From: Mesaphorura yosii
Lineage: Eukaryota > Arthropoda > Collembola > Poduromorpha > Tullbergiidae
DNA: 64,000 nucleotides
Direction: 5' to 3'
Assembly: GCA_009869945.1 (NCBI GenBank)
Contig: WIXG01000066.1
Span: forward strand, 62,001 to 126,000
The stretch's first letter is position 1. Each line of letters begins with the position of its first letter. A program made the translations under genes and the position numbers. Shown one piece after another: positions 1 to 64,000 of this stretch. The notes under the pieces are model-generated. The model was not told the origin of the DNA and did not search any database. It was given only the letters and a program-made list of their open reading frames with translations.

Positions 1-1711
1 GCCGGGCCGCGAACTTTACTATGGCCCCGTGCATATTCTGATTCTGTTCCTCTCCTCGACATTTCTACTCATCACCGCTTTCATTTACTACCTCAGCATG
101 AAGAAGGAAAAGGCTTCGGTGCATGGCTGGACTGTTTTTTGCCAAATTGTGTCCATGTTCTTCACGTACATATTTCTGGGGACTTCGCATATATTCAGTC
201 TCTTCTCAGACCAGCATACAAATACACCACTATGCGTCCTAAACGGTAAATGCATTCTTCGCAAAGCGCAAGAAATTTAAGCCGTCTTAATCTCCAATGA
301 ACGATGCCTCGCCACTTTCTCGCAGGAATCCTCTCCCATTTCTTTACACTGTCTAGTTTCTTCTGGATGACAGCCCTTGACTTTGACATTTGGAAAACTT
401 TCCGGTACATTTACACTTAAGACCCGCACGCGGCATGCTGTATTTATGGTCCTGCAAATTGTTGAGACATTGCCTTGCTTTTCTTGAATTAGATCAATAA
501 ACTCCTGCCGGCAGACGAAAGGAAAGAAGAGTCTCGTGTATTACGTGCTGTTTGCACTTGGGCTGCCTGCAGTTATCATCGCAATTAGCTTGTGGCTGGA
601 ATACACTTACCGGTAAGTCGGCCAGTTATTAATAAACTTCCTGAGTCTCCAACGGACTTTGTTATTGTTTACTTCTGGAACAGAGACACTGGCTCGGATT
701 TCATCACTCCACAATATGGCCGACAAACCTGCTACATGTCCAATGCGGCTCTTGGCTATTACGTGTACTACATTATCGGGTTTCTTCTCTCCTGCAATGT
801 GATCCTAATGGGCCTAACATTTAAGAACATTTATCAAGCAAGAGTGAGCACTCAGACAGTGCTTCATAAGAGTCGGACGATGGAGAGGCAACAATCATCG
901 TAAGTTTCGTAAGCAATTCCAGCTGTAGCGTCTAAGCTGCCCACTCCTGAACCAATGCCGTCATTTTGCTAATTTCGCTACTCTGCCACTGCGACGCTGC
1001 TATCGCTAGAAGGATGCTTCCAGCTTCAATAACAATATTCTTGGAAGTGAATATCGGCTTTGGGTACCAGAAAGAGCCATTGTAATTTGTATGCTTTGCT
1101 CTTGCTTGCTCTAATTTAACTACAACTCAATTTTTTACTGCGTGTGTGACAAATAACGGTTGTCTGTGGCTCAGGTACAAATTATTCGCCAAATTACTCA
1201 TCGTGATGGGTGTCACTTGGATTCTGGAAGTGATGTCGTGGATATTCTACGAGCAGATTGAGAAATGCAGCGGAAGATACTGGATTCGGTTATTCTTTGA
1301 TGCCATCAATTACCTGCAGCCCGTGGCGATTTTTGTGATATTTGTCTGCAAACGAAAGACGCTTTACATTCTTGCGACGCGTTTCTTGTTTGTGAGACGT
1401 AAGTTCAGTCCAGTTTTGAATTTGATAAGCCTCAATTTCACTGCGAAAAATTTTCCGTGCAATTTTCGGTAGGAATAAATCCAAGCTGGGCGACTTCATC
1501 AAAAAAATCCAATTTTTCCACAAGATCTTCGACCAGACAAACATCAAAAAAGGTTACAAACGCCACTGGAACTACGACGTGCAGTATTCGATCTCCAAAT
1601 AACAATCACAAGAGAAATGAGCAGCTGATCGCACTGAAATCGTCTAACGGGGCCACGAAAGAGAAAGAAGTGATGCTATCGCCAACCGCGAGAATGGACG
1701 ATTCAGTCTAA
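1..1711 (+). CDS. Methuselah-like GPCR, 3' part (5' end outside window)
   Basis: This is a family B (secretin-like) receptor of the arthropod Methuselah type. The exons read 2–245, 326–404, 493–612, 684–899, 1175–1398 and 1473–1711; phases close at every junction and give 373 residues. TM1 starts near base 29 after the segment YYGPVHIL. The exon 1–2 junction encodes GILSHFFTLSSFFWMTALDF, the usual TM3 motif of this family. It is followed by FRSINS, the TM5 segment FALGLPAVIIAISLWLEY, TM6 (MGVTWILEVMSWIF) and TM7 (LQPVAIFVIFVCKRK). The tail after 1473 is rich in Ser, Thr, Asn and Lys and ends at TAA. An AATAAA lies at 1895. The N-terminal ectodomain is missing because the window begins inside the gene. 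The ligand cannot be predicted. Confidence 0.85.
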
Positions 1712-1894
1712 CCTGAAATTCAGGTCCTGAATTGATGCCAAATTCTTCATGTCAACTATGTCAAATGATCTCGCTAACCATTCTAGTCTTGACGTGAACT
1801 GTAAACTACTCTCAATTAAATTAAGTATTCCTATTCCAATCATGTTCTTAACCTCCTTTTTGATGTATTTTGCTTTATTGCAACAATAGACAAT

Positions 1895-1900
1895 AATAAA
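1895..1900 (+). terminator. poly(A) signal of the Methuselah-like gene
   Basis: A canonical AATAAA hexamer sits about 185 bases after the receptor stop codon. The rest of 1712–2818 shows no open frame that joins into a gene. Confidence 0.5.
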
Positions 1901-2818
1901 ATCTTCATGGTCTTAATTTGTAAGTTTGAATAATTTAGTAGTGTACAATCACAGGTTCACACAACGCATCCACGCTAATTGCGACTAAAATAAAGTTGGG
2001 AGTGTGTTCATGCACACTCGTATCCAAAGTCTAGTGAGTCTAGGCTGATGAACCTAATTATACATAAATTACAATAACCCTTATAATCGAGTCATTCCAT
2101 CGGTGCTAAACCAATTGAGTCCAGCGCTTTCGTTTTGAAGGCCAGCTCCACGTGGTGAGTTGGAAAATCGTAGGTACATTGTACATATTGTGATACACAA
2201 AACCTAATTTTAACTAATTGCCATACACTCTGACATTCGCTATTCATCATCGCCTCCTCTTCGATGCTGTTCGAGGTATACTCTTAGTTTTTCTACTAAG
2301 GTGGCTGGGTCATCTACTTTCACAACCTGCACACGAGGAAGTACGTACAACTAATTACTTATGCAATCACAGAACTGAAGCATTTCTGGAATGTTTTAAC
2401 TTAAACTTACGTCATAATTCTGGCAGACGTAAATTCCCGTATACACACCGATACCAAATGAAATCTGTGCAAACGCAATACACAAGCACAAGCAAAGGTC
2501 AAAACCTAACTTATAGTCATAGGGTTCTGGGGTGTTTTTTTGCAAAGGAGCGAACTTACCAGGGATTTGAATAAGCCCATACTGAGAAGTTAATGAACAC
2601 AATTGCGTCTCCACTGCCACTGCCACTGCAACCGTCAACCAAATGTAAAGGCAGGACTTGAATAGGCAAACACCAAACTAAACTACTACGAGACAACCAA
2701 CAGTGTTCAAGTTAGAAATTCTTCTGCCGACGTTGCTGAATAGATAAACGTAAAAACTTTAGGCTTGTGCGTGCGTAGAGTCAAAATTGTCTGAATCAGA
2801 ATTCAGGAATAATAATAA

Positions 2819-2824
2819 TTTATT
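2819..2824 (-). terminator. poly(A) signal of the EB/EGF-like gene
   Basis: The plus strand reads TTTATT here, giving AATAAA on the minus strand, about 290 bases past the stop codon of the cysteine-rich gene. Confidence 0.4.
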
Positions 2825-3116
2825 AGTTGATCTTCGCTTTAATTACGCATCAGCTTCGGGAAATTCAGAAACAGCTGATAGTGCGAAGTTATGAGAGACA
2901 AATTATTTAAAATACGCGAATACGTGCGATCACGCACTCCGATGCGCTGATCCAAGGAATTCTCACATCAACGTTTATGTTTTAACGATGAAAGTGCACA
3001 AAGCATGCTCTTGTCAGTCGCAGGTCGAAGTTGCTAAAAACTTCGAAAACTTGCACCTTTCTACCCGAACTTCGATAGATAATCTTTCTTAATCACATTT
3101 AATATTCGGTTTTCGT

Positions 3117-5095
3117 TTACAAAAAGGACAGTATAAGAAAAGATGCATAAATGACGGTAAATATGAATACTATACTCGGACCCAGTCGATGACGTTCTTG
3201 CCCGTTTAAGATCAATTCAGAGCTCGTTTTGTAGATAAACTTTCGTTCCTGCACTACATCGACACATTTCCTACTTGCGAAATCAAACTCTCTCATGACC
3301 GGGGCCATCGGCCACGCCGGTAGTCCAAAGATCTGCAACTGGTCGTTGCAAATACAGACGCCATCCACACAGGTGAGGCCAGAGCTTCGTAAGCACGCAT
3401 TGTCCGATTCCGACGTGCCAGTGTCGTCACAGTGAACGCCCACCGTCGCCGGATAACATTTGTGACTGTGATTATCTACTGAATACGAATCTAAACACTC
3501 ACAAATACTCGTCTCTGGGTTACAGAATGCATTGTTTGTGCAGTGCAATTTGGGACTCTGACTCTGACTCGGGCCGGATGTTGAGTCGGAAGTGTCACAG
3601 GTCCCACCTTCAAGAACAACACAGCGCGTGCCATTAAACTCAATCAGCGCTGTCGCCGTCGTCATGCTTCGGTAGCATTGACATGTCCCATTGACGCATT
3701 CCAGGCTAAGGAACTCATTGCAGTCGTCGCTGGTGCTGGTGCTTCCACAAGATGAGCCGTACCCCGCCTTACAAAACCCGTCGGGCGTCGCCACGAATCC
3801 GGGCAAACACTGGCAAGTTGTGCTTGTAATCGTTGACCCCGCGTACGAATAATAAATTTCGTTGTCGACGCACGCTGAATTCGGAGTGCAGATATCCACT
3901 GAAGGAGTACAAACTTCGGCGGCGAGCAGTATCCGGGCGCAGAGGGATGCGCCGATCAAATCTTCATACTCGTATTCTCCATCATTTTCATCTCCAGCTG
4001 GGCCGATTTCAGTATTCGTAGCCACTAGAACCGATCCTGGAGCACAAGAACATTTTCCTGTAGCAGTACCAATGACTGTGACGTTGTTTGTGCTTGTAGT
4101 ATTTAAGCTGAGGTTGAGATCTGCTTCTGAATCTGAATCTGAATCCAGGCCCTGCCCGCACTTCAGGTACATATTCGGGGCACATGTCAGTTCCGGAGCC
4201 GAGTTGGTCATGTCCAGGTCGCACTCCGTGCCGTAGCCAGGCATGCAGTACTTGTAGTCCACGTTCACGTACCCCGGCTGGCATTTACATTTTGCAACCT
4301 GGTAACTTTCGTAATCCTGCTCGTCATCGTAGTTTGATGTCGGCGCACAGTACGCGTTCTGGACACAACCCAGTTTATCAAAGTTTAAGTTGTCGTACTG
4401 GACGAGATCACAGACTTCTCCCGGATTGGCGACGCAAGTGCCTGAAACACAATTCAGAATAGAAACGTATTGCGCCGTTGAAAAGATAATTTCAACATCC
4501 AGAGACACAACGTAGATAAAAAGTTAGAGGGGGAGCGGCTTGCTGTACCTTGAATGTGATCGTAAACTTGTCCAGACCGAATGCAGTCACATCTCATTTC
4601 ACTCAGCCGGCATTTCAAGTACTTCAGCGGATGGCAGCTGCCTGTGGCCACTCCAGCCACCGGATCCCAGCAGTTTTCTCCGTGATTCAGGTAGCATTTT
4701 CCATTGCCCTTGTGCACGGAGTATTTTGGTTCGTTGCAGACGCAGGTGCTTGTGACGGGATCGCAGTGGGCGGTGGACGCACAGACTGGTGCTTCCTGGC
4801 GCCCGTTACCACCACCTCCGGCGCTGCTGCTGTTGCTGCCACATTTTCCACCGGCTACCTGCACACATTTGCCCAGACCCTTGTCGAAAATGAGACCGGG
4901 TTCACAGACGCACCTGTAGTCCAGGCAGACAGTCTTTGGAATGGTGCAATTCAGATTTATGGAGCAAAGCTGGCCGATTCCGACTTGAGAGGCTGGAGAA
5001 GCTGGAGTGGTGGTGTCGTAGTTGGTCGTGACCGTCGCCTCGATTTGTACGGCGAGGGTTAAGCATAAATGAAGCAGAGAAACTATTATCGCCAT
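3117..5095 (-). CDS. cysteine-rich EB/EGF-like secreted or membrane-anchored protein
   Basis: There are two exons, 5095–4549 and 4441–3117, joined in phase (CACATTCAAG donor, TTTCAG acceptor); total 623 residues. The start at 5095 is chosen because it opens a signal peptide (MAIIVSLLHLCLTLAVQIEA); an in-frame upstream ATG would bury it. The body is a run of repeated cysteine modules with spacing such as CVNGTC-C and CxCxPGYV, alternating with 'NAxC' and 'GxxC' segments. This resembles the EB modules found in ecdysozoan extracellular proteins. A hydrophobic stretch at the extreme C-terminus (SIVFIFTVIYASFLILSFL) suggests a GPI-attachment signal or a short membrane anchor. A minus-strand AATAAA lies at 2819–2824. 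Function is not known. The extracellular location is inferred. Confidence 0.75.
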
Positions 5096-6876
5096 TTTCC
5101 CACGTCCAGAAGTCCAACGAATTTTTTTCCAGCTTTGACCAGATTCCAGACACAAGCCCAACTGGTAGGACTGGATTCCAGTGTAAATTGATATTGAAGG
5201 AGCTTCATGTCACCCAAATACAGTGCGCAGTTGTGACCGGACAAGGGGAAGATGCAATTCTTTAAAGAATTAGAACGAAGCACTTTAAATTATGTGAATA
5301 ATTTTATAAACGCGTTTGGCGTGTCCAAAACTTTGCCACTGATAACCTCCACGCTACACGGACTCACGGATCACGAATATCAATGTAAATTGATTCAAGT
5401 AAATCAGTAAATATTGAATAATTTAGGTGCACACGCTCTGCAATTTGTAAATAAGTTTCCGTTTCTGTGCTCGACAGAAAGACGGACCTCCGCCTCGTGT
5501 ACATGTGTTCTCGTGTTCGCGAAAGATTAGGACTGAAATGTGCGAAACTTTTATGCAATATTGCGATTTGCGGGTGGGGAATGCTAATGTGTGACTACTT
5601 TAACAACAATTGGTGGCCGTCCGTAAATAGCTGCGAGTGGAAGAGCCTGAAGAGAGATAACATTGTGTCGTGTTCCTTTTAAATGTTGTGCTGTTGCTGT
5701 TGCTGCCTGCGTATCGGTGGTGTTTATTCTGGCTTTGGCAAGATGATACGACTCGGAGTCGGATCGAGTTTCTGTTCGCCATCGCCTGGATTAAGATGGA
5801 TTTGCGATAGACGGATGAGCATTAGTAACCTGGATTCTGATAACGTAATAAGCTTGGCATTGGCATAAAACAGAACTTGCGCCTATGCCTGTGGAACCAA
5901 GTTCTCCGAATTAAAAGGGCTTCTGCACAGAGTACAAATTCTAGAGTTCTTCTATTCTGTCCAATTAACTGTAATGGCGTCGGGCTGGAGTTTGGCATGG
6001 AAGTTCAGAGACAACGCTTACTTGTTTAACTCGAGTAGTGTGAAAATGATAGAATCGCTGTGCGGACGAATTTGGAATTCATAATGCATGAATGAATACA
6101 TTTTGTTTGGCATTGAATACTTGTTATTGACATATTTGACAAGATTTACACAATTTATTCCGATTTGAGATGGAGTTCAAATATCTATCATCTACGTGTA
6201 TACTGTACAGTACTTTCCGACAGCACTTTGGCATCTATATTTGCTTGCAACAAAACAGCACTGTTTTTTTATCACATTTGGTGACGTCCACTCAATTGTT
6301 CCAGTACGCAATGCTCATAACACCTTCTTCATAGGAAAGGCGTAGACATTTGTCCAAGTCTAGGCTAAGTGTCAAGTTAATCTTGTTCAGGCTGAATATA
6401 CAGTTGGTAAAGTTGAATTAGCACGTACTTCACGCGGGGTCGACGACTGATTTGACTGGTGGATTGTTGACAAATGAGCCATGTACTACGTCCGTTTCGT
6501 GTACGGTAGTGCTACAAATAAGTACTAATCAGAATCAGACACCATCGCCAAGTCATTGCACACAGTCGTTAATATCTGAGTAAATATTTTGCACTTTCAT
6601 ATTTACAAAAGTCTTACCGCCTCATGATGCCGAAGTCGCGTCGATTGAATGTCTAACCTTTTAAATACACGCCAGAAAACGTAGCACCACTGTCTTCTAC
6701 CATCGAATTATGTAAAGCACTTTAACGGGCAACTTCAAAAGATGTCCGACGTCCAACTGTGTCCGCTGCCAAAAGTGCAGTATTTCAGGACATGAGCAGT
6801 TTGCAAATCGCTCAAGTTGGCTCGACTGACTTGAGTATCCTCGGATTCTCTCTGATATTAACCGAAAAGACTAAAC
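5096..6876. other. intergenic region, no gene seen
   Basis: This stretch separates the divergently transcribed cysteine-rich gene and the gene with alternative first exons, so it should hold both promoters. No open frame in it joins to a neighbour with proper splice signals, and no RNA gene was recognised. Confidence 0.4.
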
Positions 6877-9104
6877 ATGTCGATCGTAGGAAGTTTACCA
6901 CGGTTCCTGGAAGCGTTGAGTGTCTGTGACTCTGGCATCAGCAGAACCAGTTCCCTAATACTCTTTGCAACAACAGGGAACAGTCTCCAGTGTACAGACG
7001 CCATCTTCGCCGGGTTCGCCATGACTTCATTGACGAACGCATGGTACATCAGTGAACAGGCTGGCCAAATCACGCCTAGTGAAGTCATTTTGATTGGTCT
7101 GGTTGTGTTGCAGGTAAACATTAAGTCAGTTCTGCTTTTAGAGTAGACAGAGGTTCCAGCTTCAAATTTAATTACGAAACTTATCAATTCACCACTACAG
7201 CCTATAACATTGCGCAATCTGCCGATTCTTGCTGGATAAGAAGGCGTAAACTGGGCCAAGAATGTCCAATTTGTTACACAATGGATGGACAGAAATGGCG
7301 TCAGGGTTGAAGTCACGAGTAATTGAAATTCATCGCTAACAACATCACTAATCACTGAGTATTGAAATTTAGCTGTATTTAGGGCACTATTTAACGTTTA
7401 ACGGGACTCTGACTTATTCACCACTCCGTACCCCATGTTAGTGGCAGTCAGTTACAGGTGCCAACTCAGGGAGCCATACGTTTAAAAGTTATAGCTTTAA
7501 AGTTCGAGTGCAAAAAATGGCCTGCGCAGGGTTCGAGCCGCCATTCCTCGAGTCCAGCTCCAGTAGCTCGCTGCTCGTGCTAATTTCAAGTGGTTTAACC
7601 TGCACGGACGCAATATTCTCCCGATTTACAATGACGTCCATGACTGGCGCGTGGTATATTGGCCAATACCCTGGCCAACTTAAACCATACGAAATTATAC
7701 TGATAGGGCTTGTCATGCTCCAGGTAACACATCCCAATAAATTCTTTATGTATTCAGTCTTCAGTGACTTTCTTGAAGAATGGACCATCGAAAAGAAAAT
7801 GAAATATGACAGCCCAGTAGCAGCACCTCGTATTTGTCGTTTGTACCATGTCACCTGTTTTGGCTATTGCAGATTTTTGTTCTTCGTTATCTCCAAATAC
7901 TGCCAATCAGCATCACTGACTTGATTGCATCTGGACTTCCAGTGGGCAAGAAGCGCAGACGAAGACGCAAGCGAAGTTTTCCACATGCGTCAAATCGAAT
8001 GAACGGAACAAACTCACAGGCAGACACAACCAAAGAATACCTGTTCAAGTCTCAATATGAGTCTTTATTTACGGTATAATCAGCTTTTCGTTAACGGCGA
8101 AATACGTTTAGTAGAAGCCCTCAGCGACAGCGATGCATGGCTTCATTTAATTGTAGTTATCATTTAAAGATACTTCGCAAATTGGACCGTCAAGATTGTT
8201 TGCTCAGTTCTCTTTGTGTGATGGAATCGCTTCGGGACAATGCCAGTGGTAGCGCAAACAGACCGCACCAATTTGGATCAATTTGGACCGCAAATCAGTC
8301 CCACACCCACGTGCAGTTCGAGATGCTTCCAAAGCAAATTAAGTGGACACTCACTTCATTGCGAAAGTAAGCTTAATTCCGTTTTGCATTGTTGCATTCC
8401 TGACTCCTCTTGCTGGAGACGGAGGAGACCTTGATACAATGCAATTAACATTGCGTCGTCCATGAGCTTGCGTACGGCTTACGTACGTACGCACGCGCTT
8501 GAGAAATCCGACTCTCTGAACTCAAGAGACTTGTTTGCTGGAAGTACTGCCAAAAGACTTGTTTTTCCAGTTCTCGTAATCACAAACTTTTAATAATGCA
8601 GTTTACTTCAGCATCACGTTTTTTGACGCTGTTATTATCCTAATGTAATATACAAACATGTTTTGGATAACTTCAATGTAGTTTCATTAATCATTTGTGG
8701 TTTGTTTTGCTCTTATTTCATTGTTTCATATGTACAGATCCGGAGCAAAGCGTCGGCGATCCGAGGCTACCCAAGATGCCAATCCTGACGCCAGGACCAT
8801 TTCGGAGCGTCCAGTCATTGCCGTCTTTGAGGAGGCTGTCGAGTATGGAGCTCATGCTGCAGCCGGGCAGTGTCATCTTGACGGTGAATCGGAATCGGAT
8901 ACGTTTGATCACGCCGAAGAAGATAAAGACAACAATGACAACTTGAATCTTATCGACATTGATGACATGGTTCCAGTACACCGAAATGGCAGCAATCAGG
9001 AGCCCTCCTCAATGTGTGAACGACAATATTCGTTGTGTCCTTTGTCTGCCAAAGAGATAATGTCCTACATCGAATCTATTTTAATTGTGTTGAAGGGACT
9101 GTAA
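6877..9104 (+). CDS. unrecognised single-pass membrane protein with two alternative first exons
   Basis: Two first coding exons, 6877–7113 (1a) and 7517–7723 (1b), each begin with ATG and end CAG|GTAA in phase 0. Either joins to 7873–8073, 8131–8366 and 8738–9104, giving about 346 or 336 residues. The last 41 residues of 1a and 1b share 27 identities (CTDAIF, MTS, AWYI, ILIGLV), and most nucleotide differences are at third codon positions. That pattern indicates real coding sequence under selection. The junction makes one hydrophobic segment (PYEIILIGLVMLQIFVLRYL), followed by a basic block GKKRRRRRKR. The last exon is acidic (ESESDTFDHAEEDKDNNDN). A poly(A) signal at 9115 follows the stop by only ten bases. 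I do not recognise the family. The intron at 8074–8130 is only 57 bases. An alternative reading is two tandem genes, but only one set of downstream exons is present. Confidence 0.55.
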
Positions 9105-9114
9105 TGATTATTTT

Positions 9115-9120
9115 AATAAA
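9115..9120 (+). terminator. poly(A) signal of the alternative-first-exon gene
   Basis: An AATAAA lies ten bases after the predicted stop codon at 9102–9104, which supports the orientation and the 3' end of the preceding gene. Confidence 0.45.
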
Positions 9121-9953
9121 TGTCTATATCGCATTGTACACGACACGCCACGACATGCATCGGATTTCGCGTGTCATTTTTTCTCCTGTATTTGCGTGTG
9201 AATTCTCAAAATTCCGGCCGTGTGTCCAATGAATCTGCTCCTGGTCGCCAATTACCGGCGCGTTGCGTGCAAACGTTGTATAACCAGACAGGATTCGGAA
9301 ATTCAGTGTCGAAGTCGATTTCGCAATTGTATAAGACTCGTGACTTTGTGCAATGTGCCTGCTCGGACTAGACTATTAATAGGTCCTTTTTGCTCTGCTT
9401 TGTGTCTAGTCGAGTCACCAAGCCACGCGAAGCAGGAAACTATTAGCACTTTGTTTGGCAGTCTTTTAACTCTTTTATAACAAATGCAGCTCTCTTCGCT
9501 GTGGCTTAATTCACTTAATTGGCTTTTAATCGCAATGGACACTTAGTTTTTTGTGAATTTGATGTTTTTGTTTTGATTTCCATCATTTTACTTTTGTCAT
9601 TAACCCGAAGTAAAAGGCCAGCGATTCTTTATCTCAATTTCTCAATAATAAATTTGTTGACTTGCATTTTAAGTCAAGTTAATTCGTCAATTTTTGTTTC
9701 AATTCATAGGCAAACCGGTTTGCAGATGATAGCAAAAAGTCGAGTTATTTGTTATTGCTATTTCTAATTCCTGCATGAGTCAGGTACGGTTTCTAGTTTC
9801 TGGCCTGTGGTCTTGGAGGATTTCGCAGTGTCAACTCAGCGAACTCGTCTCATGCGTACCCGTAAGTACAGCGTACGGTGAGATGTGAAAAACAATGCTT
9901 GCAACGTCCTGGACAGCCACACGTGTGTAATCTGGAACTGGAACTGAGTTTGC

Positions 9954-10295
9954 TCAACAGCGCAAAACGCTGGGAATTTTTGTGAGACTTTTGCGCATTC
10001 TGTTCACTGACGCGAGGGCAAAATTACAGTTTGGGCTCTTTGGGTTGAGCATGGTCATTAAAACATTAAAGTAATCAACTGGATTACTAGACAAAAGGTG
10101 CGAGACAGAGACAGTTGTGTCTTGATCGAGGCAAAGATTAACGAAGAGATCGCGTTCGGCTTCAGTCCAGAAAAGTGACTGCCGAGAATCGCATTTCGTG
10201 CTTCGCGTTGCTGCCGCAGCTGCTGAACGCAGCACTGGACTGGTATTCTGGAATGGCATCCCCGCATGGACAGCATTGAGGACAAAATTAAGCAT
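9954..10295 (-). CDS. hypothetical 113-residue open frame
   Basis: An uninterrupted frame opens with ATG at 10295 and ends with TGA at 9954. The product has a mixed, globular-looking composition (for example SLFWTEAERDLFVNLCLDQD) and no signal peptide or membrane segment. It lies upstream of, and divergent from, the XK-like gene. No family is recognised. It could be a small intronless gene or a chance frame. The remaining sequence between 9121 and 10840 shows nothing else. Confidence 0.2.
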   Translation of the reverse strand: MLNFVLNAVHAGMPFQNTSPVLRSAAAAATRSTKCDSRQSLFWTEAERDLFVNLCLDQDTTVSVSHLLSSNPVDYFNVLMTMLNPKSPNCNFALASVNRMRKSLTKIPSVLRC

Positions 10296-10840
10296 TCGGC
10301 TATTGAATGCCCTCGATAATTACGCGGACCTTCGCTTCGTGCCTTGTGTTCTCTGCCCAGTGTCAGTGTAAGTGTTTCTCTTATCTAATCATTAAACTCT
10401 GAACGGACATGTCAATATAATTGTAACTCATTTCAGTTCCTCTTTGTACTTGTTCAGCAGGCCAGGCACTGTAGCTGGAATAAATGACTGAAAAGCAGAA
10501 GAATGACTTTAATGACGAGCAATTGCAAAATGTGAACTAGAAACGCGAGAAGAGTGGCTCATTATTTTACACAGGAAAAAATAAAATTTATGACACGACA
10601 CACGGTGAACGGGCGAGCTGGGCGAACAACAAGTGAACAAAGTTCAGTCAGCACTCGGGACAAAGATAATGAGGCGTTAACGCGTGAAATACCATTTAAG
10701 TTGCGAGTCGCGAGTTGCCCTCTTGGACACGGATTCGCATTTTGCACTTTAAAGTCGCGTTCGTTTAGCGAGTTCAGTTGAATCAAAGTCTCAGCACTCG
10801 GCCTTGTCTCTCGTGCAAAGTTCAAAGAACGCCCCAAAAC

Positions 10841-13038
10841 ATGTCTGATACGAGTGATCTCCTCCAATCACAGTCGCAGTCCAGCAGAACCACCAGTCCT
10901 AGTCCTCTTCCTGGTGTCAGTGCATCTGTGGCCGGCACAAGCGGCAACGGCAGTCGAGAAAACAGTCCCAGTCCAGCACCTGACTTTGATTTCATCCAGT
11001 CACCATTAAAACGACAATACTTTCGTGATAATTTAGTACAAGTTCACACTGAAGCGCAGACGCCGACTAAGACGCAGAACCGAAGTGAAATCATGACGCC
11101 CTCAGACGAGGCTGCCGACTTCGGTGGCGACGCGAGTACGAAAAGGGAAGTTGTGGCCACATTCACTTCGCCTGCACCTGTGATCTCATACGATCACGGA
11201 GTCAAAGCACAACTCATCACTCCCACACGTACGCCACAAAAAGTTCCACCTCTGTTGTCTATAGGATTTTTGGGTGATGATTGACGCTTGAAATCGGCGT
11301 TTTACTTTCAGAGTCCGCTCCGGGTCACGTAATTTCAAATGTCACTAGAACGGAGGACGCGAACTCCAACTCAACTGCAAAAGGCAAAGGAACTACGGCA
11401 CTGGACGCCAAATTCGTACGAGGTAAGTTAAGAATACTTTAATTGGAAGTACTAATCCATGATTCGATTCAATGTAAGTTGCTGCAATCGTAATCTCTCT
11501 TCCAGATGAAAGAGAGAGCCCGTACCAGCCCACGACAACTCCTCTTTACACCAAATCCCAATTTTCGTCGATAGAGAAGTTTATTGGGTCATCTACAACA
11601 GGAAGCGGGAGCGGAGTGTCGACGCAGGATCCTGAGAAGGGAAACGCCCCTGAGTACAAGATTCAGTATATACCAGACGACAACGTTAAGGAGGCGTTGC
11701 TGGCGTTCTTGTTGTCAGCATTTAACCTGTTCTTCAGCGCTGGCATTGGGTACTGGCATCTGAGTGCTGGACTCAACGATGCTGGATACAAGACATTCGC
11801 CATACTCATTATCGGTGGATCCCTCATGAAACTGGCCTTCATCTTCAACAGGTAATGCAGAATCATAACTGCCCATGCAAACCTTAATTTTCGAAGAGTT
11901 TTAACATTAACCTTCATATATTTGGAAATTATTTAGAGACATCAAAGTCTGGAATGAATGCAAGCCGATTTTCCTACTCGCTATAATTCCACTCTTCACG
12001 GCTTTCTCTTTGTAAGTATATCCTGGACTCAGTTATGAACGGCAAGTACCTGATAAGGAACTGATTATGACCTGATCATTGTACTTTCAGATCATTCGCC
12101 GACTTGATCTTTACTGTCAAAGTCTCGAAGAACAAAAACTACGTTCGTCCGTGGACAAACACGCGGATGGTGTATCTCGTCGAGAGTTTAATGTTGGCAT
12201 TCCCTCAGTGCGTGTATCAGTCAATATTGATGGTGGAAGATCCATTCTCACTCATCACCGTTAAGGGTATTAACTTCAGTCATTTCATTCATAAGTTATG
12301 ACACGCTTATGAGTAACAGCAATAACGTAGTCAATTTGCAAATCTTTTCCTGTGAAGTGAGCATCATGCATTTTACGAATTTCGCAGGTATGATTGTTCT
12401 GATTGGACTCGGAATTCTCGTTTACAGCATGGCCTTCGCGAGAATTCGCTATGACACAACGTACAGGCCTCATCGCTTTGGATCCGGCATAGATAAAATA
12501 CTTCGCTCAGTCATAATTGGCTCGCACAAAGGTATTTTTATCTTTCCAGTGTATTTACGACTGACTAAGAGAGATAAGAAGGTGTTAACAACTCTCGTTA
12601 TCTCGTTTTTCCCTGATTCAAGGTTTATGGGTCGTGACATACGTCTGCGCGCTCGCCGCAGCTAGAATGCAGTTCTCCACCACGCCAACCCTGACAATGC
12701 TCGTCACCATCGGAATTCTCCTGCTGTCTATGGAGCTACCAATTCTGATCTCAACCTTCAGACTGTTTGAGTCGCTAGTGGTCAAGTACAGCTGGATGTT
12801 TTTCATGATTCCGCAGTTTGTGTTCCTCGTCGCTCTCATCTTCTGGGTGAACGTGGACCCTGGACTGTACGACACGAACGTTGGGGTTTGTCTTCTCGGC
12901 GCGGCATCCATGTTTGAGTCGATTGTACTTATGGGCTGGTTGCTGGACACGTGCACGGATCGGGACTCTGATGTGATGGCGGTGTACCCGCATTTCTTGG
13001 GCGATTTATGGAACCGGAATGATAGAAGGAAGCTCTAG
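10841..13038 (+). CDS. multipass membrane protein, XK-related-like
   Basis: Seven exons, 10841–11273, 11312–11422, 11506–11851, 11937–12011, 12091–12266, 12388–12531 and 12623–13038, close in phase to 566 residues. The first 260 residues or so are a Ser/Thr/Pro-rich, probably disordered cytoplasmic region (SPSPLPG, TPTRTPQK). Then follow about eight hydrophobic segments, starting with ALLAFLLSAFNLFFSAGIGY and ending with FESIVLMGWLLD. The segment VYLVESLMLAFPQCVYQSIL resembles the 'ES-PQ-xLQ' motif of XK/XKR scramblase-type proteins; this is the only basis for the family suggestion. The start is the first ATG of the long frame (AAAACATGTC). An AATAAA is at 13190. The gene could belong to another polytopic family. 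Confidence 0.6.
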
Positions 13039-13189
13039 GATAGTTAATCACAAGCTAGTTCATTTAGTTGGAGGAGGTGGGAAATCTTCTGGAACACGTG
13101 AAATACTGAACCGAAACCGTGTAATTTATTGAAAATATTAAATGGAGTCGATTGTTATCACGTTATCGATGTTATTATGCAATTAGTTG

Positions 13190-13242
13190 AATAAAAAGGA
13201 TCCCCTTTTCTACTTGACCGGATAACAGAGCTTGATTTTATT
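13190..13242. terminator. two convergent poly(A) signals
   Basis: An AATAAA on the plus strand (13190–13195) serves the XK-like gene, and TTTATT at 13237–13242 is AATAAA on the minus strand for the dehydrogenase. The two genes are tail to tail with 330 bases between stop codons, so their 3' UTRs probably meet or overlap. Confidence 0.45.
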
Positions 13243-13368
13243 CATTTTGTTTGGCCAATCAGTGAATTCACCTAGAGTTAAGCCAGTTTAAAGTTACAGG
13301 ACATTTGTGTGATAAAGTCTACTAACTTGCTGTAAGATTCAGGAAACTGTGACCTCTTCCGCCCCAAT

Positions 13369-14191
13369 TTAAATGGCATTGGTGCCCGAGTCGACGACAA
13401 GAGCCTCGCCAGTGATCATTTGCGAGAGTGGAGAACTCAGGAAGAGCACAGCGTGGGCCACATCAGTTGTCGAAAGCTGTTTGTCCTTGATGATGACGCG
13501 CTGCATAACTTCACCCGAACGCTCGATAACTTTTGGGTCCAGTGCCAGAATCAAGTCAGTGACGATGAATGTTGGGCACACGCAGTTGACACGAATGCCG
13601 TGCTCGCCCAGTTCCAGTGCCATCGACTTGGTCAGCATGCTCACGGCGCCCTTGCTGGCTCCGTAACACGAAGCGCCCCAGAATGCCGTGCGGTCGCCCT
13701 AAAAAGTACACCGCTCATTAAAACTCTACTCAGAAATTAATTTGACAACTTCTTACCAGTGAGCTAATGTTCACGATCGTGGCTCCGTTCTTCTCCTTCT
13801 TGTTGTTGATAATTCCCTTCGCAAATGCCTGGCTCACGTTGAAAAGTCCTCGCAGATTGACTCCGATGACCTGGTCGAACTTCTCTGGCGTTACATCCAG
13901 GAACGGGCAATCTCCGACAATGCCCGCGTTATTCACGAGATGGTCGAGCGGTGCCAAGTCGGTCACAGCCTTCTTCGTCGCGTCCCAGTCCAGCAAATCC
14001 ACACAGACCGTTTTCGCCTTGGGCATCTCTTTCTTCAAGGTCTCCAGCAGCTTGGCGTCCCTGTCGATGACGAACACTTCTGCGCCATCGTTGTAGAACT
14101 TCTTCACAATTTCGTTGCCAATCCCTCTTCCACCACCGGTGACCAACACGCGTTTTCCTTTAAAGGAGTGAGACAATGAAGGCGTAGACAT
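13369..14191 (-). CDS. short-chain dehydrogenase/reductase, L-xylulose reductase (DCXR)-like
   Basis: Two exons (14191–13757 and 13698–13369) join in phase 0 to encode 254 residues, the usual length of classical SDRs. The cofactor motif TGGGRGIG is at residues 18–25, NNAG at 87–90, the catalytic Ser in NISSL near 143, and Tyr157 and Lys161 in YGASK. The segment TVCVDLLDWDATKKA closely matches DCXR, which reduces L-xylulose and dicarbonyls with NADPH. VNLRGLFNVSQ and MALELGEHGIRVN are also family-typical. The start has no competing upstream ATG in frame. The substrate is inferred from similarity; a related carbonyl reductase activity is possible. Confidence 0.88.
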
Positions 14192-15692
14192 TTTCCTTAG
14201 AGATTCGTGGATTAGGCGAAGGGTGAACGAATGAGGAGGTGAACTTCACGACAAGAAGACGAATTTGAAAGTGTTCGGACTCCGAGCTGTAACATCCTTA
14301 TAAATTACTGGATAATTAAGGTCACATGGAGCTCGTATACAGAGCCATGCAGACTTGTACAGTACACAAGAGACAAGACGCAGGTACAAGGCCGTCCACT
14401 GTCCACTCCTTCTCTTCATTTATAATCGAATACCTGCAAGTTCTCCAGTGCTGAAACTGGCATACATTTCAGATTTCAAGGAAAGCTGGTTGCTGATTGA
14501 TGTGCGATGGTCCATCAGTCCATCAGCTCTAGAAGATGGAAAATAAGGTGTGCAAGAACGGTGCAAGCATTACACTCCACGAAGCAGTTAAATATGGATA
14601 TGACAAAACATCAAAAAAATTAGACGTTATGTAACAACAATGTTGAATTTCATGCTCGTATGCAATTAATTGTGGTTTCTGGTCTGTGGATGGACGGAGA
14701 CAGACACGGGCTGAAGAGACAAGAACAAGTTTTTGCGGCAGAGATGAACAAATATTTAAGAAGTTTGGACCAAAAAATCTGAGCAGCCAGGCTAGAACAC
14801 TGGAATATTAATCAAGCGTGTCTTCTCTTCAATTTCGATTGTGCATCGCGCCTGGAAAAAATTGAATGGTCCCTATTTGATCAGTATCAAAATGCAAGAG
14901 TGGAGCGAAGACGAAGACGGAAATCTCCGCCTGAATGTTGTTTATCGGGATAGATGAAGAATTTGATTAAATAAACCGCAATTCAACCAGTTTGGGGCTG
15001 ACTATAATTTCAATTTCAGAGACAAGGGGCAATAATGACTAATTACTCCACCAGCGAGTCCCGAGCAAATCTAGAATAACATACTATTTGCATACTAATT
15101 ATAATAATTAATTGCAGTTTTTATTGTTCTAGTCAATCACGATTCGCGAATCTGGAAAAATTCAACCTCTCTGGCAAACATGCAAAATAATTTCTTATTT
15201 GAGTATTTAAGGCGTAATGTTGTTACATAATCGACGTGTACTGTTCATAGCAGGACATTAATTGCAGGTAACAGGTTTTCATCTGCCATCGGCAAATGAA
15301 AGAAATGGACCACGTACTCCTGCATATTTGAGCACATTTGGAGCTGGACTTTGTACATTGCACCCATATGTACATCGTTTTCCAGTCTCGTCTGCGTGAA
15401 AATTCAGAGCAACACCGGATGCTTGGCGCTTAATGCATCAATTATCGTTGTCGGTTCGAAAACTAGTCTCGTATACAAGCAATTTAGAATTTATTCAATG
15501 CACATTGCGCATGTATAAATTACAAGTTCCGTTCGACGCTAACCCTAGGATTTTCGCTAATCCTCCATTTTTCGAAGAAAGTTTGACTATTTTAACTATG
15601 ACTGAATTTAATGGTACTTCTAGATTGGCATCTCAAGTCTTATACCCAGTTTCAGTGGATCACATCCCATAAAATGCTTCGGATTCTGAGAC
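14192..15692. other. intergenic region, no gene seen
   Basis: The stretch upstream of the dehydrogenase is AT-rich with only short frames. No gene, repeat family or RNA was recognised. The first 100 bases or so should include the dehydrogenase promoter. Confidence 0.35.
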
Positions 15693-15980
15693 TTAATATT
15701 TCTTCGATCCATCTGAGCCACTCGCCTTCTCCCACTCTTTCTTCAGTTCTTTAGCGAATCTGTTCTTAAATTCGACTGCTTTCTTTGCTGATTCATCGAG
15801 TCTGGCATTCTTTATCTGATCTTCAATCTTTCTTCTTAGATTTGGGTCTTCCATGATAGCCTTGCTCCGGTGAAACAGGTACACAGTTAACTGCGCTGCC
15901 CGGCGAATAGGATACGAAGCTGCCAGCCTTTCAATTAGTTGTGTACTGTGTATAAGGTAGTTAAATAAATTCCGAAGCAT
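15693..15980 (-). CDS. NCBP2-AS2-type microprotein
   Basis: A single-exon frame of 95 residues starts with [20 protein letters not shown] and continues [20 protein letters not shown]. The vertebrate NCBP2-AS2 protein shares this layout ([24 protein letters not shown]). The rest is charged and helical ([23 protein letters not shown]), as in the family. The N-terminus is amphipathic and basic, which may suit mitochondrial targeting; that is inference. No NCBP2 gene lies next to it here, so it is transcribed independently in this genome. Length is close to that of vertebrate members. Confidence 0.75.
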   Translation of the reverse strand: [95 protein letters not shown]

Positions 15981-17318
15981 GATGAAAATGTTTCAGCACC
16001 ACGGTCTTGCCCGGGTCCTACGACGGATTATGGATACGATTGCGGAATTTGATGCTGTCCAATGTCCAACAGTCAGTACGCTTAATAGCGAAGTGACATC
16101 ACTGCCCAGAGTTTAGTCTAGAGCAAAAGTCATTTCCAGAAGTAAGTTAGTAGACCATTTAGGCACTCATTGCATGACGTTATTCATGATCAATGATTGC
16201 AGGATTCAATTACCTAACCTGATATCGATTCTAAGCTGCAAGAACTTCTAATGTCGAGGTCTGATCGTCACTTGATTTTCGATTCTTCAGCGTTGAGTAA
16301 TGGCAAATGCACGTGAACAAGGCTTGCGTTTATGCGTTTCTACTTTACTGATAATCGAAGTGCGATAAAGCGTATTATACTGAAAACTGGCGAGATTGGC
16401 GACTAGTGGGTATTTCTCAAGCTTGGGATAAAAATTAGCACTTATGGATCCAGTGAGATCTGAATTTGGTCAAAAATTGAATCGACTATTTTGTACACCA
16501 TTCATCCTATGTTTAATTCGCGCACTTTTCTTATTCCCAGATGAAGATGTACTAATGACATTTTAGGTTATGTTCAACAAAGGTTGATGCGCAAATCCAT
16601 TCATTGATTGGAAACTTTCAAGCATTGGCTTTTATTAAGTCGTTTCAAGTCCGGTTACTTTAAATTTAAAAAACAAGAATTTGTATTTCAACAAAATTCG
16701 GAGCAGAAAACTTTCTTTCGCATGAGGATCTTTCCGACGATCATAAATCAAGAATTTCAAGTTGAACTGAGGGTCGAAATAAAATGTGTCGAATTCCGTT
16801 GAGATTATGACGGATTTCTGTAAACCAATCGAACAAACGATTGTTTAAAATTCGCAGATTTACGGCAGTGATAGATAATTTATATACCCGAGAACATGTG
16901 TACAATATTCTAGTCTAGTCGCTTAAGAATATGAAAGACGTTCACATTAGCTCATTTTAGAAGCTTTATCTTATAATTCACAATTTTACAGGTTCTCTGA
17001 ATAATCTCAGAATTCTAATACAAAATGATTGAACATAAAAACAAAGCAACAAAACATGTCAAGTAACGAAATAAAAAAATTACGAAAACCAAGAGTATAA
17101 GTGAGACAATAAATTAGAGCGTGGGGAAATCCTGGACTGGAAGTTGGAAGCACATTTTGTACAGATAATCAAAGAATCTAAATACATACTCGTTTGTACG
17201 AATTATCAATACATTATTGACATTATTAGCTTTAAATGAGTACGATGTCCTACACTAATTTATCACAGAGTCATTAATGAAGCCTACAACGAAGGCGTAT
17301 TGCTAAGAACTAACTTTA
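15981..17318. other. intergenic region and sidekick 3' UTR
   Basis: No coding frame is convincing. The right-hand part should be the sidekick 3' UTR, read on the minus strand. No canonical minus-strand AATAAA close to the stop was identified. Confidence 0.35.
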
Positions 17319-20300
17319 CTAAATAAATGATGAGAATCCAGGAAGAGGCGCCCTTGACCTTGCCATATTATTTAAAACTATTCTGCCGTGACCGCCCTGC
17401 AGGCTTGCGGTGGCTTCGGCTTCTGAGTCTGTGTAACTTGAATAATTAACTGTAACCACTGGAGGAACTGTACGCACTGGCTTTTGCTTCTGCCATGATT
17501 GCTTAAGAGTATCGTTCACATTAGCGTAGTGATTTACAAACGAATGTGGGCCGACCGAACCGTCGGGCTCGTCCTCCACTTCAGTTTCACTGCCCTGGAA
17601 GAGAAAGGGACAATATTAGAAAAAGTTCCAGCATGACGAGAATTAAATGAGATTACAGACCCAAAGAGTTGTCAAGAGACATGAGACAGGATTTCAAGAT
17701 TTGAAGGCAGCAGCAGTATTTTTTTAAAAGATTAAAGCGAAAAAGACAATCACGTCATGGAAGCTCCAAAATAGAGAGAAAAATTAAGGCAAAAGTACAC
17801 AATCTCACACCGCAGGTTCAACGCGGTTATTTGGAAGAAGACTTGTCGACGGAGAGTGTCGATTTGACAAGAAAGCACCAGCACCAAGATGAAGAAGCTT
17901 TAGTTTATTCGCAACTCTGTTTAGAATCACTCTTACTTGTGAATCCGTTGAACTAATCTCTGATGGTTTTTCAGTCAAGCTGCTCTCATCAGGATTGTTA
18001 TCGTACGCTTTGTCAGACTCATCGTCAGTGTACGTGACTGAACCTGGCTTTGGACGGGGCGGGACTGATTTTGAGGAGGCGATCGACTTCCTTGATTTGA
18101 GAGTTGAGATCTTCTTTTGTGACCGTCGCAGTTCAACTGATGAACCATACATTATACCCTCTTCTATGCTATTTGTCTCGGCTAAACTCCTGTCCGAGTC
18201 ATCTGCAAGAGAATTCATCCGATAAGAATCGAGAGCTAAAGGAAATTACAAATTAAGAAAAAGTGCTGCCAAATTACGTTTATATTGCGACGACTTTGTT
18301 TTGACACATAAATACGCGACTAACGCGATAATGAGGACAACTGAAAGGGATGCGACGGCGACTAGGAACCATGTTTGCCTGTAAAATGGACTCGCTTGGA
18401 GGTAGCCGTACTCCAAATACATCTTCGATGGTGTAAAGACCTGTAGACCAGACACGCCATTTGAACATGAGGATTTTAAGCTAAATATTTTCCAACACAC
18501 ACAGTTTCCTCATCTCCGTAAGTCTTACCACTTCCTCAGATGCAGTCGGGTAACTGATCCCGTGCTGATTGTACGCAATCACTCGCAAATTGTACGAAGT
18601 GGATGGGAACAAGTTCTGGTATGACAAAGTGAAGTCACTTGCTGGTCCGTTGGTGGTCTTGACTATTGTTTGCCATCTGTTCTCATCTGCAAATTCAGAA
18701 CAAGTCTCGTTAATTAAATGAAAGATTGTTCAAGGCAGCCTAAACCCAAAATCGTAGCTCAACTCAACGGACGCACAACACTGCCGCCGGCACAACAAAA
18801 TTAGCAATTAGCTAGTGCATTGTGCAACAAAACTAAACGTGGACACACAACCCAAAATTGTCCCCAAATACGGTGAACTCAGGACTAGAATAGGAAAAAT
18901 GACAATAGATCATCATCAAATGTGCTGATATTTCTTCTCAGCGTGCCCCACAACATGAACGCGAGACTGACACACGACACAAGCACAGAATGTCCTAACG
19001 AATTTGCTATTTTGTTAATTTAAAGCATTAAACATGTAACTAGCAATCGGTTAATGTTGGCTGTGCTGTGATAAACTGGATCACTTACACATTTCCCATT
19101 CCTGGGTCACTGTAATTAAAATCAGATGTTTTCATATGTACGAAACTCAAAATTTAACTGTGGAGTGTTTTGTTGGCCAATTGTAATTAATCGTTTATAG
19201 TAGAGTGAATCATTTCCACCATGGTTAACGTGATATTCTCCTTAACTCATGCATCATGCTCACCTTTGCGTTTGGCTTCAATATAGTATCCATTGACTTT
19301 CGACTTCGGGTCGTTGACCCACTTCATTTGCACCGCAGCATACATTATTACCAGCGTCAAATCCTTCACGCTTTTTGGCGACCCACTTTGCGGCCCGGTG
19401 GTAACATTCTTCACGACGTCAGGTCCAACTTCGTTGAGGATGACATTCTTGGCACGTATGGAGAAACCGTACGAAGTCTCTTCTTCCAGATTCTCAACCA
19501 GTAAAGAACAGCAAGGCACTTTCTGGAGGACGTGCTTAGAAATTACGTGATCAACGCTGACGCTGTTGCTGCTCCTCGTACTAGTGGTTTGAGCATTGAG
19601 GTCAGAATGATGGTGCTTGGATTGCTGCGGCTGTACAACTGTTTCATACGTTATGATGTAGTACGCAATTTCACCATTTGGTTTGCTCGGTTTTTCCCAT
19701 GTTAGCTTCAAGTTGGTCATTGTGATATCGTAGAAACTGATGTTGGAGACGGGGCCGGGCGGGCCCTGGTGAGTGCGAGTGCGAAAGGGAAACGTCGATG
19801 GGCCATCTCCAGCTGGGTTAAACGCGAGCATTCGGATTGAGTACCAGGAATACATTTCCAGGAAGAAAAGTGAGTGCTGAGTGCACCACGCAGGAACAAC
19901 GTCAAGTTCCTCCTCTTCTTGGCCGTCCAATTTATAATAAATCTGACATATAGCAAGGACACATTTTAAACGGTACACTGCTTCTTGTTCGCTTTAGGTA
20001 ATCTTACCTTGTACCCAAGAAGATCGCCATTCTGCTGATTCTGATAAGGTGGCTTCCAAGTAATTTGAATTTCAGTCGCGGATGCTGCATTGATTGTGAA
20101 ATCTCGAGCTTCTCCAGTCGGCACGGCTTCGCCCACATAAACTGTGCTTGGTCTTGACTTGATTCCTTCGCCACGCGAGTTGAATGGAACGACAGTAATT
20201 TCGTAAGTTTTGTCTTTGGTCAACTCCTCCAGTACAAAGCTGGTTGTCATTATTCCTTGAACTTGCGCGGTGGGAGTTGCTTGCGGGTTTGCGACGGGGT

Positions 20301-23300
20301 AGTCAACAATTTGGCGATATTCAATGCGATACCCACCAGTATCAGAGTCACCGTTCCATTTCCCGGCAAGTGGCTTCCATGTCACACGCACGGACGTTGT
20401 TGTAATTGGAATGACTTGAACATCTGTTACCGATCCACTTGGTGCTGGAAAGTCGAGGTCAAAGTAAAGCAAGTTTAAGCAGTGTTTTTAATTAGTTTAT
20501 CAGCAATCGGCACCAACCTGCTGGTAGTGTCGTCGTCGTGTTAGACTCTTGCGAAAACCCACTCGGTCCAATATCATTTGTTGCTTGGATCTTGAATTTG
20601 TAAGATGTGAATGGTTTCAAGTTCTTGGCAGTGTAAGAAGTCCCAGTTGGAGGAATTCGTTCGTTGATCCGCTGCCAGTGAGAATTCGCCTCGCTGTAAT
20701 CCACGGTGTAGTATCTGAACAAACGCCATATGAAAAATGAATGCAATGAGCTTGTACGGAAGACCATAATTGCAGTTACTGTTAATGTGTTAATGTACCT
20801 GATTGGAGCAAATCCGTCCCTTCCTGGTGTCCAAGAAAATGTGATTTGATGTGACTGGATTTGGGATGGCGAAATTCTCGGAGCGCTTGGAGCCTGGGGT
20901 AACTCGCGGTTATTTGTCGTGTACACCTTCACTTTCGACGTTTCTCCCCAGCCAAGCCTTAAAGAGCAAATATGGTAATTTATAGGTCGCCGTATTAAAA
21001 CTATGCATAGTTCATATCTTTCATACCTTGTTTTAGCAGTGATTGTGAACCAGTAATACTTTTCACGGTCAAGATCAGTTGCTCTGCAGGAAAAGTTTGA
21101 TTTAAGTATGGCCGAAGCAAAAATGAGGTTAGACATTTTTCTCACCTGTATGTACGAGTCTCAGGTGGAAATTCCATTGAGAAGCTTGCTGACGAAAATC
21201 CTTCTAGCAAGTACGTTATTCTGTAAGCTTCAATTACACCGTTCGGGTCCGCAGGAGCATCCCAGATCATGCGTGCCGTAGTTGTGGACACATCGGGAAA
21301 GCTGACATTGCTTGGTGCTCCAGGAACTACGCAAAGAAGATAGATTCAGCATTCCCAAGCAAATAAAGACCTTAATATTTCTTTGCTATGTGATACTAAC
21401 CATCATCCCAAGTTTGAACAATCACCGGTGGATCGCAGAGCGCGCCATCTCCAATTCTGGTGAACGCCAGCACTTGAATGTGATACTGTGTGAACTTCTT
21501 CAAGTGAGTCAGCGTGGTCGTGAACGTAGTATTCGAAAGTATTTGCTTGTATGCAAACGGAACGTTTTTAGCACCGTAATAAACCTTGTATCCTTCGATC
21601 ACTCCATTTGCGTGCTGGTCGGGCACTGTGCCCCAACGAACAAGGATGGTCGTGGACGAAGTTGCGTTTGCGTCAATGATTGGTGGACCAACACCGGGAA
21701 CTGTAACGCAGAACGAAGGAGCGTGAGACATTGCGATCGCAAGTGGCAATTAATTACTTACCAGCTTCTCGAGTTCGCTCCAGCGCAGGCTTTGAAGGTT
21801 CCGATTCACCAACGTCATTCACTGCCATCATTATGACTTCGTATTGCGTGTACTCCTCCAGATTTGAAAGTATGTGCATGTTTCCAGTTGGATTCGTGAT
21901 TTTCTCGGATGCGTACGGAAGTTGTGAAGAATGCGGTCGGTACGAAATCAAGTAACCTTTCGGGTTTCCGTACCATTCAGTTTGCTGGAGAGGCTACGTA
22001 AAATCAAATGTCTGACATCAGATTTCTATAATCGAAAATACAGATTGACTTGGTTTCAACACTTACAATCCAGCGAACTTTCAACTGTGTCGCCGACATT
22101 GCCCGAACAGTAACATTTCTTGGCGGATGTGAAGGCGGTGCTTGCAGTGTTTGAAACAAGTGAGTTGGCTCTGAAGGTGATGACGGACCAACAACGTTGT
22201 TCGCAATCAATCGTACCTTGTACTGCATGTAAGGGATCAGTTTCTCCACAACAATTGATTCCGAATTTGACATCTTTGATGACGCTGTCGCTGGTGAAGT
22301 CATCCCACTGCCAGTTGTCACAATGGACGTGATTGTACTGCTCATGCTTCCGCCTGACGTGGACTCGGGCTCTTCGTAGTGCTCGTAAATTGTGTGCCAT
22401 GTCGAGTTTCGATTGGTTTGAGCTTGCACGGTCCATTTGTCAATGGACGAGTTTCCATCAAAGCCAGGCGTAAATTGTAGGACAATCGAAAATGGCTGGA
22501 TGTTCGAGACGGCAAGATTGTAGGGCGGCAAGGGCAAGACGGGTTCAACCCCGCTTTTAATACTGCCGGATTTGCAGACGCCTCGTCCTTTGCTTGTGAA
22601 GCCGCATATCTCAAATGTGTAATACGTGCTTGCCTTGAGTTGAGTTATCTTAACATTCGTGGTGATGTTGGATGTGAAATTCATGTTCTTAAAACTAGAT
22701 GGAATGTCTTTCACTCCATAACGTAATTGGTATCCGAGCAAGACTCCATTGGGCTTCAAAGGTGGAGTCCACACAACGCGAACAGAGCGATCGCTAATTT
22801 CTTCGAAATGAAGTGTGTGTATTTCGTCAGGAATATCCTCAAATGTTTTCGTCAGAAAAGAGACTGACCGCTTTCCGTCTCCAGGATTTGTAACTGCAAA
22901 GACAGAAACGTGAAACCTCGGCATACGGCATGTGAATTGACGCCATTAATTGCGAATGTTAACTCACAGCAGAGAACAGTGATATTGTATTCCATGAACT
23001 TGTCCAGCCCGCACAGAATTCCATTCTGTTCAGCCTGAAACCGTACATAAAATTAGTACTGCCATTCTCATTATCATTTAGGCTCACAGCCTACGATACT
23101 TTATACTTACTAAAGGGTCAAAGGGGCTTGGTGGCACAGAAATTCCAACCATCAACTCATTTTGAATCCATGCTTGTATCTTGTACCCTTGATTGATGCC
23201 GTTGATTTGTTGTGGATCCGGTGGTCTCCACCATGTGTCTGAAATAACATAACAACCCACGATAATAGTAAGCGAGCAAATAATTTATGAGGCGTGATCG

Positions 23301-26300
23301 TCGCTCGCTAGAAAACTTACGAACACACGTCGAGTTGATGGGTTCCACTCGCACATTTGTTGGTGGCGCATTTGGTATTCCTTCTCGCGTTTTCACTTTG
23401 ATACCGGGGCTGTAGATTCCAGTTCCTTTATTGTTGTACGCTGCCATTTGGATTTCGTAGTCTTTCCACGTAATTAAGTCTTCGATCAAGTAGTTCCGTT
23501 GAGCCTGCATAAGTATTACCAATTAAACATTAGTAAGCACACAAGAAAACCATAATACAACTTTTTCTTTATAAATATTTGTGCAGGTTTGCAGAATATG
23601 AAGCGGATTCTTACTTGGGCTTTTATCCTCTAAGAAGACAAAGCACAGACAAGAGACAAGATATTCGCGTAAAAACAGAGATAGAGATAGAACAATAATA
23701 CAAGCACACATTTCATTACCGTCACCAACATGTCATCAGTATAATTAGCAAATAGCATTTTCTGAAATTATCACGAAGCATCATTCTCTTCCATGTGTGC
23801 GCTTACCTCATTTGTGATATTGCGGTAGTTCCAGGGCGAATCTCCGTAACCATGCAGCCTATATCTGATCACGTAACCCAGAATTTGACCATTGCGGTGC
23901 TCGTCCAGCGGCGCCTGCCACTGAATGATGATCTGCGACGGCGAACGGGCTGACCCCACTAATCCAACTGGTGGGCCACTTGGAGCTATAAGAAAGTGAG
24001 CACAATTAAGCGTTAAGCTTCGTGAACTTGTGTTTTGGTTGGCATTCTGTTGAATTTACCTTCTTGGGGCAGGGTCACAATGTTTGATGGCTGTGAAGCC
24101 TCTCCTTCGCCAACGCTGTTTACGGCCGACAGCCTGAACTGGTAGGATGCAGCCGGTTTAAGTTTATTCACAATCACGCTTCTCGTATCAGACGAGACGT
24201 TCGCCAAAAGTGTTTCCCAACCAGCCGGTACCAAATCCACCTGAAGGCCTGATTCCGGGTTAACTGTTCGCTTTTGAATGATGTACTTCAGTACGGGCGA
24301 ATTCCCATCAAACCCATTTGTCCATGAAACGTTGACCGCTTTGGAATTCGCTCCCTGCAATTGCAATGAAACTCATCTTAAGTTGCTTAAGTCGAAAACA
24401 AATTTTGCTAAAGCTTACCGGCGCAAGTGTTGGCAGCTTTTGAGCAACAACATTTGAAGGTGGATAAGGCAACTCAATTATTTTCAAATTGGCCGTCCGC
24501 TCGTCATGCCCGCCTTGTGATCGCACGATGCACTTGTAAGTACCGACGTCCGAGGCCCGGACTTCTCGAAGTTCCAGAGTACCGTCCAGATGGATTATGA
24601 TTCTCGTTGAGACGCCAGCAATTATCGGCCTGCAAAAGCGTCAAGCGTAAAGGATCATTTCCTAAAATTGAACTCAGGCAATCTATGCGTGCATTGGATT
24701 AACTAATTGATGGCTCAACATACTCGTCATTGTGTTCCCACTCGATTTCGTACGGGACGGCTGGATCACTGGACACCTTACACTGGAGCGTTCCAACTTG
24801 CCCGAGGATGACTTGCGTATCAGCTGGCGGCTGGATGATTTGAGTTCGGAAGAGAACGTTGATAAATGCTGACCCAATCACGGTGCCAGCAGTGTTTGAC
24901 CGAATACACGTGTAGTGCCCTGCGAAAACCGAGTAAAACATGTAACATATCAACGTTTTAACAACAACTAGAAATATTCACGATCAACTTTTGTGAAGAA
25001 AGGATTCTTGAACGCGTAAGAATCAAACGGCGGACCAAAGAAGTGAATCTAAACAGAGATTCGCAGAGATTTGCGTTTCTTACCTGCGTCTCTTGCTCTA
25101 ACCGCTGCAATTAGGAGGCTCCCAGTCTCGAGTATTTGAAATCTTCCATGAGAGCATACTTCTTCGGTTTCTGCAGACAAAGAATAACATAATTGGGCAA
25201 CATGAAACCCAAAACCCCAAAATTCCGTACTCATGACAAAGTGTATCACCGTCGTGTCAAGTCATGGGAAAGTTGCAATGTTATGATTCAAAAACTATGG
25301 AATTTTAGTTAGCTGTCAGCCAATTCTGGGTCTGGGGTCATTAACTTAACTGCAAGTAACAAGCACTCACCATTACGATACCACGTCGTATTCGGAAGCG
25401 GAGCTCCGCCAACCTCGCAGAAGAGCGTTACGTCATTCCCTTCAAGTACAGTTTTATTCTCGGGTCCTTTGGTCATTGTTGGTGCGGACGCTGCGAGTGA
25501 AAAAGGAAATGAGAGACCATTATAAATAATGATTACGTGTGCGCGGTGTGTCGATTTTTAGAATGAAATGTCGACTACTCTACTCAATTCCAAGTCCAAG
25601 GCGTGGACAATGGCCTATGGCTACGTGTAGCAAGTGAGTGATAAATGGTGCGTGGTATTCGTGGCTGGCATTTATCACAACAATACATTCAAAAATAACA
25701 ACAAAAACAAAATACAAAATTGAAATGAATCCATCAACGATCAACTCGGTGCTTGTGTTTGCTGGTGCTGTGCAATTTATGGCATGAGCTTGGATTCGGC
25801 GTACAGCTGTTCTCGTGCTGACTATGGTCAATTGTGAATTGTGAATAGTGAATGGTGCAAACTGCAAATAGCAAACGTGATAAATGACAGACAAGACAAT
25901 GCCACACATATATTCTGGACAATGCGACGAATGTGCTGGTTTTGGTGCATTGATTAACTAATCTACGAGGAAGCACAAGAAACTCGGTAACTTCGGCAAA
26001 ATAAAACTTGAGTGTAAAAAGCGGTTGAAATTGCGTGGAAAGGATTCAGAATATAAAAAATGAAGGCAAATTGCAAAGAGAATTTTGAAATCTCTCAAAA
26101 TGGAAGTTCATCCATCAAAACTAAAATTAAACTAGAGCTAAAGAGTAAAGCTATGCATTGCAACTGCAACTGAACTGCAATTCCAGAAAGGCGAAGGGCA
26201 AGTCGACCAAGAAGATTAAAATTTTTACCATTTACAGGCAATGCCAAAAGTAGATCAACAAATGTAATTGAGGCAACTTTTGGAGAAGAAATACTATTGC

Positions 26301-29300
26301 TGGGGCTGAGAGCAGTTGACTTTGACTCAGGCGGCTCGCCAGAGGCGGAGGCAGCAGAAGGGAGCGGGAGCATGGGCACCCTTCTCGCGCGATCCTTCGC
26401 ATCATCATCTGTTTCTGTTACAGCATGGCATGCGGCAGTTATTTACATTTAGTACAAAAGTATTTACAGCAAGGCAAGTGATTTCCTTAAAAGATATCGG
26501 AGCCGTCAACCGTGAACATTTAAAAGAGCAGCAGAGAAGATATAAATTCCATGTAAGGCAATAAATTAATCTCGGCGCAATCGTCTTGACACTAATGACT
26601 AATCAAGTGCATAATTTATGTACACGTGCGTTCTGCCTGCATGTACGCGTGTTCAATTCTTCTGGCTCAATATTTCGGGTAACACGATTCGATTACGGAA
26701 ACTGAAGTGGATCTTCCCGAAACGAAAGCAGAAAGCACCGAGAAGTATTTACATATTTTACACGACGGAGTTATGAAACTGAATACGAAAATACATTTAT
26801 GATAATTGTACAGCAGTTTGTGTTTTGCATTTTGCATGCGCCTCACACGCTCGGGCACGCACACGGCGCACGCGCGCGGGTTTGCAGTGAAATGATTAAA
26901 AGATCTCCACGAGAGAAATATTAATATTATGAATGCAGAATGCAACTCAAAATTCACTACTTTACATCTCAATTACAGTGAGACGATGAAAGCAATGAAG
27001 AAAATCCACAAGGTACCAGGAGGCTAATGCGCTGGCGCTTACATTTGCGCTGCTTTGCATGTTAATCTTGACATTTACTTGAGAATAATTTGGCATGGCT
27101 TTGCTTAGCCAATACGCAGCAAGACTCAAGACTAAATTCGACTTACTTTTAACCCGAAGCCACGTGTACCCGTTCGCCTCGCCCGCATCGTTCGCAGCCC
27201 AGCACTGATACATTCCAGAGTCTTGAGCTCGAAGATAGTGCACGGTTAATGAACCACTCTCGCTATCGTACGAGTAACCAGGAAGACCAATTATGGGAGT
27301 CGTGTCTTTGAACCAGGTTATGTTAACTTTGGGGTGACCACCGACGGAGCAATGGAGCACGACTTCCTTCCCGAATTCGCCGTACGCCTCTGATGGCATC
27401 GGAGAGTTGAAGTACGGTTTCTCTGCAAAGGAATTCAGCAATTGCTATTTTCTACCGACGATTTTACCACCTTATAACTCGTAGCACGTGCAAGTTCCTT
27501 CGCCCCAGTTTCTCTGGTTGCAGTTCCTCTGTCCGAGTTCCGAGGAACTCTGTCCTAGAGGAACTCAAGTCAGAGGAATTCGGACGGAGTAGCCTGCAGC
27601 CAGAGGTACTCAGAACACAGGAACTCGCACGTAGAATCCTTAAAACTTGTGTATTTTCCTGATTTTATTCGGAATAACTAAAATTCATAACGGCATCGCA
27701 TGCCGTTGCAAAATTCCGATCGACAACCATATAAACTTACCTAGAATCGTGACCTTCGCAGTTGCGGACACAACCGGAAAAAGGGAATTCCTTAATCTAG
27801 CTTGGCACGTGTACTCGCCGCTATGAGCCGGTTCAATCCTTAGCAGGGACAATGTCCGATTCCAGAGATCATTAAATGAAGTTGCCACTCCAGTCATTTC
27901 AATCGGGATTCCATCCTTCAGCCAAATCGTCTCCAGCTCATGAAGTGGCCTTGCATTCACGATGCAGTACAGCTCGTATTCTTGGGTCCCTCTGACAATC
28001 TGTGCGTCGGTCGGTGGCACAACAATGCTCGGCTGAATCTGGTCTGGAGTCCCGGAGCCAGAGCCGTAGTTGTCATTAGAATTTGAGGTGACTACAAGCT
28101 GAATGTATCCGGACGTTTCTTCTTGGCCCAGCTGAGTATTCGTGGCACGTGCACGGTACGCTTTCTGGTCACTGCTGCTCACATCGAGCACAATTTGGTG
28201 GAAGTCTCTGGTCAGTGCAAATTTCGAACCGTACAGCAGAGTATTGTCACGGGTTTGCCAAGCGACGGATGGGGGCGGATGGCTCTGAATGTAAGGAAGC
28301 TCGAGAATGACTGCTTCTCCAGGTCGGGCAATCACAGTCTTCTCGTCTTGCTGGATAAATGGTGTCATATCTGCAAGCACAAATTTTACGGTCAAATGAC
28401 CAATACTTCTAACACTAATGAGCTGAATGCATGATTCGGGATAACACAACGGGGAGGCAAGTCATTCACCGAATTTGCTTTTCGTGCAGTTAGCACGGCA
28501 AAGAAAAAAAGTTGATAATAGGAATCATGTTTGCAAAATAATTTACGGAAGAGTTACGAAATAATTAAATGCCGGTTCTACATCGACATCTAATTGACAA
28601 CATATTTGAACCTGATGCAGAATAATGAGTTGAGAACGAACAGGTGAGCAATTAAAAAGAGGCGTTACTCCACACTATGCTAGAACAGAAAACTTCTCGT
28701 TAAGATAGCAGCATATGCCATCGCCTCGTCATTGTTTATACACCGTCATACAATTCGCCGAGTTAACAATGCAAACATTGAAGTTGTAAGCGGTAAACAT
28801 GGTTGAATGAGCAGTTCGCATGCTAGCGCTAAGCAGGAACAAAGTCGCTGCCAGCCTCGGCGCAGGAGTGAAGGACCTTTATGTAAATTAACGCCTGACT
28901 TACATGCAACTGTCACGCGAATCTTTTCCGAGTATATCGCTCCAGCATCGTTCCTCGCAATGCACTGGTAGTCGCCCGCATCGTCTCGCCGTGACGATTG
29001 GATCTTGTAGAAATGCTCCACACTGAAATCGCCAAGAGACTGGCCATCCTTCAGCCATCGATACTCCGGTTGTGGAATACCTGAAAATGAAATGAACAAG
29101 CAAATTGTAAACGCAAACGAGCTGGCGTGGTGTAAGAATGAAAAATTATTTTCACAGCATCAAGCATCAGGCAAGAGGCAAGATAATACCAAACATGAAT
29201 TTTCATAAATGAGAAAGTCGTGCAGTTGTCAAATAAAGGAGCCCATTGTTCTTGTTGGTGCGTTTGCGAGGAAAAGCGGAGCAGAGCGATTGTGAAATGG

Positions 29301-32300
29301 ATACAGATACTTGGATGGATACTTCCATTGTTGTGTAATGAAATGGTAGCAAGCAGAGCTGTTATTCGTAATGGTTGTGGTGTGGTTGTGGCTTGGTTGC
29401 CAGTCTAGCTGTAATAAATTGCTGCTCGTTTGTCATGGCCAATCCAAGCCAAGCTGCGCCAGACCAATCTCCAATATGACAAATAGTTAAATAAAAAGCA
29501 GGTGATTTAGAATTGACAGAAATATTTACGTTCCCGGAATGCGCGGTCATACAAAGATTCGAAATTGTCCGACCGCGATCGTTTGCAATTATAAGCTCTC
29601 ATACTGGCGAGAAAATCCGAGATGTGAAGTATTTCTCTTCGCCATTTACTTCAAATGATTTTAAACTATCCTACATTTTTATTACTAAAAGGTTATAAAA
29701 TAAGCTGGTTTCTAGTTTATAGCAACAGAAAGACGTCTAAAATCCATAAAATAAGCGATTACGTGACCATGATTTTGCAACAGAAATACAAATTAGACCA
29801 ATTTGCATTGCACTTTGCATTACATATCACAAATAACGCAATTCTTGCATCGTATATGAATCCACGACAGAACTTACGCTCCCACTTGCGAAATGCAATC
29901 TAGAAATTAATTTAAGATTTTGTACGCATCACAGGAGGCTCTAATTTCGATATTGCTGGGCCAAATGGTAAAGTGGACCTTGTAATACACGACGACGACG
30001 CAATGCATTAATGACCACGAAAAGCAGTGTTAAAAGTTGAATGGTACAGCCTTCGTGTACCATGCCATGTCCCATTTCATTTCCATTGTTGACACGAAGT
30101 TGTTGGCCAGCAACCAATTACTACGAGGGTATTTGTAGCACAACACGAGCAGTGAACGATGGAAATAGTAATTAATTGTGTCCTGTGTCCGTCGTCTGTC
30201 CTCCTATTTCATTTCCGCTTCACCAATGTTGTATTAATGCAAACAACGGCAAAAGCAAGAGCAATGGCAATGTGATGACGACCAGTTGATTAAGCACCGC
30301 GAATACCTTGCCAAGCTGTTATTTACCAGTCAGTCAGTGGAGAAATGTCAACAAAACACGGCTTGTGCGACTTTGTCCTCCGTCACAATGAATGAAAATA
30401 GAAAAATGTGAATATTTTACGGTTCTGCTTGCTTTGCTCCATTTACTATTCACATTCATAAACTTCACAGGCACAGGTTTCTTTGTTTACATCTGCAATG
30501 TTTGTTGCAGTCAGCGCATCAATAATCTCATTTAGGATGCAGCAGCGGGAGTGGTGATAGCAATGCAAATGTGGTTAAGATTTTTGTATTTTGCTTTCAT
30601 TTTCAATTTCAAGCTCAGTGGCTCGGTACAGTGAGGCCACAAGGATTAATGCAGGTTAATGCGTGGTAATTAAAATCTGTCATGGGCTTTCTCTGCTTGG
30701 AAATTATACGGTCGCTTTCAAATTTCTAAAAATCGACCTCTCAAATGTCTCAATTTTGAGAGTGATTTTGAAAGTATAAAGTTTTATGAGCTTTTAGAAA
30801 AATGACGAACTTGCCGACGAAGCGTTTAACGTTTCAAAGTCTCCGAATGTAATGCAAAAACGAAAGTAAGTTCGGTTCCTGAGGTCACGAAAGAGCAGAC
30901 ATATGATTCATGGTTCCTTGCGCATTAGACCAGCAGTTGTAATAAAATTAAAACGACTCCTTCTGGGTTCGAAGTGCAAGTGCTAATAATTGCGTAATGG
31001 CCAGAAATGGATGTTCAATGGAAGCCGATCTTAAGTGTAATCTGTGAATTCCTGTATGAAGCAATTCAAATTACCTAAAAGCCTACCTAAAGCATATCCT
31101 ACAGCCCGAAGGCTACTCTAGGCTGCCTTTCAGAATCTAAAACAATAATAAACACCTTCATGTTCTTTTATCACGCAAAGCAGCCTTATAACTCGTGGTC
31201 GTGGCTGTATACATTTCAAATTGTTTAATCCCTCAATAAAACAATGAACTCGGAGACTTGTAAGTGAGAACCTGGCTGCTGGATTGGGATGCAAGCGACC
31301 TTTCTTTTATACACACACACATTTCATTTTCAATCCGAGATCCACGATGAAAGAAGGCTCGAAAGAAAAAGGCCTTGAATAGAGAACAGAAAAAGCAGAC
31401 AGCCATCATCCGTCCGTCTCTAACGTACAACTTGCTTTTGCTTCTTTGTATCCATCTATACAAAGGCTAAGGAAGGATGAAGACGAACCCTTCGTAAAGT
31501 GAGAGCACAAGAGCCGCCCCAGACGACCAAACCAAGTTCCTTTTCTGCATTGCATGCAACTACGTAACACAGGACTCAATGGCTCAATACGTCATGCAAC
31601 AATGAAGAGTAACAACACAACGGTTGAAACCATCCAGGTGAGAAAAAACTCATCAAGAATTTAGCTGGGATGGAAAGCAGAAGCCTTGCAAGAATGAAAA
31701 ATCTTTCTCTGCTCAATTGTCCAATAAATACGAATACAGTACATCAGGGTAGCATCTTGTACCCAATGCCAATACTGGCACATCACCTTCCATCAATAGA
31801 GCTTCTATTATTCACGAATTCTTCCCATCTTCACCCAGCTTTACGTTGTTGATTGTTAAGCCCCTCTTTTACGAATTGGTTATTGGCTTGGACGTCTTTT
31901 AAGCTCCGGGATAGGAGTTCAATGATTTGGATTCGGTGATTCATTCAATTGCAATTTAGAATTTATTCAATTCGGGTACCCAAACCCAAAATCTTTGTTA
32001 TGCCTTAAGGTCTCGTATTCGCATTTGTACTATGGCCAAGTACCCCAAACTCAGAGCCCCATCGAAGTCAACGCGGAATCCTTAAAGCAAACTGCAGCGA
32101 ACTGAAAGATTCACTTTGCGTTCATCTTCATTTCGGTATTGATAAAAGTGTATTACATACTGCATATTGCGTAATTCTCAGAAAACCAAGCTCATACCCC
32201 ATCCATTGCAGCAGTCTGCTGACGAGAAATGAATCATCATCTATCATTTTCTCCCCGGAACGCAAATGTTGCATGCAGTGCAAACCCACACTTTTTTGCC

Positions 32301-35300
32301 TCACTTTACACGCAATGGAAACTGCAATTTGTTGTAATTTTCTTTTTCAGTTTTTAGCCTGAAATTCCCTTTGTAATTTGTAACAATGTTTTGCCTTAAC
32401 AGACAAACAATAACACACATTCTGGCTTTTGCCTTGCTTATCCAAGTATGGAATGAAGAATGAGAGTAAGACGAGGCACGAGATTTACTCTTCCAAGATT
32501 TTGATTGTTGCTGGTCTCACAATGCATCGCTCTTGCTACGCGTCAAATTAAGAGCTCAAATTCACTACAGGATTGAATGCCAAATCCGCAGCTCATCAAC
32601 CCGGCCAGCCGGGCCGCCAAATCTGTTGCTCTTACTTATTGCAGTGCATCATCATCTGTTCCATGTTGCTAGTTGCTCTTTGCAGCAGGTAAGACAAATT
32701 ATATTCCGAAGGTTTTTTGCTTGTCTGTTGCGTAATTGCAGTGCCAGACCTTCGAATAAACCGAACATAGAAACGCTAAAGCCTGAAAAACTCCGGTTGC
32801 CTTTCTTGCGTGAGTGTGCATATGTAATTATGTCAGCTAAGAATAGGCACTGGGAAAGACTTAACAAGTGCGTCTGAGATTCTCCGATGCTGCTTTGTCC
32901 TTTAAATATTCCATTTTAACCCTTCACCAATACCAAAGCCTTCATAGAAGCATTAAATAAACCCCGTCGCGTTTACAACGCACTGACTGCATGCGAGACA
33001 GAATTTTGTAGTAAATTTAACCTTGTGGATCTACGCTCTAAGCCTGCTGCATAACTTTCATGTTACTTCGTCGAAGGAAAGACCAACCCTGCAGGGAACT
33101 CTGCTGCATGAGTAAAGAACGAAGAAGAGAGAAACTACGAGCCAAGTCCGTCTACGGAAAAGGAATCACGGACCAGAAAATGTATCTTCACGGTGATGAG
33201 GCTTGCTCATTCCAACAACTCAGCGACGCATTATGAGGGTGAAGCGCAGTTGAGAACATACTAGGACAGGTAAAAAAAGGCCGTCACGTATATAGTTTGG
33301 AGTTCGATTGGCTATGTGTTTTGTCCTGGGAGAGTATGGATTACATAAGCGTTGCGCTACCACTCTACTTTACACGATATGAAGCCCTCGGGTTTGGTCC
33401 AGCCCGGTGACTGGAATGGGATTTTAATTTGGTGTCCAAGGCCGAATGATCATGATAATATGGATTTGGATTGCCAGAAACAAACAGGAGTACAGGACAT
33501 TAAAGAAGATAAATTCAAATAAATCTCTTCTCGTACCGATTTTAGAAGTGCCCAGCTCAAAAGATGCTTATGAATTTCCATTGTTAGTATCAGTAATTTT
33601 CGAAATTCGAGTATCTTCAGTAAGAATTTGGGACAAAATGTCCATCCAGCAGCAACAGGATGCACATTAAGGATACTCGATACGAGTACAGGACATTATT
33701 GTACGCCTTTCTTTCCTGCATTGTGTAAGAGGTCCATAAATATTTTTTGTCCAGGTACCCACCGCTCTACTTCCTTCACTGCATGCACGTATTCAAATTA
33801 CAATTACAATTCTGCTTGAAAGAAGAAAGATAGAAGGAAGATTTACATTCAGAATTCAGGTTCTACGTCTTCCACCTCTGCCGCTGCCCACAAAGACGAA
33901 AGACGAATGCACGCACTTTCCAGGCAACATCAACTCAACATCCTCTACTCAAAGTAATAAAATCAACAGCATCATCCAGTCCTGGTCAACCTCCACGCAC
34001 AGAACTGGAGAACAACGACAACCTGAGCAGGGAACTGAGCTTTGATTTGGAACCCGCACAAACGCACAAAGTGTACATTTTTCAATCCCAGGAGCCAAGA
34101 AACTCGAAATTATGCCTTGGCCTTAGTGGACTGACCACTGAGCGAAGCTGCTCTCGTAATCGCGGTGCAGTGCAATGCGGTTGCTTGGACCTGGCAACAA
34201 TGGGTTCCCAATTACATCCCTTGTCAACTTCCACTTCATCATCTGCGCTCTCCTCGCTGTGCAGTCAAGTCATGATGATGTCCTGGCCTAGCCTGCCAAA
34301 GTGTCGTCTTGGATACTGAGCAGAGCACTGTTATACGCGCGCTCGGCATGCCAGTAAGTTAAAAATAGGATCCTGTGTCCGTGTCCGACTGTGATATGAA
34401 GTACATTCCAGACGCAGGCATGTAAAGTATCCTTCAACCTTTCTTTTCTTTCCCTACACGCTGTTAGCGGTAGTAGCACGCTATCTCCTGCTTCGTCCAA
34501 CACTGGTACTAAATCGTCTCAAAATCACACATTAAAGTTACAAGACAAAAAATGTTCTCAGATAATGAGCCTAAAAATGTAAAAGGATGAGACAGAAACA
34601 AAAGATATGAGTGAGTCTCGACTCTCAAGCCTCGAGCAACGGCAACACACTGCACAAGGAAGTTAATTGGCTAGTAAGATGACAAAACGAAGGAACAAGA
34701 GCAAGAATCTGGACGAACGAGAACGGACGTGAAACGTGTAATACTGTACTTAACATTTCGAAAGTCAAGTAATTCGTTTTAACTTTCTTGGGTGTTGTCG
34801 TTGTCGCGTTGCTGCACTTTCGCTCACATTTTGTCAACTGCGAGCGTGAGTCGTGTTGAAGCATTTAATGTAAGATGAAATTACGCCGAGTCTGGAGAAG
34901 ATTGTCAGTGTCCGCAGAAGCACGAGATGGAATAATGCAGGCTACTCAAGACGACGAACGACGAAGGAATCCAACTCGAAGACAGTTGAGATTTGTCGTC
35001 AAAATTGAAGTGTCATGATTTTGATAATGATGCTAATGCACTTTTATGGCTAGGGTTTCAAATTTCAAAATATTTTGAGTAATCGTCGTTCCGTGGTTGA
35101 AGGTGATGAATTATGGAATTGGATGTAATTGAGAATTGGATGATGGAATGTGTGACTATGATTGACCGAGCTCTGCCTTGCTCAGATTTAAGCTTCATAG
35201 CCATTGATTTTGTCTTGCTTGAAACATCACATGCACAATGAAGTAAAGGTGCCAGAGGGGAACTTTCCGACCAGAAGGATGACTCGTGGAATTGGGCTTC

Positions 35301-38300
35301 AATAACCGTTCATCACTCTTAAATGAGTCCAGGCATGCAGTGATGGTGAATCTTTTATGTGCAGAAAGTCGATCTTGGCTTGGCCTGTGCCATGCCTGCC
35401 ACGCATGCCGTAATTGTTCAAGATGTTCTTCATTTCATGACTTCTTGAGGCTTTAAATGATGTAATTAAATTCTCAGTTTGGCTAAAATGTGAAAATGAG
35501 CTCGAGTCCCGCTCGCTTTCGCCGTGCATGCGTACAGAAGAATTATTACCACTGTAATAGCTCATAGCTGCAAGAGGCTATTATCTAGGCACTAAATACT
35601 CTGAACAATGCGCTCTACCACTAGAATGGAACACGACTGCGACTACGACTACGAATTCAATTGTTGCACTTCATTTCCTATTCTCCGGTCGTACAAAAGG
35701 CGAGCATAACAATAAAACAGTATGAGGATATTCGTATTATTATTCAATTCTTCGCCTTCGTCTAGCCTTCTTTGGCTTTTTGGCTTAATGTCACAAGTCA
35801 CCGTAATAAAGAATAATAATATGATCATTCTATTTACTCCTTTCTCTCCTTGTCTTGCCAGGTCAGATGCGAGAACACAATTCACAATTGAGATCGTTTC
35901 GAGAGGAAAAGCCAAAGGGAAGAAATGATTCAGGATTACGAAATGCTTGGGAATTTGAGCCGAGATGCACTTTTAACCCTTCACGAAGACGTGGGTCTGC
36001 CGTAATTATGAACTCTGAAACACAAATCCTTACGCCATGCAGTAGAATTTAAAGCCCTCATAACACTTACGACTGGGAGTCCTGGTGCAAGATGCGATGC
36101 AAAATTTAAGAACGCTCAAACGAAGCCTAGAGTCATGTTTCATGGTTTTGGGTTCAGGTTTGGTGTTGGACAAGTTATTCGGCCAGCAGAGCACGAATTG
36201 AACGATTGTGGCACGCTGGCACTGGCACGCAGAACTGTAACAACCACATATCACGAGTCACGACGACCGCCAGGGTTCAATGGCTCAATGTTCATGTCGA
36301 AGTGTCCAATGGCACCACACGAAGTTCCATAGCATGCCACGCCACGCCAGACGCGGCTCAAAGAACGGGATGTCGGTCGCCTGACTTGCAACTTGCAATA
36401 CAAAGTTTTGATACACTAAAATCTAGCTAAAAACTTTTTCAAATGAAATCCATAAAAACAAAAACATTTGCAGAGCATTGAAGAGCATGCGATGTCGTGC
36501 ACTAGCAAATGCATGGCATGTAAATTCTGACGGAGTCAAGCGGCAAGCATGCGATGCGGTTTTGATTTTTGATATTGCGTTTTGGTAATAACGCCCGAAA
36601 TTGCAACATAACAGCAACATAATCACAATAATAAGCAGAGTACAGTAAGTTTCAGGCCGCCGAGTAAGTGGGCAAGTGGCAGAAAATTTTGGATTCCGGA
36701 TTCCATGTGAAAGTTTGTTCGAAGTTGAAGTATGCGTGAGCGTAAGGCAGACAAGTAGAATAACAGAATACATATTTACGGTTTTACGGCAAAGTCGCTT
36801 ACCTTTGGCCTGGCACTGTAGAATCTTCGGCCGTCCTTCGTTCACGAAACTGGAGGCAGCGGACGGCTGGGTTGTAAATCTTGGAGCTTGTAGAGATTGA
36901 CTGCTCAGATCGTCTGGGGATCCTGTGCACAAAAGAGAAAAAAGACACGATTGCATTAATCTGACTAATTTATGCATGTCGTAATGAATTGGCTACATGA
37001 TTTTAGGTTGTAAATGCTAATCTTGACTAAATATCGCATTTTTCGTTCCTCAGTTTACGTGTGCCTTTTAGTGAGGAGTAGACAGCAAGTCAACAACTAC
37101 TTGGAATTTATGCTCAGAGTTTTATTGCATGTGGCAAGTTTTAGTTACAGGCGAGTCGAACCTCACTATAAATTTCATTTGCAAGTCATCGCATCGTTGA
37201 TGTCTTTGACAAATTTTTGCCAAATGACTTGTTCGCTGTCAAAATCTTAAGCCTCTGTCTGCCGTCAACAAATTCGAAGCCTACGCCTGTAATAATTCAC
37301 TAGTTCAAGAATGTAATCAGTCATTAGCCTCTGCACACCAGTTCACGCTGTGCTTTAATTGACGTGTGTAATCTTTATCGGTCAACTTTATACATAGCCT
37401 TTGCGGCGCGGCTTCCATTGAACTTCCTCCGATGTCAAATCCTTCACGTACACTTCCGCGCGCGTGTTGTGAGTGTGCGTTATCAACTGTCAATATTGCA
37501 CAAGGGATTATGAAAGCTATGGACAATGTACAAGTGTAACGCGCTTCAGGTCATGTAGTTCATTTTTCATTCATAGTCTGACGAGTGAGGCCTGAGACAA
37601 GTGAAATGAGCAATTTATCATTTGACACGTACAAATTGCAAATTGCCTCCACACTGTGCTTGGTGCTTTCGCCCACGCGCACGTTCAAGCACTGGACAAG
37701 TGAATTTATCAGATCAACAAAATCGAAGGCGCTAATCAGCATTAACACAATCACTTCATCGATCTACGCGAAAGGCGATAAATGATGATAAAAAGTCGTG
37801 ATTATTCAATTGAATCTGGTATTGGCGCAAGAATGCAACAATAACAATGCAAATCTCTCGTTGCACTTTTCACTTTTGTTGTGATCAAAGAATTGATAGG
37901 CCCCATGAATTATGATTGTTGAGATCACAAATCACAATAATCATCTTTCTTCTTGTGCTCGTGCTCTTGTGCATCCAACCCATTTTCTTTGTGCTTGTGT
38001 TTGTGCGTAGTGCGTAGCTTCTATAAATTTTTGGTCATGCTCGTAATTTTTTACATTTGCATGTCATGCGCGTAACAATGTGCCAACTTGCCAACAATAC
38101 TTCGTGTAGCACAGCTTTAACTTGGTTTACTGGTGCAATAATGCACCACAAGTCGCGATTGTGAGTGCGATAATGCAATGACTCGCGATCTTCTTGAATT
38201 GCAAAAAATTTCACAGTCCAAATGAAGTCATTTCAATGCAAATGCTCTCAACTTTCTCATACATCCACCACGCGTGAGCATTCGCCTTTGCCTTTGCACA

Positions 38301-41300
38301 GTCATTGTCATTGAACTTGAACCCTTTCATCAGCATAAAAAATGAGTTCAAGATTAAAATATTTTCCATCGCAGTAAACCAAAATAATTCCAAAATATGC
38401 TTATGCTCATGCTCTATTTAATCGAAGTCGAAGCCAGCATATGACAATGAAAATGTGGTCGGTCTCCAATTATGATTATTTCGAAATTCGAATTACGTAT
38501 GACAAACGTACGTGAAAATAATTTACAGCCGTGCAATTCGGTGAGTCGGCGCAGTCACAATCACAATTAAAGCCTGCAGGGAACCTAAATGATTTGCGTT
38601 GGGCGGGCGTGGGAAATTAGATTCATCGCTTCACTTGGGAAGAGAACATCGAACGAGAAAATTCAATGCTGGTTTCTGGTTTCTTGGCTGTGCTCTTTGC
38701 GCTTGCGTTTGGAGAATCAAGAAGTATTAGCCATGAATAATCATTTAATTCATTCTTAATAGTAGAGCACAGTGGTTGCGTCTGCAAGAGAAGTGGAACA
38801 AGAAATGTTTCAGTTTCTGCCAAATGCTGAACAGGTAAGAATCTCCCAAATCCTAAATCTCGCACGCAAGGTAATTTAAGTTTCATGATGAGAACGAGAA
38901 CCGACCGCGACGGGCTGAGGCAGAAATTGCAGGAATGATTGATTGATCTTAATTGACTTCAGACGTCGTTCTATCTTGTTGTGTTGTGGGTGGTCAAATC
39001 AGCTTGATTATAATTTTAATCAGTTCCCTGCCTTCGCCTTTCCTTTTTTCTGCATTTGAGACTGACGGTCTCAATTGTCCAATGTCAAAATAGTTATTAA
39101 CGAACAACAATTAATACTCCCCAGTGCCTTACCTATATTGTGAGAATGAGAATTCACTGCCGAAGAACGGCGATACTTCGATCACTGGTCGAAAAAGGCA
39201 TTGGCATTGAATAGGCGTTCGTTTATCTCAAATCCAAGACCAACCAAGTCCAAGTCACGATTAATTAGTCATAGCGTAAATCCATTATGCTTATTTGGGC
39301 ATGCCATTCTTATGACTCACACCATCTTTCAAGTTACATCGTTTTCAATATTCGAGTCAAGAATGTGCAAATTGCCTAAATTACACAATGCAGAAATAAA
39401 TTCTTCAAGACCAGTTCGAGTTCGGACCAATGCAAAAGAAAATCAAGCCCAAGTAAATTGCAAGCTTCAGTGGTCGCTGTTCGCAAGATAAACACGGTGC
39501 ACAGGATACGAATACGAACTCTTTCTAATGTAAACAAATACAGCACAGGTGTTCACCAACAAAGACACGCTGCACTGTGAGAACATTCTTGGAGACATAA
39601 ATTACATACGCGAAGACAATAATTTTGCTTTTGCACCGCACTACACACATGAGAAACTCTTGAATCCGTTCCGTTCCGTCGTGAATCTCTTCAAATTGTT
39701 TTGATTTGATTCAAGTGCTCAACCTGAACACTTGCCTGCTGTTTGTATTACGCTTCGGTTTGAGCCGAGTATTTCTCATGTAAATTGGAATCAACCGACC
39801 CGATCGTGATTCGCGATTGATAAAATACGGCATGTGAATTCGAAAAGCGGATGAGCAAGAACAAGAACAACTTCAGCAAATATTTTAACTACCAACTGAC
39901 CATAACCCGAGGCACAACAATGCTCATGCTTGTACTATGCTTAAACGAACTTACACCTGAGCTTCATCGTCATCGCCTTCGTTGATCGTCGCTTCTCGTT
40001 TGTTTGTTCGGCTTGAATGAAGAATTTGACGAACAGAGTTGAGAAAATAATGAAGTTGAATTGCTGCTGCAATGCAGTAATGCAAGGCAATTATTTTAAT
40101 CGGTTGCGACAAGAAGAGTAACTTGGTTGCTATTGCCGTTGCTGGCCTTGCATTGCGAGAATTTGTCATCGAGTGCGTAATCGCGTCATAAAAATTTTGA
40201 TGACAATTAGAACGACACTGTCCGGTTAGTTTGGTATTTGGCTTGGATTCTTTTAAAGTCAGACCGCGAAACTTCTCAAATTCAAACCCGAAACGATTTC
40301 TGTACTTTAATCACAACGGCAGATTTTTGGAAGATGCAACACTGGCAATTCAGCATTCACATTCGTGGTCAAGTTATGCTTAAACCACACGCACGCGAAC
40401 GGGATGACCATGCCGATTAGAACCACAATCACAGTTTTGCACAATTAACTGTGCATAGCATTAAGTTACGTGCATTCGTGTCATTACCAAACCTACGAGT
40501 TAATGTGAGCACTTCATGTTTAATCGTATTAACTTCTTTTCCACGCACGCGCATGCGATGCATTTTGTTCTAATGCAAAGAGATGACATAATGGCCAAAA
40601 TTCTGAACCGTTAAGTCCATCTCCAAGTCTCTTTCTTCCTAAATATTAAGCAATTTAATCTCACGCACGTAAATGCAAATCTTCGCATTCGGCATTTCCA
40701 ATTTACAATGGAAATGACGCAAGTCAGGCTGGCAGGCCTGCCTTGGCCATGCCCTTTTTTCACACACTTTTCTTACTTTTGTGCATAAATACCATAAATT
40801 AAAGTGACAGTATAAATACTAAAACTACACTGCACCGCGATAATAATGGAATGAATTCCCTCAGGGTGAAAGAACACGAACAAGAAAATGGCATTTTCAC
40901 GTACGTACATACGTTAAGTCTTATTTGTATTTTTCTTGGCTTTTGTGAATATTTATTCACAGGGTGGAATTTTGAGTGGTTGTGCTACACCAAAATTCAC
41001 ATTCATTTCCTGTCGTACCCTGTCCTGAGCTGTGCGGTGCCATGCTGTAATTGAAATCCTGACTAGCGTGAGATTTAGAGATTCAGACCAAGAAGAAACT
41101 CAGCTACCAGCGTAATATCTAATTATGCTGTGACATATTGCACGATGATGATAACCCAGCTCAGACGCAGAAGATGAGCTTGTGAAACGACGACGAGACA
41201 AGAAACGGTATCTGGCGCAAATGGCAAATGCACTAATTTATGCGAATGCAACGTATCTTCAACCGTGACCGTAATTCCGTAATGCAAGGGGGCAGATGGA

Positions 41301-44300
41301 CGTCAAGACAATGTTAAACGATGAAAAATTGCGTATCATGGCTCATAATGCCTAATGCATTGAAGTGCCTGATTTAGCGAAAGAGCAAAGATAAAGCAGA
41401 AGGATGATTGCACGGACTTTTTGCAAAACGCACCGCGCGAGACAATCGCTAATCACGCAATTATACAAGTAATAATTTGTGGTGCAATTTGTAATTTGCA
41501 ATTCCATCATTATTCTAATGTACAACGTTGCAACTTTATTGCAGATTGCGGTGAGGGTCAATTAAGGACTCTTTAATCGAGTTTCCGGTCAAGTCAGGCG
41601 ATGATGGTCTCCCCAACCGAAGAGATTGTACAAATAAATACTCAGACGAAAGCTTCATTCCACTGCACACCGCTCGAATTTCCTGAAATGTTTTATTAAA
41701 TGCGTGTTTTGAAACAAACATAAATTCAACTCGTTCCTTGTCAAAGACTGCGTTGAGTAATTTAACTGGACGTGTTTTTGAAATGCAAAGTATCAATGAC
41801 TTTATTTTCCGTCCGCAGTTTTTTGTAAGACGCTCGGAGGATGTGTTTCCGGTTTTTTCCTTGCAGTACCCATCGTTCATGCCTTACAGCGATTATAAAT
41901 TCCTAACGCACCGGCACTTACATGGCATTTTTATACTTTTACCTGTGATGGCCGTCGGAGCAAGCACTTCACAGGCACATCTTGGTGCTACGCTTTGAGT
42001 AGTGGGAAGATAATCCTGGGGAAATTACTCGAAAATATGCTACCCATTAAAATTAAATCTATAATAAGCTTAATTTCCTCCGACAATAACTACCTTCGGC
42101 CGCGGTGTAATAGTGTAAATTCCTTTATAACCCTGAAGCGCTACTAATCTTATTGGAGCCATTGCCGCTGCCTGCATTTGCAATCGTAATTGCAATACCA
42201 ACATAGCGAATTTTTGGAGCAAAACCAAGTGCACGTACGTACGTTCAGATTGCATCATCATCATTTTCATCAAGTTCAGAACAAACAAGGTGCAAGGCAA
42301 AGGCAAGACAGCTCACTCGCGTATTTTGTATCGCGTATCAAGTATATCGAATACTTCAACATCTGCCAAATGAGTAATGAGTAATATAAAAAAAATCTGT
42401 AATTGGATATCACTTGTAAAAAATATGCTGAGATTCTGAGTTTTTCTGAGCAGCAGAAACCAAGAGCACAAAACGAAGGCACGGCAAGAGTTGCTTGACG
42501 TATTGAAGTCGTTATTCTAATTCCAAAACCGGCACTCGCAGGTCAACTTGAATAAGTAGAATCCAAATCGAACTTAAAGTTTCAGAAATTTTGCCGCGCA
42601 CAAACGCGGAAGCGGCCCGCACAAGCAGCACATCAATTGACGCCCGCACTTGAACTCGACACTCGGCACTCGCCATTCGCGTTCGCATAATACGTACCAA
42701 ATTAGGTTCAATTGGATTAAAACGACAACAGTTGTCGCGTCGTTGTCCTTTGTCCTTTGTCGCGACAGCAGTGCAGTGCAATGACAGATACGAACTGTGC
42801 AAATCAAAACTTAAACTTCAGTCTGTTCAGACTGGCATGCGTGCGTGGTGCGTGCCCATGCGATTCAAGTCCAAGTCAAGCCGACAGATACTATAATGAT
42901 TGTAAGCAGCGAGCAGGCAGCAGCCCCGCTGTGTTGTGTCCTGTGCTTTGCTGTGCTTCAGTTTATTTTTATGACCATCCATTCCATTTCAATCGTATTA
43001 ATAGGATATAAACAAGATTTAACAAAGCGGCATGGCTCGGCACAAGCCACTACTTCATTAACGCTAATCCGATTGGAAATCTGTGCCGTGCAGTGAATGG
43101 AACTGCAGAACTGAACAGAGTAGAGCAGGGGACTGTCCTAAAGCAGGGCATGGCAAGTATGACTTAATAAAATCTGATTTATTGCATTGTTACTGCATTG
43201 CAAATCAAATTCCCAACTCAATGCATCTCATTTTCGGAAATCGTCAGTTTCCTATTAACAGAATCCGGAGACGAGACGGGTTTTTTAATCTTAATGATCA
43301 TCTCGTCGAGAATAGAAAGGGTGAAGAATGAATTGTACGAATCGAGCCTTGGAGCCACGCCACGCGTCAGCCGGGGATGCAAATTCAACATTCAACCCTC
43401 TGACTTCATCGTCCATTTCCACATTGATGAGTAAATTTGATTCGTAGCGCAGACAAGACGGCAGCGGCTGTCCTGTTCTGTTGTGGATGTACGGGCGAAT
43501 AAATTCTCTATCATTCATTGTAGTATTATCATTGAAATTCATCAACCACGATTTTAAAGAGCCTGCCTGCGTTTTAAACTAAAGACCTATATTTAATCCA
43601 TCACTGCCCAACCGTGATGCTGATGTTTGTTGTTGATTGAATCTGAAGCCGAGCATTGTGCTATTCATAGTCGCAGTCACAGTTATGCTTTAACTCATAC
43701 CAAAATGCCAAGCTAAGAATTGGAGAATTTGACTGTTAAATCTGACTTTAAAGTAAACAAAATCGCAGTCAGTCGTATTTACAAGTGCTTGGCTTTTGAC
43801 TTTGGCTCCGCTGGTGTTTAATTTCAATTTAAATACACGCTCAGACTCAGCTAGCTTGGCAATGCAATGGCAATAATTGAAAGATTTGTCCGAAGTCATG
43901 AACTCACAGCAGCAGTCCGCAGCTCGACTGCTCGAATGTTTTCAAGTGCGGTGCAGCGATTAAACCAAAACCAACACAAGGCGTGCTTGTAAATTCTGTC
44001 GCAATAATTGCACTCGCGACTCGCATCTATTCATCGAATTGTGTATGCTCGCAGAATGTCACGTTGGATTGCGTGCAATTAACGCGCCATAAATCTAAGC
44101 CTGCTGCTGCTGCTCGATTGTCTACAATTATGTAAGGAAAATATTAATTTATAAGTTTGCTCGAGACCGCGACGAATTTTACGACTGCGGCTTAACCAAT
44201 CTTGCACACACAGCAGAATCTAAGAAAGAAAAATCTGGTAAATTGGTGCCAATAAAAATGAATTACTGCCATCCAAGCTGAACAACGAGAATCAAGAAAC

Positions 44301-47300
44301 AAATGCAATTTCGACCGACCGATACAGAAAACAGAATTGCCAGTTAATATCGAATTTCGTTACTCGCAACCACAGTCGTAGTCGCGATCACAGCGTATTT
44401 GATATTTTGACTGCCAACTGCGAACCAAATCGAATTGCTCTGATTTATGACTCAATACTCACGGGTTCGGGCTTCGAAATTGGATAACTGCAAGTACAGC
44501 TTGTACACGTCGCATTAACATAATCGTAAATTGGTTTAGTTGTAGATTATCAATAGGCAATGTTTATTGGCTTGTTTCTTGTTTACTGTTTCCGATCTCA
44601 GATGTGCACTTGATTAAGACTTACGTAATAAGGTAACGAAGAAGTAACCTTCATGACCCTGTTTCTTTCTATTTTACATTGAGCAGCGTACTTCCCTTTC
44701 TTCGTCTTCTTCGTGCACTTGCATCTTGCATTGACTTATGAATCTGATGATCATCCTCATCGTCACCGACTCATTCACAATCTTACTGTTTGCAGTTGCA
44801 GCCGTGAGCCGTGCCGTGCCTATTTTTACATAATAATGCAGTTTGTTTCCTCATTATGTGTGTTGCTCGTACTTGCTAGGCAAGGCAAGGTTTCAAATGC
44901 ACAATGAATTAACGAACAACCCTTTCCTGATTCCTTTCTCTTTTGTTCTATTCAGAAGCTTGAGTTCGGTTTTAGCCTGTCTGCCGGCTTTGCTTGCTCT
45001 TGCTATTATCACATTCATTTATTCTGTCTCACACTCGCACTCGTCCAACAATTATTTACTTTTTACAATATCCGTATTCCGTATTTACATCAGGCGTGCA
45101 GTGCCATGCGGTGCAATGAGTTGAGTACGTTCCTACTATTAACTAAATACATGGCCATTGCCTCGTTCGTCGAGTCTGCTTAATAGCTCGGGGAATACAA
45201 ACAGCGGTGGAGAAGACTGGAAGGGAAGGAAGCTGGAGCTGATGGCTGATGTGTCCCATGCAGTCACCCAACGGCAGCGGCAGCAGTCGCAGCCTGACTT
45301 TTTATTTTAACCGGTGCGGCTTGGGCTCGGTTCGTTCACAATTATTGTAACCCTCTCTGCAATTCATCTTTCATGTGAGCAATGCACGCACCGACTGCAT
45401 CTGGTAATGACTGATCCTGACTTCCCCGGTCCCATTTTTTGCACAGTGCAGCGCTTGCAAGACACCAACTGCTTATTACTTTGAGAAATTACGGACCGAG
45501 ATTGATTGATTTCAAGGCAGACAGGCAGGAGGAAAAGATTTCACGTACGGTGAGAGTGATAATTGTCCGGGTAAAGACAAGGACAAGAGAAACCGATTTA
45601 GCATCGTGTCATCCAAAGTCATAGAATCGAGTCAACTTAGGCAGTTATAAAGTGAAACCAGATGTTGGGCTCAACACAAGTAATACACCAATACACGTAA
45701 TGCGTAATACGGGGGGAGAAAGACAGAGACAGAGGAGGGATGTTAGTCAAATATTTTTGAACACACATTTAATCATTACGGGTAAAACACAAAGTGATTT
45801 ACTTAATCCGAATTGTGATGTATGTTTAATGTTTAATTTATTGCTACTAAACCAAACTCTAAACTGCTTCTGGTCCTTTGCTTGCATCTTTTGTCTTAAA
45901 ATAAACAATCTTACACTTTCTGTGCTGCATAGCCGTGAAAAATTATAAAGTAAACTTGTCAATCACAGATTTGGGATTAAGCACAGGGTTTTGGGTACCG
46001 AGTTAATGCTTTGTGTTTATTTGTACTGCGTTTCGAGGAACCGGACTAAACCTTTTTACATGCTCCAAATTGAGCCTGTGCTGTGACTGTAACATTTTGT
46101 TAATAGCTGGCTACCTTTTTACTACCTCCGGACTTCTGACGCCTGAACCGTGCAGCAGCAGCACGAAATTCTTCCAATACGAGTAATATTTGTGGTGATG
46201 TAGTGCAGTGACCGACAAGGGAAGAAGGCGCAGGCATGCATCTTCGACAATCCACCTTAAGCCATCTTTAGCAGCCATAAAGCCATTTGCGTAGTATAAA
46301 TCTCTGCCATACATATTTCTCCCTTGCGCTTGACACTTACTTGTCTTTTAATTTTGTAAACTACTGACAAGTAACGTGAAATATGCGTTCACACTCGCGC
46401 ACTGCACTGCCACTTCAGCGTTAGCATTGGAAGTGCTAAATTTCGAATGCAACTGTTTATAGACTGACTACTGTACAATTACCCACAGGGTTTCAGGTGA
46501 ACAGTGAATGTAGAAGAAAATGCTTCATGAAATGGAATGCTTGGAATGAGTCTGATGCCACGCCGGCATGCTCGCTGATGGCTGATGTCGCTGTCAAAAT
46601 CGAAATCCATAAAGTGGCCTGGCCTTTGTTTGCTACGACAGCCGTATTTCTTCTGCGCCGTTTCTATTCTTGGTTCAATACCGAATGCAAGTTGTAAGTA
46701 GCAGTAGCGAGTACCAATAAAATAGATTTCTGAATTCCAATTTTTGGCAGTTCATTGTTACTAAGGTTCATTTCCCCTTTCTGACTGCGGCTGCCAGGCC
46801 ATGCATGCATGCAGCTCGGAGCTCACAGCTCGCATTTCCTTTTCTTTATTCTTAATTTTCCACACGTACTATTGACTTTTCCACTTTTCTCAGAGATTGA
46901 TCATTAACGACGACAGGGCATGAACTGAACCGACCGACTACAAGACCGCGTCCGTGTCTGCGTGGTGACTGCGACCGGTAGCCTGAGAAGAGAACACAAA
47001 AGCCGTACCTCTCACAAGTCATAAAGCTGTTTGCAAGTAGAACTTTGATTGTAGCAAAGTGATGCAGCACAGGAGTTCAGGAATGAAAATGAGCCATATT
47101 TTATCAATATGCGTCGTCGCTGATCGCCGTCGCAAGGAGAATATTCACCTAGGCCTGTGCCGGTGCGGCGGTGATGACGGCGCCGGCGGTTGATGAAAAG
47201 ATAGCAGCCAAGCCACGACACGCGAGACTCGAGACGCGAAATGCGAAAAAAAATTAGACTTTGGTTTTGAGTGTGAGTATGAAGTTGGAGACCATGGCAG

Positions 47301-48182
47301 TGACAGAGACACTTTGTACACAATTCTAACCCTCTGCTATTGATATTACCCGATTGTCCAAGCTTGAATCAATAAAAATGCCATGTGCGATGTGCCACAT
47401 ACGAATGAGCAGTGTTTGTCATAATTCAGCCGGTATTAATATAATAATTATTATAGAACGAGCGAAGTAGGCACAGCACAGTGTATAGCCAGGACCGAAG
47501 CCAACAAGAACGCGATCGGGGATCATTTTGGAAAAGTGCATCATGCAGTTGCATTCGCCGTAAATGTGAATTGAGTGCACTACTAAATTATTAACGTGTG
47601 CGTGGCGTGGCGCGGACAGAAGTACAAACAAACAATGCACTTCGTCATATTATCCGGTACTTCCAGACCATAAGGCACAAGTGGCTTGTTTTAATTCAAC
47701 GAGTTTCGGCTTCGGTTTTGGGCAGGTTTCAATTTCAGAATAGTTACCACTCAAAAGTATGCTCGTTGAAAATGTGTAATATTGGAAATGAGGCCTACAT
47801 GATTAATTTATGCGTAACGCACGCGCACAGAGCAATGAGTAATGGACGGCATGCATGGAACGATTCTACAGCATGAGAAAGTGGGGCATTTCCAATATAG
47901 CTCAATAACAATGAGAATGGTAATTTTGATAAGATACAAACGTAATCCCGGAGAGCCGTCGTCATAATTCGCAATCTGTGCTTTCCCCTAATCGCAATCG
48001 ATAACCTGTAACCGGAATCGAGTCCAGAGCATAACACAGCGGAGGTTGACACACTTACCGTTCACACTCGCCACTGTCCAGCACAGTACTCCAAGCAGGA
48101 ATCCAATTAACATAATCATCACACTCCCACCACTTCCTCTACCACCGGCACTGCCTTTAGTTCTCATTTTCGATTTCTTCAT
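17319..48182 (-). CDS. sdk: Protein sidekick: 6 Ig + 13 FN3 homophilic adhesion receptor
   Basis: Complete gene of 27 coding exons; all phases close and give 2252 residues. Exons (high to low): 48182–48059, 36922–36803, 29080–28904, 28370–27741, 27422–27147, 25490–25371, 25170–25084, 24919–24724, 24629–24419, 24354–24060, 23985–23807, 23504–23321, 23238–23111, 23034–22968, 22893–22067, 21993–21762, 21700–21401, 21326–21146, 21083–21027, 20957–20799, 20714–20518, 20444–20008, 19942–19264, 18686–18529, 18440–18278, 18235–17937, 17594–17319. A signal peptide (IMLIGFLLGVLCWTVASVNG) leads to six Ig domains (residues about 45–635), thirteen FN3 domains (to about 2010), one TM segment near 2028–2051 and a 200-residue tail with SVTYTDDESDKAYDNNPDES and the terminal PDZ ligand GFSSFI. 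Sidekick mediates homophilic cell adhesion at synapses and at epithelial tricellular junctions. The second Ig domain has no cysteines. Introns 1 (11.1 kb) and 2 (7.7 kb) are very long and probably regulatory. Confidence 0.95.
26229..26414 (-). other. sdk: probable cassette exon of sidekick between Ig4 and Ig5
   Basis: Within intron 25491–27146 a 186-base segment is open in the sidekick frame. It is bounded by AACAG on its 5' side and G|GTAAAA on its 3' side. It starts and ends in phase 1, the same phase as the flanking junction, so it can be included or skipped without a frame change. It would add 62 residues, Ser/Pro/Ala-rich with an acidic-basic start (TDDDAKDRARR) and a hydrophobic end (VDLLLALPVN). 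Its GC content is clearly higher than the surrounding intron. The acceptor has a weak pyrimidine tract. Confidence 0.4.
27484..27634. repeat. imperfect foldback (inverted repeat) element
   Basis: The left arm (27484–27541) and the reverse complement of the right arm (27575–27634) share blocks such as ACGTGC-AGTTCCT, CTCTGG-TGCAG and GTCCGA-TTCC. The GAGGAACT motif is repeated in the centre. The element lies wholly in sidekick intron 4 (27423–27740). It looks like a MITE-type or foldback insertion; no target-site duplication was confirmed. Confidence 0.45.
29081..36802. other. sidekick intron 2, no nested gene seen
   Basis: These 7.7 kb hold only short frames with no protein-like composition. 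A weak tRNA-like element is noted at about 33298–33367. Long 5' introns of adhesion genes often carry enhancers, but nothing here shows a specific site. Confidence 0.4.
33298..33367 (-). repeat. possible tRNA-derived (SINE-like) fragment
   Basis: On the minus strand an A-box-like TAGAGTGGTAGCGC (33367–33354) is followed by TATGTAA, resembling a tRNA-Thr anticodon loop. A degenerate B-box-like ATCGAACTCC follows at about 33308–33299. Acceptor and T-stem pairing is not evident, so it is not a functional tRNA. It could be a decayed SINE head. Confidence 0.25.
36923..48058. other. sidekick intron 1, no nested gene seen
   Basis: An 11.1-kb intron separates the signal-peptide exon from the first Ig exon. 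Scanning both strands shows only short frames without domains, plus scattered TGCA/CATG-rich patches and simple repeats. No RNA gene was recognised. Confidence 0.4.
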
Positions 48183-48226
48183 GATGACGCCTGACTCCTT
48201 GCGCTTTCTTCGCCGATCTCTTTCAT
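48179..48226 (-). promoter_or_regulatory. uORF overlapping the sidekick start codon
   Basis: An ATG at 48226–48224 opens a 15-codon frame without internal stops. Its TGA (48181–48179) shares bases with the sidekick ATG (48182–48180) as ATGA. Such an overlap can permit re-initiation or reduce main-frame translation. The effect is inference. Confidence 0.5.
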
Positions 48227-49715
48227 GCACAGCGTAGCTTAAGCTCCGATTTCAAAAGTTTTTATCTGCGCCCTCATCATTCACCGGCACATGGTTCCCA
48301 TTCCCATTCGCGATCGTGGTCGTTTGCCCCGGCCAGTTACGATTACAGGAGCTATCCCACTTGCGTAGTATGAGACTCGCAGTCATTCAATAAATTAAGA
48401 ACATGTGCAGCCAATTTAATTTGTGTCACTATCACAATACACAACTCAGCACACGTAAGACCGGAACCTCTCCAGCCGTTGTGAATCGACACATGCAGAC
48501 ACCGGACAAATATTTTTCGATTCGAATCTGGCTTTCAGAAAATGACTTTCAATGGCTCTGAAGGGCTATTCACCACACACGGCACTTGTGAGCTGGATTA
48601 ATTATGCCGATCTCGAAGTCTTTTCTTTCCGTGGGTCGCACAACAGTAATAAATCTCATTAGTTGCAATTAATCCGGTTTCTGTTACAAAATCTACGCGA
48701 AAACTGGGAGACCAAAAATAAAGATTGTCTCATGTTCTCAGCTCAAAGCCTTGCGGCAGAATAAAGTGAGTCTCGTTCAAATTATGCGAGTACGAGTGAG
48801 CTTGGGAGATAAAAAAAATGTGTGCTTGTGATGGTGGTAGAAGCAGCTCAGCAGCAGAAGAAGCATTTTGTGCGTGGAACTGCTGAATGGTTTGAGGGTG
48901 AAACTCCTCAGCACGCAAACCACTTTCGAGCTCAAACAGTGAACAGTGTGCGTACAATAATATTATTGTTGAATGTAATTTCATTGCATTGCATTGCGTT
49001 GCGGGTACGCGTACAGCCAGGCAGGGTTTCGTTTTGTTGTGAGGGATGCTTTCTTGCCTTGAGTTAAATATTTATTGCCTTTTGCCGTATCTTGACATTG
49101 TTGTCTTTAAGACGATGACGGAGACCAGATTCCACTAAGAAAGAACAAGGCAATGCAATGGGAAAGGCAGCCGTAAGAAGTTTCAACGGATAATGGCGAG
49201 TAGCAAGTGAATTGTTGCACTGCGCTGCTGCTGCTGCCCTGTACCGGAGACGGGATTCAATGGCCGGCTTTGTTGGAACGAACGAAAACGAAGCGAACCA
49301 GAGAACGCAAGAAGGGGAGATGCTCAACTTGTTACGGTCACGCAATGCAATTTACGGCAATGCGTGTTACGCATTCACGAAATTTCATACCAGTTCCAGT
49401 GTCCAGAGTTAAATGAAGATGGAGGACCCTTACGCATTAATAATGCACAGCCGTCATACGCTGCATTGGACGGACGTTTGGAGTGATCACTGCTTAGAAA
49501 CAGAAAGAAAATGGTGCAATGAATTTTATCTGAGTCTGAACGAGTTATTTAATCAAGCTATTAAAAAGCAATAATAAACTGACCAAGCAATCACTGCCAA
49601 GCAAAGTTTATTTATGCATAACACACTGATGAAAACCTTCACAATAAATTATGGCAATGCTTAATTACAACACATTACAAAGAAATTGCACTGAATAGTC
49701 ATTACGAAATTACGA
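48183..49715. other. sidekick 5' region and TMEM138-like 3' region
   Basis: Both flanking genes are on the minus strand. The left part should hold the sidekick 5' UTR and promoter; the right part holds the TMEM138-like 3' UTR, with a minus-strand AATAAA at 49607–49612. A short TGCAT-rich run is near 48985. No gene is seen. Confidence 0.35.
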
Positions 49716-51045
49716 TTAGTATTTAGGGTCGAGCCTCCTTCGTGCGCTGCTTTCTTTCTGCTGATGCTGATTGATGCTCGCGCTGCTTTCATCAAGACTG
49801 GATTGGTTCTCGAATCGGAGCCTCTGATGACTTCTCGATGGAGAATCATGCTTTTGCTGTCCCACAACTTGTACTGGTCTTGAGGAGAATTCAGGCAGGG
49901 CCCGCGTGTAGTTCTGACGTTGTCTACCGTGAGTGCTTACGATTGTTCCAGAACTTAGTCTGCTGCGACTCCTTTCAGAAGGTGTGTGCCTGCCACTGCC
50001 ACCGTCAGGGGCACTCGGGTTTTGATTCACTGTGTGTGACATCAGCTCACTGATGTTCGTAATTCCACGCGGCCTTGGCAGATAAAGTTGGTCGTAGCCG
50101 TAGCCAAAAATGACTGGCTCTGGGTCAGAGTCTATACCTCCCTTTGACGATGCTTCGGGCAGATTTTTCTCTTCATGCTCACCGTGTAAATCGCTCGGGA
50201 GTTCCACTTCCGGCTCACTCACCAGAACGTAAACTGACTTTATGCCGACAACGTAGTAAATTACCGCCACTAAAAGTTAAAATGATGTAGTTAAATAACC
50301 CGGAGTGATTACCAGACACGAATTCGTGATAAGTCACCTGTACGTTGAATTGTGTACAATGCGATGAATCCCGGACTCCAGAGTGTGTAATACTCGCGAG
50401 GGGCTGACCCCGTCAATTCGTCCCATTCCAAGTTGCCTCCGTCGCCTGTGAATTTGGTGCCATTGCTGCTGTAGTAGTCTGACGACGAGAAATTGAAATG
50501 GTCGCCTACTGAAGGCCACAGCCTTCTCACGGTCCAAATGTACCACCAAAACGTGAGAATTATATACGTCAGCATCGAGCCCAAATTCACTTCATGATAT
50601 CGGATGATGAGTTTACGATCAACTCCATACTAAAAGAAAGCAAAGGCTTCTTTAACTCCATTATCGGACAATGCAATTCTGGGAATTCGGTCTCTATTTA
50701 CCTGCAACGCATAATTTGCCGCTGACACACCACAAAGGACCACATTGATGCATAATGGAATACACTGGAGCCTGAAATACAAAGATGACGGAAATCAGCT
50801 CAAGTGCATGATAATTCAACAAGCAATGCAAATGTCAAAACTTACACGAATAAGATGAGTACTGTCAATGGATTACTTGATGAACAATCAACGGTCAAGT
50901 TGCAGAGTACATCCCAGGCGAGTAGAAATAGTTGATATTTTTCTAATGCGCGTAGTCTTGGAGCAGGGTTAGTGCTCACCGTAAATGTTGACTCCCTGCT
51001 TCGTGTTGCTGCTGCTTTCTCTTGATCACTGTTGTACGAAGTCAT
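49716..51045 (-). CDS. TMEM138-like four-TM protein with long C-terminal tail
   Basis: Four exons (51045–50846, 50771–50702, 50629–50338, 50269–49716) close in phase to 371 residues. The layout follows TMEM138, a ciliary transition-zone protein: a YQLFLLAWDVLCNL segment, then LQCIPLCINVVLCGVS, then RYHEVNLGSMLTYIILTFWW with VRRLW, then a W-rich loop and IQRTVAVIYYVVGIKSVYVL. Vertebrate TMEM138 has matching pieces in the same order (VFQRLAAVLYCYFYK aligns with the last). Two features differ. The TM3–TM4 loop is longer, with a Ser/Asn/Gly-rich insert, and about 150 residues of Ser/Arg/Gln-rich cytoplasmic tail follow TM4. The start ATG opens MTSYNSDQEK; upstream codons in the frame contain no other ATG. 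Confidence 0.6.
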
Positions 51046-51825
51046 TTTACGCCTGATTTGGGCTCTTTGCAATGCCCACGAACAGGGACAAACTCTAAAG
51101 CATACTGATTATTTAAAGGTAACAATAACAAATTCTGCTGAAAAGTATGAATCGCTTTGAGTTAATTTAATCAATGAAGCCGATGCTGGCAAGCTGACTA
51201 TCATTCCCGTGTGATGCGTAATGCGTATTGATTTTCAGAATCATCGCCACAAACAAGCTAGCGAAATAAGGCGAAGTGGTAACTAAGGACGATATTTGCA
51301 ACAACAAAGCTGAAAAGTCATTCAATAAGTGAAAATCGGATGATATTATGAAAGACGAAACAGGAGATGATGGATGGAACGCAAAGGGTTTAGACATGGC
51401 CGCCATTTTATGCTGTTGCTTATCATAAATTTTCTTGGAGCTGCTTAATTCGCCCTAATTAAATGCAGGCATCGCATTCCAGGTACAGGCTTTCGGGTCT
51501 AGCCAGCCGCTTTCCTGACGCAGCTGCAAGCGTAAAAAATTCTTCGACGTCTCCACAGTTGATGACAGTTTAAACGACCAGGATAACAAATCATTCATAA
51601 TGCATGATGTACGCACTGAAATTCTGGAATCTGGAGGTTAATGCTTGAGTGATCTCATATCTTGTCCAACCTCACTTTAAACGCTTAATCGGTTCAAGTC
51701 TTGAGTTTCTAAACGGGCGGTAACATAACGCACAGAATATGCTTTTAAAAAAGAAGTTAAAATGCCATAAATGTGTTTTGCAGAGTTATCAATATAATCA
51801 GGCTGGGACGTTAGTAAGTCCTTGA
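51046..51825. other. divergent intergenic region
   Basis: This lies between the TMEM138-like gene (−) and the chemoreceptor-like relic (+). No gene or repeat was recognised. Confidence 0.3.
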
Positions 51826-53277
51826 ATGCCAAATATTAAATCCTCCACTAAAATGCTAAAATTTTACAAGTCAGTCCCATGGACGTTGACCGATGGTAGA
51901 AGTTTTTGCTTTCAGATTATGTTTCTGATTTGGCCAGAAACATCAAGACGGAGGGTTACCAAAACTTTTCATTGTCCACCTGGGCTGCGGCTTGGTCGCA
52001 CCCTGCAAGATGATTTCTCCGAGGTCTCTGTCGCTGTTATTCTACCCAATAGCATTTGGCAACGCCTTCTTTTTAGGCCTCTGAATATGGGACAAGAAGA
52101 AGCAAACTGTGAGGAAGTCCACCGGAATTATGTTAAACACTTTGCTTTTCGCGATCGGAAACGTCATTGCTCGTGTTATCCTAGTTGGACTGCGTCAAAG
52201 GGCGGACGACAGCGAAGGAGCTCATGGTCTGCTCCTTCTTGTTCCCACTGTACGGCATCTCATTTGCATTAGAGCTAACCGAGTTGATCTACTGGGATGA
52301 ATGCGTCTACCTCATCAATCAGATGCTAAAAGAATGTAGAAGATTAGGTGAATAATCTTTTAGAGCCAAAGAACTATCAAATGCTTGTTCAGCCAGCGTT
52401 GATGTGAACCCAAAGGAAAGTTCTTCGGAATACCGCCAGACAGTCCCGACGGGGCTGAGAAATGCTGCTTACTGCTCGCATTGTCTCCACGGCCATTGCA
52501 TTCATCTGTATTTCGTCATCAGCAGTCTTTCTCCAGCGTTTTGAAGGACTTTTCTACAACATACGATTTGAGACGCTGGAAATGAATTTCATCTTGGCGA
52601 CAGTGGCCTATGTTGGGCTAAACACTGATCTGATGAACGGCATGTACTTTGCGGCAGCAATGCTACTCTACATGAGAGGGGCGATAAGGGCCTTCAATCT
52701 GATGAGGTGAATTTGCTTTACGATAGACTAAGTCTTATAAAAAATGAATGGTGAAAGGCCTCTCTCGCTTCCAATTGCTCTGGACAGGGCGAATGATTCC
52801 TGCACGAACGAAAAGATGGCCGGGTATATTAAAATATACAAAATTCTCCAACCTGGGCATCAACTCAAAGACGACTTTGCGAAGTATCTTCTGCCCATAG
52901 TTCACGTTTGCTGCGGAATGATTGTGATACCGCTTCTATTCAATTTCATTCATATCGCGAATCAGCAACTCGACTTTCTCTTCGCATTGCAATGTGCGAT
53001 ATCTTTCATATTTATAATGCTCCCATTTTCCATCACAAGCAAAGTCATAAATGACTACATCGACGCGTCATCAGAATTTTTATATTCATACAAATTGCAC
53101 AAGAATCGAGTGTCACCAGAAAATAAGCGCAGCATCATGTCGTACCGACCCTTCGAAATGAAGATCCAGTTCCTGTTCAACTACGACAGATTCACCTTCG
53201 TCCAAATCACCCAGGATATCATTCTTGGGAAAGCCATCGATCTCGTATTAGCAATCAATGAGCTGGAGTCGTAAGAT
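51826..53277 (+). pseudogene. chemoreceptor-like (arthropod gustatory-receptor type) 7TM gene, apparently broken
   Basis: Pieces of a seven-TM chemoreceptor appear in order but in different frames. They are FYKSVPWTLTDGRSFCFQ near 51850; SLSLLFYPIAFGNAFFLGL followed by an in-frame TGA at 52082–52084; GIMLNTLLFAIGNVIARVIL; and, after a frame change between about 52190 and 52230, LYGISFALELTELIYWDECV with LINQMLKECRRL. The second half (52460–53277) reads more cleanly, with probable small introns near 52331–52459 and 52708–52757, and ends with NYDRFTFVQITQDIILGKAI. The family call rests on topology and the WDECVYL-type segment only. It may be a pseudogene, or a gene with sequence errors in the first half. 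Confidence 0.4.
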
Positions 53278-56200
53278 AGAAATTGTGTTAGCTGAAATGG
53301 TTTAGTGTCAAATGTATTTAGAAATCTATGGCCAAGTAATGATAGTGAGTAGAAAGTCATCACGAATTCAGATTCAGTTTGAGACACATTACACTGGCAA
53401 AATTCACGAACCACGAAACCACGAAGCAAAGCAGACATAATTAAAGTTTCTTGCACTTATACGGGACCAAAACATCAATAATGAATCTATGTAATTACAT
53501 AAGAAGTGAGTTCCGAACTATTCTAGTCTAGTTCTAGGAGAAAGTGACTAGTAATGTGGAAGCGCAGTAATTTCATAAGCATAAATCAATCATGCAAGCG
53601 TGTAGGCCAGATTCTCGGATTGAGCACATGCAATAAATGAATGATGAATGAATCCTACACAAACAACATTAAATCCAATACGCTTATGTATGGTTTTCAT
53701 TTTGCGTGTACCACCAGCTCTTCCAGTGGACATCAGAATTCTGGAAACTCGACCGCAAATCGGACAGCTCCGTCCGGAATGGCAGAAGCCAGGTGAGATG
53801 GTTTCTCTTTCTTGTGTTCGAGACGAAACTGTCAAGCGAACTTTCATTTCGTGTGCGCCCTTGAAGCCACAAACATGAAGTATTTTACGTAATCTTCCCG
53901 TGAACCGTCGTTTTCCAGAATACCATTTTCCTTAATACACTTTGCCACAATTTTTTCCTCAAAAATACTTTTTGCGACAATGTCTCATTACCATAATCTT
54001 TTCCCCACGATTCTAAAATTAAGTGTACATGTGCAGGTACAGATAACGAAGTCTCATATTGTAAACTTCCGTCCAATCGGACTTGAACTCTGAGTTAATT
54101 GTGATTGTGAGACCGAAGCGATAGCTTCTCCTTCCAATGACCCAAGTTCAGAAGGAGTTGACTTTCAAGCAAGTGCAGAGGTAACGAAAAATTAACGAGC
54201 AGTTGCAAGAAATCCTGCGCACGTACAATACCACTGCCCCAGACACCTTATCTTATCTTGACGCAGTCGATTAATAACAATTAATGTTTGTGTTTTGTTC
54301 ATAAATTTCAGTCATAATAATTAATAATTATCAAGTTCATATAATTTTTATACATTCTTTGACTTCGGAAAATAATAAAGTGAGTGCCCGAGAATTGTGG
54401 CAAGTAGTACATGATGGAATTCGGTCATTCTGTAAAAACGATTGCAGCAAAAGACCTGGAAACAAGTTTTGTGGCAAAAGACGTAAGACCAATCTTCAGC
54501 CTCATCGTTTTAAGGTTTCTTCGCAAAATGTTCCTGCGATCGTTGTGGATTGGTCGTAAATTCAAGAAGAACGTGACACCGTGTGCTCGTGAATCATATT
54601 TAAGGCCAATTAGCAAATCGGATGCCGGATGCAAGGTTTGGAGTTGAAGAGTCTTGCTTGCTGAAAGCGAAACTCTGGTAAGCACATTCATCCCGCATCG
54701 TCGCTACCTTTAAGACGCGACTTGGCTCGGCGTGGCGTGCCATTAATTAATAGACACTTTAACAGATATTGCGTTGGCCATCCGATTTACGGCATATGAA
54801 TAGAAAACTCTGTTGTCAGTCTCCCATCAGCCCCAAATCCGTTTCAAATGTATCCGTTTTATCCCTTCACTTATCAAGCCATTTCCATTGTATTCTAATT
54901 AAGACAAACTCCGAGTGAGAATCTGCAAGCGGAGAACTCGACACTCGACGACCCTCAAATCGACCCGCATCCCGCATGCATACGCGGTACATTCATTCAT
55001 ACATGCGTCTATTACATTCTTGTCACTGTTCAATTTATTCAATTGAGAAATGAAGGGGAAAGGACGCTGCGCTGACGAGGACGCTCCGCCAATTCAGTTT
55101 CCGATTCCCATCATTATAATGCATGCGATACCAGAAACATGTTCTTAATTTACGTGCACGACCGTCGCTTATTAACATAATATTAATTCATCAATGGTAA
55201 TAATCCAAATAAGCTGTCGCTGGCGACGACGACGGTCAATTTACTGTAGATTGTAGATTCAAGTGGTCGTCACAAAATATGCGGGTTGTAGCTGAGAAAA
55301 AGTCAGCGAATAGATTTTACAACGCGATTGAGACTGCTGCGCAACATATGTGCATTACTGGCATTGGCAGGGGAAGACAATCAAATGATGGTAGTGCCTG
55401 TTTAAAGACAGCTAACGCTAATAGCCTGCGTAATGCGTTTTGCTTACGCGAGGGTTAGAAAAGTTGGAATTGTTTAATAATACACTCAATTGCAGTCATC
55501 ATTTAATCATTGTGTTCTTTTTCCATGCCCTCTGCAGATTCACACCAACGCGTACGCGGAACGCCAGGCCCAAGCGTCGTCTGGCAATCAGCCACTTTTC
55601 GCCCAGATGTGGTAATTGTCTATAAAAAGAGAAGCTAACTTTAGCAGACCTTGTTACTTGGCCTCCGATCATCGGAGTGCCAAGAACCTACAACGTATTT
55701 TAGTTCTTTGAATTTTTAGTTTGTGGTAATTTCTTTTGTATTTTCAGTTTATGTTCTTCAGTTTACATTTTCTTGTATTGTTGCTTTTTGTTACGCCGTA
55801 GTTCCTTACATCCGTGTTGCCGCACTTAGCAGTAGAAACCTGGGAGAAGCTGCTGGCCTAAAGCCGTAGAACTTCTTGAAAGTTATTGACGTCCATTTTA
55901 GATAGAAACAGTTTACAAAATTAATTCGTTGGTTAACTTGAAAAGCTGAATGAAGGTGAGTACATTCTTCTCTTATTGAGCAATTGTCTTTCTGTCATGA
56001 TCGTGGCCAGTTTATTTTGAATTTTGATTACAATTACCATCTTAAATTCGATATGTGCAAATCAAACAGGCTAACTAGGCTCATTTTTCCAGGTGCAAAA
56101 ACTTGTCGCGGACAGATCCTGGATTTCCTCAGATAATTGACTCAGTTTTTGAACTCCTGAGCGGGAATTAAGTATGCCTCCTCGATTCTTCGAGAAAACG

Positions 56201-57565
56201 ATCCAACTCACCTTTCATAACATCAAGATTGAGTCACCATCCACATCCAGTGACTGGTCCATCACTTTTTCAACGTTAGAAACATGAGATGAGGTTTGAA
56301 TTTATCATGGTTTCATAATTCTTCGTTCTTTTGTCAATTTTGTCTTTTAATCTATGAGTTTATCTTCTCATTTTATGTACCCTTACCTTAAGTTACTCTT
56401 AATTTACCTCTTGCTTCTCGATTTAGTTTATCTATCTTCAGTTTTATAAGTTGACTTTTGTTGTTTTCATATTTTGTTCTTATTTTGACGATAACAGTTC
56501 AAAAATACAAAAAAAGAAACATTAGGATAGCTAACTAGTAAGAAATCTGTAAGCTGATGTCGAGCTATTTAGAAGTAACATGTCAAATTAGTGCCAGTGC
56601 CAGTTCACCAAAGTGCCGAGTCCAAACTTGTACAATTCATACGTAGAATTAATGCAATCGTCGTGTCATTTCATCTTTCACTCTTCTGTCTCCTTATATT
56701 CGATATTTTAGTTACGAATTACGAATTTATGTATACATTAGATGATATACCATAAGAAAGAATTGCTACAGTGAGACAATCGCTGTACAGAATTGTGAGA
56801 AATCATTTGTCTTCTAAATCATGTATGAAAAAATCAATTTATCAATTTACTGCCTTGCCTTTTCGAATGTCCTTAGTGCTTCTTCTGCCTTCAATCCGGC
56901 ATTATTGGATATTGTTCTGCTCAAGATTACTAAATACTAAAGAACTGTCACGCTCAGCTCAGCTCCAAGTTTGTTAGCAAGTAGTTTTAGTTCTCTTATT
57001 TAGCGGTGACTTCGATGAAGATGCATTGCCTTGTCTTGCCTTTGAATTCTTGTTGCTCTGAGTTGTACCATGCGATGTTAATGATATGATGGCTAATTGA
57101 ATTGAATAAAATATAGCAAGAAAATATAGAATTGGACGATTGCATGATTCAGGGATAATTTATTATATTTCCAGGATTGCACAAACATTAACGTTAACGG
57201 CAGTAACTGACGGCGAGTGAGCAGTATTTTTCCTTTGTTACTAAATGCCAGTAACAGCATGCATACGCAATGGTTCTGAGATTTCAGCATTGAAACATCG
57301 CGTCGTATCCCGTTATAATGTAACGGCGCTACCAACTCCATCGACGACACAAGAAATATTGTGCAAACCTTCAAAATTGGAAGGGAATAAAAAGATGTTC
57401 TCTTTTCTACTTTGCATTTGTACTACGGTTTGCGTGATTGAAGAGTGAATGTTTCATTGAGTGACTTGACGTGATTAAATTGAACATTGAATACTGACGC
57501 ACAAAATACTTAACGGATAGGCACTAGACTTTAATCAGTATTTGTACTACGAATTATTGCTCACT
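53278..57565. other. gene-free stretch
   Basis: 4.3 kb of AT-rich sequence with only short, unconvincing frames on both strands. No RNA gene or repeat family was recognised. The right end should contain the STRAP promoter. Confidence 0.4.
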
Positions 57566-59152
57566 ATGGCTGTACGCCAAACTCCGCTGACTTGTCATGG
57601 CCATACCCGGCCCGTTGTTCACCTAGCGTTTAGTGGAATCACAGAATGTGGTTACTTTGTCATATCGGCGTGCAAAGGTACGGCAGCTTTCACTAATTAT
57701 GATGGCGCCAGCTGTTTGCCTTCCTCTACGACTTGAGGCAGTTAATACTTTGTGATGAACATGGCATTTATGTTGTTTAAATGATATTTCCAGACGGGAA
57801 GCCGATGTTGAGACAAGGCGATACCGGTGACTGGATTGGGACATTCGAAGGACACAAAGGTGCTGTTTGGGGAGTCGCATTGAATCATGACGGTTCAAAG
57901 GCTGCAACTGGCGCAGCTGATTTCACAGCCAAAGTTAGTCACTTCAATTTCTAACACCAACAAATAGCGAATAACTCCATACTGCATCTTTGCGGGATCA
58001 TTTTGATATTTTTTCAGATTTGGGATGCCCTTAGTGGTGTCGAGCAACAAAGCTTCCAACATAATCATATTGTTAAGTCAGTTGGTTTTAATTTAAGAGG
58101 AAACTTACTAGTTACGGGGAGTAATGAAAAAATTATCAGAATCTTCGACTTGAAGCATCCGGATGTTGGTAAGCAGTACTTCATAGCCCTTTTATTGCCC
58201 GTATCTTATGATTATGATAAAGTATGATCGTAAACGCGTAGTCTAACTCAAGAATAGCATCTTTCTCCACAAACCCCGCATGTGTATAATTTTTTCACGA
58301 CCATAAAAGCTCAACGTTATGTAGGCAATTAAAATGTGAGTATAATGCCTCGTATTATACTCAAAGGCTGTATTAATCTTTATGGCATTATTACAGAGCC
58401 TTTAAAATTAATCGGACATGATTCCAACCTGAAACATTGCAAATTTTATATGGACAATTACATCGTCAGCTGTTCGGACGATAAGGTGAGGGCGACAATT
58501 TCAAAAGCAAGCATTGGCCTTCAAGTTTTGATTCCCAATTGTTGATTTGACCGCAGACCGTCCGATTGTGGGACCTAAGGACATGTACTCAGGTGAAACG
58601 CATCTCATGTCCAAGTGAAGTCAGTGACTTGGATGTGAATCTTTCGACGTTGACACTTTGCTACGGAAATACTGTTGCCTTTGCCAAAATTGATACGTAA
58701 GTGTGTATGCTTCCTGAACTACTTCAATGGCGGACTGAGCATTAGAAAATTTTCTGATCGTACAGGCTAGAAATTATTAAGGAGGTTGAAGTTCCCACAC
58801 AAGTTCTTTCGGCTTCCATGAAACAAGATGAATCGATCTTTGTATGTGGAGGCGAGGATTTCAAAATCTACAAGTACGATTACGACACTGGGATCGAATT
58901 GGGTAATGCATCACAACAGTAAATCCTGCTAGGTTGCACGTACATGTTCACATGTTGCGTTATCACTTTGTAGAAGCCTTCAAGGGTCACTTTGGCCCAG
59001 TCCATTGTGTCCGCTTTTCCCCAGACGGCGAACTGTACGCGTCAGGAAGTGAAGACGGCACTCTTCGCCTGTGGCAAACAAATGTTGGAAAAAATTACGG
59101 TCTATGGAAGTGCATACAAGGAGGAGACAACGGGAAGTCAGATTGTGAATAG
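57566..59152 (+). CDS. STRAP: STRAP: serine-threonine kinase receptor-associated WD40 protein
   Basis: Seven exons (57566–57677, 57794–57933, 58018–58168, 58397–58485, 58557–58696, 58766–58902, 58974–59152) join in phase to 315 residues. The WD40 propeller shows diagnostic STRAP stretches: [17 protein letters not shown] at the start, [20 protein letters not shown] across the first junction, [34 protein letters not shown] and the nearly invariant [20 protein letters not shown] near the end. STRAP is a scaffold of TGF-beta receptor/Smad signalling and, as Unrip, a partner of the SMN complex in snRNP assembly. The C-terminal tail is shorter than in vertebrates. An AATAAA lies at 59290. Confidence 0.93.
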
Positions 59153-59289
59153 TGCCCAGCGTCAAGTCCTCCTATCCTATTTGTTATTTCTGGGAAATTA
59201 TCTGTGTTATCTCGTTGTGTAAGCTATTCATAACAATAGGCTACTAGACGTAAGTAGTAATTTTATAAATGGATTTAGAATATTTTGGT

Positions 59290-59295
59290 AATAAA
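59290..59295 (+). terminator. poly(A) signal of STRAP
   Basis: AATAAA about 140 bases after the STRAP stop. It lies some 50 bases from the SECIS-like hairpin of the convergent MsrA gene, so the two transcripts' 3' ends are close. Confidence 0.5.
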
Positions 59296-59344
59296 GTGTA
59301 ATGTATTTTACGCAGATTTTGCAGTGTTTAATCGAATCTAGTTA

Positions 59345-59397
59345 TACATCAACATTAAGCCACTCGGACTCGGGTTTACAGCTTAATGTGTCATACG
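59345..59397 (-). promoter_or_regulatory. SECIS-like hairpin in the MsrA 3' UTR
   Basis: On the minus strand, ATGA (59394–59391) is followed by ACATTAAGC (59389–59381), which pairs perfectly with GCTTAATGT (59360–59352). The TGAT on the far side (59351–59348) gives the tandem G·A quartet. An AAA (59377–59375) lies in the apical region, 13 bases after ATGA. This matches the eukaryotic SECIS layout ATGAN … AA … KGAW. The element starts about 80 bases past the MsrA stop codon. A SECIS recruits SBP2 and EFsec so that UGA is read as selenocysteine. Confidence 0.75.
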
Positions 59398-59474
59398 ATT
59401 CGAAATTTAACACGTGTTCGGTTCCTTCAAGCGCCAACACTTCCTTTAACAGTTAACGTTCGCCCTTTTATCGT

Positions 59475-60343
59475 CTAGGTTTTGTCCAGCATATTTCGCA
59501 CGTAGCTCTCAATCTTCGGAGGCAATCCGAGCTCCTTCAAGTCAGACTCGTACTGTTTAAGTGTCCCGTATCCACCAACGTAGCCATTTAATTTCGCCGC
59601 AACGAATGATCGATTGAGCCCGGCCCCTGGCTCCATGTCCAACGCGGTCAGTATGTACGGATACTTTTGCAGAAGGTACTTTTGGTGATAGCTGCATAAA
59701 ACGGAAAACAGGAAGCATAAAAATGGTAAAACATCGCATGAATGGAGCTTCAGCTTGCAATTACTTCTCTGCGTTTGTGAATTCGACAAATGGCAAAATT
59801 TTGGTTTGGATCATTCGCTTTGATTGCTGAGCCAGGAATGTCTTCTCTGCCAACTTCTTTTGCTCCTCGTTGTGGTAAAAGATGACAGACATATACTACA
59901 TGACAGGAATCGAAAACAGTGTAACTTGTGTTCACTCAATACATTTCAGGTCTTTCTTATAAATATTTCAAAGGCGTTTTATACCTGTCGAGAGCATTTG
60001 CTCGTTGGGTTGTGATTTCTCCAGAACATGTCCAGCAACTGTTCGTAGCTGATGACATTCGGATCATACTCGATGTCAACAGTCTCTGTGTGGTCGCCAC
60101 TGCAAAGTGCAATGTCAACCCGCACCCACATTCAAGTACTTCGTTGCACAGTTTAAAGAAAGTCGGGACTTACATGTGCCTGTACGTTGGATTCTTTAGC
60201 GACCCACCAGCGTAGCCCACTCGGGTGCGGATCACTCCGAGTGAAGCACCAAATTGTGCTTCAGGAAACCAAAATCAGGACATGCCAAACGTCGCCCTCT
60301 CCCCGGACCAATTCTCGTACTTTTCGTCACCGGTCTTTCCCAT
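59475..60343 (-). CDS. MsrA: selenoprotein methionine sulfoxide reductase A (Sec at catalytic site)
   Basis: MsrA reduces methionine-S-sulfoxide in proteins. Four exons, 60343–60174, 60099–59985, 59895–59765 and 59691–59475, close in phase to 210 residues. The active-site motif normally reads GMGCFW; here it reads [16 protein letters not shown], the TGA (60277–60275, codon 23) standing exactly where the catalytic Cys belongs. All other family segments are intact: [69 protein letters not shown] and [16 protein letters not shown]-like hairpin follows in the 3' UTR. The start is the ATG at 60343, the nearest in frame; the frame stays open upstream to 60490, so a longer N-terminus is possible. 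A premature stop in a pseudogene is the alternative, but one TGA at the catalytic codon with everything else intact argues against it. Confidence 0.88.
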
Positions 60344-61380
60344 TGCTATTCCTCTTGCTTCTGGCTCGAGTGCCTTCGTTGCTGCTGGACCGCCGCAATC
60401 ACTTTCAGATGGATAACAGCTGCTGTCAAACGCTGCAACCTGCCAATACCAATTCACACACGAAACAGCGCCTTTCAATTTCAATCTCACTGCACAAAAG
60501 TTAAACTTCGATTGAATGAAGATTTGAAGTTTGCTTCTAATCTGTTGTGCTATGCGCCTTGTGCATTCTCAAGCAACGAAGCAAAATCTCAAGGCTAACT
60601 TTGTTGTGCTTCTTGCGTATTTTATAACTCAAGTTGTATGCGGTTTGGGCTCGTGAATTGACACGCTTCTGCTTCAAAGGCATGCTCTCCTTGACACATT
60701 TTGCAATAACGTATGAATGAATGCACACTCGTCTTTGTGTTTGCTTTCCTTCTAGAAACCTTCGCGTTCGTGTATGCTCGAAGTACGCATACAAGTGCAA
60801 AAATGGTCACTGAGAGGTGCTCTTAAGTTCTTACCTTTGCTTTGTTGGTACATGTTAATTTCCGGAAAGCCTTGATCATTCTGCGGGACAACATCCAATA
60901 ATCTTCCAATGAATACAGAACTAAAGCTGGACTTTAGCTTGAATAAATTCCGCTATGCTGATATTGATATTCGAGACAAAGGCTAAAGCACCACGCACGT
61001 CGAGTCGACTCGAGTCGTGTCTGACGTGTTTACTTGGCCAGGTGAAGAGATTGACTAAATTAATGAATTCGTAAACTCTATGCGCTTTGGTCTTACTTAA
61101 ATGCTACATACGACATGCTTCTGAGTCTGTTATGAATCAGAAAAGGAAGCCGTATCAGACACAGCTGCATTGAGGTTTCTTCAAGCCCAACTAATAAATT
61201 GTACCCAAAGTCAACGTCAACGTGGATTTGTTCTTTGAATGCCCAATTTATTTACACAACATCAGATATCAAAGAAATGGTAACCTCAATTTTGAATTAC
61301 AAGGCAGCTGCATCATAGTTTTCAATTTTGACATGAGTTCGCCATTTGCTGTGGCCTGCGGCGTGAGGCAGAACACAGGA
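60344..61380. other. intergenic region, MsrA 5' side
   Basis: Contains the MsrA 5' UTR and promoter on the minus strand and the 3' side of the small membrane protein gene. Scattered short frames, none convincing. Confidence 0.3.
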
Positions 61381-61746
61381 TTAGCGTTCGAAGGGCCAAA
61401 GTCTAATCTTCCACCACAGCCAAACCAGACCACCCAGAAAGGCCCCGATCAGTATGGGTTTAATCGCCGCCGCAACCGAAGTCAGTAGCATCAGGACCAC
61501 CGTGATAATGCACAGGATGAAGACTACAATGCTGATTTGAAGGGTATCGAATTGGAAGCCACCGTCTCTGATCTGCTGGAAGAATTGCGAGACGTATTGA
61601 ACTCCCATATCGGCTATCACCCTCTTGATCAGATCCACCATATTTGGCTCCTGTTGATGTTGTCCAGCGTTTGTATCATCCGCGTTCGCACCACCAGCTC
61701 CTGCATCCCCAGCATTTCGACCTCCACCACTACCGTCGTCATCCAT
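61381..61746 (-). CDS. small membrane protein of unknown function
   Basis: A frame of 121 residues begins with MDDDGSGGGRNAGDAGAGGA, a Gly/Ala/Asp-rich, probably disordered N-terminus. A helical part follows (VDLIKRVIADMGVQYVSQFF, QQIRDGGF), then two hydrophobic segments (ISIVVFILCIITVVLMLL; KPILIGAFLGGLVWLWW) and a short basic end, RLWPFER. The frame is open further upstream, but this is the first ATG. I do not recognise the family. The composition and long clean frame support coding. The gene is divergent from CHMP2, about 0.85 kb away. Confidence 0.55.
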   Translation of the reverse strand: MDDDGSGGGRNAGDAGAGGANADDTNAGQHQQEPNMVDLIKRVIADMGVQYVSQFFQQIRDGGFQFDTLQISIVVFILCIITVVLMLLTSVAAAIKPILIGAFLGGLVWLWWKIRLWPFER

Positions 61747-62601
61747 TATGCAAGCTTTGTTGTCCTTTGAGACAAAACCACCATCTCGACTGAAACTACC
61801 ACCGTTGTAAATCAACCTCAAAGTTTCTTCTTGGTAAATGAATTTACTCTTCAAACATCGAACGGAAGAATAGCAACAACGCAACGCAACGTTGCTTTCT
61901 TTAGTCACAAGCCTCTCTACTCTCTTTCAAATCTCTCAAGTTTCCAGGTAGTCAAATGTTTGCAGCGTCCGCTTCTGTCCGTCAGGCACGGGTTTCCAAG
62001 ACAGAGAAGGGGCTCCACCGGAAGTGGATACAGGAACGCGTGGCGCGGCTGCAGCCATTCTTGTTTACGCACATAAACAGCGTTATTGGAATTGCAAGAC
62101 AGGGATTTATTCGTAAATGGTAAATTCGTGTTTAACTATGTTCATCAGTTACATACAATGGAATTAAAATAAAAATCCACCAACGGCTTGAGGGCTTGAA
62201 GTGAGTACAAGAACGAGGTACTCATCAAATATAAAGGTCAATAGAAGAGAGACTGCAATCACCGGTTATCAGCAGCGTCTGCTCCTTTTTGCAGGATTTC
62301 TTTTTTTTCCATCGCATCTTGAGCGTCCGTACATCGCATCGCCTTGTCTTGGTTGAACTCGCATAAATCCTCATCAACCAATGATGATCGTATTGTAAAG
62401 AATCACTAGAGTTTTCTATGACCACGGCTATTGACATTTTTTGGCTTTGCTTCGGACAAAAGGCATTTGCGGACAGTTGGTCGACGACGACGGCCGAAAC
62501 CGTCGTACTGCCAGACTCTGAGACCTTTTGTTCTGGTTGCAATTTGCGAATTAACATAAAAACACATTTCCAGGTTGTTTTGCGTACTACTTTATGCGAA
62601 G
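61747..62601. other. divergent promoter region
   Basis: Between the small membrane protein gene (−) and CHMP2 (+). It should contain both promoters. An antisense frame at 62225–62689 is judged a shadow of CHMP2 exon 1 and its leader. Confidence 0.3.
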
Positions 62602-63499
62602 ATGCCTTCGAAGTGGACGAACCCTTGGACATGGCTTTTTGGCAAGACTTTGACACCTGAGGAGATGCTGCGCAGGAACCAGCGTGCACTGAATAAAGTG
62701 ATTCGAGATTTGGATCGGGAAAGAATGCGCATGGAGGGCGAAGAAGAGAAGCTGATCGTCAACATAAAAAAAATGGCGAAGGAGAATCAAAATGTAAGCT
62801 TGTCATACTTATGCAACGATTTGACTACCTCTTTTTGTGATTTTGCATGCAGGACGCAGTTCTGATAATAGCCAAAAGCATTGTGCGGACCAGGATGTAC
62901 ATCAAGAAGTTTATGCTGATGCGGGCCAACGTGCAAGCAGTGGCAATGAGAATCACAACCCTTCGGTCGCAAAATGCAGTCACGATGGCCATAATTGGAG
63001 TCACAAGGGCGATGGGAAACATGAACGTGTGTGTGCACGTTTAATTAACGACTTTCCTTGCGATCAAGAAGGTTGGAGTCCTTTTTCTGGTTCCAGGCAA
63101 TTGCAGCTGCCCGCAATTCAAAACATTTTACGCCAGTTTGAGCAGCAATCAGCAATAATGGACATGAAGGAAGAAATGATCGGCGAAGCGATTGACGACG
63201 CGATGGGTGAAGCCATTGACGAAGAGGAAGGGTAAAAAACCTGAAAATATTTAGTATTCAATCCTCACACTAAAGCTAAATTGAATTTTTGCAGTGACAC
63301 GATCGTCGCGCAAATCTTTGACGAATTGGGTCTGCAGCTGAAGGACCAGCTCTCAGAACTGCCACAAACTCAAAGTGGAATTCGGGACATTGACAAACAA
63401 AATGTGGCCTCCTTGCCGCGGCAAACGTCCACCTTGCCTCCAAAGAGCAACGTTGACAACGACCTACAAGCACGGCTGGATGATCTTCGTCGAAAGTAA
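62602..63499 (+). CDS. CHMP2A: charged multivesicular body protein 2 (ESCRT-III subunit)
   Basis: Four exons (62602–62793, 62853–63028, 63097–63231, 63295–63499) close in phase to 235 residues. The basic N-terminal helix region reads FGKTLTPEEMLRRNQRALNK, followed by IRDLDRERMRMEGEE. The core holds MRANVQAVAMRI, MGNMN and FEQQSAIMDMKEEMIGEAID. The acidic linker leads to FDELGLQLKDQLSELP and the C-terminal MIM1 motif, which ends LQARLDDLRRK. CHMP2 forms ESCRT-III filaments for endosomal sorting, cytokinesis and membrane repair, and its MIM1 recruits Vps4. The N-terminus carries an extra stretch MPSKWTNPWTW before the usual start. Exon 2 uses a GTGTGT donor, giving Val where most CHMP2 have Arg before QLxLP. 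An AATAAA lies at 63601. Confidence 0.92.
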
Positions 63500-63850
63500 A
63501 TTCAGATAGAAGCACAAATTAAACTACACTGCTCAAAACTTCCAAATTATGATTTGTGTCCGACAATTGCGCCTGTACGTCGTGCTTTGGCGTGATAGGA
63601 AATAAAATTCCAATCATTCGTTGAGCACTTCCTTAACAGTTACCGCCATTTGTTAATTTATTTGTTTGATAATTTTAAAATAGCAACAAACATTCCGACA
63701 GCCACAGGCGTGCGTTGGTCCTTCTAGCGTTCTCGCACTCGGATAAGAAGTTCCAACAAAATTCAAAAGCCAGAAACCAAATTTCCATTTTGAACTTATC
63801 ATATTTTACGGTTTAACTACTCTAAGCTCTAAGGGTTCCGTCGTATGAAG

Positions 63851-64000
63851 ATGCCGTTAAACTGGAGGAATCCCAGGTCATGGCGCTATAGCCGGTGCTT
63901 GACTCCTGACGAGAAGCTGTGCAGAAACCAGCGTGCACTGAACAGAGCGATTCGTGAGCTGGATCAGGAACGAATGCGCATGGAGTGTGAGGAGCAGAAT
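63851..64000 (+). CDS. second CHMP2 copy, first exon, cut by window end
   Basis: Starting MPLNWRNPRSWRYSRCLTPD, this frame aligns residue by residue with the N-terminus of the preceding CHMP2: MPSKW/MPLNW, LTPEE/LTPDE, then NQRALNRAIRELDQERMRME. The same DNA stretch is repeated, which shows a tandem duplication about 1.25 kb apart. Substitutions at otherwise conserved sites (FGK replaced by RYS, LLR by LCR) suggest relaxed constraint or a new role. Another in-frame ATG lies two codons upstream (63845). Whether the rest is intact lies outside the window. Confidence 0.7.
   Translation, partial: MPLNWRNPRSWRYSRCLTPDEKLCRNQRALNRAIRELDQERMRMECEEQN

Follow-up and report, generated by a model that had tools for sequence, protein, structure and literature searches.

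A putative helical-domain selenoprotein methionine sulfoxide reductase encoded in the genome of the collembolan Mesaphorura yosii

Judged from its DNA, contig WIXG01000066.1 of the Mesaphorura yosii assembly GCA_009869945.1 (here C66) very probably encodes a selenoprotein methionine-S-sulfoxide reductase (MsrA) of the helical-domain subfamily, with residue 75 a selenocysteine (Sec75) read from TGA. A TGA at the MsrA catalytic residue was the central claim of the original prediction for this window, a stretch of 64,000 nucleotides (contig positions 62,001 to 126,000), and the motif GMS-TGA-FW does stand on its minus strand, with the TGA at 60277-60275. As far as DNA can show, the selenocysteine reading of this codon is supported, and it is now better founded because a SECIS-like hairpin follows the gene, and because genes of the Sec machinery and other genes bearing an in-frame TGA (for GPx and SPS2) are found in the same genome.

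Gene structure and the residue at the active site

The MsrA gene occupies 60894-59475 of the window on the minus strand, in five exons with a predicted product of 262 amino acids. Its features are as follows.

60894-60835, minus strand: exon 1, tentative; an ATG and a GT donor in frame with exon 2, short and presequence-like as judged by eye
60439-60174, minus strand: exon 2, which holds the catalytic motif GMS-U-FW and ends in phase 2; Pfam PF01625 on the spliced product
60277-60275, minus strand: putative Sec75 TGA codon, aligned with the catalytic Cys16 of CoMsrA
60099-59985, minus strand: exon 3, which holds Cys144, a candidate resolving cysteine
59895-59765, minus strand: exon 4, from the spliced model
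59691-59475, minus strand: exon 5, which encodes YHQKY and, C-terminally, the helical domain PF20939; the TAG stop is 59477-59475
59394-59348, minus strand: SECIS-like core ATGA...TGTAAAC...TGAT, 80 nt 3' of the stop codon

Exon 1 was placed by its ATG and splice sites only, and an in-frame ATG at amino acid 53, within exon 2, is an alternative start. All four introns of the spliced model are GT-AG and their phases close, and the TGA is the sole in-frame stop before the TAG. The clean, correctly phased frame of the original prediction is thus retained, with four introns instead of three; the range it assigned to MsrA (60174-60343) lies inside the gene and covers just part of exon 2. With the TGA translated as Cys, the spliced product scores 139.8 bits with the Pfam PMSR model and 35.8 bits with MsrA_helical (cut-off 23.7 for both). 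In a PF01625 search of the genome, three exons of this gene were matched, one of them with the TGA as an internal stop. The coding end of a WD-repeat gene, on the plus strand at about 58980-59170 of the window, runs towards the MsrA gene, which brings their 3' ends near to each other. Elsewhere in the window (19247-28449, minus strand), several open frames resemble fibronectin-III and immunoglobulin domains and perhaps form one large cell-adhesion gene.

The closest known system is CoMsrA, the selenoprotein MsrA of Clostridium oremlandii (PDB 4LWJ and kin), which, according to PMC4333827, has Sec at the catalytic residue and a catalytic domain followed by a C-terminal helical domain, like the predicted C66 product. 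The CoMsrA-type chain 4lwk was the best of the 30 distinct solved sequences matched (E = 1.4e-43), and its alignment extends through the helical domain. As had been anticipated, alignment with MsrA homologues makes the TGA column a Cys/Sec column in CoMsrA-like chains and in prokaryotic relatives. The TGA pairs with the CoMsrA catalytic residue in five alignments, all with CoMsrA-like chains, of which four have Cys at that residue and one has Ser. An earlier scan of genome contigs with the single C66 protein returned 94 stretches with no relative among them; relatives were found with alignment-based patterns, and the best 80 of 560 were kept. The catalytic codon was read in 78 of these best 80: 4 have TGA and 74 have a Cys codon. 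Sec forms are under-represented in these counts, since CFW was part of one of the two patterns used in the search. The two remaining rows of the best 80 (L042 and L062) have Cys. The four TGA-bearing genes among the best 80 are of helical type (L038, from a Deltaproteobacteria MAG, L039, L040 and L051).

The active site of CoMsrA, as listed in PMC4333827, consists of GCFWG, Tyr47, Glu55, Gln89, Tyr90, His137 and Tyr140, to which S-U-F-W-F, Tyr106, Glu114, Gln147, Tyr148, His193 and Tyr196 correspond in the C66 product. The equivalents of Phe17, Trp18, Tyr47, Glu55, Gln89, Tyr90, His137 and Tyr140 are all retained, and the only differences are at the two glycines of GCFWG, replaced by Ser74 and Phe78. 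These glycines are present in 31 and 30, respectively, of 33 helical-type rows (19 placed by the tree and 14 assigned by eye, with L062, which has Cys at the catalytic residue, left out), and their joint absence from C66 counts against the Sec-MsrA reading.

A SECIS-like hairpin and the selenocysteine machinery

Behind the stop codon lies a hairpin that the original prediction, which had called for a SECIS search, had overlooked. Its core (ATGA, 10 nt, TGTAAAC, 22 nt, TGAT) fits a SECIS element in core, stem and spacing, with 10 of 10 pairs in helix II by ungapped counting, and it presumably forms part of the mRNA. On its own, the core folds with a small apical helix, ATGA and TGAT remaining single-stranded; longer folds pair the outer two ATGA bases. 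The fold energy is modestly low (z = -2.42; 4 of 200 shuffles fold as well). Our SECIS scan of the window, devised like the core pattern after the candidates had been seen, gave 7 matches with at least 8 pairs (30 under looser settings), and the only one with more than 9 pairs was this hairpin, with 12. Matches of 12 pairs arise 0.05 times per 128 kb in first-order random sequence (7.68 Mb sampled). The Rfam model SECIS_1 matched neither the 4-kb region surrounding the gene nor any other part of the genome, where the GPx elements described below likewise went unreported. We take this silence as insensitivity of the model, because its own controls were also unmatched, though as a negative result it still counts against the hairpin. 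The core pattern was not enriched genome-wide (the pattern gave 8 matches and its reversed control 9), so that its letters by themselves are unremarkable. It had been built from the MsrA element and the two GPx elements, which therefore match by construction, and of the 8 matches only these three founding elements fold as a SECIS core by eye.

The rest of the genome (93.0 Mb in 1127 contigs) was searched for Sec machinery, most of which is present as the original prediction would require. The tRNA-Sec model gave four matches, one of them above the gathering score (74.6 bits against 47) and with a TCA anticodon as read by eye. SepSecS was matched by five exons, eEFSec by one domain (45.5 bits, cut-off 27) and SPS2 by three exons, the best of which (103 bits) is below the whole-protein cut-off of 125. 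No SBP2 was recognisable among the 7 genome matches to L7Ae, which read by eye as ribosomal and snoRNP-type proteins. The cuticle domain PF00379 has 66 matches in the genome, and the contig with the MsrA gene carries one of these (C66:40829-41023). Such numbers are those of an arthropod, and these matches argue against contamination. A search of the assembly for COX1 found none.

Other genes of this genome carry TGA at a catalytic position. Matches to GPx were found on four contigs: two have TGA as the catalytic codon (NVASK-TGA-G on C426 and NLASN-TGA-G on C141), and two read by eye as Cys there (C262 and C1052). The 3.2-kb loci of the two TGA-bearing genes gave one SECIS scan match each, with 9 pairs on C426 and 10 on C141, both with the TGTAAAC loop found behind the MsrA gene; helix II of the C426 core has 9 of 10 pairs and one mismatch. 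Matches of 9 or 10 pairs occur about 4.6 times per 128 kb in random sequence, so that the GPx hairpins are individually weak, and they count as support because of their position and common loop rather than their pairing strength. The SPS2 gene (C589:30183-31234) has an in-frame TGA at its active site (LKG-TGA-GCKV) and is thus of the selenoprotein form; its locus gave three weak scan matches, one of which, with 9 pairs, lies about 100 nt past the stop as judged by eye. The SelW/T family is represented by two exon matches. The C141 locus shows two SECIS-like cores about 150 nt apart, at about 166830-167030 (offsets 2330 and 2482), the second with 8 of 10 pairs in helix II.

MsrA copies in the genome and alternative readings of the TGA

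The PF01625 search gave ten exon matches on five contigs (C66, C104, C103, C130 and C75). C66 carries a helical-domain MsrA (PF01625 plus PF20939), as does C104, a Cys copy (GMNCFW) whose PF20939 score of 23.8 bits is barely above the cut-off of 23.7. By eye, the two genes have two phase-2 intron positions in common and the third intron is absent from C104. The SECIS scan found no match in the 1.5 kb after the C104 stop. C104 has Gly, Asn and Val in place of the CoMsrA Tyr47, His137 and Tyr140 equivalents, so that, of the two, it is the putative Sec-bearing copy whose active site is conserved. The copy at C103:139979-140095 (GMGCFW) is decaying, with a frame break and an in-frame stop seen by eye. 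C130 is an ordinary-type Cys MsrA. C75 (196081-196536), also of ordinary type, is one unbroken frame of 218 amino acids with Arg at the catalytic place (GGGRFW), possibly a retrocopy or a non-catalytic paralogue.

In a tree of 37 rows, with the catalytic letter masked throughout and with C103 and the mammalian structures left out, the helical and ordinary types separate at 100/100. C66 has C104 as its sister (99/91), seventeen prokaryotic or CoMsrA rows make up the remainder of the helical clade, and C130 and C75 stand together inside the ordinary clade. The structures 1FVA, 1FVG, 2L90 and 6AGV, which we take to be mammalian MsrA, share the PF01625 catalytic domain with C66, but their match to it stops before the helical domain. 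They score C130 above C66 (121.5-125.6 against 74.0-76.5 bits) and are therefore placed with C130 by similarity, outside the tree. Ordinary animal MsrA catalyzes the reaction that is predicted for the C66 product. The earlier statement that most animal MsrA proteins use Cys thus mixes two subfamilies, since C66 belongs to the helical-domain type, alongside which this genome encodes the ordinary Cys enzyme of C130.

An ordinary Cys enzyme could still be encoded if the TGA were an error of sequencing or assembly, being just one base away from TGC or TGT. This would make a coincidence of the SECIS-like hairpin after the stop, and another of its resemblance to the hairpins that follow two further genes with an in-frame TGA; moreover, TGA forms at the same residue occur among prokaryotic relatives. 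We consider such an error very improbable. A nonsense mutation in a dying copy is slightly less probable again. Decayed MsrA copies do exist in this genome, as C103 illustrates, and C75 has lost its catalytic residue to Arg, but C66 is free of any further lesion and keeps the active-site residues listed above; it is its Cys sister C104 that lost the equivalents of Tyr47, His137 and Tyr140. Least probable of all, to the point of being hardly credible, is that the TGA terminates translation or is excised from the mRNA, giving a truncated or altered product. Truncation at amino acid 74 removes the enzyme, and since our gene model places the TGA within the catalytic motif of exon 2, its removal by splicing would delete the active site.

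Catalysis, recycling and evolution of the helical-domain enzyme

If the TGA is read as selenocysteine, the 3' hairpin of the mRNA would recruit the Sec insertion complex and UGA would be decoded as Sec75. By analogy with CoMsrA, Sec75 would attack S-methionine sulfoxide, with Tyr106, Glu114 and Tyr148 probably flanking the sulfoxide oxygen as described for that enzyme. The oxidised Sec could then be reduced as CoMsrA is, by the glutaredoxin-glutathione system, or by way of Cys144, on a loop beside Gln147-Tyr148. Published accounts of CoMsrA (PMC4333827 and PMC4479559) describe a bacterial enzyme that contains no Cys, is 20 times as active in its Sec form as in its Cys form and relies on glutaredoxin, not on thioredoxin, for its recycling; the C66 gene differs in Cys144, in its introns and in its 3' hairpin. 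Cys144 adjoins the equivalent of the CoMsrA loop 86-TNRQYM-91, which moves with redox state according to PMC4479559, and it may be a resolving cysteine of C66. Among the 33 helical-type rows, Cys at this position is found only in C66 and C104. The bacterial Sec form L038 has a Cys one column away, beside the same Arg-Gln-Tyr, in a gapped part of the alignment, and given this gene a Cys on the loop may not have originated with animals.

Sec-MsrA in arthropods is already known, and the case is less noteworthy in this respect than first claimed. PMC4244043 names Sec-MsrA for Strigamia, Daphnia pulex, Ixodes scapularis and Branchiostoma floridae. It reports that every selenoprotein gene of Strigamia is followed by a SECIS, and it regards the Cys form of insects and vertebrates as the product of a later conversion of the Sec form. 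PMC3473315 gives Sec-MsrA for five of six marine invertebrates, Lottia being the one without. As is predicted for C66, these are animal MsrA with Sec, a likeness drawn from published description and not from sequence. What C66 adds is a further arthropod case, together with its hairpin and sister copies. Our literature search, which covered open-licence papers, found no report of a helical-domain MsrA in animals, nor of a resolving Cys in a helical-domain MsrA.

As a tentative proposal, which we hold to be possible and on balance rather unlikely, the arthropod helical Sec-MsrA could be a two-residue enzyme, in which Cys144, on a mobile loop beside Gln147-Tyr148, resolves Sec75, which could allow recycling by thioredoxin in place of glutaredoxin. 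Under the same proposal C104 may have another role, and loss of the helical subfamily, not Sec-to-Cys conversion, would explain the lack of Sec-MsrA in vertebrates and insects. Two deeply separate MsrA subfamilies coexist in one animal genome. This coexistence bears on the conversion view, as set out in PMC4244043: the helical-domain subfamily may have been lost instead. The sister pair of C66 and C104, one putatively with Sec and one with Cys, and unequal in the conservation of their active sites, would offer a natural comparison of the benefit of selenocysteine.
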